From: Pseudomonas sp. SDI
Lineage (GTDB): Bacteria > Pseudomonadota > Gammaproteobacteria > Pseudomonadales > Pseudomonadaceae
Direction: 5' to 3'
DNA: 64,000 bases
Assembly: GCF_003105155.1 (NCBI RefSeq)
Contig: NZ_QETK01000006.1
Coordinates: forward strand, 62,001-126,000
Both the position numbers and the translations under genes were made by a program. A model generated the notes under the pieces. The model made no database searches, was not told where the DNA came from, and saw only the letters and a list, made by a program, of their open reading frames with translations. Below are positions 1 to 64,000 of this stretch, in pieces. Within the stretch, counting starts at the first letter, position 1; the number at the start of each line of letters is the position of its first letter.

Positions 1-270
1 GGCGTGCTGATCATCGAAGCCATGGCCCAGGCGGCCGGCATCCTCGGCTTCAAGATGCTCGACGTCAAACCGGCGGACGGCACGCTGTACTACTTCGTCG
101 GCTCCGACAAGCTGCGCTTCCGTCAGCCTGTGTTGCCGGGCGACCAACTGATCCTCGAAGCCAAGTTCATCAGTTGCAAGCGCCAGATCTGGAAGTTCGA
201 ATGCCAGGCGTCGGTTGACGGCAAGCCGGTATGCTCGGCCGAGATCATCTGCGCGGAACGCAAACTATGA
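1..270 (+). CDS. fabZ: 3-hydroxyacyl-ACP dehydratase FabZ (C-terminal part, 5' cut by window edge)
   Basis: Dehydrates beta-hydroxyacyl-ACP in type II fatty acid synthesis in the cytoplasm. The frame is open from base 1 and enters at the hot-dog-fold helix: the residues [13 protein letters not shown] contain the family active-site Glu. The rest (ACP- and substrate-tunnel strands, ending CAERKL) is intact; about the first 57 residues lie off the window. The stop TGA overlaps the lpxA ATG (ATGA), so the two are translationally coupled, as in the usual lpxD-fabZ-lpxA-lpxB cluster. Confidence 0.95.
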
Positions 271-1043
271 GTTTGATTGACCCTCGGGCAATCATCGATC
301 CGACGGCGAAGCTCGCCGACGGTGTCGAGGTCGGCCCATGGTCGATCATCGGCGCTGGGGTCGAGATCGGGGAAGGGACCGTCATCGGTCCGCACGTTGT
401 GCTCAAAGGACCGACCCGTATCGGCAAGCACAACCGCATCTATCAGTTCTCCTCGGTTGGCGAAGACACCCCGGACCTCAAGTACAAGGGTGAAGAAACG
501 CGCCTGGTGATCGGCGATCACAACGTGATCCGCGAAGGCGTGACCATTCACCGTGGCACCGTGCAGGACCGCAGCGAAACCACGCTGGGCGATCACAACC
601 TGATCATGGCCTACGCGCACATCGGTCACGACAGTGTCATCGGTAACCATTGCATCCTGGTCAACAACACCGCCCTTGCCGGGCATGTGCATGTTGACGA
701 CTGGGCGATCCTTTCCGGGTTCACGCTGGTGCATCAGTTCTGCCATATCGGCGCCCACAGCTTCTCCGGCATGGGTACTGCCATTGGCAAGGATGTTCCG
801 GCCTTCGTCACCGTGTTCGGTAACCCGGCCGAAGCCCGCAGCATGAATTTCGAAGGCATGCGCCGTCGCGGATTCAGCGAGGATGCCATTCATGCACTGC
901 GTCGCGCCTACAAGGTGGTCTACCGTCAGGGCCTGACCGTCGACCAGGCGATTGCCGAGCTCGAAGAAGCGTCGCAGCAGTTCCCGGAAGTGGAAATGTT
1001 CCGCCAGTCCATCCAGACCTCCGCCCGCGGCATCACCCGCTGA
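267..1043 (+). CDS. lpxA: UDP-N-acetylglucosamine acyltransferase LpxA
   Basis: First step of lipid A synthesis: transfers a 3-hydroxyacyl chain from ACP to the 3-OH of UDP-GlcNAc. The 258-residue length is normal for the family. The N-terminal two thirds is a left-handed beta-helix of hexapeptide repeats (I/V-G-x4 periodicity from about residue 10 to 185). The motif AYAHIGHD at 115-122 carries the two family histidines; H121 aligns with the catalytic base (E. coli H125). The ATG at 267 was chosen because it overlaps the fabZ stop and gives the canonical start MSLIDP; an upstream in-frame ATG at 231 would lie inside fabZ. Confidence 0.97.
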
Positions 1044-1044
1044 T

Positions 1045-2172
1045 ATGGCGGCTCTGTGCGTCGCGCTGGTGGCCGGTGAGGCCAGCGGCGATATTCTTGG
1101 CTCCGGCCTGATGCGTGCGCTGAAGGCGCGCCACCCGGAGGTGCGCTTTATCGGTGTCGGCGGCCCGCTGATGGAAGCCGAGGGGCTGCGCTCCTACTTC
1201 CCGATGGAGCGCCTGGCGGTGATGGGCCTGGTGGAAGTGCTGGGCCGCCTGCGCGAGTTGCTCAAGCGGCGCAAGGAACTGATCCAGACCCTGATCGGCG
1301 AAAAGCCCGATGTATTCATCGGTATCGATGCGCCGGACTTCACCCTTAATATCGAACTCAAACTGCGTCAGGCCGGGATCAAGACCGTGCACTACGTCAG
1401 CCCGTCGGTCTGGGCCTGGCGGCAGAAGCGTGTGCTGAAGATCCGCGAAGGCTGCGACCTGATGCTGACGCTGTTCCCGTTCGAAGCCAAATTCTACGAA
1501 GAGCAGGGCGTGCCCGTGCGCTTCGTCGGTCACCCACTGGCCGATACCATCCCGCTGGATGCCGACCGCAGTGCTGCACGTGCGGCGCTGGGGCTGGCCG
1601 ATGGACCGCTGGTGGCGTTGATGCCGGGCAGCCGTGGCGGTGAAGTCGGCCGTCTTGGCGCGCTGTTCCTCGATAGCGCACAGCGTCTGCGCGAACTGGT
1701 GCCAGGGGTGCGTTTCGTATCCCCGTGCGCCAACCCGGCGCGGCGCCAGCAACTGGAACAGATGCTCGAAGGTCGTGACCTGCCGCTGACCCTGCTCGAC
1801 GGCCAGTCGCACCAGGCCTTGGCGGCTTGTGACGCGGTGCTGATCGCCTCGGGCACCGCCACCCTTGAAGCGCTGCTGTTCAAACGGCCGATGGTGGTGG
1901 CCTATCGCCTGGCACCATTGACCTACTGGATTCTCAAACGTCTGGTGAAAAGCCCCTACGTGTCCTTGCCCAACCTGCTGGCTCAGCGCCTGCTGGTTCC
2001 CGAGCTGTTGCAGGAGGCCGCTACCAGCGAAGCCTTGGCACAGACTGTGGCGCCGCTGATTAGTGGTGGTCTGCAACAGACCGAAGGCTTCGATCAGATT
2101 CACCGCACCCTGCGCCGCGACGCCTCTAATCAGGCGGCGGACGCGGTGCTGGCCTTGCTGGAAAACCGTTAA
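1045..2172 (+). CDS. lpxB: Lipid-A-disaccharide synthase LpxB
   Basis: Glycosyltransferase (GT19) that condenses UDP-2,3-diacylglucosamine with lipid X to give the lipid A disaccharide at the inner membrane. It is 375 residues. The N-terminal glycine-rich motif [10 protein letters not shown] (residues 8-17) and the later [10 protein letters not shown] motif near residue 270 are typical of the family. The start at 1045 is 1 nt after the lpxA stop; an earlier in-frame ATG at 952 would run through lpxA. It is followed immediately (0 nt) by rnhB, forming a tight operon. Confidence 0.97.
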
Positions 2173-2802
2173 ATGCAATTTGGACTGGACTTCAACCTGG
2201 TCGAAGACCTGGTCGCCGGCGTCGACGAAGTAGGCCGTGGCCCGCTGTGCGGCGCCGTGGTGACGGCAGCGGTGATTCTCGACCCGAACCGGCCGATCCT
2301 GGGTCTGAACGATTCGAAGAAACTGACCGAAGCCAAGCGCGAGAAACTTTTCGACGAGATCTGCGAAAAAGCCCTGAGCTTTCATATCGCCCGCGCCGAA
2401 GTCGAGGAAATCGACGAACTGAACATCCTGCACGCCACCATGCTGGCCATGCAGCGCGCGGTCGAAGGCCTGCACGTGACACCGAAACTGGCGCTGATCG
2501 ACGGCAACCGTTGCCCCAAGCTGAATGTGCCGTCGGCACCGGTGGTCAAGGGTGATAGCCAGGTGCCGGCGATTGCTGCTGCGTCGATCCTGGCCAAGGT
2601 CACCCGTGACCGCGAGATGGCTGCATTCGAGCTGATCTACCCCGGTTATGGCATCGGTGGGCACAAGGGCTACCCGACGCCTGTGCACCTGGAGGCGCTG
2701 GCCCGGCTCGGCCCCACGCCGATTCACCGGCGTTCGTTCGCCCCGGTCCGCGCCGCTTTCGAGGCGCACGGCGGTCAAGGGCGCAGCCTGCTCAAGGGGT
2801 AG
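2173..2802 (+). CDS. rnhB: Ribonuclease HII
   Basis: Endonuclease that nicks RNA-DNA hybrids and removes single ribonucleotides misincorporated in DNA. It is 209 residues. The motif [10 protein letters not shown] (17-26) contains the D-E metal ligands, and the later LIDGNR carries the third acidic ligand. The start codon abuts the lpxB stop. The order lpxB-rnhB-dnaE is conserved in gammaproteobacteria. Confidence 0.97.
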
Positions 2803-2845
2803 CTGCGGGCAGGTTTACCGCCTGTCAGGATGCTGTTTTGATCGA

Positions 2846-2872
2846 GGCCCGGTACAATCCGGGCCTTGTTGT
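2846..2872 (+). terminator. Probable intrinsic terminator between rnhB and dnaE
   Basis: Stem GGCCCGG / CCGGGCC (2846-2852 with 2859-2865), 6-nt loop, followed by a T-rich but interrupted tract (TTGTTGTTTTG). It lies 44 nt after rnhB and just before dnaE, so it could end the lipid A operon or attenuate read-through. Confidence 0.5.
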
Positions 2873-2894
2873 TTTGTGCTGCTATAGGATCATC

Positions 2895-6416
<3,522 letters not shown>

Positions 6417-6522
6417 ATTGATGCTTTTTTAATCTCGACCTGAATGCGCCCGATCCCTTAAGGTAGGGCGCCAAACGGATCAACCGGCCGGCCGCCTGGC
6501 CGTCGACCCAAGACGGATGCCT

Positions 6523-7470
6523 ATGAACCCGAATTTTCTGGATTTCGAACAGCCGATTGCTGACCTGCAAGCCAAGATCGAAGAGCTGCGCCTGGTCGGC
6601 AATGACAACTCGCTGAACATCGGCGATGAGATCGCCCGTCTGCAAGACAAGAGCAGCACGCTCACCGAAAGCATTTTCGGCAACCTGAGCAGCTGGCAGA
6701 TTGCGCGTCTGGCGCGTCACCCGCGTCGTCCGTACACCCTGGACTACATCGAGCACATCTTCACCGAGTTCGACGAACTGCACGGCGACCGTCACTTCGC
6801 CGACGACGCCGCGATTGTCGGCGGCGTTGCCCGTCTGGACGGCCGTCCGGTCATGGTTATCGGCCATCAGAAGGGCCGTGAAGTGCGCGAGAAAGTCCGC
6901 CGCAACTTCGGCATGCCACGTCCGGAAGGCTACCGCAAGGCCTGCCGCCTGATGGAAATGGCCGAACGCTTCAAGATGCCGATCCTGACCTTCATCGACA
7001 CCCCAGGTGCTTACCCGGGTATCGATGCCGAAGAGCGCAACCAGAGTGAAGCGATTGCCTGGAACCTGCGCGTCATGGCCCGCCTGAAAACCCCGATCAT
7101 CGCGACCGTGATCGGTGAAGGTGGTTCGGGCGGTGCGCTGGCCATCGGTGTCTGCGACCAACTGAACATGCTGCAATACTCCACCTACTCGGTGATTTCG
7201 CCGGAAGGCTGTGCGTCGATCCTGTGGAAGACCGCCGACAAGGCTGCCGACGCTGCCGAAGCGATGGGTATCACGGCCGAGCGCCTGAAGGGCCTGGGTA
7301 TCGTCGACAAGGTCATCCAGGAGCCGCTGGGCGGCGCCCACCGCGATCCGGTTGGCGTTTCGGCGTCGATCCGCGGCGAGCTGATCGAGCAGCTGGACAT
7401 GCTGAAGAAGTTCGACAATGACGCGCTGCTCAAGCGTCGTTACGACCGTCTGATGAGCTACGGGCTCTGA
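6523..7470 (+). CDS. accA: Acetyl-CoA carboxylase carboxyltransferase subunit alpha
   Basis: With AccD forms the carboxyltransferase that moves the biotin-bound carboxylate to acetyl-CoA, giving malonyl-CoA. It is 315 residues. The crotonase-like core carries the oxyanion-hole glycines in [13 protein letters not shown] and the motif [11 protein letters not shown]. The start at 6523 (MNPNFLDFE) was preferred over ATG 6517, which would add only two residues. It lies 100 nt downstream of dnaE. Confidence 0.97.
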
Positions 7471-7476
7471 TCTGAG

Positions 7477-7575
7477 GTCGGCGGGGCGCCTGTCGTCGGC
7501 AAGGCCGGCGCCCACATGAACGCCTGTGCAATCCTGTGGGCGCTGGTGTTGCCAGCGATAGAGGGCAAAGCCCTC
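7477..7575. repeat. REP-like palindromic elements
   Basis: Between accA and tilS lie two degenerate palindromes: GGGCGCC...GGCGCCC (7485-7513) and TGTGGGCGCTGG...CCAGCG (about 7535-7558). Their sequence and setting resemble Pseudomonas REP elements. They may also stabilise or terminate the accA mRNA. Confidence 0.5.
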
Positions 7576-7588
7576 GCCAGGTGCTCCC

Positions 7589-8896
7589 ATGACTGACCTT
7601 ACGCAACAACTCTTCTCGCGTCTTACCCCCTGGCAGCAGGCTCCGTCCTGGTGCATCGCCCTCTCCGGTGGCCTCGACTCTACCGTCCTGCTGCACCAGT
7701 TGGCCGAACTGTCCCGCCAGCATTCCTTGCCGCCACTGCGCGCCCTGCATGTCCATCACGGCCTGCAAGCTGCCGCCGACGCCTGGCCAGCCCATTGCCA
7801 GCACCTCTGCGCACAGCTAGGGATCCCGCTCCAGGTCATCGCGGTACAGGTTGCCGACAGCGCCAGCCTCGAACAGGCGGCTCGCGACGCCCGCTACGCT
7901 GCCTTCGGTGCCGCGCTGGGCCCAGGTGAAGTGCTGCTGACCGGCCAGCACCGCGAAGACCAGGCCGAAACCCTGCTCCTGCGGCTGTTGCGCGGTGCCG
8001 GCCTGCGTGGCCTGACGGCCATGCCGGAGTCGCGGCCATTGGGGCCGGGCGTGCTGCTGCGGCCCCTGCTCGACACCCCCCGCAACGATCTCCAGGCCTA
8101 TGCCCAGGTCCACGGCCTCGACTGGATCGAAGACCCGTCCAACCGCGACACGCAGTTCTCGCGCAATTACTTGCGCCATCAGGTGCTGCCGGCGCTGCTC
8201 CAGCGCTGGCCGCAAGCTGCGCGCAGCCTGGCCCGCAGTGCGGCGCACCTGGGCGAAGCCCAGGCCCTGCTCGACGAACTGGCCGCGCAGGACCTTGCCC
8301 TGGCGCAACCCCTCGACCAATGGCCATGGTTGCAACTGCCGTCGCTGCAACTGGCTGCGTTACGCCAGCTGTCCCCGGCGCGCCAGCGCAACGCCCTGCA
8401 ATACTGGCTGGCGGCTCGCACGCGGCTGCCGGACACGCGCCACTGGTCGGGTTGGGACGACCTGCGTGACGCCGCCGGCGACGGCCGGCCAGTGTGGCGG
8501 CTGACCGACGGCGAACTGCACCGCTGCGGCGAGCGCGTGTACTGGCTCAGCGGCGCCTGGCTGCAAACACCACCGGCAGTCCAGCCCTGGCTTGCACCGG
8601 CGCAAGCGCTGGCGCTGAGCGGCAACGGCCGGGTCGAACTCAGCGGCACGTTGCCGCAGGGGCCGTTGCAGATCCGCTACCGGCGCGGCGGCGAAATCCT
8701 CGATTTGCCCGGGCGTGGCCGCCGCGACCTGAAGCGCCTGCTCAACGAGCAACAGCTGCCGTTGTTTGCCCGCGCACGCCTGCCTTTGCTGTTCCAGGGC
8801 GACCGACTGCTGGCGGTCGCCAACCTGCCAGAACTGTCCGTCGGCGACTGGCAATTGCAATGGTATGCGCCGACGAGCGAGCAAGGTTTGAGATGA
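7589..8896 (+). CDS. tilS: tRNA(Ile)-lysidine synthase TilS
   Basis: ATP-dependent enzyme that converts C34 of the CAU-anticodon tRNA-Ile to lysidine, switching it from Met to Ile decoding; essential in bacteria. It is 435 residues. The PP-loop SGGLDS is at 26-31, followed by the lysidine-specific motif GQHREDQAET, and a C-terminal tRNA-binding domain ends with the RRGGE...RDLKRLLNE segment. The ATG at 7589 gives MTDLTQQL. Confidence 0.96.
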   Translation: MTDLTQQLFSRLTPWQQAPSWCIALSGGLDSTVLLHQLAELSRQHSLPPLRALHVHHGLQAAADAWPAHCQHLCAQLGIPLQVIAVQVADSASLEQAARDARYAAFGAALGPGEVLLTGQHREDQAETLLLRLLRGAGLRGLTAMPESRPLGPGVLLRPLLDTPRNDLQAYAQVHGLDWIEDPSNRDTQFSRNYLRHQVLPALLQRWPQAARSLARSAAHLGEAQALLDELAAQDLALAQPLDQWPWLQLPSLQLAALRQLSPARQRNALQYWLAARTRLPDTRHWSGWDDLRDAAGDGRPVWRLTDGELHRCGERVYWLSGAWLQTPPAVQPWLAPAQALALSGNGRVELSGTLPQGPLQIRYRRGGEILDLPGRGRRDLKRLLNEQQLPLFARARLPLLFQGDRLLAVANLPELSVGDWQLQWYAPTSEQGLR

Positions 8897-9147
8897 AAGG
8901 GACATTCGGGTAGACTACGCTCCCTTCTTGATACAGCTTCTGTGAGCTCACTTCGAACCACAGCAGTTGCCGATTACCAAGCAGTTTTTTGCTGGGCGAT
9001 TCTAAAAATGTGTAGCGAGCTCCGTACCGGGTTTTCAACCCCCGGTCTGTCCAGGCGCGGCAGTTTTTTAAGTAGCACTGTGATTGACGCAGGTGATCGG
9101 GGGCTTCGGCCTTCCTTCGCTTTCCCCGGCGGCGCAGACCGCTTTAA

Positions 9148-11646
<2,499 letters not shown>

Positions 11647-11740
11647 CGCTCATTTCTCCGGTAAAGTACCGCTCGTTCAATCCCTGACCGCAAGGTCAGG
11701 GGCTTGTCCGCGTCAGGCCTGCCTGCGTTTTACTGCCTGA

Positions 11741-13090
<1,350 letters not shown>

Positions 13091-13249
13091 GCGAGAGATG
13101 GTAAAAAGACCGCGGAGTGACGCCGATCGGTCCTGCTGATCGTTGGCTAAACTCTCGCTGCAAGTGCTTGTCCCACAAAGCCTGGCTTCGGCCAGGCTTC
13201 GTGCCATCAGCGCCTTGCACATGGCGGTCTTTTTCCACTGGATACCCTG

Positions 13250-13528
13250 ATGCGCAGTCCTTATTGGTTGTTCCTCGTCTTGCTCTTGTTGCTGGGTGGC
13301 CTGCAATACCGCCTCTGGGTCGGTAATGGCAGTCTGGCCCAAGTCACCGAGCTGAAACAGCAGATTGCCGAACAGCACGCCGAAAACGAGCGTTTGCTGG
13401 AGCGTAATCGCGTGCTCGATGCCGAAGTGCTGGAGTTGAAGAAAGGTATGGAAACCGTCGAAGAACGGGCTCGCCACGAGCTGGGTATGGTCAAGGAGGG
13501 TGAAACCCTCTACCAGTTGGCCCAATGA
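13250..13528 (+). CDS. ftsB: Cell division protein FtsB
   Basis: Small bitopic divisome protein that bridges FtsQ and FtsL and helps activate FtsWI. It is 92 residues: a membrane segment at about 5-21 (YWLFLVLLLLLGGLQY) and a leucine-zipper-like coiled coil at about 30-70. A hairpin AGCCTGGC...GCCAGGCT (about 13179-13198) sits upstream. Its stop overlaps the ispD start (ATGA). Confidence 0.94.
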   Translation: MRSPYWLFLVLLLLLGGLQYRLWVGNGSLAQVTELKQQIAEQHAENERLLERNRVLDAEVLELKKGMETVEERARHELGMVKEGETLYQLAQ

Positions 13529-14232
13529 TGCAGTCGCTACCGGCCTTCTGGGCAGTGATTCCCGCTGCGGGTGTTGGTGCCCGCATGGCAGCCGACCGGC
13601 CCAAGCAGTATCTGCAATTGGGCGGGCGGACGATTCTCGAGCATAGCCTCGACTGTTTTCTCGACCATCCCTGCTTGAAGGGGGTGGTGGTCAGCGTTGC
13701 CGCTGACGATCCTTATTGGCCGGGCCTGGCCTGCGCCAGCGATCCGCGTATTCAACGTGCGGCCGGTGGCCGCGAACGGGCCGACTCGGTGCTCAATGCC
13801 TTGTTGCTGCTGCATGCGCAGGGTGCGGCGGACGGCGACTGGGTACTGGTGCATGATGCGGCGCGACCTAACCTGGCGCGGGCCGATCTCGACCGTTTGC
13901 TCGGTGAACTGGCCGACGATCCGGTTGGAGGCCTGTTGGCGGTGCCGGCGCGTGACACGCTCAAGCGTGCCGACGCCAATGGCCGGGTCAGCAGCACCAT
14001 CGATCGCAGCACGGTGTGGCAGGCGTATACCCCGCAGATGTTCCGTCTGGGCGCGTTGCACCGGGCGCTGGCCGATAGCTTGGTGGCCGATGTAGCCATC
14101 ACCGACGAAGCGTCGGCACTGGAATGGGCTGGGCAGGCGCCACGCTTGATCGAGGGGCGCAGCGACAACATCAAGGTGACGCGGCCCGAAGACCTGGAGT
14201 GGTTGCGCCAGCGCTGGGCCAAACGCGGCTGA
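13525..14232 (+). CDS. ispD: 2-C-methyl-D-erythritol 4-phosphate cytidylyltransferase
   Basis: Third step of the MEP isoprenoid pathway: CTP + MEP gives CDP-ME. It is 235 residues. The nucleotidyltransferase signature PAAGVGARMAADRPKQY is near the N-terminus; LVHDAARPN and the terminal IKVTRPEDL motif are present. It is coupled to ftsB by an ATGA overlap. ispF lies about 3 kb downstream instead of directly adjacent, separated by the frmA-fghA locus. Confidence 0.96.
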   Translation: MMQSLPAFWAVIPAAGVGARMAADRPKQYLQLGGRTILEHSLDCFLDHPCLKGVVVSVAADDPYWPGLACASDPRIQRAAGGRERADSVLNALLLLHAQGAADGDWVLVHDAARPNLARADLDRLLGELADDPVGGLLAVPARDTLKRADANGRVSSTIDRSTVWQAYTPQMFRLGALHRALADSLVADVAITDEASALEWAGQAPRLIEGRSDNIKVTRPEDLEWLRQRWAKRG

Positions 14233-14244
14233 ACGTGAGAGCCT

Positions 14245-14267
14245 CATCGCGGGCTCGTCCCGCGATG
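14245..14267. repeat. REP-type palindrome at ispD/LysR convergence
   Basis: Perfect stem CATCGCGGG / CCCGCGATG around CTCGT. The same core recurs at 17249-17273, and half of it near 51156. It lies between two convergent genes and may serve as a bidirectional transcription end. Confidence 0.7.
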
Positions 14268-14272
14268 CTCAT

Positions 14273-15169
14273 TCAACCACCGCGATACTCGGGCAGATTC
14301 CCCAAGCCCTCGCGCAGATAATCCACCAGCTTGCGCACCTTCGGCGACAAGTGCCGCTGTTGCGGATACAGCGCCCACACTGCAGTGTTCGGCGGTTGAT
14401 GCGCCTCCAGCAGCGACACCAGCGCGCCGCTGCCCAGGTGTTCCAGCACGTAGTAATCCGGCAACTGGCACAACCCCATGCCCTGTAACGCCGCATCCAG
14501 CACCGCCTGCCCGCTGTTGCAGCGCCAGTTGCCCTGCACCCGCTGGGCAATCTCGCGGCCGTCCTGCTGCAGTTGCCAGACATCCGAACTGCCGATCAGG
14601 CAGTTGTGCCGGGCCAGTTCCGACAGGCTGTGCGGCCGCCCATAACGCTCCAGGTACGCCGGCGACGCACACAAGTACATCCGCCGTGGTGCCAGCCGTG
14701 CCGCGACCAGCCGCGATTCCTGCAGGCGTCCCAGGCGAATCGCCAGGTCCATACCTTCATGCAGCAAGTCCAGGGTGCGGTTGCTCAGTTCGATGTCCAC
14801 CCGCAACTGCGGATACTGCGCCATGAAGCGCGTTACCAACGGCACGATGAAGCGTTCGCCGTAGGCCACCGCGCAGGTCATGCGCAGCAGCCCCTTGGGC
14901 TCGCTGGTCAGATCGCTCATCGCGCGCAAGGCTTCCTCGCGGCCGTCCTGCAGGCGCTGGCAATGCTGCAGAAAGGTCTGCCCGGCCTCGCTCAGGGTCA
15001 CCCGCCGCGTGCTGCGATAGAGCAGGCGGGTTTGCAGGCGCTCTTCCAGCCGCGCCACCTGACGGCTGATGTGCGACGACGACAGCCCCAGGCGCTCGGC
15101 AGCTGCGGTGAACTGGCCCGACTCGGCCACCGCGACAAACTCGTCGATGCCTTCCCAGCGATTGCTCAT
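14273..15169 (-). CDS. LysR-family transcriptional regulator, divergent from frmA
   Basis: 298 residues. The N-terminal winged helix-turn-helix (about 1-60; FVAVAESGQFTAAAERLG then SSSHISRQVARLE) is followed by a periplasmic-binding-like co-inducer domain. It is divergent from frmA-fghA with about 107 nt between start codons, an arrangement that usually means control of the neighbouring operon. I infer a role in formaldehyde detoxification, but the ligand cannot be read from sequence. Confidence 0.9.
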   Translation of the reverse strand: MSNRWEGIDEFVAVAESGQFTAAAERLGLSSSHISRQVARLEERLQTRLLYRSTRRVTLSEAGQTFLQHCQRLQDGREEALRAMSDLTSEPKGLLRMTCAVAYGERFIVPLVTRFMAQYPQLRVDIELSNRTLDLLHEGMDLAIRLGRLQESRLVAARLAPRRMYLCASPAYLERYGRPHSLSELARHNCLIGSSDVWQLQQDGREIAQRVQGNWRCNSGQAVLDAALQGMGLCQLPDYYVLEHLGSGALVSLLEAHQPPNTAVWALYPQQRHLSPKVRKLVDYLREGLGNLPEYRGG

Positions 15170-15192
15170 CGATTATCCCTGTGTAGCAATAA

Positions 15193-16389
<1,197 letters not shown>

Positions 16390-16397
16390 GGTGTGAC

Positions 16398-17246
16398 ATG
16401 AGCCTGGAAAACATCTCCTGCCAGAAGAGTTTTGGCGGCTGGCACAAGCGTTACCGGCATCGCTCTGCGGTGCTCGGGTGCGACATGGTGTTCGCCGTCT
16501 ACCTGCCGCCGCAGGCAGAGCAGGGCGGTACGTTGCCGGTGCTGTACTGGCTGAGCGGGCTGACCTGCACCGACGAGAACTTCATGCAGAAGGCCGGTGC
16601 GCACAAGCTGGCCGCCGAGCTTGGCCTGATCATCGTTGCCCCCGATACCAGCCCGCGTGGGTCGCAGGTGCCGGGTGACCCGGACGGCGCCTGGGACTTT
16701 GGCCAGGGCGCCGGCTTCTACCTGAATGCCAGCGAGTCGCCGTGGGCCGAGCATTACCGCATGCATGACTATGTGGTGAGCGAGTTGCCAGCGTTGGTCG
16801 AGGCACATTTTCCGGCCTCGACGGCGCGCGCGATCAGCGGTCATTCGATGGGCGGGCATGGTGCGTTGGTCTGTGCGCTACGCAATCCGGGGCGTTATCG
16901 CTCGGTGTCGGCGTTCGCCCCGATCAGCAACCCGATGGATTGCCCGTGGGGACAGAAGGCGTTTTCCCGTTACCTTGGGGAGGAGCGTTCGCGCTGGTGC
17001 GAGTGGGACGCCAGCGTGCTGATTGCTCAGGCCCAGGAGCAGTTGCCGCTGCTGATCGACCAGGGCGATCGCGATGATTTCCTTGAGGGACAGTTGAAGC
17101 CGCAAGTGCTGGTCCAGGCTGCGCAGCAGGCGGGCTACCCGTTGACGCTGCGGATGCAGCCTGGGTATGACCACAGCTATTACTTCATTGCCAGCTTCAT
17201 CGACGAGCATTTGCGCCATCACGCCGAGGCTTTGAGTAACGGCTAA
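16398..17246 (+). CDS. fghA: S-formylglutathione hydrolase
   Basis: Esterase-D-type alpha/beta hydrolase that hydrolyses S-formylglutathione to formate and glutathione. It is 282 residues. The nucleophile elbow [10 protein letters not shown] is near residue 147; the [11 protein letters not shown] oxyanion segment and the C-terminal catalytic His region PGYDHSYYF are present. It lies 8 nt after frmA, forming a two-gene detoxification operon. Confidence 0.96.
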
Positions 17247-17248
17247 GC

Positions 17249-17273
17249 GCATCGCGGGCTCGTCCCGCGATGC
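17249..17273. repeat. REP-type palindrome after fghA
   Basis: Ten-base stem GCATCGCGGG / CCCGCGATGC around CTCGT, the same element as at 14245-14267. It probably stabilises the 3' end of the frmA-fghA mRNA. Confidence 0.7.
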
Positions 17274-17295
17274 CTTTGCTTTTCAGGTAGAATCA

Positions 17296-17320
17296 CGCCC
17301 TGTCTCAATCAGGGCGTTTT
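17296..17320 (+). terminator. Hairpin with short T-run just before ispF
   Basis: Stem CGCCCTG / CAGGGCG (17296-17302 with 17310-17316), 7-nt loop, then TTTT. It ends only 6-9 nt before the ispF ATG, so it could be the frmA-fghA terminator or an attenuator in the ispF leader. Confidence 0.5.
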
Positions 17321-17325
17321 ATCTC

Positions 17326-17799
17326 ATGCGTATTGGCCACGGCTACGATGTGCACCGCTTCGCGGACGGCGATTTCATCACCTTGGGTGGGGTGCGCATT
17401 GCGCACACATTCGGCCTGTTGGCCCATTCCGATGGCGACGTGCTGTTGCACGCCTTGAGCGATGCGCTGCTCGGCGCCGCTGCACTGGGCGACATCGGCA
17501 AGCACTTCCCCGACACCGACCCGCAATTCAAGGGCGCCGACAGCCGTGTGCTGCTGCGTCACGTGGTCAAGATCGTCCAGGGCAAAGGCTGGAAAGTCGC
17601 TAACATCGACGCCACCATCGTCGCCCAGGCCCCGAAAATGGCCCCGCATATCGAGACCATGCGCCAGCTGATCGCCGAGGACCTGCAGGTCGAACTCGAC
17701 CAGGTCAACGTCAAGGCCACCACCACCGAAAAACTCGGCTTCACCGGCCGTGAAGAAGGCATCGCCGTCCACGCCGTCGCCTTGTTGCTTGCCGCATGA
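17326..17799 (+). CDS. ispF: 2-C-methyl-D-erythritol 2,4-cyclodiphosphate synthase
   Basis: Fifth step of the MEP pathway, cyclising CDP-ME-2-phosphate. It is 157 residues. The N-terminal GHGYDVHRF contributes the zinc ligands Asp and His, with [10 protein letters not shown] and the C-terminal [13 protein letters not shown] typical of the family. Its end overlaps the truD start by 4 nt. Confidence 0.97.
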
Positions 17800-18841
17800 C
17801 CGAACTCGAACTGCTCGGCCCACGCGCATCGGGCCCATCCCTGGGGAGCGCCGTGCTCAAGGCGGTGGCCGAAGACTTCCAGGTCGACGAAGTGCTCGAC
17901 ATCCCCCTCTCCGGCCAGGGCGAACACCTCTGGCTGTGGGTGGAAAAACGCGAACTCAACACCGAGGAGGCCGCCCGCCGCCTGGCCAAGGCCGCCGGCG
18001 TGCCGCTGCGCACGGTCAGCTATGCCGGGCTCAAGGATCGCCAGGCGCTTACCCGCCAGTGGTTCAGCCTGCACCTGCCGGGCAAGGCCGACCCGGACCT
18101 GAGCGCTGCCGAGAACGAAACCCTGAGCATCCTCAAGGTCACCCGCCACAGCCGCAAACTGCAGCGTGGTGCGCACTCGGCCAACGGTTTCACCCTGCGC
18201 CTGACTGCGCTCAATGCCGATCACGCCGCGCTCAATGCGCGCTTGGAAATCCTGCGTAGCCAGGGCGTGCCGAACTACTTCGGCAGCCAGCGCTTCGGTC
18301 ACGCTGGCGGCAACCTGCACGACGCCCGGCAGTGGGCGCAGCGCCAGGCTCTGCCGGAACAACGCAACGTCCGCTCGCGGCTGCTTTCCACCGCGCGCAG
18401 CTTCATCTTCAACCAGGCTCTGGCCGCGCGTGTGGCCGATGGCAGTTGGAACCAGGCGCGGGTCGGCGACCTGTTGTCGTTCACTGAAAGCCGTAGTTTC
18501 TTCCCGGCCGGCGAGGCCGAATGCAGTGACCCGCGCCTGGCGATTCTCGACCTGCATCCGACCGGCCCGCTGTGGGGCGACGGGGCGCTGGCCACCAGTG
18601 CCGAGCCCGGCGCGATCGAGCAGCGACTGGGCGAACAGGAGCAGGCGCTGTGCCAATGGTTGGCGCGAGCCAACCTCAATCAGGAACGTCGCATTCTGCG
18701 GCTGCCCATTGGCGGTCTGACGTGGCATTATCCCGAGCCTGATATCCTGCAACTGGAATTCGTCCTGCCGGCCGGATGCTTCGCCACCGTGGTTGTGCGC
18801 GAACTTGTCGATCTGGTGCCGGTAGGGCAGACGGACAGCCC

Positions 18842-18854
<13 letters not shown>
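17796..18854 (+). CDS. truD: tRNA pseudouridine(13) synthase TruD
   Basis: Isomerises U13 of tRNA-Glu. It is 352 residues. The family motif [14 protein letters not shown] contains the catalytic Asp (E. coli D80 equivalent); the TRUD insertion domain carries NYFGSQRFG. The ATGA overlap with ispF and the overlap with surE downstream indicate one ispF-truD-surE-pcm transcription unit. Confidence 0.96.
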
Positions 18855-20268
<1,414 letters not shown>

Positions 20269-20440
20269 GCGGACTTTTTTTCCGCGGCGGCGAATTCTCG
20301 GCCTGAAGCCGGGTCTATCTGGCGTGCCAGGCAGCGCGTCGATCACTGATGCCTGCAATGCGTCGGCAAATTGCTTGCGCAGGGTTATAATTGCAACATT
20401 ATTGCATTTCTGTTTTCGGTCACCTTTAAGGGAGCGGCGG

Positions 20441-21298
20441 GTGAGTCACACAATCATTCGGCAGCGTATGGATCTATCGAGCTTCAGGCTTCTGGTGATT
20501 GCACTTGCCTTCGGCACGCTGGTATCGGGCTGTACCAGCTCGTCTTCGAGCAGTGTCCGGGTGGTCGATCGCAACAACGCGGCCGCAGCTAAACGCCCGG
20601 TCGTCACCTCCGGGCAGTACGTCGTGCGCCCCGGCGATACGCTGTTCTCCATCGCCTTCCGCTATGGCTGGGATTACAAGGAGCTGGCCGCGCGCAACGG
20701 TATCGGTGCGCCGTATACCATTCGTCCAGGGCAGACCATTCGTTTTGGCTCCGACAATGGTGGCGGCTCGCGGGTGGTCACCTCGACCTCGCCTTCAAGC
20801 AAGACCACCGTCACCCGGCGCCCGGCGGGCACGCCGGCACCGGCCAAATCGGGCGCCGGTGATAGCGTGGCGACCGCTCCGGTCACGCCGGCTGCACCGG
20901 TCCAGGTGCCGGCCTCGGAACGCTCGGCAGGCGGTTGGGCCTGGCCGGCCAACGGTGTGCTGATCGGCAAATTTGCTTCAAACGGTAGTTTGAATAAAGG
21001 CATTGATATCGCCGGTGATTTGGGACAGCCTGTTTTTGCTGCATCTGATGGTTCGGTTGTCTACGCCGGAAGTGGCTTGCGGGGCTACGGCGAGTTGGTA
21101 ATCATCAAGCACAGCGATACCTACGTCAGTGCCTACGGTCACAACCGCAGGCTGTTGGTTCGGGAGGGACAGCAGGTCAAGGTTGGGCAGACAATTGCCG
21201 AAATGGGGTCCACGGGCACCGACCGGGTGAAGCTTCACTTCGAGATTCGCCGTCAGGGTAAACCTGTAGATCCGCTGCAATTCCTGCCACGTCGTTGA
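20441..21298 (+). CDS. nlpD: Lipoprotein NlpD (LysM plus degenerate LytM/M23 domain)
   Basis: Outer-membrane lipoprotein that activates AmiC-type amidases during septum splitting. A GTG start at 20441 is preceded by AAGGGAG. The signal peptide ends in the lipobox VSGC near residue 29. A LysM domain (YVVRPGDTLFSIAFRYGW) is followed by a low-complexity Thr/Pro/Ala linker and a C-terminal M23 domain. The first zinc ligand is lost: NKGIDIAG replaces HxGxD. This is the known pattern of the catalytically inactive NlpD group, so it should act as a regulator, not a peptidase. In pseudomonads the main rpoS promoter lies inside nlpD. Confidence 0.95.
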   Translation: MSHTIIRQRMDLSSFRLLVIALAFGTLVSGCTSSSSSSVRVVDRNNAAAAKRPVVTSGQYVVRPGDTLFSIAFRYGWDYKELAARNGIGAPYTIRPGQTIRFGSDNGGGSRVVTSTSPSSKTTVTRRPAGTPAPAKSGAGDSVATAPVTPAAPVQVPASERSAGGWAWPANGVLIGKFASNGSLNKGIDIAGDLGQPVFAASDGSVVYAGSGLRGYGELVIIKHSDTYVSAYGHNRRLLVREGQQVKVGQTIAEMGSTGTDRVKLHFEIRRQGKPVDPLQFLPRR

Positions 21299-21408
21299 TT
21301 TAGCGTGTACCCGGCCTGTTCCTTCGCGTAGTGGGGACAGGCTCAAGCGCTGCCAGGGAATAAGGTGCCGCTCGAGTCTGAGTTCGAACTCAGCAAAGGA
21401 CTATAACA

Positions 21409-22416
21409 ATGGCTCTCAGTAAAGAAGTGCCGGAGTTTGACATCGACGATGAGGTTCTCCTGATGGAGACCGGCATCGTTTTGGAAACGGATGTGGTGTC
21501 AGACGAACCTGCTGTATCTCCGGTTCGGACCAGGGCTAAAACGGGCACAGCCCTCAAACAGCACAAGTACATCGATTACACGCGTGCACTTGATGCGACA
21601 CAGCTTTACCTCAATGAAATCGGTTTTTCGCCCCTGCTGTCGCCGGAGGAAGAGGTCCACTTTGCACGCCTGTCGCAAAGCGGAGACCCGGCCGGTCGCA
21701 AGCGCATGATCGAGAGTAACCTGCGGCTGGTGGTCAAGATCGCCCGCCGTTACGTCAACCGTGGGCTGTCTCTGCTGGACTTGATCGAGGAAGGCAACCT
21801 GGGCCTGATTCGTGCAGTCGAGAAATTCGACCCTGAGCGCGGCTTCCGGTTCTCTACCTACGCCACCTGGTGGATCCGGCAGACCATCGAACGGGCGATC
21901 ATGAACCAGACCCGGACCATCCGCCTGCCTATCCACGTGGTCAAAGAGCTCAACGTTTACCTGCGGGCAGCGCGCGAACTGACCCAGAAGCTCGATCACG
22001 AACCGTCCCCGGAAGAAATCGCCAGCCTTTTGGAAAAGCCGGTCGGCGAGGTCAAGCGTATGCTTGGGCTCAACGAGCGAGTCTCTTCGGTGGACGTGTC
22101 GCTCGGCCCGGACTCCGACAAAACCCTGCTCGATACGCTTACCGATGATCGTCCCACCGATCCATGCGAACTGCTGCAGGACGACGACTTGTCGCAGAGC
22201 ATCGACCAGTGGCTCAGCGAGCTCACCGACAAGCAGCGTGAAGTGGTGATCCGCCGCTTTGGTCTGCGCGGGCATGAAAGCAGTACGCTTGAAGATGTGG
22301 GCCTGGAGATCGGCCTGACCCGTGAACGGGTACGCCAGATCCAGGTGGAAGGGCTCAAGCGCTTGCGCGAGATCCTGGAGAAGAACGGCCTGTCCAGCGA
22401 GTCGTTGTTTCAGTAA
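21409..22416 (+). CDS. rpoS: RNA polymerase sigma factor RpoS
   Basis: Stationary-phase and general stress sigma factor. It is 335 residues. Region 1.2 ([23 protein letters not shown]), region 2 with [38 protein letters not shown] and [17 protein letters not shown], region 3, and region 4.2 ([20 protein letters not shown]-type) are all present and uninterrupted. It lies 110 nt after nlpD. The downstream rsmZ links it to the Gac/Rsm network. Confidence 0.98.
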
Positions 22417-22442
22417 GCGCTGACGACGTCATCCGCGAAGGG

Positions 22443-22468
22443 CGCCCCGACCGATTCGGGGCGTTTTC
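22443..22468 (+). terminator. rpoS terminator
   Basis: Stem CGCCCCGA / TCGGGGCG (22443-22450 with 22456-22463), 5-nt loop, followed by TTTT. It starts 26 nt after the rpoS stop. Confidence 0.8.
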
Positions 22469-22529
22469 GTTTCTGCCGCAGGTACATGTTTGGGCGGCTG
22501 GCGGTTTTGTTCGGGCCTTCGGCACGCCC

Positions 22530-22547
22530 TGTAAGCCATTGCTTACT
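22530..22547 (+). promoter_or_regulatory. GacA-dependent upstream activating sequence of rsmZ
   Basis: TGTAAGCCATTGCTTACT matches the TGTAAG-N6-CTTACA consensus with one mismatch and lies about 190 nt before the inferred rsmZ start, the spacing known for rsm RNA genes. The rest of the 300-nt rpoS-rsmZ gap is AT-rich toward its right side, with TAGTAT at 22708-22713 as a likely -10 box. No gene was seen in the gap. Confidence 0.8.
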
Positions 22548-22721
22548 CGTCGCGTAAGTGATGGTAGCCAGGCGCAGTAGATCGTTGGCGTTTTCAGTGT
22601 CTTACTTTGTTTATCTCATTGATAAACAAGAAGTTTATTTTCGATAGCTGACAGCTGACAGACTTTTTTTGAGAGCTTTTGTCAGTTGCTCTGCTGCGGG
22701 TAACGGCTAGTATTCGAACTG

Positions 22722-22853
22722 TGTCTACGGACTGACACAGGCTATCAAGGATGACGGCCAGGGACATCGCAGGACGCGATTCATCAGGATGATGAAAGGG
22801 AATACAGGGACTACGGAAAAAAATGTGGGCGGGTTATACCGCCCCTTTTTTTT
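22722..22853 (+). ncRNA. rsmZ: RsmZ regulatory RNA
   Basis: Small RNA that titrates the CsrA/RsmA-family repressors RsmA and RsmE. The 5' end TGTCTACGGACTGACACAG folds with GGA in its first loop. Eight GGA triplets occur, at about 22729, 22749, 22762, 22772, 22787, 22799, 22808 and 22815, several in hairpin loops such as CATCGCAGGACGCGATT. It ends in a terminator stem GGGCGGG...CCGCCC at 22827-22845 followed by a T-run. Position after rpoS and before fdxA is the known rsmZ locus in pseudomonads. The exact 5' end is inferred by resemblance to known RsmZ. Confidence 0.92.
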
Positions 22854-22867
22854 GCCCGCAATAAATG

Positions 22868-23592
22868 AAAAAAGGCCCGTGAACAGACTGTGTGAAAACC
22901 GAGCAATCTGCTCGGCCCTTTAAGAAAATGCCCCGTATCGGAAGATACGGAGCATTTTTTGTGATGGCCTATATCCAAGGAGAGTCTCGGCGCCAGACCA
23001 GTTTGTTCCCGGTCTCGCTGGAAGAGCTGATTCCCGAGGATCACCTTGTTCGCGTCATCGACCTGTATGCCGCCAGGCTGGATCTGGTGCAGCTAGGTTT
23101 CGACAAAGCCCAGCCCAAGGCCACTGGCCGCCCCGCCTACGACCCCGCCGATCAGCTCAAGCTCTACCTCTACGGATATTTTCAGCGCATTCGTTCATCG
23201 CGGCGTCTGGAAGCCTCCATTACCGCGTACGTGCCGCCAAACCGAACCTCTAACCCAGGCGGAGAGACATTGTTCGAGCGCAAGGACTTTATCCAGAAAT
23301 GATGGAGCGGCGTAGATCCATCGTGGAGCACCCGTTTGGCAATCTCAAACAATGGCTATTTGGTAACGGGCGCTTCCTGCTGCGACAACTCGAAGGCGCG
23401 CGAGCTGAAATGGCGCTCGCTGTGACCGCTTACCTCAAGCGGGCGATCAGTGCCTTGGGTGCCAAGCAAATGATGCAACTGATGGGCTGAAGAGCCTTTT
23501 TCAGCACAAAAACAAACGCCCCGAACAAGTCGGGGCGTTTGGTCTAAGGCCTGTCAGTGTGTTTTCACACAGCCTGGTGAAGGGCCTTTTTT
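22868..23592 (+). mobile_element. IS1182-family insertion sequence, internally deleted
   Basis: About 725 bp bounded by imperfect terminal inverted repeats of 32 bp (22868-22899 and 23561-23592, 28 of 32 matching; outer end AAAAAAGGCCC, inner end CTGTGTGAAAAC). Terminator-like hairpins lie inside both ends (CCGTATC...GATACGG near 22932-22950 and CGCCCCGA...TCGGGGCG near 23526-23538), as expected of elements that block outside transcription. Only fragments of one transposase remain, so it cannot move by itself. It fills the gap between the rsmZ terminator and fdxA. No clear target duplication was found. Confidence 0.85.
22964..23490 (+). pseudogene. IS1182-family transposase remnant
   Basis: The N-terminus (MAYIQGESRRQTSLFPVSLE, then ARPAYDP-type and YGYFQRIRSSRRLE segments, about 85 residues) is intact. 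It is then joined directly to a mid-protein segment (ITAYVPPNRTSNPGGETLF...), skipping most of the catalytic core. A stop follows at 23300-23302. A second overlapping frame (23299-23490) carries the family C-terminus (RRRSIVEHPFGNLKQWLFG). At least two internal deletions plus a frame change are needed to explain this. Confidence 0.85.
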
Positions 23593-23604
23593 GTCGATCC
23601 GGGC

Positions 23605-23928
23605 TTAGCGCTCCAGATCGGCGATCTTGCCTGGCTTGCCATCCCATTCGGCGGCGTCCGGCAGCGAATCTTTCTTCTCGGTGATGTTCGGCCAGATTTC
23701 CGCCAGCTCGGCATTCAACTCGATGAAGTTTTCCATGCCGGCCGGGATCTCGTCTTCCGAGAAGATAGCCACGGCAGGGCACTCGGGCTCGCACAGTGCA
23801 CAGTCGATGCACTCATCCGGGTGAATGACCAGGAAGTTCGGGCCTTCGTAGAAGCAGTCCACCGGACAGACTTCTACGCAGTCGGTGTACTTGCACTTGA
23901 TGCAGTTGTCGGTGACGACGAAGGTCAT
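23605..23928 (-). CDS. fdxA: 7Fe ferredoxin FdxA
   Basis: 107 residues. It contains [17 protein letters not shown] (one cluster, with the residue pattern of a [3Fe-4S] site) and [12 protein letters not shown] ([4Fe-4S] site), i.e. the Azotobacter FdI-like ferredoxin of pseudomonads. An earlier in-frame ATG (24030) lacks family similarity; 23928 gives the standard [14 protein letters not shown]. It is a cytosolic electron carrier, transcribed convergently with rsmZ and the IS remnant. Confidence 0.96.
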
Positions 23929-24066
23929 TTCTAATTTTCTCCTCAGGCGACGGCAGCGGGCCCATCCAGACGAGCCGCTCGGTTTGGTCAATGGGTGGTG
24001 AGCCAGGCTAATAACTCGCCACCACACCAAACCGCGCGGGATTCTACCAGCTTGTACGGGGCCGCG

Positions 24067-26634
24067 TTATAACAGAGTCTTCAGTGTATAGAGCATTTCG
24101 ATAGCTTGGCGCGGCGTCATGTTGTCCAGGTCGAGCTTGCCGATCTTTTCAATGACCGGGTGCGGCAGGCTGGCAAACAGGTCGCTCTGATGCGGAACGG
24201 CTGCTGCACCGGGTGTTGCCTGTGTTGTTTCATGCGGCAGGCTGGCGGTTTCCAGCCGGCCCAGGTGCTCACGGGCACGCTGGATTACCGGGCTTGGCAC
24301 ACCCGCCAACTGGGCCACGGCCAGGCCGTAGCTCTGACTGGCCGGGCCGGGCAGCACATGGTGCAGGAACACGATGCGCTCGTTGTGTTCGGTGGCATTC
24401 AGGTGCACGTTGGCCACCAGCGGTTCGCTTTCCGGCAGTACGGTCAGTTCGAAGTAGTGGGTGGCGAACAGGGTATAGGCGCGCAGTTGGGCCAGGCGCT
24501 CGGCGGCGGCCCAGGCCAGCGACAGGCCGTCGAAAGTGCTGGTGCCGCGGCCGACTTCGTCCATCAGTACCAGGCTGCGGTCGCTGGCGTTGTGCAGGAT
24601 GTTGGCGGTTTCGCTCATCTCGACCATGAAGGTCGAACGGCCGCCGGCCAGGTCGTCGCTGGAGCCGATCCGGGTGAAGATACGGTCGACCAGCGACAGC
24701 TCGCAGGCGGCCGCCGGGACGAAGCTGCCGATATGCGCCATCAGCACGATCAGTGCGGTCTGGCGCATGTAGGTGGATTTACCGCCCATGTTCGGACCGG
24801 TGATCACCAGCATACGGGTGTTATCGTCCAGTGCCAGGTCGTTGGCCACGAATGGTGTGGTCAGTACCTGTTCGACCACCGGGTGACGACCCTGGCTGAT
24901 GCGCATGCACGGCTCGTCGACGAAGCGTGGGCAGTTCAGGTCGAGGTTCAGTGCGCGTTCGGCGAGGTTGCTCAGCACGTCCAGCTCGGCCAGCGCGGCA
25001 GCTGTGTCCTGCAACGGTGCCAGATGGCCGATCAGGGTTTCCAGCAGCGCGTCGTAGAGCATCTTTTCGCGCGCCAGGGCCCGGCTCTTGGCCGACAGCG
25101 CCTTGTCCTCGAAGGTTTTCAGCTCCGGGGTAATGAAGCGCTCGGCACCTTTGAGCGTCTGCCGGCGGATATAGTCCGCCGGGGCCTGCTCGGCCTGTTT
25201 GCTCGGCAGTTCGATGAAGTAGCCATGCACACGGTTGTAGCCGACCTTGAGGTTGGCCAGGCCCGTGCGGGCTTTTTCGCGGGCTTCCAGATCGATCAGG
25301 AACTGCCCGGCGTTCTCGCTCATCGACAGCAGCTCGTCCAGCTCGGCGTCGTAGCCGGCCTTGAGTACACCGCCATCGCGAATGACCGCGGGTGGCGTGT
25401 CAACGATGGCTTTGAGCAGCAGGTCGGCCAGCTCCGGGTAGGTGCCGGCGATGGCGGCCAGTCGTGCCAGGTGTGGCGCTTCCAGCTCGGCCATGGCGTT
25501 TTGCAGCTCGGGCAGGGCGCCGAGGGCGTCGCGCAGGCGTGCCAAGTCACGCGGGCGGGCGTTGCGCAGGCCGATCCGGGCGAGGATCCGCTCGATATCG
25601 CCAATGTCCTTGAGCTGTGGCTGGAGCTTTTCGAAGCGGTAGCCGTCGAGCAGGCAGCGGATCGAACCCTGGCGCGCCTGCAACACTTTCAGGTCGCGCA
25701 GCGGGCGGTTCAGCCAGCGGGTCAGCAGGCGGCTGCCCATGGCCGTCTGGCAGCGGTCGATCACCGATTGCAGGGTGTTGTCGCGGCCGCCGGCGAGGTT
25801 TACGTCCAGCTCAAGGTTGCGCCGGCTGGCGCCGTCGAGCACCACGGTGTCGTCCAGGCGCTCGTGCTTGAGGCTGCGCAGGTGCGGCAGGGCGGTGCGC
25901 TGGGTTTCCTTGGCGTAGGCCAGCAGGCAGCCGGCGGCGCCGATGGCCAGGGTCAGCTTCTCGCAGCCGAAGCCTTTCAGGTCTTGGGTGGCGAACTGCT
26001 GGCACAGGCTCTTGCGCGCGCTGTCGCGGTCGAAGTCCCACGGCGCGCGGCGGCGAGCGCCACGACGTTTCTCGGCAGGCAGGCCTTGTGGCCAGTCGTC
26101 GGGGATCAGCAGCTCGACCGGGTTGGTGCGCTCAAGCTCGGCCAGCAGGTTTTCCCAGCCCTTGAATTCCTGCACGGTGAAGTTGCCGCTGGTGATATCG
26201 AGCACCGCCAGGCCAAACAGGCGCTCGTCGCCGAGCACGGCAGCGATCAGGTTGTCGCGGCGCTCGTCGAGCAGGGCTTCGTCGCTGACCGTGCCGGGGG
26301 TGATGATTCGTACCACCTGGCGCTCGACCGGGCCCTTGCTGGTGGCCGGGTCGCCGATCTGTTCGCAGATCACCACCGATTCGCCCAGCTTCACCAGCTT
26401 GGCCAGGTAGCCCTCGGCCGCGTGGAAAGGGATACCACACATGGGGATCGACTGGCCGGCCGACTGCCCGCGGGCGGTCAGGGTGATATCCAGGAGTTTT
26501 GCGGCTTTCTTCGCGTCTTCGTAGAAGATTTCGTAGAAGTCGCCCATGCGGTAGAACATCAGCTGGTCCGGGTGCTGGTTTTTCAGCTTCCAGTACTGCT
26601 GCATCATCGGGGTGTGTGCGGAAAGATCAGTCAT
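24067..26634 (-). CDS. mutS: DNA mismatch repair protein MutS
   Basis: Recognises mismatches and recruits MutL. It is 855 residues. The N-terminal mismatch-binding motif [11 protein letters not shown] is near residue 28; the C-terminal ABC-type ATPase contains the Walker A motif [21 protein letters not shown] (Walker B) and the ATHYFELT H-loop. The start at 26634 gives [15 protein letters not shown], the usual N-terminus. It forms the left border of the tailocin island (mutS-cinA), a known tailocin site. Confidence 0.97.
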
Positions 26635-26771
26635 TGCAGAAACTTGGCTCGCGAGTCGTTTAGACCAAAGGCAAGCGGGCAATGGTACAGGGATTTTGCC
26701 TGGCCTGCCGAGCGCAAAGCCCGGGTCGCGACCTTTTGTCCTTGTCCTTTATACAGGCAGCTATCTGCCGT

Positions 26772-26800
26772 TTGCATTTTGCGCAGGTGCTGGTCAATAT
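26772..26800 (+). promoter_or_regulatory. Predicted promoter and operator of the tailocin repressor gene
   Basis: TTGCAT (26772-26777), 17-nt spacer, CAATAT (26795-26800). The predicted start point falls at about 26807, at the ATG of the repressor, so the mRNA may be leaderless. TGCAT/ATGCA half-sites (TTTGCATTTTGCGCA and TATGCACGTTATGCAAA) resemble those at the operon promoter near 27629-27697, suggesting autoregulation. Confidence 0.45.
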
Positions 26801-26807
26801 GCACGTT

Positions 26808-27542
26808 ATGCAAAAGCGCAACGTAGCATCCGTCTTAAGAGCACTGCTCGATCGCCACGGGATCTCCCCCACGGAGCTTCACCGGCGCACCGGCGTGCCG
26901 CAATCCACCCTGTCGCGGATTCTCAGCGAGAAGATCGTCGATCCTTCGGACAAGCACGTGTCGAAGATCGCCGAATACTTTGGCGTGAGCACCGACCAAC
27001 TGCGCGGCCGGGTCGACCTTGGCGACAGCCGCGAGGCCGGTCCGGGCCATAGCCATGCCGAGCTGCGCGACATCAGCCTGTGGGATGACGACACCCCCGT
27101 CGAGGAAGACGAGGTGTCCATTCCGTTTCTTCGCGAGGTCGAGTTGGCAGCAGGATCAGGACGATTCGTCATCGAAGAAAGTGAGAAGGCCAGCCTGCGC
27201 TTCGGCAAGCGCAGCCTGCGCCATAACGGCGTGCAGTTCGACCAGGCCAAATGCGTGACCGTGCGCGGCAACAGCATGCTGCCGGTATTGCGCGACGGCG
27301 CTACCGTCGGGGTGAATGCCGGCAAGAGCGGCATCGGCGACATCGTCGACGGTGACCTCTATGCCATCAATCACAACGGTCAACTGCGGGTGAAGCAGCT
27401 TTACCGGCTGCCCACTGGCATTCGCCTGCGCAGTTTCAACCGCGACGAGCACCCCGACGAGGACTATACCTTCCAGCAGATGCAGGACGAGCAGATCAGC
27501 ATCCTCGGCCATGTGTTCTGGTGGGGCATGTACGCCCGTTAA
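26808..27542 (+). CDS. prtR: PrtR-like tailocin repressor (HTH plus S24 peptidase domain)
   Basis: 244 residues from ATG 26808. The N-terminal HTH (about 18-60; ISPTELHRRTGVPQSTLSRI) is followed by an acidic linker and a LexA/CI-type peptidase domain: predicted cleavage bond A115-G116 in VELAAGSG, nucleophile S156 in VRGNSM, and general base K196 in RVKQL. All self-cleavage residues are present, so DNA damage should inactivate it and release the tailocin operon. ATG 26799 is an alternative start; neither has a ribosome-binding site. No prtN-like activator was seen. Confidence 0.9.
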   Translation: MQKRNVASVLRALLDRHGISPTELHRRTGVPQSTLSRILSEKIVDPSDKHVSKIAEYFGVSTDQLRGRVDLGDSREAGPGHSHAELRDISLWDDDTPVEEDEVSIPFLREVELAAGSGRFVIEESEKASLRFGKRSLRHNGVQFDQAKCVTVRGNSMLPVLRDGATVGVNAGKSGIGDIVDGDLYAINHNGQLRVKQLYRLPTGIRLRSFNRDEHPDEDYTFQQMQDEQISILGHVFWWGMYAR

Positions 27543-27560
27543 GCCCAGCCCCGTCTCCCC

Positions 27561-27585
27561 AAGCCCGCCTCGGCGGGTTTTTTTT
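27561..27585 (+). terminator. prtR terminator
   Basis: Stem CCCGCC / GGCGGG at 27564-27577 followed by eight T. It lies 20 nt after the repressor stop. Confidence 0.9.
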
Positions 27586-27628
27586 CGCCCCGAGAAACCC
27601 CCGCCAGCCCTGTCAGCACAAGGCTTTC

Positions 27629-27702
27629 ATGCATATGCGCAAAATATAATGCATAAATATTTCCATAAATGCATTGACTGCATATGCATCAATGCATAAT
27701 CT
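27629..27702 (+). promoter_or_regulatory. Main tailocin promoter embedded in ATGCAT repeats (predicted repressor operators)
   Basis: TTGACT (27674-27679), 17-nt spacer, TAATCT (27697-27702) is a good sigma-70 promoter. ATGCAT occurs at 27629, 27649, 27669, 27684 and 27692, the first three exactly 20 bp apart, and TGCATATGCA spans 27679-27688 inside the spacer. They are the likely PrtR sites. From here to the holin (28010) is about 300 nt of leader with no supported gene and one terminator hairpin (27912-27934). Confidence 0.65.
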
Positions 27703-27911
27703 CTGCCTCAAGCCGGACGAACACCGGCGGCGACACAGGCAGCGATGAACAGGCCTCAACTGTTCAGAGGGTTGGCAACTGACCCGGGTGTGCAGCGTAA
27801 AGCACCAGAAGCAGTTATCCGGCGGGCAGGCGGCCGCGGCCGGAGGAACAACTCGAAATGCAACCGCACGGCGCACCAGTCGTGGCCGGCGGTAGACGAC
27901 GCATTACTGAA

Positions 27912-27934
27912 AAGCCTGGGCGACCGGGCTTTTT
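27912..27934 (+). terminator. Intrinsic terminator or attenuator in the tailocin leader
   Basis: Eight-base stem AAGCCTGG / CCGGGCTT with a GCGA (GNRA) tetraloop, then T-run. It lies about 200 nt after the predicted start point and 75 nt before the first gene. It would abort transcription unless overridden. Confidence 0.65.
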
Positions 27935-28009
27935 GGAATGCCGGGCAATCGGCTTTCAAGCACCTCCTGCCAGCCCCTGGCTGTGCGGGATCAACAAGGA
28001 GACAGGACC

Positions 28010-28342
28010 GTGACTAACGAGCAACAGGCGTTGCTGGATATGCCGATCTGGTTGGTGATCGTCCTGGCGTTGCTGGGCGGACTCAGCGGCGAGATGTGGC
28101 GGGCCGATAAGGCCGGCATCCGTGGCTGGGGGCTGTTCAGGCGGCTCCTGCTGCGCTCGGGGGCCTGCATGGTCTGCGGGGTTTCGGCGGTGATGCTGCT
28201 GTACGCCAGCGGCATGTCGATCTGGACCGCCAGTGCGTTCGGCTGCCTGACCGCGATGGCCGGCGCCGATGTCGCCATCGGGCTGTACGAACGTTGGGCG
28301 GCGAAACGCCTGGGTATTACCCAATCGCAAACGGATAGATAG
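28010..28342 (+). CDS. hol: Tailocin holin
   Basis: 110 residues, GTG start with AAGGAGA upstream. Three hydrophobic segments (about 10-24 IWLVIVLALLGGLSG, 50-68 GACMVCGVSAVMLLYASGM, 74-92) and a basic C-terminus fit a class I-like holin that forms inner-membrane lesions so that the GH19 endolysin can reach the wall. Its place as first gene of the cluster matches the R2 pyocin holin. Confidence 0.82.
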   Translation: MTNEQQALLDMPIWLVIVLALLGGLSGEMWRADKAGIRGWGLFRRLLLRSGACMVCGVSAVMLLYASGMSIWTASAFGCLTAMAGADVAIGLYERWAAKRLGITQSQTDR

Positions 28343-28389
28343 CAGCAACCCGAAGCATCTTTCAGTAACGCCAATGACAGGTACTCGAT

Positions 28390-28844
28390 ATGTTCGCTTT
28401 AACCCCCTTCTACGGTGTGCTGGGCCAGCAACAGTGCTATTGCAGTGACCCCGGATCAGCCAGCAATCATGATTCCCGCCGGTAACACGCTGGAGGTCGA
28501 CAAGCGCTACGTGTGTGGCGGTACCACGCTGATCTTCCAGTCCGTCGGTAACCTGGTGGTGTCGAATGGCCCGCTGGGCGAGCTGGACGCAGAACAAGGG
28601 CGCGACCCGCGCGGTGATGCAAAGCGACGGCAATTTCGTGATCTATGGCGCGAACAATGTGCCGCTGTGGCAGACCGGTACTGCCGGGCAGCCGACCGCG
28701 TATGCACGGGTGCAGGCCAACGGCAGTTTCTCGATTGCCGCCGAGATGCCGGCGTGGGCGCGCTTCGGCTATCCCCCGACGCTGAAGTCGGTGCGCCGCT
28801 TGATTGAGTACGGGCCGTTTACGGTGTTCTCGTACAACTGGTAG
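28390..28844 (+). pseudogene. Frameshifted B-lectin (MMBL-type) gene
   Basis: Two adjacent frames each carry half of a monocot-mannose-binding-lectin-like domain. The first (GTG 28415 frame) has IPAGNTLEVDKRY and LIFQSVGNLVVSN. The second, from about 28566 to 28844, has WASWTQNKG and QSDGNFVIYG, which matches the QxDxNxVxY sugar-binding motif, and ends VFSYNW. A frameshift near 28564-28575 joins them; the plausible ATG at 28390 is in a third frame. The domain is that of lectin-like bacteriocins (LlpA) and some fimbrial lectins. It is most likely a decayed cargo gene unless the shift is programmed or a base-call error. Confidence 0.65.
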
Positions 28845-28867
28845 AAAGGCGCGGCAGCCCTGCGCTG

Positions 28868-28936
28868 GATCGCGGGACGAACCCGCTCGCACAGGGACGG
28901 AGCGTGCTTTGTGGGAGCGGGCTTGTCCGGCGATGG
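28868..28936. repeat. Inverted pair of REP-like elements
   Basis: ATCGCGGGACGAACCCGC (from about 28868) and, inverted, GTGGGAGCGGGCTTGTCCGG (from 28911) form the paired arrangement typical of Pseudomonas REP/BIME elements. They lie between the lectin pseudogene and the next gene. Confidence 0.6.
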
Positions 28937-28989
28937 CCTCACTTCGATTCATGCTAGTGTGTCGGGCTTTCCCAAGGACAGGACCATAC

Positions 28990-29529
28990 ATGCTTGCCTG
29001 GATCAAAATGCTCCGCAGCCAGCCGCTTGCGCTCCAGCTACGAATCCTGCGCTGGTTCGGGGTGATCATGGCCGTGATGACCCTGATCCCGGTCCTATGC
29101 TGGCAAAGCCCACCAACCCCAGCGGCAAACACCGGTGTGACCTTGCTCGGCAAAGTCACTGGTGGCCCCAGTGAATGGAAGACCGACCGCTCCATGGTTT
29201 CCTTCACCATCAAATACCCGTTGCCCGGCAAGCGCCTGTATCACACCTCGGGTATCTATACCTTCAAGAGCAACTACGCCGCCTCCGGCATTGCGCTGCA
29301 TTCGCCGGTCTATGTAACGATCGACGAGGGCACTGAACGGCCGGTGGTGCGTGAAGTATTCACCCCGCAAGGCTATGTGCTGCATACCCCGGCAATCAAG
29401 GCCCACACCGTTGCCGTAAGCAATCAGCACGGCCTGATGATGGCGATCGTCCTGGTGTGCCTGTCCCTGGCCAGTTTCATCTCCAGTGGCGTGGTCTGGC
29501 TGCGCCAGCGCAAGCCGCAGACAGCCTGA
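28990..29529 (+). CDS. Two-span membrane protein of unknown function in the tailocin accessory slot
   Basis: 179 residues, not recognised. One transmembrane helix lies near residues 23-42 (WFGVIMAVMTLIPVLCW) and a second near 148-170 (GLMMAIVLVCLSLASFISSG), with about 100 mostly polar residues between them that should face the periplasm, and a basic tail. ATG 28990 was chosen because the frame before it runs through REP sequence. It ends at a strong terminator and has its own spacing upstream, so it may be an independent unit. A role in immunity or stress is possible but has no sequence support. Confidence 0.7.
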   Translation: MLAWIKMLRSQPLALQLRILRWFGVIMAVMTLIPVLCWQSPPTPAANTGVTLLGKVTGGPSEWKTDRSMVSFTIKYPLPGKRLYHTSGIYTFKSNYAASGIALHSPVYVTIDEGTERPVVREVFTPQGYVLHTPAIKAHTVAVSNQHGLMMAIVLVCLSLASFISSGVVWLRQRKPQTA

Positions 29530-29546
29530 ACACCGTATCCACCTAG

Positions 29547-29571
29547 AACCCGCCTGCGGCGGGTTTTTTTT
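29547..29571 (+). terminator. Strong intrinsic terminator before the tail genes
   Basis: Stem AACCCGCC / GGCGGGTT with 3-nt loop and an eight-T run. It stands between the accessory segment and the tail operon. Confidence 0.88.
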
Positions 29572-29614
29572 CGCCCTGAATAGACCGCAAGGCACCCTTG
29601 CATGGGAGAACGTC

Positions 29615-30133
29615 GTGATTGAACTGACCCAGTTGCACGCGGCCGTCAGTGCCACCCTCAAGGCCGGCATGCCGCAGTTGGCAACCGTCGAAGCCCTTGC
29701 CAGCCCGGCTGCGGACATCCCACTGCCGGCACTGCTGCACGGCCTGAGCGGCCTGCAGTCGGGCCGTGACGCTGGCGATGGACGTTGCGCGGTACTGGCC
29801 ACCTTTGTCGCTCGACTACTGGTCGGTGCCGATGCCACCCAGGCGTCAATGCAGGCCGCGACACTGGCGGCGCAACTGACCGTGCTGCTGCGCAAGCAGT
29901 TCTGGGGCCTGGGCTTTGTCGAGGCCAGCGCCAACGTCCAGGCCAGCGCCGTCGTTAGCGTCGAACCCAGCCCCTATGTGGCCTGGCAAGTGCAGTGGCA
30001 GCAGCCGCTGTACCTCGGCGAAGCGCAATGGCCATGGCCGGACGAGCCGCCGGGGTCGCTGCTGGTCGGCCTCAGCCCCGACACCGGTGCCGGCCATGAG
30101 GCCGACTATCACAAGCCGGAGGACCTCGTATGA
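29615..30133 (+). CDS. Tailocin protein of unknown function preceding gpV (PA0615-like position)
   Basis: 172 residues from GTG 29615 (GGGAGA upstream). It is Ala/Leu-rich in its first two thirds, then has a segment [21 protein letters not shown]. It occupies the same slot as PA0615, between holin and gpV, in R2 pyocin. Its stop overlaps the gpV start (ATGA). From position it could be a tail-completion or baseplate-associated protein; no motif was recognised. Confidence 0.75.
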
Positions 30134-30690
30134 ACTACGCCAGCGCTGCCCACGACCGCATGCTTGCCGCGCTGCTGATTCCTTGCCGGGTGGTCGGCGT
30201 CGACCTTGCCGCAGCCCGCGTCCGCGTCAGCGATGGCGCCGGCTGGACCAGTGCCTGGGTGCGCTGGCATAGCCAGGCGGCCGGTCAGGCCCGGCACTGG
30301 CGCTCGCCAACGTTGGGCGAGCAGGGCGTGCTGCTCAGCCCCAGCGGCGAGCCGGCCCAGGGCACCTTCGTTACCGGCCTGTATGGCAACGCCGGCGCCG
30401 CCCCGGACAACCGCGACCATGTCGAAACCTGGCGCTTCGCCGATGGCGGCTCGCTGGTCTACGACTGGCAGGCGCGCAGCTACAGCATCGAGTTACCGAG
30501 CGGCACCGTTAGCATCAAGGTCGGCGCCAGTTCGGCAGTGCTCACCGACAGCGCCATCAGCGCCAACGCCGCCAGCATCAGCCTGACCGGTGCGGTGCAG
30601 ATCGACGGCAACCTGCGCGTCAGCGGCGATATCAATGGCGGCGGCAAGATTATCGACACCGCCGGCAACACGCCGAACCACAAGCACTGA
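30130..30690 (+). CDS. Baseplate assembly protein V (tail spike, P2 gpV-like)
   Basis: 186 residues. The N-terminal OB-like part has [24 protein letters not shown]. The C-terminal beta-helix region ([32 protein letters not shown]) ends in GNTPNHKH, the HxH iron-binding apex motif of P2-type membrane-piercing spikes. It forms the central spike under the tube. Confidence 0.92.
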
Positions 30691-30693
30691 CCA

Positions 30694-30717
30694 GGCTCAC
30701 CACGGTGGGCCTTTTTT
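30694..30717 (+). terminator. Intrinsic terminator between gpV and gpW
   Basis: Eight-base stem GGCTCACC / GGTGGGCC (one G-T pair) with a very short loop and six T, immediately after the gpV stop and inside what should be one operon. Confidence 0.7.
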
Positions 30718-30759
30718 CTGCCAGGACGCCTCCTGGCCATCACCACAAGGAGTAACGCG

Positions 30760-31086
30760 ATGATCGGAGTGGATCGCCGCAGCGGCTTGCCGCTATCCGG
30801 CATCTCCCATCTGCGCCAGTCCATCGAGGACATTCTGGCCACGCCGCTGGGCAGTCGGCGCATGCGCCCGGAGTACGGCAGCAGCCTGCGCCGCTTCGTC
30901 GACCTACCGGTCAACGATGGCTGGAAGAGCGCCGTGCAGGCCGAGGTGGCGCGCTCGCTGTCACGCTGGGAGCCGCGTCTGAAACTGGAGCGGGTACGGG
31001 TGACGGCGGTAGTCGGAGGACAAATTACCCTGCAGCTCACCGGGCAGTACCTGGGTGACCGGCAGATCGTCGAGGTGACGGCATGA
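30760..31086 (+). CDS. Baseplate assembly protein W (gp25-like)
   Basis: 108 residues, T4 gp25/P2 gpW family. The motif ILATPLGSRRMRPEYGSSL is diagnostic. It joins sheath initiation to the baseplate wedge. ATGA overlap with gpJ. Confidence 0.92.
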   Translation: MIGVDRRSGLPLSGISHLRQSIEDILATPLGSRRMRPEYGSSLRRFVDLPVNDGWKSAVQAEVARSLSRWEPRLKLERVRVTAVVGGQITLQLTGQYLGDRQIVEVTA

Positions 31087-31964
31087 GTATCGTTGATCTA
31101 TCGGCGCTACCCGCGCCGCAATTACTGGAAGACCTCGACTTCGAGGCCCTGTACGAGCAGGACCTGGCAGCCTTCCGTGCGCACATGGGCGATAACTGGA
31201 ACGCGGCCCTGGAGAGCGACCCTATCAGCAAGTTGCTGGAAGTTGGCGCTTACCGCAAGCTGCTGAACCGGGCGCGGGTCAACGACGCGGTCAAGGCCTT
31301 GCTGCTGGCCTATGCGCAAGGCAGCGACCTCGACCAGTTGGCGGCCAACGTACAGCTTAAGCGTCTGGTGGTACAAGCGGCGGACCCTGCTGCCGTGCCA
31401 CCGCTGCAACCGCTGCTGGAAGAGGACGACGCCCTGCGTGAGCGGGTCCAACTGGTGTACGAAGGCTTGACCACGGCGGGACCGCGCAACAGCTACATCC
31501 TGCATGCACGCAATGCTTCAGGGCAGGTCGCCGATGCGACCGCCGAGAGTCCGTCGCCAGCGGTGGTCAATGTGACCGTTCTGAGCATGGACGCTAATGG
31601 CGTCGCGAGCCCTGAACTGCTCGCGGAAGTCGCGGCCTATCTGAATGACGAAAACATCCGCCCGGTGGCCGACCGGCTGATCGTACAGCGCGCCGAAGTA
31701 GTGCCCTACCGCATCGATGCCACGTTGTACATGAACGGCAACGGCCCGGAAAACGAAGCGACGCTGCTGGAATGCCAGCGCCGTCTGCAAGCCTGGATTA
31801 ATCCACGGCGGCGGCTTGGCGTGGAGGTGGCGCGCTCGGCGATCGATGCCCAGTTGCACATTGCCGGGGTCAGCCGGGTCGAGCTGCCGGGCTGGAGCGA
31901 CATTCGCCCGGGGAAATCGCAGGCCGCGTGGTGTACGGGCATCTCCGTGACCCGTGGAGGCTGA
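31083..31964 (+). CDS. Baseplate protein J
   Basis: 293 residues, P2 gpJ family (wedge component, T4 gp6-like). Conserved features include ALLLAYAQGSDLDQLA near residue 75, the GPRNSYILHAR segment and GVEVARSAIDAQLHIAGV near the C-terminus. Overlaps gpW by 4 nt; gpI begins 1 nt after its stop. Confidence 0.92.
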   Translation: MSIVDLSALPAPQLLEDLDFEALYEQDLAAFRAHMGDNWNAALESDPISKLLEVGAYRKLLNRARVNDAVKALLLAYAQGSDLDQLAANVQLKRLVVQAADPAAVPPLQPLLEEDDALRERVQLVYEGLTTAGPRNSYILHARNASGQVADATAESPSPAVVNVTVLSMDANGVASPELLAEVAAYLNDENIRPVADRLIVQRAEVVPYRIDATLYMNGNGPENEATLLECQRRLQAWINPRRRLGVEVARSAIDAQLHIAGVSRVELPGWSDIRPGKSQAAWCTGISVTRGG

Positions 31965-31965
31965 G

Positions 31966-32577
31966 ATGAAAAGTTTCCTCCCGCTCAACCGCACACCGCT
32001 GGAACGCGCACTCGAAGTGGCCGCCGAGGACCCGCTCGAAGTGGCCTTGCGGGCCCTCTACAACCCTGACACCTGCCCGGTACATCTGCTTCACCAGCTG
32101 GCCTGGGCCTGGTCGGTGGACCGCTGGGACGACAGCTGGCCCGAGGCGATCAAACGTTCGGTGATTCGCTCTTCCTTTGGTGTGCATGCACGCAAGGGAA
32201 CTATTGGTGCGCTGCGCCAAGTAGTGGAGCCATTCGGTTATTTGATTGATGTCGTGGAGTGGTTTCAGACCGAACCCCAAGGCGTTGCTGGCACCTTCTC
32301 ACTGAAAATCGGTGTATCCGAAACCGGTATCACGGAGGACGTCTACCGTGAGTTGTCCTGGCTGATTGATGACGCTAAGCCAGTGACACGACATATGACT
32401 CAGTTGGATATCAGTCTGGAAACCCGGCTGGGCGCCTATCAGGCGGTTGCTGTATGCGATGGTGACGTGCTGGAGGTCTACCCCTGGGAGTCTGCGGATA
32501 TCGAGATTTATCTGGCCGGGCACCATGCGCTCGCCGACCACACTACCGACATTCTGGATGTCTATTTAAATGGCTAA
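31966..32577 (+). CDS. Tail protein I (baseplate, P2 gpI-like)
   Basis: 203 residues from ATG 31966. The N-terminal block LLHQLAWAWSVDRWD is the gpI signature; it links the wedge to the fibre. The 3' third has a more AT-rich style than the 5' part, marking the start of the fibre cassette. It overlaps the fibre gene by 8 nt. Confidence 0.9.
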   Translation: MKSFLPLNRTPLERALEVAAEDPLEVALRALYNPDTCPVHLLHQLAWAWSVDRWDDSWPEAIKRSVIRSSFGVHARKGTIGALRQVVEPFGYLIDVVEWFQTEPQGVAGTFSLKIGVSETGITEDVYRELSWLIDDAKPVTRHMTQLDISLETRLGAYQAVAVCDGDVLEVYPWESADIEIYLAGHHALADHTTDILDVYLNG

Positions 32578-34168
32578 CTTAACGACGCAGTTCGGCGGCT
32601 TCCTGACCACTATCGGGGTTGCGCGCCAAACCAATGCCAACGCATTGGGTATTCCCTGGAAAATTTCGCACATGCTGATCGGCGATGCCGGAGGCGATCC
32701 TGCGCAGTTTCCAGACCCCACGCCAAGCCCCTCGCAAGCGGCATTGGTGCGTAGGGTTTACCGCGCACCGCTAAACAGTTTGTACAAGTCGCCCCAGGAC
32801 CCTGGTGTATTGGTCGCAGAGCTGATCTTGCCGCCGGATATCGGCGGCTGGTGGATGCGGGAGCTGGCATTGGAAGATGCCGATGGTAACTTTGTTGCTG
32901 TCGCCAAACCCGCGCCGAGCTACAAACCTTTATTGACCCAAGGCTCAGGGCGCACTCAAACCGTGCGCATGCACGTTGTCTTCGGCAATGTTGCCAACGT
33001 TGCGTTGAAGATTGACCCGGCAGTCGTCACCGCCTCTCGGGAATGGGTGGATCTGCGGATTGCCGAGGAACTGGCGAAGCTCGATGCCAAGACCTCATGC
33101 CGCTACGCGACCAAGGCTGCAATCAACCTTTCAGGGCTGGCTGTACAGGCCGGTGCTGACTGGGTAGCACCGCTTGCGGCTGGTGACCGGATTCTGGTCA
33201 AAAACCAGACCCAGGCGGCCCTAAATGGTATCTATGTCGCGTCTGCCGGCGCCTGGTTGCGCTCTACTGATGCCGATAGCTCGGCCAAGGTAACAGCTGG
33301 CCTTACGGTATCGGTTGAAACCGGCGTAACCCAGGCTGACACCATCTGGCAACTGGTGACCGATGACCCGATTGTACTGGGGGGCACCGCATTGACCTTC
33401 ATGGACATCACCAATGGCCTTGCTCGGCTTTTGTCGCCTGCCTTCGCCGGGGTCCCCACTGCCCCCGCTCCCACTCAGTTCGATGCTTCACTGCGTCTTG
33501 CCACTACCGGCTATGTAACACAGGTGGGACAGCGGTATTCAACCTCGGCCTCCATCAGCGGGGCGACTGCACTGAGCGCTTCGGCGATTGGCGGTATCAC
33601 CTTCTGTGGGGGCACGCAGTCTTCCTATGTGGTGACCCTACCAGAGTTCGGTGCTTCGACGCGTGGTGGGCTGGTAACGCTGGCGGGCAACTCCGAAGCC
33701 CTGGTGACCGTTGCCGCTCCGGCTGGTGCCTCGTTGACGTTGACGAGTGGCGGAGTGTTGTTGAACCCAGTACTCGAGCGGGATGAAACAGCGGTTTTCA
33801 TGCAGACCTCCGGCATCGAATGGCGTCTGGTCGGCGGTACGCTGGCGCTCAAGTACAGCACCCAGTTCTCTGCTTCGCTCGGTGCCACCGGGTGGAAGCG
33901 TGAGCCAAGCGGCTTCATTGAACAATGGGGTGTGGTAACGATCGAGGACAACATCCAGATGACCATTACCTTACCTATCGCCTTCAACACGGCAGTTTTC
34001 GGCGTGATGGCGACAACCCAGAACGCAGGTTTGCTGGGCGGGGATCAGTTCATGACCGTAGGGGCCAAGAAGAATGGCGCTTCACTTTCAACCATCCTGA
34101 TCGACGCGAACACCGGACCTTCCCGATCTTTGGCACAGACCCTCTTCTGGAGGGCGTATGGCAAGTGA
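32570..34168 (+). CDS. Tailocin tail fibre (receptor-binding protein)
   Basis: 532 residues. The N-terminal ~150 residues are a P2 gpH-type baseplate-attachment domain (IGVARQTNANALG, PPDIGGWWMRELALEDADGN). A middle region TKAAINLSGL... resembles a repeated beta shaft. The C-terminal tip has WKREPSGFIEQWG and ends in FWRAYGK, as in pyocin and phage fibres with a knob binding LPS. This protein sets the killing spectrum. It is less GC-rich than neighbouring genes, suggesting exchange. It overlaps its chaperone gene by 11 nt. Confidence 0.92.
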   Translation: MANLTTQFGGFLTTIGVARQTNANALGIPWKISHMLIGDAGGDPAQFPDPTPSPSQAALVRRVYRAPLNSLYKSPQDPGVLVAELILPPDIGGWWMRELALEDADGNFVAVAKPAPSYKPLLTQGSGRTQTVRMHVVFGNVANVALKIDPAVVTASREWVDLRIAEELAKLDAKTSCRYATKAAINLSGLAVQAGADWVAPLAAGDRILVKNQTQAALNGIYVASAGAWLRSTDADSSAKVTAGLTVSVETGVTQADTIWQLVTDDPIVLGGTALTFMDITNGLARLLSPAFAGVPTAPAPTQFDASLRLATTGYVTQVGQRYSTSASISGATALSASAIGGITFCGGTQSSYVVTLPEFGASTRGGLVTLAGNSEALVTVAAPAGASLTLTSGGVLLNPVLERDETAVFMQTSGIEWRLVGGTLALKYSTQFSASLGATGWKREPSGFIEQWGVVTIEDNIQMTITLPIAFNTAVFGVMATTQNAGLLGGDQFMTVGAKKNGASLSTILIDANTGPSRSLAQTLFWRAYGK

Positions 34169-34601
34169 AAACACGGTGCTGTACAGCGCCACACTAGGCG
34201 GTTTCTTCTCTCCGGGTGTGAGCGATAACGTACCTGCGGACGCGGTGAGCATCGCGCTTTCCGTTTACCTGGAGCTGCTCGGTGGCCAGGAAGCCGGGCT
34301 TGAAATCGTTCCCAGCGAACAGGGCATGCCGATGCTGCGTGCCCGGCTCGGCCCCAACAGGGCCCAACAGCAAGCAGTCGAGCGTTCGTGGCGCGACGAC
34401 GTTCTGCAGCACACCGACCGCAGCGTCGCACGGCACCGCGATGAAATCGACCTGGGGGCCATCAGCTCGCTGACTATCGTGCAGTTCGGCGAGCTGCTGG
34501 GATATCGCCAGGCACTCCGCGAGTGGCCGTTGTCTGCTGCTTTTCCTGACGCCAGCAAACGCCCTGTGGCCCCGGTGTGGCTAGCCTCGGTTACACCATG
34601 A
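34158..34601 (+). CDS. Tail fibre assembly chaperone
   Basis: 147 residues. By size, position and C-terminal part (ELLGYRQALREWPL, then FPDASKRPVAPVW) it matches the chaperones encoded after R-pyocin fibres, which are needed to fold or trimerise the matching fibre. It likely co-evolves with the upstream fibre as one cassette. Confidence 0.85.
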   Translation: MASENTVLYSATLGGFFSPGVSDNVPADAVSIALSVYLELLGGQEAGLEIVPSEQGMPMLRARLGPNRAQQQAVERSWRDDVLQHTDRSVARHRDEIDLGAISSLTIVQFGELLGYRQALREWPLSAAFPDASKRPVAPVWLASVTP

Positions 34602-34655
34602 CCTTGCGCCCGAGAGGGTGGTTCTTTTCCGCTGCGCCCGACGCAGCACATTCCC

Positions 34656-34684
34656 AAAGCCCCGCTGAAGCGGGGCTTTTATTT
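34656..34684 (+). terminator. Intrinsic terminator between fibre cassette and sheath gene
   Basis: Ten-base stem AAAGCCCCGC / GCGGGGCTTT with TGAA loop, then T-rich tract. It ends about 16 nt before the sheath ATG. Confidence 0.88.
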
Positions 34685-34699
34685 ATTGGAGCTTGAACA

Positions 34700-35869
34700 A
34701 TGACTAGCGGATTTTTCCATGGTGTTACGGTCACCAACGTCGACACCGGCGCCCGCACCATCGCCTTGCCGTCGTCCTCGATCATCGGCCTGGTCGACAC
34801 CTTTACCGAAGGCCCGACGGCAGCAGCCAAGGCCAACGAGCTGGTGCTGATCACCAGCGAGCGCGAAGCCATCGCCGCCTTCGGCGCCGGTTCGGCGATC
34901 ACCAAGGCCTGCCAGGCCATCTACACCCGGGCCAAGGCGGTGATCGTCGCCTGTGGTGTGGCCAAGCTTGAAGATGCCGCCGAGCAGACCTCGGCCATCA
35001 TCGGCAGTGTGCTCGCCGACGGCAAACGCACAGGCCTGCAAGCGCTGCTCGACGGTAAGAGCCGCTTCAACGCCCAACCGCGCCTGCTGGTGACGCCGAA
35101 ACACAGCGCCACCCAGGCCGTCGGTAGCGCCCTGGTAGCACTGGCCGACAAACTGCGCGGCGTGGCCATCATCGACGGCCCGAACAGCACCGACGAAGCG
35201 GCTCTGGCCTACGCGGAACACTTCGGCGCCAAACGTGCGTTCCTGGTTGATCCGGGGGTGCAGTACTGGGACACCACCGCGAACGCCACTGTCGACGCCC
35301 CGGCCTCGGCCTTCGTCGCCGGGCTGTTCGCCTGGACCGACCGCGAGTACGGCTTCTGGGCCTCGCCGTCGAACAAGGAGTTCGTCGGCATCACCGGCAC
35401 CACGCGCCCGATCGAGTTTCTCGACGGCGACGAAACCTGCCGCGCGAACCTGCTGAACAACGCCAACATCAGCACCATCATCCGCGACGACGGCTACCGC
35501 CTGTGGGGCAACCGGACTCTGAGCAGCGACCCGAAATGGGCCTTCGTCACCCGTGTGCGGACCATGGACATCGTCATGGACGCGATCCTCTACGGACACA
35601 AATGGGCGGTCGACCGCTCGATCACCGCCACCTACGTCAAGGATGTCACCGAAGGCCTCCAGGCGTTCATGCGCGACCTCAAGGCACAGGGCGCGATCAT
35701 CAACTTCGAAGTGTTCGCCGACACGGAACTGAACACGGCCAGCCAGCTGGAGCAGGGCAAGGTCTACTGGAACATTCGCTTCACCGACGTGCCGCCTGCG
35801 GAGAATCCGAATTTCCGCGTCGAAGTGACCAACCAATGGCTGACCGAAGTTCTCGATACCACCGCTTAA
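34700..35869 (+). CDS. Contractile tail sheath (P2 FI-like)
   Basis: 389 residues. The N-terminal FFHGVTVTNVDTGARTI and central ATPASAFVAGL-type segment are sheath signatures; the C-terminal handshake domain includes GAIINFEVFADTELNT and IRFTDVPPAENPNFRVEVTN. The sheath surrounds the tube and contracts on target binding. Confidence 0.95.
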   Translation: MTSGFFHGVTVTNVDTGARTIALPSSSIIGLVDTFTEGPTAAAKANELVLITSEREAIAAFGAGSAITKACQAIYTRAKAVIVACGVAKLEDAAEQTSAIIGSVLADGKRTGLQALLDGKSRFNAQPRLLVTPKHSATQAVGSALVALADKLRGVAIIDGPNSTDEAALAYAEHFGAKRAFLVDPGVQYWDTTANATVDAPASAFVAGLFAWTDREYGFWASPSNKEFVGITGTTRPIEFLDGDETCRANLLNNANISTIIRDDGYRLWGNRTLSSDPKWAFVTRVRTMDIVMDAILYGHKWAVDRSITATYVKDVTEGLQAFMRDLKAQGAIINFEVFADTELNTASQLEQGKVYWNIRFTDVPPAENPNFRVEVTNQWLTEVLDTTA

Positions 35870-35888
35870 CTCAAGGAGCACTACAACC

Positions 35889-36398
35889 ATGGCAATGATT
35901 CCCGAAACTCTGGCGAACCTGAACCTGTTCGTCGACGGCGTGAGCTTCCAGGGCGATGTCCCGAGTCTGACGCTGCCCAAGCTCACCCTGAAAATGGAAG
36001 AGCACCGTGCCGGCGGCATGGACATGCCGGTCGAGATGGACCAGGGCATGGAAAAACAGGAAGCCGGCTTCGTCACCACCGGCGTACGTCGCGAGTCGCT
36101 GAAGTTCTTCGGCCTGGCCGACGGCAGTGCCTTCAACGGCACCTTCCGGGGGGCCTTCAAAGGTCTCAAGGGCCAGATCACCCCGGTGATCGTGACCCTG
36201 CGCGGCGCCCTCAAGGAAGTCGACATGGGCGACTGGAAGCCCGGCGACAAGGCCGAGATCAAGCACAACGTGGCACTGACCTACTACAAGCTGGAAGTGG
36301 ATGGGCGCGCGGTCTATGAGATCGACCCACTGGGCATGAAACGCGTGATCAACGGCGTCGACCAGCTCGCCGCGCAACGTGCCGCCCTTGGCCTATAA
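35889..36398 (+). CDS. Tail tube protein (P2 FII-like)
   Basis: 169 residues. MAMIPETLANLNLFVDG at the N-terminus and LPKLTLKMEEHRAGGMDMP are typical of the P2 FII tube family. It forms the inner tube that is driven through the cell envelope. It lies 19 nt after the sheath gene with an AAGGAG ribosome-binding site. Confidence 0.95.
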   Translation: MAMIPETLANLNLFVDGVSFQGDVPSLTLPKLTLKMEEHRAGGMDMPVEMDQGMEKQEAGFVTTGVRRESLKFFGLADGSAFNGTFRGAFKGLKGQITPVIVTLRGALKEVDMGDWKPGDKAEIKHNVALTYYKLEVDGRAVYEIDPLGMKRVINGVDQLAAQRAALGL

Positions 36399-36407
36399 GG
36401 AGTGCCC

Positions 36408-36710
36408 ATGACCCCGTCCAACAATTCACCGAGCTGGCTCAGCGTCAGCGCCGAGCGCGTCGTGGTGCGGCTAACCAAGCCTGCCGAGGCCAATGGCCTA
36501 CAGGTCGACAGCCTGACGCTGCGGGCACCTACCGTGCGCGACATCCGTGTCGCCCAGGCGCAGGTCGACAGCGATGACGAGCAGCGCGAACTGAACCTGT
36601 TTGCCTCGCTGGCCGAGGTTGGCATCAAGGACCTCGAAGGCCTGTCGCTGAAGGACTATGGCCGCTTGCAGGCCGGGTATTTTCGCCTGGTGCAGGATGA
36701 CGAGGTTTGA
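36408..36710 (+). CDS. Tail assembly chaperone E (P2 gpE-like)
   Basis: 100 residues from ATG 36408 (AAGGAG upstream). It contains LTLRAPTVRDIRVAQAQ, the usual tail-assembly-chaperone segment, and sits between tube and tape measure. In phages such genes make a second product by ribosomal frameshifting into an overlapping frame; such a frame is present here (36697-36822). Confidence 0.88.
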   Translation: MTPSNNSPSWLSVSAERVVVRLTKPAEANGLQVDSLTLRAPTVRDIRVAQAQVDSDDEQRELNLFASLAEVGIKDLEGLSLKDYGRLQAGYFRLVQDDEV

Positions 36711-36822
36711 CCCGGTCTCGCAGAAGGCGGCAGCCAGGCGGCTCGCCCAGGAGCTGAACTTTTCCGCAGCCGAGATCATGAGTATGTCGTTCGGCGACAT
36801 GGTCTGGTGGCTCACGGGTTGA
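36697..36822 (+). CDS. E' frame: frameshift extension of the tail assembly chaperone
   Basis: 41 codons from ATG 36697; the frame is open back to 36652. The residues NFSAAEIMSMSFGDMVWWL resemble the C-terminal part of gpE+E' products. It lies in the +1 (equivalent to -2) frame relative to gene E and overlaps its end. No good ribosome-binding site precedes ATG 36697, which favours expression as a fusion by frameshifting in 36652-36710, for example at UUU-C (36681-36684). The mechanism is inference. Confidence 0.7.
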   Translation: MTRFDPVSQKAAARRLAQELNFSAAEIMSMSFGDMVWWLTG

Positions 36823-36850
36823 GCGCATGACGCGGCCAGAGGAGGACCTG

Positions 36851-38842
36851 ATGGCGAATCAGACATTCAAGCTAGAAATCGGCGCCTCCGTGACGTTCAC
36901 GGTAGGTAACGTGTTCAAGGCGGTCGATGACCGCCTGCGCAAACTGGAGAAAAACAGCGATCAGCGCAAGCTGCTTGAGGACCTCCTCGAGGAGAGCGAA
37001 AACCTGCAAGAGGCTCTGGTCCGCAGCGAGTCTGGCGAAGCGGCGCTGTACGTGGCTTTGCGGCGTTATATGGACAGCAATCTGGGCCTGCTGCAGCAAC
37101 AAAACGTCGAATTGGGGCGGCTGGCGCGACAGGGCAGGGAAGCTATTGCGGTGTCGGTTACCCTGCCGGCTGCTGTGGTCAAACCGGCGGACAAGGAAGC
37201 CACTGAAACCAAGGGCAGCCTTGAGGTCATCAAGGACGTACCCGTGGTCGGCGACGCCGTGAAGACCGCGCAGGCATTGGCCTTGCCAGTCACGATCAGT
37301 GCCGGCTACGAGAAGCTGATTCGGGATGTCTCGATTCACACCGGGGTGAAATCCGAAAAAGAACTTGAGAAAACCGAAGAGACAGTCCGCAAACAGGTCG
37401 GCAGTGTGTCGAAAGACACTGGTATGGAGCGTAACGCCAGTGTCGTGTTGCTCAAGCAACTGGTCGATACCGGCATGGGGCTGGGTCAGGCACTGGCTTA
37501 CCTGCCGCTGGCAGCCAAGTATGTGGTCGGGCAGGGGGCAGACAGCGAGGGCACGGCCAAGCTGATGCAGTCGCTGCTGCGTGAGGCCGGGGTGAAGGAT
37601 CCGGGCGGTATGCAAACGGCTCTCGGACTGGTCGCGCTGCAACGTAAGGGTAGCGCAGAGGCCGCGGCCGAGCCGTTGTCGACGGTGCAGATGAGCGATT
37701 TGCAGAAGCAATTGCAGGGCAAGGACCCCGCTGCCCGAAAGCGTGCCGCCGAGGTGCTCGACAGCGATTTGTCATTGCGCCGCGCAACAGTCGAACAGCA
37801 ACTGATCGAAACGTCCCAGGCTGTCGATGATGCGTTACGTGGGCTGGGCGATGCCTTGCGTGGTGTAACACTCAATACCACTGCGTTTGTTGCCAGTACA
37901 GCGAACGCTTACTCGGGATTGGGCGCCTTCGCCAAGGTCGCTATTGCCATTGGTGCCGTACTGGGTACGACGGTGTTGGCATTCAAGGGCAAGGCTCTCG
38001 GCGGCATTCTGGTGGATAAGGTGCGCGAACGTTTCAAGCGCGCACCGCCGTCGCCCGATGTGCCCAAGCCGGCAGTTGAACCGCTACCCGAGCCTGCCAA
38101 GCCAGTGCCTGCACCTGCCAGCCAAGCTCCCTCGCCGGCCATATCGCCGGACAGCCAATTCCGCCAGAAGGCGATGCAGGACAAGCGTCGCAAGGGCGGC
38201 GGCAAAGGCCAGGCCAAGCCTCGCAGCGCACCACGACCTGGCAATGCGCTGAGCCTTACCACTAACCCTGGGCGTGCTGCGCGCCCCCATGGGGGCGGCG
38301 GGGCCGTTACCGAAGCGACCTCTCAAACGCTCGATACTTTGGCCAACGCCGAAACTGCGCAAGACAAAGCTGAAGGCTACGGTCGAGCCATCGGTAGTCT
38401 GGTCGGTTCGGTTGGTACTGCGTTCATTCCCGTGGTCGGACCGATGCTGGCAGCAACGGTCGGGCCGCTGGTCGGTGAGGCCATCGGTGGCTGGGTCGGC
38501 AAGACCGTTTTCGCCCCCAAGGACGCCGACAAACCTGCCGCCCCGGACAAGCCGGGCGCTACCCAGCCGGGCGAAGTGGTGCGGGCAATGGCGCCAGCTA
38601 GCCCTGCCGAGCAGCGCCTGCCGGGGTTGAGTCAGGCCGCAGCTGCGAGCCAGCAACTGCCGGCGCAGGTCACCCAGCAATTCACCTTCACCCCGAACAT
38701 GCCGATCACCGTGCAGGGCAGCGTGCCCGATGTCGGCCTGTTCACCCAGGACCTGCAAGCGATGATCCGTCGGCAGTTCGAAGAAATGATGCGCATGGCC
38801 ACCTCGCGCCAGCTGGCTGATGCTCCGCATGTTCAGGTTTAA
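36851..38842 (+). CDS. Tail tape measure protein
   Basis: 663 residues from ATG 36851 (GGAGG upstream). The N-terminal ~150 residues are charged and helical, a hydrophobic pair of segments lies near 370-385 (FAKVAIAIGAVLGTTVLAF), a Pro/Ala-rich linker follows, and a second hydrophobic region GSVGTAFIPVVGPMLAATVG is near 520. It sets tube length and may be ejected into the target membrane. Its modest length fits a tailocin of roughly 100 nm. Confidence 0.9.
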   Translation: MANQTFKLEIGASVTFTVGNVFKAVDDRLRKLEKNSDQRKLLEDLLEESENLQEALVRSESGEAALYVALRRYMDSNLGLLQQQNVELGRLARQGREAIAVSVTLPAAVVKPADKEATETKGSLEVIKDVPVVGDAVKTAQALALPVTISAGYEKLIRDVSIHTGVKSEKELEKTEETVRKQVGSVSKDTGMERNASVVLLKQLVDTGMGLGQALAYLPLAAKYVVGQGADSEGTAKLMQSLLREAGVKDPGGMQTALGLVALQRKGSAEAAAEPLSTVQMSDLQKQLQGKDPAARKRAAEVLDSDLSLRRATVEQQLIETSQAVDDALRGLGDALRGVTLNTTAFVASTANAYSGLGAFAKVAIAIGAVLGTTVLAFKGKALGGILVDKVRERFKRAPPSPDVPKPAVEPLPEPAKPVPAPASQAPSPAISPDSQFRQKAMQDKRRKGGGKGQAKPRSAPRPGNALSLTTNPGRAARPHGGGGAVTEATSQTLDTLANAETAQDKAEGYGRAIGSLVGSVGTAFIPVVGPMLAATVGPLVGEAIGGWVGKTVFAPKDADKPAAPDKPGATQPGEVVRAMAPASPAEQRLPGLSQAAAASQQLPAQVTQQFTFTPNMPITVQGSVPDVGLFTQDLQAMIRRQFEEMMRMATSRQLADAPHVQV

Positions 38843-38851
38843 GGAGCCACT

Positions 38852-39697
38852 ATGAATTACCTGCAACAACTGCAATCGGCGCTGCGCTACGTTGCGGCGG
38901 CCGGTGAAGCTGGGCGGCGCAGTGCCGACGAAATGCTCGCGCCGATGAATAGCGCGGTCGGCGATATCACCGGTGCCGTCGCCGAGCTGGAGGGCATCCC
39001 CTTCGTCGGCCCGGCAATTGGCGCCAAGTTGCAACGCACCCTGCGCGCTATTCATACCGCGCAAGCGGCGGTGAACCAGATGTCAGCGAAATACGACCAG
39101 GCGCAGGCGGTGGTCGTTCAGGTGCAGGCGCGGGTGCAGGCGTTCGGTGTGCAAGCGGCCAAGGCGGCTGCCAGCATCAACCGGATCGCCGGCAGGATCA
39201 GCCCGTCGCTGGGCAACATCCTGCCTACCAGCAGCTTCGCCCCCGAGGCCACGCCTGCCGTGGAGGCGGTGAAGCCTTTTCCGCACCTGCTGATCCTGCA
39301 ACCGCTGGATGGCGAGTCGCCGGCCTATTACTTCAACCTCGACACCGCCGCGTTCGATGAGCTGCGCCGGCAGACCAGCTTCCGCTGGGTCGGTCAGGAG
39401 CGTCTGGCACGCAGTGTCGCGCAGCAGGCGGTGAGCTTGAGCGAGGAAAAAATCAGCATTCGCGGGGCGATTTTTCCCGGCTTCAAAGGCGGGCTGGGGC
39501 AGTTGCAGACCTTGCGCAGTATCGGCCGCCAGTTGTGCCCATTGAGCCTGACCAGCGGTTATGGCGAAGTACTGGGCAACTGGTGCCTGACCGGCATCGA
39601 CGAAGACCAGAGCAGCCTGCTGGCAGGTGGCATTCCGCGTAAACAAGGCTTTTCACTGGAGTTTGTGAGCTATGGCGACGACTTGCAGAACCTCTGA
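38852..39697 (+). CDS. Tail completion protein U with helical N-terminal extension
   Basis: 281 residues. The C-terminal ~135 residues match P2 gpU (FNLDTAAFDELRRQTSFRW, then LSEEKISIRGAIFPGFKGG). The first ~130 residues are helical and Ala/Gln-rich, longer than in phage P2 gpU. It caps the head-proximal end of the tail. Confidence 0.88.
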   Translation: MNYLQQLQSALRYVAAAGEAGRRSADEMLAPMNSAVGDITGAVAELEGIPFVGPAIGAKLQRTLRAIHTAQAAVNQMSAKYDQAQAVVVQVQARVQAFGVQAAKAAASINRIAGRISPSLGNILPTSSFAPEATPAVEAVKPFPHLLILQPLDGESPAYYFNLDTAAFDELRRQTSFRWVGQERLARSVAQQAVSLSEEKISIRGAIFPGFKGGLGQLQTLRSIGRQLCPLSLTSGYGEVLGNWCLTGIDEDQSSLLAGGIPRKQGFSLEFVSYGDDLQNL

Positions 39698-39878
39698 AGG
39701 AGACCTGCTCGACACCTTGTGCCAGCACTACTACGGGCACCTGAACGGCAGCGTCGAGGCCGTGCTCAATGCCAATCAGGGCCTAGCCGACGAGCCGCAG
39801 CCGTTTCGCGCCGGGGTACTGATCGTGCTGCCGGTGCTGACGACGGCGAGCGAGGCAATGGTGCAGTTGTGGGACTGA
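39672..39878 (+). CDS. Tail protein X (LysM-like, P2 gpX)
   Basis: 68 residues. GDLLDTLCQHYYGHLNGSVEAVL followed by GVLIVLP is the gpX/LysM-like pattern. It overlaps the U gene by 26 nt in another frame. Confidence 0.88.
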   Translation: MATTCRTSEGDLLDTLCQHYYGHLNGSVEAVLNANQGLADEPQPFRAGVLIVLPVLTTASEAMVQLWD

Positions 39879-39900
39879 ACATTCTTCTGGAGCATGAGCC

Positions 39901-40932
39901 ATGCAACCTGTGTATCGCATCGTCGCCGACGGCAACGACATCACCGCGCTGATCAATGACCGCCTGTTGCTGCTGAGGACCACTGACAAGCCCGGCATGG
40001 ACTCGGACGATTTTGAGTTGCGTATCGATGACCGCGATGGTGCGGTGGCTTTGCCGGCACGTGGGGCACTGATCGAGGTCCACCTGGGGTATGCCGGCCA
40101 GACGTTGACGCGTCTGGGGCGTTACACCGTGGATGAGGTCGAGTTGTCCGGCCCGCCGGACACCGTAGTAATCCGTGGTAAGGCCAGCGACATGCGTGGC
40201 AGCGGCAAGACTACCCGCAGCGGTAGCTGGGAAAACGTGCCGTTGCAACGGATCGTCTTCGATATCGCGGCACGCAATGGCTGGCAGCCGGCCTGCCCGG
40301 TGCTCACGAAGGTGGCGCGGGTCGACCAGTTCAACGAGTCGGATTTCAACTTCATCACTCGCTTGGCCAAGCAGTACGACTGTACCGCAAAGATCGGCGA
40401 CGGGAGCTTGCTGATGCTGCCGCGTCAGGGCGGGCAGAGTGCCAGTGGGCAACCGCTGGGTACGGCCGTGGTGCGGCGCAGGGATGTCAGCCGCTGGCAA
40501 TTTCGTATCGCCGACAAGGGCACGCACAAGGCTGTGCAAACCCGGCATCAGGACAAGAAAAGCGGACAGTCGCAACTGGTGCACCTGACCAACGACCAGG
40601 CACCGGATGGGCTGGCACCGGTCTACACCGACCGCCACTTGTACCCGGACAGGGCCGCAGCCGAGCAGGCGGCGCGCGCGCGGCTGGCTGCGTTGAACCG
40701 CAGTACGGCGCACGTGCGGCTGGAGATGGCCGGGCGCACCGATGTGTTCAGTGAACGGCTCATCGATATGCAGGGCTTCAAGCTCGGGCTGGACGGCGAA
40801 TACCTGGTCGAGTCGGTGGAGCAGACCTTCACCTCGTCGGGCTGGGGCACCACCGTCGAGTGCAACGGTGGCCGTCAGGGAAAGGCGCGGGCCACAGGCA
40901 ACAAGGCACAACGGACCTACACGGCGCGTTGA
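39901..40932 (+). CDS. Late control protein D (tail hub, P2 gpD-like)
   Basis: 343 residues, gp27/gp5-hub-like family. Typical segments are YRIVADGNDITALINDRLL, DDFELRIDDRDG, NESDFNFITRLAKQYDC and the C-terminal GEYLVESVEQTFTSSGW. In tailocins it is the structural hub under the tape measure. Confidence 0.92.
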   Translation: MQPVYRIVADGNDITALINDRLLLLRTTDKPGMDSDDFELRIDDRDGAVALPARGALIEVHLGYAGQTLTRLGRYTVDEVELSGPPDTVVIRGKASDMRGSGKTTRSGSWENVPLQRIVFDIAARNGWQPACPVLTKVARVDQFNESDFNFITRLAKQYDCTAKIGDGSLLMLPRQGGQSASGQPLGTAVVRRRDVSRWQFRIADKGTHKAVQTRHQDKKSGQSQLVHLTNDQAPDGLAPVYTDRHLYPDRAAAEQAARARLAALNRSTAHVRLEMAGRTDVFSERLIDMQGFKLGLDGEYLVESVEQTFTSSGWGTTVECNGGRQGKARATGNKAQRTYTAR

Positions 40933-41072
40933 TTGCGTCGTAGCGCACCCCAGGAACCGGTGCAACCGAACAACTAGCACTACGTCAGCCTGACGCTAAC
41001 TGCCGCATCAGCTGGTATTCGCCAGGCTGTATCAACCCTGACAAGGAAGTCATTCAAAGAAAGGACATCACC

Positions 41073-41558
41073 ATGAACGTACAACAAAAACAACAACTCA
41101 CCCCACCGGCCATTGGCGAATACTGGCTGGGCCAGGGCGGCATCTATGCGGGGCGACGCGAGTACCCCGAAGGTTTGTGTTACGTCATCTTTGCCAGTGC
41201 CGATGTGGGCAGGCATGCCTATGGCGGCTATGGCGTTGACAGCGCGACGACCGATCACATCGATGGCCGGACGAACACGGCCACCCTGGTCCAGGAGGAA
41301 GATTCACGTCCCGCTGCGGAGGTGTCGGACACCTTTAGCGCCGATGGCCTCGACGACTTTTACCTGCCGGCGATTGGCGAGTTGAGTCACGGCTGGCAGC
41401 GCATTCCGGGGCTGTTCGTAAACGAGTGGTACCTATCGAGTTCGCAGCAATCTGCCAATAGCGCCTTCACCCTGCACATGGCCGAAGGGCAGCAGTACTA
41501 CCGCGGCAAGAGCGGTGAGTACCGTGTACACCCGGTGCGCCGGTTGCTGGTTGAGTAA
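41073..41558 (+). CDS. DUF1566-like protein
   Basis: 161 residues from ATG 41073 (GAAAGGAC upstream). It contains IGEYWLGQGGIYAG, DFYLPAIGEL and a C-terminal EWYLSSSQ...YRVHPVRRLL pattern, the DUF1566/Lcl fold found in many phage and surface proteins. It lies between gpD and the endolysin, where R2 pyocin has no such gene. It could be a fibre-associated or surface component. Confidence 0.75.
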   Translation: MNVQQKQQLTPPAIGEYWLGQGGIYAGRREYPEGLCYVIFASADVGRHAYGGYGVDSATTDHIDGRTNTATLVQEEDSRPAAEVSDTFSADGLDDFYLPAIGELSHGWQRIPGLFVNEWYLSSSQQSANSAFTLHMAEGQQYYRGKSGEYRVHPVRRLLVE

Positions 41559-41874
41559 TGCGCGCGAGGGTGTCCTACGCCCATTGCTCTAGACAGAAAA
41601 ACCAATGAAATCGGGCGATCTGGCCCGTTAGCGTGAGGGCCTCGGTACGATCGGCGCGTGCCGCTTTCTGGTGCGTGCTGGTCGGCCGATCCCCGGCCGA
41701 CAGCGAGGTCATGCTCAAGGCCGCAGAAGCAGCCAAACCCAACGGAGCTCAATTGATGTCGATACGTTCTGGCAACATCCCCGCGATTATTCCGGCCCCG
41801 CAGTGCTACGTCGAGAGGGACCAATCGGTCGCCAGCAGTAGCACCTTCTCGGTGCGTTAGCAGGGGGCGCGGCC
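41559..41874. other. Gap between DUF1566 gene and endolysin
   Basis: 316 nt. Short open frames are present (one at 41633-41860) but show no recognisable domain and no ribosome-binding site. The left third is AT-richer than its surroundings. It is possibly the remnant of a deleted gene; nothing else is supported. Confidence 0.4.
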
Positions 41875-42426
41875 ATGTTGATAACGGAAGCTCAACTACG
41901 AGAAATCCTCCCCAACGCCCGCCCTCAAGCGGGTGTTTTCGTTCCTGCGCTCAACATGTCGATGTCCCGCTGGGAAATCGACAACCCGCGACGCGCTGCC
42001 GCCTTTCTTGCCCAGGTCGGCCACGAGTCCGGCCAACTGCGCTATCTGAAGGAGCTGGGCAACGAGCGCTACCTGGCGCGCTACGACACCGGCCGCCTGG
42101 CCCTGCGCCTGGGCAACACGCCGCAGGCCGATGGCGATGGCCAGCGCTATTGCGGCCGGGGCCTGATCCAGGTTACCGGGCGCAACAACTACCGTGCCTG
42201 CAGCATTGCGCTGTTTGCGGACGAGCGGTTGCTGGAGTTGCCGCAACTGCTGGAGCAGCCACAGTGGGCCTGTGAGTCGGCGGCGTGGTTCTGGCAGTCC
42301 CGTGGGTTGAACCCGTTGGCCGATCGCGGCGAGTTCAACCGCATCACCCGGCACATCAATGGCGGCCTCAATGGTCTCGAAGAGCGCCTGAAACTCTGGG
42401 CACGAGCCCGTGAGGTGCTCTGTTGA
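41875..42426 (+). CDS. GH19-type endolysin of the tailocin
   Basis: 183 residues. The chitinase-class-I/lysozyme fold motifs are AAFLAQVGHESGQLRYLKE (catalytic Glu at about residue 51), RYCGRGLIQVTGRNNY and ITRHINGGLNG. No signal peptide, so it depends on the holin. It cleaves peptidoglycan to release tailocins. Stop overlaps the TTG start of the spanin gene. Confidence 0.92.
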   Translation: MLITEAQLREILPNARPQAGVFVPALNMSMSRWEIDNPRRAAAFLAQVGHESGQLRYLKELGNERYLARYDTGRLALRLGNTPQADGDGQRYCGRGLIQVTGRNNYRACSIALFADERLLELPQLLEQPQWACESAAWFWQSRGLNPLADRGEFNRITRHINGGLNGLEERLKLWARAREVLC

Positions 42427-42923
42427 GCCGGCTCAAGGCCGTCTTGCTGCTGATACCGCTGCTACTGGCCGTGGCGCTGACCTGGCACGTCCAGGCCTGG
42501 CGCTACGGCCGGGAGCTGGCGCAGCGCGAGCAGGCCCACGTCGAGGCGCGTCGGCAACAGGCCGAGGCGAGTACCCGCCAGTTGCTCGGCGAGCGGCAGC
42601 AACGACGGGTGCTGGAACAACAGATCGAACTCAACGACAACAGCCACTATCAGGAGCTGCTCGATGCCCAACAGGCTCAAGCGCGTTTGCGCGACCGGCT
42701 GGCTACTGCTGATCTGCGGTTGTCAGCCCTCCTTGCCAGTGACAGCAACCCCAACCGATCAATGCCGGCCACCCCCGGCGCCGGCGGCGTGGATCATGGC
42801 CCCGTACGCGCCCGACTTGACCCGGCGCATGCTCGACGAATTATCGCCATCACCGACGCCGGTGATGCCGGACTGATCGCCTTGCGCGCCTGCCAGGGGT
42901 ATGTGCGGGCGTTGGCGCGCTGA
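42423..42923 (+). CDS. Inner-membrane spanin (Rz/LysB-like)
   Basis: 166 residues from a TTG codon at 42423. One N-terminal membrane segment (about 5-20, KAVLLLIPLLLAVALTW) precedes a long Gln/Glu/Arg-rich coiled coil (about 30-105). Together with the nested o-spanin (42664-42876) it should fuse inner and outer membranes in the last lysis step. Confidence 0.85.
   Translation: MSRLKAVLLLIPLLLAVALTWHVQAWRYGRELAQREQAHVEARRQQAEASTRQLLGERQQRRVLEQQIELNDNSHYQELLDAQQAQARLRDRLATADLRLSALLASDSNPNRSMPATPGAGGVDHGPVRARLDPAHARRIIAITDAGDAGLIALRACQGYVRALAR
42664..42876 (+). CDS. Outer-membrane spanin lipoprotein (Rz1-like), nested inside Rz
   Basis: 70 residues in the +1 frame within the i-spanin gene. ATG 42664 has AGGAG 8 nt upstream. 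A short basic N-terminus, hydrophobic stretch and lipobox ICGC (lipidated Cys at residue 20) are followed by a Pro-rich segment (CRPPPAPAAW). This is the classical embedded Rz1 arrangement. Confidence 0.85.
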   Translation: MPNRLKRVCATGWLLLICGCQPSLPVTATPTDQCRPPPAPAAWIMAPYAPDLTRRMLDELSPSPTPVMPD

Positions 42924-42983
42924 GGATTTTCTGCCGGAGCGGCGCTGGTGTAGGGTAGGCGGCAGACTGTCAAGGAGCTTGCC

Positions 42984-43466
42984 ATGGACCCGATCACCGC
43001 ACTTTCCGCCCGGCTGGGCGAACACCTCCGTCGCTTCCACGCCCAGGTCACTACCGCCGAATCCTGTACCGGCGGCGGCATTGCCGAGGCGATCACCCGT
43101 GTGCCGGGCAGCTCGGCCTGGTTCGAGGCCGGCTACGTGACTTACTCCAATGCGCAGAAAACCCGCCAGCTGAATGTGCCGCAGGCCTTGTTCGGTGAGG
43201 TCGGGGCGGTTAGCCAGGAAGTGGTCGAGGCCATGGTCCGTGGGGCCCGTGCCGCCAGCGGCGCGCGCTTTGCAGTGGCGGTCAGCGGCGTGGCTGGGCC
43301 GGATGGCGGCTCGCCAGCCAAACCGGTTGGTACTGTATGGCTGGCTTGGGCCGATGGCGAACACGTCAGCAGCGAGCGCCGGCACTTCGACGGCGACCGC
43401 GAAGCGGTGCGCCGACAAACGGTAATCGCCGCGTTAGAGGGTTTGTTACAGCTTGGCGCAGAGTAA
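42984..43466 (+). CDS. cinA: CinA-family nicotinamide-nucleotide amidohydrolase (PncC)
   Basis: Deamidates NMN to NaMN in pyridine nucleotide recycling. It is 160 residues, the stand-alone C-terminal CinA domain: TAESCTGGGIAEAIT near residue 24, and VSGVAGPDGGSPAKPVGTVW. It is the right border of the tailocin island and lies directly before recA. Confidence 0.93.
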   Translation: MDPITALSARLGEHLRRFHAQVTTAESCTGGGIAEAITRVPGSSAWFEAGYVTYSNAQKTRQLNVPQALFGEVGAVSQEVVEAMVRGARAASGARFAVAVSGVAGPDGGSPAKPVGTVWLAWADGEHVSSERRHFDGDREAVRRQTVIAALEGLLQLGAE

Positions 43467-43511
43467 TTCGCCAGACGGGGGTAGGCGGGAAGAAAACCCT
43501 GTGGAATAATA

Positions 43512-43527
43512 CTGGCTACTTATACAG
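43512..43527 (+). promoter_or_regulatory. LexA box of recA
   Basis: CTGGCTACTTATACAG fits CTG-N10-CAG and lies 43 nt before the recA start, at the place expected for SOS control. Confidence 0.9.
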
Positions 43528-43569
43528 GTGTTCAGGCCGTCAGGCCCTATCGATTACGTGAGGACTTCA

Positions 43570-44634
43570 ATGGACGACAACAAGAAGCGTGCCTTGGCTG
43601 CGGCCCTGGGTCAAATCGAACGTCAATTCGGTAAAGGCGCGGTCATGCGCATGGGCGATCACGAGCGCCAGGCGATTCCGGCCATTTCCACCGGTTCCCT
43701 GGGGCTGGATATTGCCCTGGGTATCGGCGGTCTGCCAAAAGGTCGTATCGTCGAGATCTACGGCCCGGAGTCGTCGGGTAAAACCACGCTGACCCTGTCG
43801 GTCATTGCTCAGGCCCAGAAGATGGGCGCCACCTGCGCCTTCGTCGATGCCGAACACGCACTCGACCCGGAGTACGCCGGCAAGCTGGGCGTCAACGTCG
43901 ACGACCTGCTGGTCTCACAGCCGGACACCGGCGAACAGGCCCTGGAAATCACCGACATGCTGGTGCGTTCCAATGCCGTTGACGTGATCATCGTCGACTC
44001 CGTGGCCGCGCTGGTACCCAAGGCCGAGATCGAAGGCGAAATGGGTGACATGCACGTGGGCCTGCAAGCCCGTCTGATGTCCCAGGCGCTGCGTAAGATT
44101 ACCGGTAACATCAAGAACGCCAACTGCCTGGTGATCTTCATCAACCAGATCCGTATGAAGATCGGCGTGATGTTCGGCAGCCCGGAAACCACCACTGGTG
44201 GTAACGCGCTGAAGTTCTACGCCTCGGTGCGTCTGGACATCCGTCGTACCGGCGCGGTGAAGGAAGGCGACGAAGTGGTTGGCAGCGAAACCCGCGTCAA
44301 GATCGTCAAGAACAAGGTCGCTCCGCCATTCCGTCAGGCCGAGTTCCAGATCCTCTATGGCAAGGGCATCTACCTCAACGGCGAGATCATCGACCTGGGC
44401 GTGCAGCACGGCCTGCTGGAAAAATCCGGCGCCTGGTACAGCTACCAAGGCAGCAAGATCGGTCAGGGTAAAGCCAACTCCGCCAAGTTCCTGCAGGAGA
44501 ACCCAGAGATCGCCGCTACCCTTGAGAAGCAGATTCGCGACAAGCTGCTGAACGCGGGCGCTGTTGAAGCTGCCGGCAAAGTTGCTGCGGTGAACGAAGC
44601 CGACGAGCCAGCAGACGCTGACGCCGACTTCTGA
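43570..44634 (+). CDS. recA: Recombinase RecA
   Basis: Strand-exchange protein and SOS co-protease. It is 354 residues. Walker [10 protein letters not shown], Walker [16 protein letters not shown] and the L2 region [20 protein letters not shown] are intact; an acidic tail ([10 protein letters not shown]) ends it. ATG 43570 gives [20 protein letters not shown]. Its filament should trigger self-cleavage of LexA, of the tailocin repressor (26808-27542) and of the prophage CI (59381-60100). Confidence 0.98.
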
Positions 44635-44641
44635 TCTGCCT

Positions 44642-45109
44642 ATGTCCGCCGTACTCGACACCCCCGTCGCAGTTCGACGGACAGCCATGGACCTGCTCGC
44701 GCGACGCGAGCACGGTCGAGTCGAGCTGACGCGAAAATTGCGTCAGCGCGGCGCTCCAGACGAACTCATCGAGCAGGAACTCGACCGTCTTACGGACGAA
44801 GGCCTGCTCAGCGAGGCCCGCTATCTGGAGAGTTTTATCAGCTACCGATCACGTTCTGGCTATGGCCCTTCGCGTATTCGTGAAGAACTGGGCCAGCGTG
44901 GCTTGCAGCGCAGCGATATCGAGCAGGCCCTGCGCGAAGCAGATGTCGACTGGCAGGCCAAGTTGATCGATGTCTGGCAGCGCAAGTTCGCCGGGCAGTT
45001 ACCCAGCGACCCGCGCAGCCGCGCACAGCAAACCCGTTTTCTGGTTTACCGTGGTTTTTCCATGGAGATGGTCGGCCGCCTATTGAGCGGCCGGGGGCTG
45101 GACGATTAG
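44642..45109 (+). CDS. recX: Regulatory protein RecX
   Basis: Binds and limits RecA filaments. It is 155 residues of three-helix repeats; [22 protein letters not shown] and [16 protein letters not shown] are typical. It lies 7 nt after recA, probably co-transcribed by read-through. Confidence 0.95.
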
Positions 45110-45163
45110 TCGGTGCAGCGCCTGAGCCATCGTGGGGCAGGCGGGCGAGTGGCATGCAAACCG

Positions 45164-46288
45164 TCAACTTAACTTGATCGCTTCCCGTGCCCGTTGTGTG
45201 GCCTGGGAAGGGTGCAAGTGGGGTCGCGCCCAGTTCTCCGGCAGATTGATGAAGTCCACCAGTTCGCGCAGGCGGCCCTGATCGCGGCCGTTGAAGGCAA
45301 ATGCCAGACGATGCAGGTGGCTGAAGCGTGCTTCGTCCTGTTCCGCGCCCGTGTACCGATGCTGATGGAAGTTGCCGCTCAGGCGCAGATCGGCGAAACC
45401 GTCCTGCAGGTCGAGCAGCGCAGCTTCGCTCAACGGGTGCTGCAAGCGAATCACGAACTGGTTCTTCAGCCAGCGGCTGGAGTGATAGTTGCTGTAGAAC
45501 TGGTTGATTTCTGCCACCGCCTCGTCGGCGTTGTACACCAGGCGCAGCAGCTTCATGTCGCTGGGCAGGATGTAGCGGTTTTCTTCCAGTTGCCGGGTGA
45601 TGAAGTTCAGTGCGTCCTGCCAGAAGGTACCGCCGGGGGCGTCGAGCAACACCACTGGTACCAGCGGGCTTTTGCCGGTCTGGATCAGGGTCAGCACTTC
45701 CAGGGCTTCGTCGAGGGTACCGAAACCACCAGGACAGAGCACCAGGGCGTCGGCCTCCTTCACAAAGAACAACTTGCGAATGAAGAAGAAGTGGAACGGC
45801 AGCAGCTTGTCGGTGCCATCGACGGTGGCGTTGGCATGCTGTTCGAAGGGCAGGGTGATGTTGAAGCCCAGGCTGTGTTCGACGCCCGCGCCCTCATGGG
45901 CGGCGGCCATGATGCCACCGCCGGCGCCGGTGATGACCATCAGGTCGGAGCGCGCCAGCGTGGCGCCGAGCTCGCGCGCCAGGGCATACATGGGATGTTC
46001 CACCGGGGTGCGTGCCGAGCCGAATACCGTGACTTTGCGGCGGCCGCTGAATTGTTGCAGTGCGCGGAAGGCGTGATCCAGTTCACGCAGGGCTTGCAGG
46101 GTAATCTTGGCGTTCCAGCGGTTGCTGTCGTCATGCGCCATGCGCAACACGGTGAGCATCATGTCCCGGTACAGCGGCAGGTTGGGGCTGTTTGGGGCGA
46201 TCAATTGCAGTTGTGCGTCGATGTGGCTGAGGTCGATCCCGTGGTTGTGGAAGTGGCTGGCAAGCAGCTCGTTCGGTAGATAAGGCAT
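45164..46288 (-). CDS. LOG-family (TIGR00730-type) nucleotide-binding protein
   Basis: 374 residues. The Rossmann-like core contains VITGAGGGIMAAAHEGA and the signature PGGFGTLDEALEVLT, as in nucleotide 5'-monophosphate nucleosidases of the LOG/PpnN type. N- and C-terminal flanks are longer than in short LOG proteins. The substrate is likely a purine or pyrimidine monophosphate, inferred from the family. Start 46288 gives MPYLPNEL with AAGGAG upstream. The position beside recX matches the P. aeruginosa order. Confidence 0.85.
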   Translation of the reverse strand: MPYLPNELLASHFHNHGIDLSHIDAQLQLIAPNSPNLPLYRDMMLTVLRMAHDDSNRWNAKITLQALRELDHAFRALQQFSGRRKVTVFGSARTPVEHPMYALARELGATLARSDLMVITGAGGGIMAAAHEGAGVEHSLGFNITLPFEQHANATVDGTDKLLPFHFFFIRKLFFVKEADALVLCPGGFGTLDEALEVLTLIQTGKSPLVPVVLLDAPGGTFWQDALNFITRQLEENRYILPSDMKLLRLVYNADEAVAEINQFYSNYHSSRWLKNQFVIRLQHPLSEAALLDLQDGFADLRLSGNFHQHRYTGAEQDEARFSHLHRLAFAFNGRDQGRLRELVDFINLPENWARPHLHPSQATQRAREAIKLS

Positions 46289-46452
46289 TGAAATCTCCTT
46301 GTGCAACAAACCTCTATCCAGGTCTTCGTTATCAATTTAGACCCAGACGCGTGTTTGTGCGATGAACCGACCGCTCGTCAGGTGGGATCCAATCGCTGGA
46401 ACACTCTGATTAACTGAAAGTTAGCGACTGGTGCGCGCAGGGAGGCTGCGGT

Positions 46453-46668
46453 ATGCAACGTGTAAGTATCGAATTGGATACGCAGCTGTATCGGCTGCTA
46501 CAACGTGCAGCCCAGGCAAATAACCTGAGCCTGGAAGAAGAGTGCCTGCAGCGGCTGGCGGGAGGGGAACGGCGTTCGCGCTATATCCAGGCGCTGGTCG
46601 CCGAGCTGCGCGCCGATGAAGAACAGCGGCGCGCCAGTGAAGACCGGGTGTGCACGCTCAGGCGCTAG
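46453..46668 (+). CDS. Small conserved hypothetical protein (possible ribbon-helix-helix fold)
   Basis: 71 residues. The start MQRVSIELDTQLYRLLQRAA resembles the strand-helix opening of ribbon-helix-helix proteins; the rest is charged (RADEEQRRASEDR). It is divergent from the LOG gene across 164 nt, and overlaps the PA3611-like gene tail to tail by 4 nt. Function unknown. Confidence 0.6.
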   Translation: MQRVSIELDTQLYRLLQRAAQANNLSLEEECLQRLAGGERRSRYIQALVAELRADEEQRRASEDRVCTLRR

Positions 46669-47081
46669 TTGACCCGTTTGATTGCACAGCTGGCTGCATC
46701 GAAGGCTTGCTCGCCGACAGCGCGGTTGGTCTTGTACTCGGTGAAGCGATAGGTCAGCACCGCACCTTTGGCCAGCAACTGGCGGAAACCGGTGTTCTTG
46801 CAGACGCTGGCGCCCAGTTGATCGCGCACTTTTTCCGGGTTGGCCTGCATCTGTTCGGCGTGGCTGGCACGCACGCTCAGGTGGTTGATCAACTGCCGGC
46901 CTTCGACGGTGTAGCCCTGATCGAGAATGTCTTCGTTGATCGCCCGCGGGGTGCCGACGCTGCTTTCCCTGGCGACTTTTTCCAGCATCTTGGTCAGCTC
47001 GAAGTCCTTGAGCGACGCAGCCTGTGCCGACAGTGGCAGGGCGAGCAGCAGGCCCAGGGTTGGAGCGATGAAACGCAGCAT
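46665..47081 (-). CDS. PA3611-like secreted protein
   Basis: 138 residues. It has a Sec signal peptide (about 1-21, LGLLLALPLSAQAA) and two Cys in the mature part (VCKNTGF, AASCAIKR). Sequence and locus match the PA3611 family, described in P. aeruginosa as quorum-sensing regulated. Biochemical role unknown. Start 47081 has CAGGAGA upstream. Confidence 0.8.
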   Translation of the reverse strand: MLRFIAPTLGLLLALPLSAQAASLKDFELTKMLEKVARESSVGTPRAINEDILDQGYTVEGRQLINHLSVRASHAEQMQANPEKVRDQLGASVCKNTGFRQLLAKGAVLTYRFTEYKTNRAVGEQAFDAASCAIKRVN

Positions 47082-47313
47082 GAAATTCTCCTGATTCGGT
47101 AACTGGCGCTTTGACCGACAACCGCCTGCGGTGTTCCCTTCGCGACGCGGCCCGGTGCCAGCAGGCAACGATAGGTCGGGGATTATAGGGGAGGAGCCGC
47201 GCCGCCTGCACGGCAAACGTTCGGTGACCCGGCGCGCTCTGATAAACTGCCGCGCTTTCGTCTCGCCGAGTGTGTGCAGTGTCCTTTGTTTTCCGTTCGT
47301 CTGGCCGTCGGTC

Positions 47314-48027
47314 ATGAGTCACGCTGTCTCGCGCCTGCGCGCCGAGCGCCTGGCGCTCAGTGTCAAACCCTTCATCGCCCGTGGCTCGCGCGCCCCGCGT
47401 TGCCCGCGTTGCCGGGTGATCGACAGCTATTGCCTGTGTGCCTGGCGTCCGCAGGTGGCCGCCGACTCGGCCATGTGCCTGCTGATGCACGACACCGAGC
47501 CACTCAAGCCTACCAACACCGGCTGGCTGATTGCCGATGTGATCGCCGACACCAGCGCCTTCAACTGGCAGCGGGTTCAGGTCGACCCACGGCTGCTGGC
47601 ACTGCTCGACGACCCTCAGTGGCAGCCGTATGTGGTGTTTCCAGGCGAGTTTGTCGAGCCGCCGGAGCGGGTGACCACCCAGGTGCAACCGCAGCCGGGC
47701 AAGCGCCCGTTGTTCATCCTGCTCGATGCGACCTGGACCGAAGCGCGCAAGATGTTCCGCAAGAGCCCGTATCTGAACCGCTTCCCGGTGCTCAGCCTGC
47801 AGCCCGAGCAGCTCTCGCGCTACCGCTTGCGCCGCTCCAAGCGCGACGACCACCTGTGTACCGTCGAAGTCGCTGCCCTGTGCCTCGAACTGGCCGGCGA
47901 TCAGACCGCCGCGCAGGCGCTGGACGCCTACTTCGACGTGTTCAGTACGCACTACCTGGGCGCCAAGTTCAAACTGGCGCTGGACGAACAGGATGACGTA
48001 CATCAACGTCTGAAACCCTTCCTATAG
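47314..48027 (+). CDS. DTW-domain tRNA-uridine aminocarboxypropyltransferase
   Basis: 237 residues. An N-terminal zinc-like cysteine cluster CPRCRVIDSYCLC and the family motif LLDATWTEARKMFRKSPYL (the DTW signature appears as DATW) fit the TapT/YfiP group that adds acp3 to tRNA uridine. The SAM-binding part is at the C-terminal half. Confidence 0.85.
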   Translation: MSHAVSRLRAERLALSVKPFIARGSRAPRCPRCRVIDSYCLCAWRPQVAADSAMCLLMHDTEPLKPTNTGWLIADVIADTSAFNWQRVQVDPRLLALLDDPQWQPYVVFPGEFVEPPERVTTQVQPQPGKRPLFILLDATWTEARKMFRKSPYLNRFPVLSLQPEQLSRYRLRRSKRDDHLCTVEVAALCLELAGDQTAAQALDAYFDVFSTHYLGAKFKLALDEQDDVHQRLKPFL

Positions 48028-48183
48028 TACAAGGGGCAAGACGGCGACTTTGCTTCATAATGTGTAGCCGGCGCCTGGGCCCGCCCGGCCAGTGCCGGAG
48101 GAAGCTTGACCCTCCCGTCTGGCCTCGGCATCCTGCGCGCCTGCTCCCTTTCGACGCCTGCACAGAACAGGACCATTAGATCG

Positions 48184-48834
48184 ATGGCCACATACGAAAT
48201 CCTGATTGCCGATGACCACCCGCTGTTTCGCAGTGCCTTGCGCCAGGCCGTTACCCTGGGCCTGGGCCCGGATGTCCGTCTGGTAGAAGTTGCCAGCATT
48301 GCCGAACTGGAAACCCGTCTGGCCGAGAAGGCCGACTGGGACCTGGTGCTGCTCGATCTGAACATGCCTGGCGCCTACGGCTTTTCCGGCCTGGTGCTGT
48401 TGCGTGGGCAATACCCGCAGATTCCGGTGGTGATGGTCTCGGCGCAGGAAGAAGCCGCGGTGGTGGTAAAGTCCCGTGAATTCGGTGCCAGCGGCTTCAT
48501 TCCCAAATCCAGCCCGCTGGAAGACATTCAGGATGCCGTGCAAAAAGTGCTCGACGGCGAGGTCTGGTGGCCGCCGCAGGCGTTCGAGAAGGTCGACGTC
48601 TCCGCCGAGGCCAAGGCCGCCAGCGAAGGCCTGGCCAGCCTCACGCCGCAGCAATTCAGGGTGCTGACGATGGTCTGCGAAGGCTTGTTGAACAAGCAGA
48701 TCGCCTACGAGCTGAGCGTCTCCGAAGCGACCATCAAGGCCCACGTCACGGCGATCTTCCGTAAGCTCGGTGTGCGTACGCGGACCCAGGCTGCGCTGTT
48801 GCTGCAACAACTTGAATCGGTTTCCGCCGGTTAA
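48184..48834 (+). CDS. erdR: LuxR-type response regulator ErdR
   Basis: 216 residues. Receiver domain (about 1-125) with acidic pocket IADDHPLF, phosphorylation Asp in LVLLDLNMPG and Lys in FIPKSS. The C-terminal LuxR HTH is SLTPQQFRVLTMVCEGLLNK then YELSVSEATIKAHVTAIFRK. The following gene dgkA reproduces the P. aeruginosa PA3604-PA3603 (erdR-dgkA) order. The family is tied to ethanol/acetate metabolism with the sensor MxtR, which is not in the window. Confidence 0.88.
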   Translation: MATYEILIADDHPLFRSALRQAVTLGLGPDVRLVEVASIAELETRLAEKADWDLVLLDLNMPGAYGFSGLVLLRGQYPQIPVVMVSAQEEAAVVVKSREFGASGFIPKSSPLEDIQDAVQKVLDGEVWWPPQAFEKVDVSAEAKAASEGLASLTPQQFRVLTMVCEGLLNKQIAYELSVSEATIKAHVTAIFRKLGVRTRTQAALLLQQLESVSAG

Positions 48835-48910
48835 GGCCATTGGCCTTCACGGTTTTTTGACCCGCGGTGCAGTAGCCTGCACCGCTCTTTCATGGTTGAA
48901 GTGACTTTCT

Positions 48911-49273
48911 ATGTCGCCTTTTAAAGGCCAGACCGGCCTTAAACGTGTTTTCAACGCCGCGGGCTACTCGTTCGACGGTTTGCGCGCGGCGTTCACTGGC
49001 GAAGCCGCGTTCCGTCAGTTGGTGCTGCTGAACGTGGTGCTGATTCCGATCGCCTTCTGGCTGGACGTCAGCCGTGCCGAACGGGCGATCCTGATTGCTG
49101 TGTGCCTGCTGGGGCTGATCGTCGAGTTGCTGAACTCCGCCGTCGAAGCAGCCATCGACCGTATTTCCCTTGATCGCCACCCGCTGTCGAAGAACGCCAA
49201 GGACATGGGCAGCGCCGCCCAGTTCGTAGCCTTGAGCATGGTTGGCCTGATCTGGGCGGTGATTCTGCTCTAA
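48911..49273 (+). CDS. dgkA: Diacylglycerol kinase
   Basis: Integral-membrane kinase recycling diacylglycerol to phosphatidic acid. It is 120 residues with three membrane segments. The signature VELLNSAVEAAIDRISLDRHPLSK (split: VELLNSAVEAAIDR and LSKNAKDMGSAAQF) holds the catalytic Glu and metal site. It overlaps finR tail to tail by 4 nt. Confidence 0.96.
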   Translation: MSPFKGQTGLKRVFNAAGYSFDGLRAAFTGEAAFRQLVLLNVVLIPIAFWLDVSRAERAILIAVCLLGLIVELLNSAVEAAIDRISLDRHPLSKNAKDMGSAAQFVALSMVGLIWAVILL

Positions 49274-50196
49274 GCGATGTTCGGCAGCACGATCTCGTCA
49301 CTGCGGCGTACGCCGGCCGTGAAGTTGCGGCATAGATCGAGAAATTCGCGCATGGCCGAGGTCTGGTATTTCTGTTTGTGCCAGATGAAGAAAAACTGCC
49401 GGGCCAGGTCCAGGTCCGGCGTTTCCACCGCCACCAGGCTGCCGCGCCGGAAGGCGTCGCGCAGGGCCAGGCGGGAAATGCAGCCGATGCCCAGGCCCGA
49501 CTCCACCGCGCGTTTGATCGCTTCTGTGTGTTCCAACTCCAGACGGATGTTCAACGACGAACGGTGATGGCGCATCGCCTGATCGAATGTCAGCCGCGTG
49601 CCCGAGCCCTGTTCGCGCAGGATCCACGCCTCACGGGTCAACTCCTCCATGCTGGCTCGACCGCGTTGCGCCAGCGGGTGTTGCGGTGCGCAGAACACCA
49701 CCAGCTCATCTTCGACCCAGGGCTGTACCTCCAGGTCCGGGTGGTTGCAGTCGCCCTCGATTAGACCCAGATCAATTTCGTAATGGGCCACCTGATGCAC
49801 GATATGTGCAGTGTTCTGCACATGCAGCTTGACCTGGCTTTCCGGGTGGACCTGCATGAAGCTGCCGATCAGCAGGGTGGCCAGGTAATTGCCGATGGTC
49901 AGCGTGGCGCCGACTGCCAGCGAGCCGAAACCGGACTTGCCGTTGAGCAGGTCTTCGATTTCCTTGGCCTGGTCGAGCAGCGCCACCGCCTGCGGCAGCA
50001 GTTGATGGCCGAGGGCATTGAGGCTCAGGCGTTTGCCCGCGCGGTCGAACAGTTGGCAGCTCGATTGCCGCTCAAGTTCGGTGATAGAGGTGCTGGCCGC
50101 CGATTGCGACAACGCCAGCATACCCGCCGCGCGGGAGACGCTTTGGTACTGGGCGACGGCGACGAAGACCTGAAGCTGACGAAGTGTAAATCGCAT
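49270..50196 (-). CDS. finR: LysR-type regulator FinR
   Basis: 308 residues. HTH at about 15-45 (SVSRAAGMLALSQSAASTSI), C-terminal effector domain with VGATLTIGNYL and LEHTEAIKRAVESGLGIG. Divergent from fpr across 119 nt; FinR is the known activator of fpr in P. putida under redox stress. Confidence 0.9.
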   Translation of the reverse strand: MRFTLRQLQVFVAVAQYQSVSRAAGMLALSQSAASTSITELERQSSCQLFDRAGKRLSLNALGHQLLPQAVALLDQAKEIEDLLNGKSGFGSLAVGATLTIGNYLATLLIGSFMQVHPESQVKLHVQNTAHIVHQVAHYEIDLGLIEGDCNHPDLEVQPWVEDELVVFCAPQHPLAQRGRASMEELTREAWILREQGSGTRLTFDQAMRHHRSSLNIRLELEHTEAIKRAVESGLGIGCISRLALRDAFRRGSLVAVETPDLDLARQFFFIWHKQKYQTSAMREFLDLCRNFTAGVRRSDEIVLPNIA

Positions 50197-50315
50197 ATCT
50201 ATATAACCGATAAGACATATCTTGATAATTCATTTAACAGATATTGTCGCTCGCACTAAACTATCGCGCAATCGCGCTCTAGGTTAGCGCTGCGTTTTAT
50301 TTCAGGAGCCCGTAC
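50197..50315. promoter_or_regulatory. finR/fpr divergent promoter region
   Basis: 119 nt, AT-rich (ATATCTATATAACCGATAAG and TAATTCATTTAACAGATATTG). Expected to hold the FinR site and both promoters; exact boxes were not assigned. Confidence 0.55.
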
Positions 50316-51095
50316 ATGAGCAACATGAACCACGAACGTGTCCTCAGTGTTCACCACTGGAATGACACCCTGTTCAGCTTCAAGTGCACCCGCGATCCGG
50401 GCCTGCGCTTCGAGAACGGTCAGTTCGTGATGATCGGCCTGCAACAGCCTAACGGCCGCCCGCTCATGCGTGCCTACTCGATCGCCAGCCCGAACTGGGA
50501 AGAGCATCTGGAGTTCTTCAGCATCAAGGTGCCGGACGGCCCGCTGACTTCCCAGTTGCAACACCTGAAGGAAGGTGACGAGATCATCATCAGCAAGAAG
50601 CCTACCGGCACGCTGGTACTCGACGACCTGAACCCGGGCAAGCACCTGTACCTGCTCAGCACCGGTACTGGCCTGGCGCCTTTCATGAGCGTCATCCAGG
50701 ACCCGGAAACCTACGAGCGTTTCGAAAAGGTGATTCTGGTTCACGGTGTGCGTTATGTGAACGAAGTTGCCTACCGCGAGTTCATCACCGAGCACCTGCC
50801 ACAGAACGAGTTCTTCGGCGAGGCACTGCGTGACAAGCTGATCTACTACCCAACCGTGACCCGCGAGCCGTTCGAGAACCAGGGCCGCCTGACCGACCTG
50901 ATGCGCAGCGGCAAGCTGTTCAGTGATATCGGTCTGCCACCGATCAACCCGCAGGACGACCGTGCGATGATCTGCGGTAGCCCGAGCATGCTGGACGAAA
51001 CCAGCGAAGTGCTGGACAGTTTCGGTTTGAAGATCTCGGCGCGGATGCGCGAGCCAGGTGATTACCTGATCGAGCGTGCGTTCGTCGAGAAGTGA
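50316..51095 (+). CDS. fpr: Ferredoxin-NADP+ reductase
   Basis: FAD enzyme exchanging electrons between NADPH and ferredoxin/flavodoxin. It is 259 residues. FAD motif RAYSIASPNWEE near residue 51, NADP domain LLSTGTGLAPFMSVI, C-terminal end FVEK typical of bacterial Fpr. Paired with divergent finR; fdxA (23605-23928) is a possible partner. Confidence 0.96.
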   Translation: MSNMNHERVLSVHHWNDTLFSFKCTRDPGLRFENGQFVMIGLQQPNGRPLMRAYSIASPNWEEHLEFFSIKVPDGPLTSQLQHLKEGDEIIISKKPTGTLVLDDLNPGKHLYLLSTGTGLAPFMSVIQDPETYERFEKVILVHGVRYVNEVAYREFITEHLPQNEFFGEALRDKLIYYPTVTREPFENQGRLTDLMRSGKLFSDIGLPPINPQDDRAMICGSPSMLDETSEVLDSFGLKISARMREPGDYLIERAFVEK

Positions 51096-51111
51096 TCGGC
51101 GGGTGGTAAAC

Positions 51112-51141
51112 AAAAAACGCAGGCCTTGGCCTGCGTTTTTT
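51112..51141 (+). terminator. fpr terminator followed by half a REP
   Basis: Stem AAAACGCAGGCC / GGCCTGCGTTTT with TT in the loop and a T-run. About 15 nt further, GCATCGCGGGACGAG repeats one arm of the REP seen at 14245 and 17249. Confidence 0.85.
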
Positions 51142-51173
51142 GTGTCTGTGATAAAGCATCGCGGGACGAGGCC

Positions 51174-51869
51174 TTACAGGTCCTGCACTACTTCCAGTAC
51201 CCGAATCCGATCCGGCTGCGGGTAATGCCAGCGCACCTGCACATCCCAGAACCGGACCCCGTATACCCGCTCTGGCGGCGGCACCTGGTAAGCCGGGCGC
51301 GGGTCCTGGGCCAGGCATTGCTCGATCAGTTCCACCAGTGGCTCGGCCAGGCGCAGCGCGTGCTCGTGAGCCTGGGGCAGGGCGGTTTCGCTCCAGTCCA
51401 CGGCAATCGCCACAGGTGGCGCGCTGGCCATCTGGTTCTGTGCCTCCGGCACCTGATCGGCATACGGTACGTACGGCTTGATATCCAGCACCGGCGTGCC
51501 ATCGAGCAGGTCGATCCCCGACAACCACAGCTTGCCGGCCTCCACCTTCTCCAGGCGCACCACCGATTGCCCGATGCCGTTCGGTCGGTGGGTGGCGCGG
51601 GTGGCAAACACCCCCATCGAGGTATTACCGCCCAGACGTGGCGGGCGCACCTTCAAGCGCGGCTTGTCCTCCAGCGCCTGGTGGAACAGGAACAGCAACC
51701 ACACGTGGCTGACCTGCTCCAGCCCGGCCACCGCCTCGCCCTGGTCGAACGGCGGCACCAGCTCCAGCACGCCACGCGCGGCCGGGGCCAGCTGCGGCTG
51801 GCGCGGAATGGCGAACTTTTCCTTGAAGCAGGAGCGGACGAAGCCAACCGGCGAGACGTTGTAGCTCAT
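51174..51869 (-). CDS. trmO: tRNA (N6-threonylcarbamoyladenosine-37) methyltransferase TrmO
   Basis: SAM-dependent methylation of t6A37. It is 231 residues from 51869 (MSYNVSPVGFVRS). Motifs VWLLFLFHQAL, FATRATHRPNGIG and DLLDGTPVLDIKPYVPYAD define the YaeB/TsaA fold. An ATG 15 nt further upstream (51884) is also possible and would overlap the preceding gene. Confidence 0.92.
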   Translation of the reverse strand: MSYNVSPVGFVRSCFKEKFAIPRQPQLAPAARGVLELVPPFDQGEAVAGLEQVSHVWLLFLFHQALEDKPRLKVRPPRLGGNTSMGVFATRATHRPNGIGQSVVRLEKVEAGKLWLSGIDLLDGTPVLDIKPYVPYADQVPEAQNQMASAPPVAIAVDWSETALPQAHEHALRLAEPLVELIEQCLAQDPRPAYQVPPPERVYGVRFWDVQVRWHYPQPDRIRVLEVVQDL

Positions 51870-51876
51870 CAGGGCC

Positions 51877-52338
51877 TCAGCCACGCACTCGCAGGGTCAG
51901 GCCCTTGAGGAAGTTGCGCAGCAACTGGTCGCCGCACGGACGGTAGTTGTTGTGCCCGACCTTGCGGAACAGTGCGCTCAGTTCCGGCTTGGTTACCGGG
52001 AAGTCTGCCGCCTTGAGAATCGCGTGCAGGTCGTCTTCCTTAAGCTCAAAGGCAACCCGCAGCTTTTTCAGGATGATGTTGTTGGTTACCGGCAGCTCGA
52101 TCGGCAGCGGCGGACGGCTTTCGTCCTTGCCACGCTTGAAGATCACCAGGCCATCGAGGAAGTGCGCGATGACTTCGTCGGGGCAGCGTACGAAGCCTTC
52201 CTCGTCTTCTTTTTTCATGTAGCTGGAGATCTCGGCATCGCCGACCGCAAAGCCGTTGCTGCGGGTGATCTGGGCCAGTTTGGTATCGCTGATGTCCAGC
52301 AGGTAGCGCAGGCTGCGCAGTACGTCGTTGTGAATCAT
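51877..52338 (-). CDS. DUF1456 (YehS-like) protein
   Basis: 153 residues of two similar halves: NDVLRSLRYLLDISD...EISSYMKKEDEEGF and NNIILKKLRVAFELKEDD...ELSALFRKVGHNNYR. This repeat is the DUF1456 pattern. Function unknown. It is 7 nt from trmO on the same strand, likely one transcript. Confidence 0.88.
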   Translation of the reverse strand: MIHNDVLRSLRYLLDISDTKLAQITRSNGFAVGDAEISSYMKKEDEEGFVRCPDEVIAHFLDGLVIFKRGKDESRPPLPIELPVTNNIILKKLRVAFELKEDDLHAILKAADFPVTKPELSALFRKVGHNNYRPCGDQLLRNFLKGLTLRVRG

Positions 52339-52380
52339 GCAAACAATCCTGATAGGGAGGCTTCGCCCGAGTGGCGAGGC

Positions 52381-53091
52381 TTAGAATTTTTCTTTACTGG
52401 CCAGGTAGCGCCACTGCCCGGCAGGCAGCTTGCTCATGGCCACACCGCCAATGCGGATGCGGCGCATGCTGACCACACTCAGGCCAACGCTGGTGCACAG
52501 CAGGGCGATCAACCCGGCTGGTGGATTTTTCACCACCAGGCGCAGGCGCGTTTCGTTCTGCCAGCTGGCCTTGACCTTCGGCAGCTCGTTGCCCTTCCAG
52601 TTGAAGCCGCGGTTCAGCCGCTCCAGGCCGGTGGCAATGATCTGGCCGCTGACTTCGACCACGTATTCCTGTTCCAGCTTGGCCAGGTCCGAGGTGATCT
52701 TGCGCTCGGCGCGCCAGTCCTGGGTGTACACCTGCAGGCCGCTGGCACCCTTTTGCAGCTCGGCCAGGCAGGTCAGTCGGGCGAAGTGGCCCTTGAGCGG
52801 GCGGCGCCCTTCGGCGTGGGCCTCGGAGAGGCTCTCGGGGGTCATGCTCAGGCGGCCGGTTTCGCTGTCCTGGTCGGCCAGCTGGTGCAGCAGCAGGGTA
52901 ACCGGTTCCAGGGCTTCGGCCTTGGCGCCGGGGAGCAGGGCGACCGGCTGGTCGTCGACTTTGAACTGCGGTTCGTCGACGACGGTACCCGCGACGGTGA
53001 CCCAGCCGCCCTCGATGAACAGCTCGGCCTCCCGTCGGGAACAACCGACCAGTTCGATAAGGCGTTTGGAAAGGCGAATGGGTTCAGACAT
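52381..53091 (-). CDS. S4-domain pseudouridine-synthase-like protein lacking the catalytic Asp
   Basis: 236 residues. An N-terminal S4 RNA-binding domain (RLSKRLIELVGCSRREAELF) is followed by an RsuA/RluF-type core (QEYVVEVSG, FNWKGNELPKVK, SVVSMRRIRIGGV). The motif that should read GRLD with the nucleophilic Asp is ARLT at 104-107, followed by an insertion before GASGLQVYTQD. It is probably an RNA-binding paralogue without isomerase activity. Start 53091 gives MSEPIRLSK. Confidence 0.85.
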   Translation of the reverse strand: MSEPIRLSKRLIELVGCSRREAELFIEGGWVTVAGTVVDEPQFKVDDQPVALLPGAKAEALEPVTLLLHQLADQDSETGRLSMTPESLSEAHAEGRRPLKGHFARLTCLAELQKGASGLQVYTQDWRAERKITSDLAKLEQEYVVEVSGQIIATGLERLNRGFNWKGNELPKVKASWQNETRLRLVVKNPPAGLIALLCTSVGLSVVSMRRIRIGGVAMSKLPAGQWRYLASKEKF

Positions 53092-53210
53092 GACGGTTGC
53101 CGTGGCACTGGGAAAGGAGCCCATTGTACCCGCCCGCGACCGGTTAAGCCCGGGCGCATTTGCCCGCAGCGGCCATTCGCCGCAATTTCGGAAGCGACTG
53201 ACGGCGTCTG

Positions 53211-53681
53211 TCAGCCAGTTTTTACAGACTGTGTACGAATTTTCCGCATGTGCAGCAGCGGGTAGGGCTTGTCCATGCCGTCGGTGGGTGAGCGGCCGAT
53301 CACTTCGAAACCTTGCCCGAGGTAGAAGCCCAGCGCCTGCGGGTTCTGTTCGTTAACGTCGAGCTGGTCGGCATTCAGGTGTTCGACGGCGTACTGCAGC
53401 AAGTGAGTGCCGATACCCTGGCCGCGGTGTGCGGGGTCGACGAAAAGCATTTCCACACGCCCGGCGGCCACCCCGGCAAAGCCGGTAATGCGCTGTTTGC
53501 TGTCGCGACAGCAGATCAGCATCACCGCGTCCAGGTACTGTGCGCGGACCCGCTCACGCAGCAGGCAAATGTAACTGTCGGGCAGGAAATCGTGGGTGGC
53601 GCGCACCGATGCTTCCCACACCCGGACCAGTTCGGGGTAATCGCTGAGGTGCGGCGTCTGCACGATCGAGGGCGTGCGCAT
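53211..53681 (-). CDS. GNAT-family N-acetyltransferase
   Basis: 156 residues. The acetyl-CoA loop FVDPAHRGQGIGTHLL (motif A, R/Q-x-x-G-x-G/A) and the C-terminal NEQNPQALGFYLGQGFEVIG are clear. The substrate is unknown; YjaB-like by general appearance. Confidence 0.88.
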   Translation of the reverse strand: MRTPSIVQTPHLSDYPELVRVWEASVRATHDFLPDSYICLLRERVRAQYLDAVMLICCRDSKQRITGFAGVAAGRVEMLFVDPAHRGQGIGTHLLQYAVEHLNADQLDVNEQNPQALGFYLGQGFEVIGRSPTDGMDKPYPLLHMRKIRTQSVKTG

Positions 53682-53728
53682 TGGGCTGTTCTCCTTGGCA
53701 ATAAGAAGAAACAATAGATGCAAAAAAA

Positions 53729-53756
53729 AGCCCCGCCAATCACGGCGGGGCTCTAT
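53729..53756 (-). terminator. Bidirectional terminator between rimO and the GNAT gene
   Basis: Nine-base stem AGCCCCGCC / GGCGGGGCT, loop AATCAC, flanked by A8 on the left and T-rich sequence on the right. It ends rimO transcription on the minus strand. Confidence 0.88.
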
Positions 53757-53772
53757 TTTTGCGGCGTACCGA

Positions 53773-55101
53773 TCAGATCGGTTCGGCCCACATGTCGTAC
53801 TCGTCGGCGTCCACCACGCGGCAGCGGACCTTGTCGCCCGGCTTGAAGCCATGGTCGCCGTCGATGAATACGCTGCCGTCGATTTCCGGCGCATCGAAGA
53901 AGCTACGGCCGACCGAACCCTGTTCTTCGACTTCGTCGATCAGTACTTCGATTTCCTTGCCGATGCGCAATTGCAGGCGGGCGGTGCTGATGGCCTGCTG
54001 GTGGGCCATGAAGCGATCCCAACGTTCCTGCTTGACGTCGTCCGGCACTTCGTCCAGGCCCAGGTCGTTAGCCGGTGCGCCTTCGACCGGCGAGTACTGG
54101 AAGCAGCCGACGCGGTCGAGCTGGGCTTCGCTCAGCCAGTCGAGCAGGTATTGGAAGTCTTCCTCGGTTTCGCCCGGGAAGCCGACGATGAAGGTCGAGC
54201 GGATGACCAGTTGCGGGCACTGTTCGCGCCAGTTCTTGATCCGCGCCAGGGTGCGGTCTTCGAAGGCCGGGCGTTTCATCGACTTGAGCACTTTCGGGCT
54301 GGCGTGCTGGAACGGAATGTCCAGGTACGGCAGGATCTTGCCGGCGGCCATCAGCGGAATCACGTCGTCGACGTTCGGGTACGGGTACACGTAGTGCAGA
54401 CGCACCCAGGCGCCCAGGCTGCTCAGTGCTTCGCACAGTTCGAGCATGCGCGTCTTGACCGGGCGGCCGTTCCAGAAGTCGGTCTTGTACTTGACGTCGA
54501 CGCCATAGGCGCTGGTGTCCTGGGAAATCACCAGGATTTCCTTGACGCCGGCCTTGACCAGGCGCTCGGCCTCGCTCAGCACTTCGCCAACCGGACGGCT
54601 GACCAGCTTGCCGCGCATCGACGGGATGATGCAGAAGCTGCAGCTGTGGTTGCAGCCTTCGGAAATCTTCAGGTAGGCATAGTGGCGCGGGGTCAGCTTG
54701 ATGCCTTGTGGCGGCACCAGGTCGATCAGCGGGTTGTGATCCTGGCGCGGCGGCACGACTTCGTGCACAGCGTTGACCACTTGCTCGTACTGCTGCGGGC
54801 CGGTGACCGAGAGCACGCTCGGGTGCACGTCGCGAATGCTGCCTTCTTCGACACCCATGCAGCCGGTGACGATGACCTTGCCGTTTTCCTTGATGGCTTC
54901 GCCGATCACTTCCAGCGACTCGGCCTTGGCGCTGTCGATGAAGCCGCAGGTGTTGACCACCACCACGTCGGCGTCCTCGTAGGTAGGCACGACTTCATAG
55001 CCTTCCATGCGCAGCTGGGTCAGGATGCGCTCGGAATCGACCAGGGCTTTGGGGCACCCCAACGATATCATTCCTATACGCGGTGGTTTCTCTGTCATCA
55101 T
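53773..55101 (-). CDS. rimO: Ribosomal protein S12 methylthiotransferase RimO
   Basis: Radical-SAM enzyme that methylthiolates Asp of ribosomal protein S12. It is 442 residues. N-terminal MTTase domain ([15 protein letters not shown]), radical-SAM CxxxCxxC in [16 protein letters not shown]-terminal TRAM domain ending near the stop. It is intact although a prophage begins within 33 nt of its start codon, so its promoter may be supplied by prophage DNA. Confidence 0.96.
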
Positions 55102-55133
55102 AGGACGATCCTCATCAGGGTTTTTTCTTTCTA

Positions 55134-56753
55134 ATGGTTAAAAACGGCGCGCGAGTATACAGCTATTTGCGGTTTTCGGATCCTCGGCAGTCGACAGGTA
55201 GCAGCGCCGACCGTCAGTTGCAGTACGCGCAAAATTGGGCGGCCAGCAAGGGGCTCGTCCTAGATAGCACTTTGTCCCTGCGGGACGAAGGGCTATCCGC
55301 CTATCACGAACGACACGTCAAGCAGGGAGCCCTGGGGGTTTTCCTACAGGCGATCGAGGACGGTCGCATTGCCAGTGGTTCAGTCCTGGTCGTGGAGGGG
55401 CTGGACCGACTCAGTCGCGCGGAGCCGCTACAGGCCCAGGCCCAGTTGGCCCAGATCATCAATGCCGGCATCACGGTGGTGACGGCGAGCGATGGCCGGG
55501 AATACAACCGGGCTGGGCTGAAGTCCCAGCCCATGGACCTGGTGTATTCGCTGCTCGTCATGATTCGCGCTCATGAGGAGTCGGATACCAAGAGCAAGCG
55601 AGTGAAGGCGGCCATTCGCCGCCAGTGCGAGGGCTGGACGGCCGGGACATTCCGAGGGCTGATCCGAAATGGCAAGGACCCGCAATGGGTCCGCTGGGCT
55701 GGTGACGCCTGGGAGTTGATCCCTGAGCGAGTGGCGGCGGTTCGGCGTGCTCTGGAGTTATATAAACAGGGGATGGGAGCTGGCCGAGCTGCCAACGTCA
55801 TGCACCAGGAGGGGCATGAGCTGACTGATTGGGGAGTGTCCGGACTGCAGATTTATCGGCTGATAAAGCTGCCCGCGCTGCGGGGGGCCAAGCGGTTGAG
55901 CGTCGATGGCGAGGACTACGAGCTGGATGACTATTACCCCAGGATCCTCACCGATGTGGAGTGGGGCGAACTGCAGCACCTCGCAAGCCAGCGTCACCGC
56001 CGGCGCGGCCACGGGGAAATCCCTGGAATCGTAACCGGTGTGGGTTTGGCCTATTGCGGGTACTGCGGTACCGCCCTGGTAGCGCAGAACCTCATGAACC
56101 GGAAGCGGAAAGACGGAACGATGGCCGATGGTCACCGCCGATTGCACTGCACCTCCTACAGCAAAAACGGCGGATGTTCAGCCGGCGGTAGCTGCAGCGT
56201 CGTCCCGGTCGAGCGTGCCCTTATGAACTTCTGTTCGGATCAGTTCAATTTGCAGCGGTTGCTGCAGGATGGTGATCGTGGAAGTGGGCTGCATCACCAG
56301 GTGATCGCGGCCCGGGCAGAGGTCGATAAACTTACTGGCCAGCTTGCCAAGGTGACCGATGCCCTCCTTGCGGACGACAGCGGGGCGGCGCCCTTGGCGT
56401 TCGTCCGCAAGGCACGAGAGCTTGAGCAGCGGCAGAATGAAGCCGAACACAGGCTGAAGGACCTGGAGTACCAAGTAGCGGCGCTTTCCAGCGTTGCCCG
56501 TCCTGCTCACGCTGAGCGCTGGAGTGAGCTTGCGGCTGAGGTCGAGGCAGGCGACTTTAATGCCCGGGAGCAGGTACGTCAGCTTGTCCTGGACACGTTC
56601 GAGCGGATCGTCATCTACATGCGGGGGGTGGGCGCGTCCGACCGCTCCAGTCGCACGATCGATGTTCAGCTACTCTCGCGTACCGGCCAGCATCGATTGC
56701 TGAAGATCGATCGGCGGAGTGGGGCATGGGTAGCGAGCGAGGACTGGAGTTAG
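55134..56753 (+). CDS. Large serine recombinase (phage integrase)
   Basis: 539 residues. The N-terminal resolvase domain has [20 protein letters not shown] with catalytic S15 in RFS, and [12 protein letters not shown] with the conserved Asp-Arg. A recombinase domain (about 165-290, [15 protein letters not shown]) and a zinc ribbon (CGYCG ... [11 protein letters not shown]) follow, then a coiled coil (about 395-455, [10 protein letters not shown]-like). This is the layout of phiC31-type integrases that act without supercoiling. It points away from rimO, next to the presumed attL. Confidence 0.93.
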
Positions 56754-56764
56754 CTGGTGGCATA

Positions 56765-56806
56765 TTGCCTTCCGCGAGTGGGAATTTATACTGTATGCCT
56801 GTACAG
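56765..56806 (+). promoter_or_regulatory. LexA-controlled promoter
   Basis: TTGCCT (56765-56770), 16-nt spacer, TATACT (56787-56792). CTGTATGCCTGTACAG at 56791-56806 fits the LexA consensus CTG-N10-CAG with matching outer bases and overlaps the -10 box and start point, so LexA should repress it. Confidence 0.8.
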
Positions 56807-56823
56807 TGCTTATGGATCAGCTT

Positions 56824-57078
56824 ATGTCTATTTCTCCCAGCTTCCCCACCCTCTCTCGCTTCGAGCAACTTGCTCGGCGTATTCACCGCCAAGTGAATAG
56901 CTGCGCCGCCCAGCATAGGCGACGAACGGTGATATCTCGCTTACCTGGGGAGCGTATGGACGATTGGGACAAGCTACTTGACCAGTTGGAGGTCGAGGAG
57001 AGCGTGCGCTTGACACCTTTAGATGGTGGGTCGATTCAGCTGTCCTGGACCAACCAGCACCGCTGCCATTCAGTATAA
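56824..57078 (+). CDS. DUF1654 protein under SOS control
   Basis: 84 residues from ATG 56824; ATG 56812 is possible, while GTG 56806 lies in the LexA box. The body FEQLARRIHRQVNSCAAQHRR, then RMDDWDKLLDQLE and VRLTPLDGGSIQLSW, is the DUF1654 pattern seen in Pseudomonas chromosomes and prophages. Function unknown. A LexA-controlled small gene near the phage end recalls the antirepressor tum of coliphage 186, but there is no sequence link. Confidence 0.75.
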   Translation: MSISPSFPTLSRFEQLARRIHRQVNSCAAQHRRRTVISRLPGERMDDWDKLLDQLEVEESVRLTPLDGGSIQLSWTNQHRCHSV

Positions 57079-57079
57079 A

Positions 57080-57142
57080 ATTACTTCCGGTTAATTTTAT
57101 GTTACTCGCGGTATTGCTTGTTATGATTACCTGCGGTTAATC
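57080..57142 (+). promoter_or_regulatory. Left operator cluster and promoter of the prophage (OL/PL-like)
   Basis: Three copies of a 16-bp motif: ATTACTTCCGGTTAAT (57080-57095), GTTACTCGCGGTATTG (57101-57116) and ATTACCTGCGGTTAAT (57126-57141). A promoter TTGCTT (57114-57119), 17-nt spacer, TTAATC (57137-57142) lies across the last two. The same motif pair with the same 25-bp spacing occurs upstream of cro. It would drive the unknown genes at 57202-58661. Confidence 0.75.
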
Positions 57143-57201
57143 TATCGTTTTGAGGGGCTGAGTGCTGTCGCGCTGCTCCTTCTATTTCGGAGATCAATCG
57201 C

Positions 57202-57777
57202 ATGCAAACCCTTCCACTACAACATCACCTGTCGCTAGCCAGCAGTCGCGCGCTGGCCCACCAAGTCGTACTAAATGGCACCTTCGATCACGATCTCATT
57301 GACGGCGTTACAGGGGCTGTCTGCGGCCTAGTCCGGGTCGTTGTTGAACAGTGCCAGAAGGGGCTAATTGCGCGGGTCGAGTTGAGCGGTTCCGTCAACA
57401 CAATCACATTTGCCAGACGACCAGATAACAGCATGCGCCTCACCAGGTTTATCGAGTCGCTGGCGAATGGTGTCGACCTCCCAATTGACCTTCCTGAGGT
57501 GGACGAGTTTTTGCTTGTGAGCGAGTTGGAGTCGATGCTGCGTTGTGCTGTCCGTGAGCGTCGGGGTACCTACTACCTGCCTGTTGACGGAGTCGAAGGT
57601 CTGGCACTGTTACTTCGGCAGAGCGCTTGTGACCCCAAACGCGCAGCGTTTCGATTCGAGCTGGCGGGGGGCGGCTTAACCATGCCAGTGTTGCTTCCGA
57701 GCGATCGCACCCTGGCCTACGAACTTTTGAACGGCTGCGTTCAAGAGTTTGTCGCCAATTACCGCACTGCGGCTTGA
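57202..57777 (+). CDS. Prophage protein of unknown function
   Basis: 191 residues, not recognised. No signal peptide, membrane segment or known motif. The mixed alpha/beta composition includes TFDHDLIDGVTGAVCGLVRV and MPVLLPSDRTLAYELLNGC. It is the first gene after the CI-type operator cluster, so it is predicted to be repressed in the lysogen and early in induction. GGAG-like site in CTATTTCGGAGATC supports ATG 57202. Confidence 0.7.
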   Translation: MQTLPLQHHLSLASSRALAHQVVLNGTFDHDLIDGVTGAVCGLVRVVVEQCQKGLIARVELSGSVNTITFARRPDNSMRLTRFIESLANGVDLPIDLPEVDEFLLVSELESMLRCAVRERRGTYYLPVDGVEGLALLLRQSACDPKRAAFRFELAGGGLTMPVLLPSDRTLAYELLNGCVQEFVANYRTAA

Positions 57778-57787
57778 GGGAGTGGGT

Positions 57788-58009
57788 ATGACTATTCAAA
57801 TCGTGCTACCCGGTAAAGTCCAAGTGCAATTGGAAACAGCCATTCGTCACTACCGCAATGCTGCTGCCGCGCTGGGTGAGGCCGTCCAGTCTGAAGCTTG
57901 GGACAGGATCTATGCTCTTCAGAGTAATCGGGATCTGCAAGCTCACACCATCGCCTTGATCGTCAACGGTACGCCTATCAGCTTTGTCGCAGAAGGGGGG
58001 CAGGCATGA
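57788..58009 (+). CDS. Small prophage protein of unknown function
   Basis: 73 residues from ATG 57788 (GGGAGTGGGT upstream). It contains LETAIRHYRNAAAALGEAV and IALIVNGTPISFVAEG; not recognised. 10 nt after the previous gene, 4-nt overlap with the next. Confidence 0.65.
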   Translation: MTIQIVLPGKVQVQLETAIRHYRNAAAALGEAVQSEAWDRIYALQSNRDLQAHTIALIVNGTPISFVAEGGQA

Positions 58010-58296
58010 TTGGTATCCCGAAAACTGGTGCGCTTGAACACGGCTGCATCAGTGCCAACGTTTCTACTGGCTATCGCTTCACAACCGCAGATGGTCGACC
58101 TGCGCGTCTGGCTATCATCGATGATCAGGGCAACGTGGTCGAGGCCGGGGAGGCTGTTGCACAAGAAGCCTGGAACGTCTGCATTGCTGTCATCAAGAAT
58201 TTCAAGATCGGACAGGGCCACATCATCGTGCACAGCTCCCCTCCCGGGATCGAGAGCTCCGGGGCTTCAAGCCGCAAGCGCAAGGCTGCGCGATGA
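58006..58296 (+). CDS. Small prophage protein of unknown function
   Basis: 96 residues. Residues 17-75 look like a beta-rich fold (TGYRFTTADGRPARLAIIDD, IAVIKNFKIGQGHIIV), and the tail is basic (SSRKRKAAR), which could bind nucleic acid. ATGA-type overlaps on both sides show translational coupling. Confidence 0.65.
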   Translation: MIGIPKTGALEHGCISANVSTGYRFTTADGRPARLAIIDDQGNVVEAGEAVAQEAWNVCIAVIKNFKIGQGHIIVHSSPPGIESSGASSRKRKAAR

Positions 58297-58661
58297 GCAT
58301 CGAATCTGACGAAATGGTTACTCTACCACGTGCTTGGTTGGCTGCTTACCTTGAGAATGATGGAGGCTCGGTTGAGGTAAATGGCGAGCGGACTTCTCTT
58401 TGGGAGTTGCTTAGCAACGCAGTCGCCGAGCCACCCCGAGGGCATGTAGAAGAGTCGGAAGTCGTAGACTTTGATATAGTACGTCTGAGTGCCGATCGCT
58501 ATGATTGGCTCCGTCTACATGCCGTTCGCATCCAAGGAAGCCAAATCTGGTACCAAGGCGAAGCTCTAGATATCCGCGTCGATATAGGTCGGGAACATAT
58601 GGCCGAGAAGGCCAAGCCCATTCGGGAGAGCGAGCTGCTGCTCAGTCGTGAAGCTGATTAA
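58293..58661 (+). CDS. Prophage protein of unknown function
   Basis: 122 residues, acidic. It contains RAWLAAYLENDGGSVEVNGE and LRLHAVRIQGSQIWYQGEAL. Not recognised. Last gene of the PL-type operon; a strong hairpin follows. Confidence 0.65.
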   Translation: MSIESDEMVTLPRAWLAAYLENDGGSVEVNGERTSLWELLSNAVAEPPRGHVEESEVVDFDIVRLSADRYDWLRLHAVRIQGSQIWYQGEALDIRVDIGREHMAEKAKPIRESELLLSREAD

Positions 58662-58665
58662 AAGC

Positions 58666-58694
58666 TTCCGGACAGCGGAGGCCGCTGTCCGGAA
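58666..58694. terminator. Bidirectional hairpin between convergent prophage operons
   Basis: 13-base perfect stem TTCCGGACAGCGG / CCGCTGTCCGGAA with AGG loop, between the PL-type operon and the BRCT gene. The flanking T/A tracts are short. Confidence 0.7.
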
Positions 58695-58712
58695 AGCAGA
58701 CCGATGTAATCT

Positions 58713-59351
58713 CTACCCCAGCAGTACTCGCTGCCAGTAATCTTCCCCGATTATCGCAATGGGTGTTCCTTGCTCGCGCAACTCGACGGCTCGCAAGATC
58801 TTGGTGCCGTAACTGCTGTGCAGCCATTGCTCATTGCCAATGCTGCCGACTACCAGGTAGTGCACTTTCTTGCTTACACCCGAGCCGATATCAGCCCCGC
58901 GCTCTTTCACCAAGCGCTCGCATTCACGACGAGGGCCAAAGGCCATTGTTCCAGTGAAGACGAACATACGACCTTCACAGACGATCTCTGGCTCTGGTCG
59001 ATTAAGTGGCAGGGGGTTGGGGCTGCTGTAGGCAGTGGCTGATGCGGTTGTGCCCGTGATGCCAGCGAATCCGCGCAGCGTATCAAGCAGCTCCGCAGAC
59101 TCTTCGGCATCCAGTACTCCGTCCTGCAGCATCATATTGATACGTTGATACAGTAAGTTGATCACCGGGTCATCCAGGTGAGCCAGTTGTGTATCGATCC
59201 ACTGGCGCAGGAAACGCGCTTCATCGATGGTCACGACACCATCAGCTGCGATGCCTGCGGCCAAGCCGGCTAATACGTCAGCTCCTCTGCGGTCCATGCG
59301 GGCAGCATGGAAGAAGCGGCTATTTTCAAACTCTTTGTGCAGATCGGTCAT
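58713..59351 (-). CDS. TerB-like/BRCT two-domain protein downstream of cI
   Basis: 212 residues from 59351 (an ATG at 59366 is also possible). The N-terminal part has two helical segments like those of TerB/DUF-type folds (LAAGIAADGVVTIDEARFL and LLYQRINMMLQDGVLDAEES). The C-terminal ~85 residues are a ligase-type BRCT domain: MFVFTGTMAFGPRRECERLV, GVSKKVHYLVVG, GTKILRAVELREQGTPI. No ligase or nuclease core is attached. It lies just after cI on the same strand, so it is probably expressed in the lysogen. Confidence 0.85.
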   Translation of the reverse strand: MTDLHKEFENSRFFHAARMDRRGADVLAGLAAGIAADGVVTIDEARFLRQWIDTQLAHLDDPVINLLYQRINMMLQDGVLDAEESAELLDTLRGFAGITGTTASATAYSSPNPLPLNRPEPEIVCEGRMFVFTGTMAFGPRRECERLVKERGADIGSGVSKKVHYLVVGSIGNEQWLHSSYGTKILRAVELREQGTPIAIIGEDYWQRVLLG

Positions 59352-59380
59352 TGTTTGCAGTTCCATTGCATAAGAGAAGG

Positions 59381-60100
59381 TCAGAGCCCAGTGATCTTGG
59401 CGTCGATCACTCGGCCGATAATCTCCCAAGTGTCGTCTAGGACGACGGTTTGATAGTCGGAGTTCAGCGGAACCAAGTAGCCGACTCCGGCGTCCTGAAC
59501 ATACTGCTTGAAGGTCGATTCGCCGGTGTTGGTATCCAGTGCGATGTAGAACTTGCCGCTGACCAGCTCGAAGCCTTCAGGGCGGACTAGAATCGGGGTG
59601 CCTGGCGGAAAACTTGGAGGTGTGTCAGAGGTCATCGACTTACCTCTCACTTCCAGCCAGTAGCCGTTGGGACCAGCGTTTTCGGTGCTACCCAGCCATT
59701 CCTCTGCGACACCGGTGGGGTGAGACATTGAAGACTCAATGCGGTCCCCTGCAACAACCCAAGTCAGCAGCGGGTACTCCTTCGTCTCCCTGTGCGGTTG
59801 GGGCATCGACGCAACATTAGATGGGTCGGTCGTAGCCACCATGCCAGAGATCTCTGCAGCGAGACGTGGGCTAAAAGCATCTACAGGTTCGTCCAGCAGG
59901 CGTGCGAGGGCCGCAGCAAAGCGCACATTCAGGGCATTTTTGCCGCTGAAGTAGTGTGCAACTGCTGCTGGGGATACACCAATTTCGTCGGCAATTTTCT
60001 TCTGGCTCAACCCAAGCGCATTTTTCTTCAGCAAGAAGAGGTCATGGGCTGCCTGGCATTCAGCGAGCAAGTCGGGTGGGAGGAGCTTTTTCTTCGTCAT
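59381..60100 (-). CDS. CI-type prophage repressor with LexA-like self-cleavage domain
   Basis: 239 residues. The N-terminal HTH (about 28-60; LSQKKIADEIGVSPAAVAHYF) is followed by an S24 peptidase domain with predicted cleavage at A117-G118 (VVAGDR), nucleophile S155 (RGKSM) and base K198 (STFKQY). Divergent from the Cro-like gene over 105 nt holding operators. It should keep the prophage silent and be lost after RecA activation. Confidence 0.93.
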   Translation of the reverse strand: MTKKKLLPPDLLAECQAAHDLFLLKKNALGLSQKKIADEIGVSPAAVAHYFSGKNALNVRFAAALARLLDEPVDAFSPRLAAEISGMVATTDPSNVASMPQPHRETKEYPLLTWVVAGDRIESSMSHPTGVAEEWLGSTENAGPNGYWLEVRGKSMTSDTPPSFPPGTPILVRPEGFELVSGKFYIALDTNTGESTFKQYVQDAGVGYLVPLNSDYQTVVLDDTWEIIGRVIDAKITGL

Positions 60101-60109
60101 GAGCGAACT

Positions 60110-60177
60110 ATAAACCGTTAGTTAATCAAGGGTGATTTACCTGCGGTATTGATATGTGTGATTACTTGCGGTTAATA
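60110..60177 (+). promoter_or_regulatory. Right operator cluster and cro promoter (OR/PR-like)
   Basis: TTTACCTGCGGTATTG (60136-60151) and ATTACTTGCGGTTAAT (60161-60176), 25 bp apart, plus a weaker inverted copy ATAAACCGTTAGTTAAT (60110-60126) near the cI start. Promoter TTGATA (60149-60154), 17-nt spacer, TTAATA (60172-60177). Geometry matches the left cluster at 57101-57142. Confidence 0.8.
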
Positions 60178-60205
60178 TCTCCGGTACACGCCGGAGGTGC
60201 TTGCT

Positions 60206-60442
60206 ATGAATTCCATCCCATTACCAGATCTGGTTGCTCAGAAAGGGCAAGCTGCGGTTGCTGAGGCATTTGGCGTAAGCCCCGCAGCTATTCATAAGGC
60301 GGTGCGGTCTGGACGAAAGATCGTCGTCACGATTCATGAAGACGGAACGTATACCGGGGAGGAAACCCGTGCGTTCCCTTGTCATGACAGCCCTCGGTCG
60401 CCTCAGGGGCCTGGGCAGGTTAAGACGCCGAGCCCCCTATGA
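60206..60442 (+). CDS. Cro-like repressor
   Basis: 78 residues from ATG 60206 (CCGGAGGTG upstream). The first ~45 residues IPLPDLVAQKGQAAVAEAFGVSPAAIHKAVRSGR form a Cro-type HTH. Divergent from cI. Its stop overlaps the next start (ATGA). Confidence 0.85.
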   Translation: MNSIPLPDLVAQKGQAAVAEAFGVSPAAIHKAVRSGRKIVVTIHEDGTYTGEETRAFPCHDSPRSPQGPGQVKTPSPL

Positions 60443-61074
60443 ACACGTCCAATCCTCGACACCACCTGGTTTCCCGCGACCAGGTACTGGTGGCGCACGC
60501 CGCCGACATGATCGCTCGCACGGGGTTTAGCCAAGACCATTTCGCCCAGGCGCTCAGCGAGCACCTGCACGGGCTGGTGCCCGCTAAGGCGATCGCCAAG
60601 GATGTGCCCGACTTCCAAATAATTGCCCAGGGCAACGACTCCGAGGCCTTCCTGAAGGCTTCCGGCGCGTGGTTGCGCCGCGTCGGGCGGTGGTTGAGCG
60701 GTGAGGTCGACCTGCCCAGTTGGATCGAGGAGGCCTGGGTGGAGGCGTTGGAAGACGACTTCCAGGAACGTTGCATCAACGAGCTGGCCAGCCGTCATGG
60801 CCTGTCTGGTGCTCGAGCACTGGCGGGTGATGCCAACCCTGTCGGCGTGTTTGGCCAACTGGTGGCTCGCATGGGCCGCACTGTTACGCTGGGCAGTGAA
60901 ATCCTGGAGGACGGTCGGATCGACGCCGGTGATCTGGAGAAGCTTCCAGAGTTCGTTGAGAGCTTGCGTTCTGCAGAAGCACGCTGCAGTGAGCTTCGCA
61001 CGCGGGCCGAGGAGATCATGCGCACGCAACCGCGGTTGAAGGCGGTAGGTGACCAGGTGACGCCTGGCCTGTGA
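60439..61074 (+). CDS. Prophage protein of unknown function between cro and rep
   Basis: 211 residues, mostly helical, acidic in the middle (LPSWIEEAWVEALEDDFQE) with FLKASGAWLRRVGRWLSGEV. It occupies the place of a CII-like activator, and family resemblance to phage CII/toxin-regulator proteins is possible but not established. Coupled to both neighbours (ATGA and GTGA overlaps). Confidence 0.7.
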   Translation: MNTSNPRHHLVSRDQVLVAHAADMIARTGFSQDHFAQALSEHLHGLVPAKAIAKDVPDFQIIAQGNDSEAFLKASGAWLRRVGRWLSGEVDLPSWIEEAWVEALEDDFQERCINELASRHGLSGARALAGDANPVGVFGQLVARMGRTVTLGSEILEDGRIDAGDLEKLPEFVESLRSAEARCSELRTRAEEIMRTQPRLKAVGDQVTPGL

Positions 61075-61973
61075 GTTCTCCACGCGAAACACCTGGCAAT
61101 CAAGCTGCAGGCCGCTCTGGAAATGGGCGGCCTGCCGCTGTGCGCCGTTTGGACAAGAAGAACCCCCACGCCGCGTTGCACGCGCCTATCCGGCCCGACC
61201 GGTACGCGGAACCGCGCAAGCTCAGTGGCGATCAGCTCAAGAAGCCCCTGATCCGTAAGGCTTTCTGGCGCCTGAGCCGCATCGGCGAGCTGCGCGGGCG
61301 ATACCTGCGTCAGTTGGACACCATCCATGGCGGCCGGCGCACCAGGTCCGAGAAGTTCGACGCCCTGGCGCGTGTCGCGGAGCAACTGCTAGTCCGGATG
61401 GATCTGGCCACTGGGGTGCTCGGCTGGCTCGACGTTGAGCAGGGTCGGTACTTCCTCAACACCCAGTGCGGTGTTGCCGAGGACAGCGGAATCTCCGCCT
61501 CGATCCTCAACCGCCTCATGCACAGCCTGGACAAGGCCGGCTACGTCTATCGACGGATCGAGCGGGTCCGGCTCGATGAAAAGGACGAGGCCGGCCTGAA
61601 CCTGGTGCGCACTCGCGTCCTGGTGCGATTCACCGAGGACTTTTGGGCCGACCTGGGCCTGAGGTTCGAATGGCACAGGGCAAAGAAGTCGGCTATCAAG
61701 CGTCGCGACCAGGAACTGCGGGCCGTTGCAATGGCCCGGGTTGCGCGTCAGGAGAAGGCCTCCCTTGAAGAGTTAAACCGGCAGGTGAGTCGACGCCGCT
61801 GGCAGGAGAGCGAGGCGCGCAAGGTCCCCCCTGTGTCACAGGCAGCACTACCCAGTGGGTCAGGGCCACCACCCACCCTGAAACCGCCAGAGCGCTCTGC
61901 TGCGGGCCCCGAGGACGTCACACGATCCATGGCCCGCCTGCTCGAAAGCGCCAAGGCCAAGAAAACCACGTAA
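61071..61973 (+). CDS. RepA-like replication initiator (IncFII RepA-type)
   Basis: 300 residues, GTG start overlapping the previous stop. The central region resembles the winged-helix part of IncFII RepA initiators: RVAEQLLVRMDLATGVLGWL, NTQCGVAEDSGISASILNRL, SLDKAGYVYRRIERVRL, then a basic segment KKSAIKRRDQEL and a Pro-rich tail. It presumably starts replication of the excised element. Assignment is by pattern, not by search; a generic phage replication protein is the alternative. Confidence 0.65.
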   Translation: MSSPRETPGNQAAGRSGNGRPAAVRRLDKKNPHAALHAPIRPDRYAEPRKLSGDQLKKPLIRKAFWRLSRIGELRGRYLRQLDTIHGGRRTRSEKFDALARVAEQLLVRMDLATGVLGWLDVEQGRYFLNTQCGVAEDSGISASILNRLMHSLDKAGYVYRRIERVRLDEKDEAGLNLVRTRVLVRFTEDFWADLGLRFEWHRAKKSAIKRRDQELRAVAMARVARQEKASLEELNRQVSRRRWQESEARKVPPVSQAALPSGSGPPPTLKPPERSAAGPEDVTRSMARLLESAKAKKTT

Positions 61974-62654
61974 CACCCTCTTATCGCAGCTACCTGCGAG
62001 GCCAGCCTCTGCCTGGTCCCTCAAATCCCCACGTAATTCCCCTGCTCGCCATGGCTACTCAGTGGCCACTATCGGCGTGCGCACCCATTTTTCTCCTGCT
62101 GCGCCCTATGTTGCCGGCGGCCCACCCGGGGCGCCGGCAGGCTGTTGTATTAAATGGAATTTTATCCCCCCATCAGTACCCCCAGAGGGTTAAAAAAAGA
62201 GCCTTTCGTGGTGTTTGGTCTGTCGCAAGTAGGGAACATGATGATGCCTTCGCCCAAGGGCTCAGCTCGCTGCGCTCGGCTCTTTACCATCGTGGGCTGC
62301 TAGCCCACACCCAGGCAGGGCAAGTGCCCTGCACCCAAGCCGCCACGCCTGCACGATGTGCCGGCGTGCCATTAGATCAAGAGCAGGTAATCAGGCGCGG
62401 CCGGTGACGATGTTGCTTGGGCGATTGGCGCACGCGGGCGGGCTGGAGCGGGGCTGCTCGTCCTGCAGGGCACGGCATTGGCGAGAGATCGGCCGCTTCG
62501 CGGGTATCGCCGCGCCGAAATTACGGATCTCACCGGCAACCGTGCAGGCGGCTATCATGCCTGCGTTGCAGGCATCCGGCGGCGCGTTGGAGGTTTGGGA
62601 GGGAAGTGCCCGCTGGGGGCACTTGAGGACGGCGGGATCGAGGAGGGGAGGGGA
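61974..62654. other. 681-nt non-coding stretch after rep: candidate replication origin
   Basis: No supported gene. It has an AT-rich patch (about 62146-62215 with GGGTTAAAAAAAGAGCC) and two neighbouring hairpins, GTGGGCT...AGCCCAC (62292-62308) and GCAGGGCA...TGCCCTGC (62315-62332). IncFII-type RepA acts in cis on an origin downstream of repA, which is this place. Several short frames here look like chance. Confidence 0.45.
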
Positions 62655-62915
62655 CTAAATGCCTGGGGCGACGCCGAGTTCCAGGAGCAGCGCCTTTTGG
62701 CGTTCTGGCGGTAGGCTTCGGATACAGTCCATCAGCAACGTGTCGTGGCGTTGCGCCGGCGGTCGCAATGTATGCTTGAAAGTCAGCTCTGATACCCAGG
62801 TGTGCCCACACTCAGCGTTCAGGCACTGGCAGTAGAGCTTTACGTACTGGGGTGTGATCTCGTCCCGCGAGCTGATCCGGCCCTTATGGGTACAAGCTGT
62901 GCAACTGATCCTCAT
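62655..62915 (-). CDS. Ogr/Delta-type zinc-finger activator of late genes
   Basis: 86 residues from ATG 62915 (GGGGGA upstream). The four-cysteine pattern CTACTHKGRISSR ... CQCLNAECGHTWVSELTF is the Ogr/Delta finger of P2-group phages, which turns on late promoters. It lies 72 nt past the portal gene on the same strand. Confidence 0.88.
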   Translation of the reverse strand: MRISCTACTHKGRISSRDEITPQYVKLYCQCLNAECGHTWVSELTFKHTLRPPAQRHDTLLMDCIRSLPPERQKALLLELGVAPGI

Positions 62916-62987
62916 GATTTCCCCCGCCATTTTCGATGCCATCATTATGCCGTCTTAGTCGACGACGATCATCACGTTACTGTGTTT

Positions 62988-64000
62988 TTATTCAGTGTTT
63001 TCGCCGAATTCCGGCCTTTCTTTCCAACTGAATTGCCGGTCGGGTCGCAGGCATTGATTGGCCTGGCTGAACAGCTGGCAGATCGGCAGGATTTCGTTGC
63101 TGGTGTAGACGCGATCGATCTTCTCGATGTCGCCGAAGCCGCCCGTGTTCTCGGGAATGATCCCGGCTAGGGCGGGGTTCATCCGCCAGGCGGCGATCAC
63201 GTCGTTCCTGGTGATGTTCTTCACCTTCTCCAGCTCATCCTTCGCCTGGAAGTCGCCGATCGGAATGATCTTGATCGCGTTTTCCGCGCCGCCCGGGATG
63301 TTCACGAACATCGAGCGGAAGTTGCCGACGCCCTTGCTCGCGCTGATCTGCGCGCGCAGTTCGTTCTCGTCCTCCTCGGTCATGTCCGGGTCGTTGGTGT
63401 AGAAGATGTAGCCGGCGTGCGCGCCGTTGCTGTAGTAGCGGCGGCGGAACAGGGTGGCGGCCTCGTTTAGCAGCAGCGCCTGCAGGCCGCCCAGGTAGTC
63501 GGGGATGCCGTAGATGTTCTGCTCGACGTCGTAGTCCATGACGTGCTCGATCTCGTCCTGGTCGAAGTCGACGAACTTGTTGTCCGGGAGCAGCATCCGG
63601 TACCCGCCCTCGACCTTGACCCGCATGTTGATGGCCATCAGGTGTTGCAGCTCCAGGATCTGCCCGAACGAGTTCGGGACCCGGTAGAAGTACGCTTCCC
63701 CGAACACCATGTAGTCGAGCGCGGCCTTAGCCATGGTCTGGGCGCTGCAGCCCTCGGACGGCACGAATTCACGCAGTAGCAGGTTGCGCTTGAACTTCGG
63801 AATGGCGCCGTGGTGCGCGTTGGCGCGCAGCAGCTTGGCCAGGCCTGCCCGCGACACTGGTGGCTTGTAGATCTCGCCGTCGTCGCTGGGGAACACGCCC
63901 AGGTACTCGCCGATGTTGCCGGTCAGTACCTGCTCCGGCGCTCCGAAGGTGAACATCCTGGTGGGCTGTTGCGACCGCGCCGGCGGCGCGGCCTTGGGTG
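62988..64000 (-). CDS. P2 gpQ-type portal protein (5' end beyond window)
   Basis: 337 codons visible; the frame stays open to the right edge. MFTFGAPEQVLTGNIGEYLG near the N-terminus, QTMAKAALDYMVFGEAYFYR and the C-terminal WRMNPALAGIIPENTGGFGD are hallmarks of P2-type portals (ring at the capsid vertex through which DNA is packaged). The true start is a few dozen residues further right. In P2 the terminase gene P runs divergently on the far side. Confidence 0.93.
   Translation of the reverse strand, partial: PKAAPPARSQQPTRMFTFGAPEQVLTGNIGEYLGVFPSDDGEIYKPPVSRAGLAKLLRANAHHGAIPKFKRNLLLREFVPSEGCSAQTMAKAALDYMVFGEAYFYRVPNSFGQILELQHLMAINMRVKVEGGYRMLLPDNKFVDFDQDEIEHVMDYDVEQNIYGIPDYLGGLQALLLNEAATLFRRRYYSNGAHAGYIFYTNDPDMTEEDENELRAQISASKGVGNFRSMFVNIPGGAENAIKIIPIGDFQAKDELEKVKNITRNDVIAAWRMNPALAGIIPENTGGFGDIEKIDRVYTSNEILPICQLFSQANQCLRPDRQFSWKERPEFGENTE

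Follow-up and report, generated by a model that had tools for sequence, protein, structure and literature searches.

The stretch of DNA analysed here (the window) comprises 64,000 nucleotides of the genome of Pseudomonas sp. SDI. Its minus strand carries, at 58713..59351, a gene for a 212-aa protein in which a helical, questionably TerB-like N-terminal part precedes a BRCT domain, and which was identified as a member of the PHROG 3989 family from its open reading frame, Pfam, PHROG and PDB matches, an AlphaFold model and fold matches. The gene starts 29 bp past the stop codon of a cI-type repressor gene on the same strand (59381..60100, 239 aa), whose product contains HTH_3 (Pfam E 9e-11) and Peptidase_S24 (E 2e-17) domains and matches a PHROG transcriptional repressor family (E 2e-36). 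This is the position of a cI-linked accessory gene, and the first-pass annotation was correct in placing the BRCT gene directly after cI and in the same orientation. Divergent to cI, on the plus strand, are the genes for Cro (60206..60442; Pfam Cro E 4e-18) and a CII-like activator (60439..61074; PHROG 4834 E 7e-33). The prophage serine integrase is encoded on the plus strand at 55134..56753 (Pfam Resolvase E 2e-12; PHROG integrase E 4e-64), and the gene adjoining its start (53773-55134), which by its sequence looks to us like rimO, marks a possible attachment site.

On its 3' side the BRCT gene is bounded by a terminator-like hairpin of 14 pairs (58665..58695), located by a hairpin scan and folding, which faces the end of a convergent operon and forms the boundary between the BRCT gene and that set of small genes. 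The hairpin has a folding energy of -29.4 kcal/mol (z -5.6) and a short T run; three terminator-like sites were found against 1.8 expected in shuffled sequences. Because the intergenic gap measures 29 bp and the hairpin stands at the end of the BRCT gene, cI and the BRCT gene are likely to be cotranscribed, as predicted from gene order; a promoter scan found none above chance for cI.

The convergent cargo consists of four small genes on the plus strand (57202-58661), which gave no notable Pfam match and no PADLOC match at E <= 1; the first of them has one weak match to a PHROG family of unknown function. An element resembling ATTACCTGCGGTTAAT is present twice upstream of this cargo (57080-57095 and 57126-57141) and again, as an operator-like element detected by repeat and pattern search, on the plus strand in the interval between cI and cro (60161..60176). 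Allowing up to three mismatches, the ATTACCTGCGGTTAAT-like pattern, which was derived from these same repeats, has four matches where 0.15 are expected, the fourth of which, at 62376, is probably due to chance. The shared elements suggest that the phage repressor controls the cargo operon too.

The BRCT domain (residues 122-212; 58716..58988, minus strand) was defined by Pfam, fold match and invariance. The domain proposed in the first-pass annotation is recovered by a profile search, in which residues 121-179 match Pfam PF00533 (E 3e-5) with 24.6 bits, above the curated cut-off of 21.3. A search of PDB sequences retrieved the BRCT domains of human RFC1 (E 6e-5) and Thermus LigA (E 6e-4). The AlphaFold model of the whole protein, based on an alignment of 32 sequences, has a mean pLDDT of 75.9 and a pTM of 0.49, with values of 61-95 in the BRCT blocks. 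Foldseek returned five PDB matches at E <= 0.001, every one a LigA or RFC1 chain. In VIA-align, residues 123-212 were superposed on the LigA BRCT domain of an integrative model (Z 10.4, rmsd 1.7, 76 aligned) and on those of yeast RFC1 (Z 9.3), S. pombe Rad4 (Z 9.1) and human RFC1 (Z 8.3), Z values within 1 of each other counting as ties. Neither a ligase catalytic domain nor any other domain besides BRCT appeared in the Pfam scan of the protein. Pfam, PDB sequence and fold searches agree on the BRCT domain claimed from the letters, and, as claimed, there is no ligase core. An identity as NAD-dependent DNA ligase was rejected, as there is no adenylation or ligase core and the NCBIfam LigA model scores 29 bits against a cut-off of 369. 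The anti-phage protein GapS2 was likewise rejected (14 bits, E 0.043, against an NCBIfam cut-off of 330 bits).

Alignment of 79 unique relatives (73 clusters at 95%), from which 12 repeat fetches of identical genome copies with other ends had been removed, revealed 13 invariant columns. Among those found in 79/79 sequences are T133, G134, R141, G169, W176, G182 and K184 of the BRCT part. The last three fall within the peptide patterns by which the viral loci were retrieved, and their invariance there is therefore partly selected; the copies from Pseudomonas genomes, which were found without those patterns, are free of this effect. T133 and R141 align with positions 415 and 423 of RFC1 in both the PDB sequence and the fold alignments, and K184 was assigned by secondary structure, the HMMER alignment pairing it with a different RFC1 lysine. 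We take the equivalents of T133 and R141, the next glycine and a lysine at the start of helix 2 to be the 5'-phosphate pocket of BRCT domains. Judged from the aligned sequences, this pocket (T133, G134, R141 and K184) is apparently intact in PHROG 3989 proteins. Of the two ligands considered in the first-pass annotation, the invariance of the pocket, together with the likeness to RFC1 and LigA, would favour DNA ends over phosphopeptides. The RFC1 BRCT domain in isolation is reported to prefer 5'-phosphorylated DNA, which it binds in a groove, and the docked RFC complex is reported to contact DNA through another face.

The helical N-terminal part (residues 20-96; 59064..59294, minus strand) was delimited by the AlphaFold model and conservation. 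The model contains helices at residues 12-35, 42-55, 62-74 and 82-96, which pair into two helix-loop-helix units, each with a copy of the D-x6-E loop (D37/E44 and D77/E84). E44, D77 and E84 are present in 79/79 and D37 in 78/79 unique sequences. The first-pass annotation described this half as TerB-like and proposed structure prediction of both domains; prediction yielded the BRCT fold in one and, in the other, four helices and two D-x6-E loops, but no significant match to TerB in sequence or for the N-domain model. Pfam TerB does not match the N-domain of the window protein, and its matches to 4/29 N-domains of the family reach E 0.049 at best. In a profile-profile comparison with 22 real TerB proteins, 26 columns were aligned with a probability of 47%, against 0.1-0.5% for three controls. 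A fold search with the N-domain model gave nothing at E <= 0.001, and no TerB entry was among the 50 matches listed. Membership of the TerB family by sequence was rejected on the Pfam result, and a relation to it is weakly hinted at by the D-x6-E loops only.

The assignment to PHROG 3989, a widespread family of unknown function, is based on a match of residues 1-211 to positions 86-293 of the 296-position profile (E 4e-70). The eight relatives submitted to PHROGs, which include those of Vibrio phage K139 and of a Hymenobacter plasmid, all matched the same family. The view that BRCT domains outside ligase are rare in prophages did not survive the survey, since a profile-guided scan found 237 viral stretches encoding relatives of the window BRCT protein, of which 80 were kept. 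Searches by tblastn retrieved 18 phage records, in which some phages are represented by two entries, and seven plasmid records, one of which covers most of the query. A BRCT match is present in 57/298 Pseudomonas genomes, including that of the window, and in 12/398 genomes across the phylum. A close-pattern search for PHROG 3989 in genome contigs yielded two distant loci only (L001 and L002), which were left out of the counts; the query from Sulfurimonas phage SNW-1 (L012) retrieved no viral relatives, and no relative of the L132 protein was found in E. coli genomes. Loci L012, L013 and L017 were used for the conservation analysis and the tally of phage records only. A review credits most bacteria with no more than one or two BRCT proteins (PMC10386641).

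Despite the missing ligase core, members of the family are annotated as NAD-dependent DNA ligase in BK061587, ON857940, KT887557, OQ504958 and AB374228; a large phage family called DNA ligase in many records is thus no ligase. In the pairs compared, dN/dS is 0.03-0.11 where it could be computed, 6/15 pairs being saturated. For the window gene itself it is 0.06-0.11 in three of five pairs, in which dS exceeds 1, and the other two pairs are saturated.

Twelve of the 18 phage records were opened, and nine of them (FBPa47, Marin, phPA-G, phi1, U7, PG1, K139, Kappa and VPUSM 8) have a co-oriented repressor gene upstream, either adjacent or one small gene away. In D14L, Lodos and one P. aeruginosa plasmid record the order is integrase, BamE-like gene and BRCT gene. 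In SNW-1 (L012:3884-4507) the BRCT gene stands at the repressor position, divergent from CII, and no repressor is annotated beside it. When viral relatives were clustered at 95% identity, a co-oriented repressor-like gene was found no more than 1.3 kb upstream of the BRCT gene in 27/29 clusters. In 22/29 this is an S24 repressor recognised by Pfam, lying within 40 bp in ten clusters, at about 320 bp in one, and separated from the BRCT gene in eleven by a small gene, here called A4. Five clusters have an HTH protein farther upstream and no S24 domain, as judged from the sequences by eye, and L028 and L092 have neither an S24 nor an HTH repressor upstream. The A4 gene, of about 130-190 codons as called, lies directly upstream of or overlaps the BRCT gene in these eleven clusters (for example at L083:4604-5050) and belongs to an uncharacterised family that frequently accompanies BRCT and is also frequently found by itself at one chromosomal site; the A4 proteins tried had no Pfam or PHROG match at E <0.2. 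The repressors are 16-73% identical to that of the window, versus 56-84% among the Pseudomonas-type BRCT proteins. As the repressors are far more diverse than the BRCT proteins, the sequences indicate that the BRCT gene probably became associated, or stayed associated, with several of them.

Besides that of the window, the Pseudomonas genomes yielded 45 full-length copies, of which the best 40 served as the sample of chromosomal copies. A repressor was detected within 1.4 kb upstream in at least 4/40; the two local repressor profiles used are narrow, so the true number may be higher. The survey of homologues next to cI suggested in the first-pass annotation thus bears out the association in 27/29 viral clusters, but among the Pseudomonas copies only in these. 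The proposition that the gene is always found behind cI was tested and rejected, this setting being one of several. In 14/40 copies a shared gene for a 608-aa protein (cluster c1) lies upstream, in most cases accompanied by A4 and common downstream genes (c0). Divergence of the BRCT and c1 genes is correlated among these 14 fixed-site copies (Mantel r 0.67, with 5/2000 permutations as high), which fits vertical inheritance at one site. Chromosomal copies without a detected cI have dN/dS values of 0.03-0.06 in those 6/10 pairs that were not saturated. This purifying selection, together with the co-divergence with a neighbouring gene, argues for use by the host. No defence setting is apparent in the neighbourhood of the 14 fixed-site copies.

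Half of the sample (20/40 copies) has neither A4 nor a detected cI, and cluster c4 is nearby in 9/40. A repressor-like fragment was recognised by eye upstream of the copy at L204 (at least 1/20), so that some of the 20 copies appear to be prophage remnants. At these 20 loci, 92 of 134 neighbour proteins were scanned with Pfam and PADLOC, with 25 of 105 PADLOC families listed. Genes for AbiD were located within about 2.5 kb in 3/20 copies. AbiD occurs at 76 places in the 298 genomes; a rough manual calculation puts the number expected by chance within 5 kb of the 45 full-length copies at about 0.02, against three seen, and these three share one hotspot and were picked out after the scan. At L199 a reverse transcriptase gene is next to the BRCT copy (1/20 located), and at least two neighbour proteins match defence reverse transcriptases among the PADLOC matches listed.

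The closest described counterpart of the window gene is orf2 of phages K139 and Kappa, annotated as 'BRCT domain-containing' or 'NAD-dependent DNA ligase', which belongs to PHROG 3989 (K139 Orf2, E 6e-135) and occupies the slot behind cI. K139 Orf2 differs from the window protein in its length of 301 aa and an additional pair of N-terminal acidic helical motifs, and the two are about 32% identical over residues 65-212. The K139 operon, annotated as lysogenic, runs on into glo and int (cI-orf2-glo-int), whereas in the window a hairpin follows the BRCT gene. Exclusion is assigned to Glo only in the K139 record and is credited to Glo in a paper on the phage; the VPUSM 8 record describes orf2 as 'involved in phage exclusion', which is a single depositor's note. 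RFC1 and LigA share with the window protein the BRCT fold and the TG...R...K positions but include an AAA+ or ligase part, unlike the free-standing window domain with its helical companion. The lambda rexAB, 434 hex and Salmonella bstA genes resemble the window gene in their position behind cI and in expression in the lysogen, which for the window gene is expected from its position; we know of no relation between their proteins and the BRCT protein. The slot behind cI is reported to carry BstA and the Rex/Hex exclusion genes (PMC8585504, PMC3564112), and bstA, located behind cI, to be highly expressed in lysogens (PMC8585504). Both the family of the window gene, itself uncharacterised, and the kind of slot that the gene occupies are already known. 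What appears to be new, as we have not seen it stated, is the joint picture of pocket conservation, the A4 partner and the fixed-site chromosomal copies.

We tentatively favour, at somewhat less than even probability, the interpretation that the protein is expressed in the lysogen and senses 5'-phosphorylated DNA ends or nicks, its target being most likely incoming phage DNA. This reading builds on the observed fold, gene order, pocket conservation, selection and chromosomal retention, and adds cotranscription and expression, binding of DNA ends and exclusion as predictions. The BRCT gene would follow cI as the second member of a lysogeny unit, and the single RFC1/LigA-type BRCT domain of its product would hold a 5'-phosphorylated end or nick, with the acidic-loop helical part relaying the signal or binding a partner. 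In the lysogen the protein would act on incoming phage DNA, at free ends or replication intermediates, with exclusion of the phage or shielding of the cell as the outcome. A role in exclusion is proposed because other genes in the slot behind cI have one; our literature search found no DNA-binding or phage assay of the PHROG 3989 family. If DNA-end sensing is correct, phage repressors would share their expression unit with a simple sensor of DNA damage or foreign DNA; a benefit to the host is suggested by the chromosomal copies. That PHROG 3989 as a whole consists of stand-alone BRCT proteins that sense 5'-phosphorylated DNA ends or nicks, serve in phage exclusion behind cI and have repeatedly been domesticated in bacterial chromosomes, as a bacterial counterpart of the eukaryotic BRCT damage adaptors in immunity, is a more doubtful extension.

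The association with lysogeny genes could also mean that the BRCT protein tunes prophage stability in the manner of Hex, sensing DNA damage and delaying or promoting cI cleavage or excision. The repressors linked to it in 22/29 viral clusters are of the S24, SOS-cleavable kind, and the BRCT gene of SNW-1 takes the repressor's place opposite CII. A precedent is 434 Hex, which is reported to be cotranscribed with cI, to exclude P22 and to block RecA-stimulated autocleavage of the repressor (PMC3564112). In Roseobacter prophages, according to a 2026 preprint, quorum-sensing modules of the lysis-lysogeny switch are swapped for cI or BRCT modules, and a DNA-damage role is put forward as a suggestion (PMC13345283); the BRCT genes concerned may or may not belong to PHROG 3989. 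Yet as many as 36/40 chromosomal copies, as seen with the narrow profiles, have no detected repressor and are nevertheless conserved, and the repressors of five viral clusters are of the HTH-only type without S24. We consider this explanation rather unlikely; were induction tuning the only function, the gene would provide a second damage input into the lysogeny switch. A role as a helper in DNA repair or replication, guarding nicks and ends or recruiting enzymes such as host LigA or an exonuclease for circularisation, integration or repair of the lysogen genome, would agree with the LigA-like BRCT domain, with the vertical-looking chromosomal copies and with the existence of related BRCT domains appended to DnaQ-type exonucleases (PRK06195, E 7e-10) or, in PADLOC PDC-S48, placed with RNase_T. 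However, presence in a minority of genomes, within the genus as well as the phylum, is not that of a core repair factor, and expression is expected from the lysogeny operon rather than an early lytic one, so we regard such a role as unlikely.

The frequent pairing with A4, which is directly upstream of the BRCT gene in 18/40 Pseudomonas copies as well as in the viral clusters mentioned above, raises the alternative that the BRCT gene is half of a two-gene unit, with A4 as the main actor or regulator and the lone BRCT gene of the window as a reduced version. A4 was found in 105/298 Pseudomonas genomes, adjoining the BRCT gene in 24, apart from it in 15 and without a BRCT match in 66. Neither gene therefore needs the other, A4 as an obligate partner was rejected, and no A4 is present in the window's own genome, which makes this alternative very improbable compared with sensing of DNA ends by the BRCT protein itself. 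Among 20 loci with A4 and without BRCT, many retain the c3-c1-A4-c5/c0 surroundings.

On the Hymenobacter plasmid (L017:1-5571) the BRCT relative is encoded downstream of genes for a TerB-C-domain protein, an ATP-binding protein and a DEAD/DEAH helicase, in an arrangement resembling a defence operon. PADLOC PDC-S48 resembles the window protein in its C-terminal stretch, part helical and part BRCT (E 2e-9), and differs in its N-terminal RNase_T exonuclease; membership of the window protein in PDC-S48 was rejected, as the match covers only profile positions 278-375 of 411 and the exonuclease is absent. Near full-length PDC-S48 proteins are encoded at L150:1489-2670 and L151:1495-2718, where an RNase_T exonuclease is followed by weak TerB and BRCT matches, and the helical-plus-BRCT arrangement may thus recur behind a nuclease.
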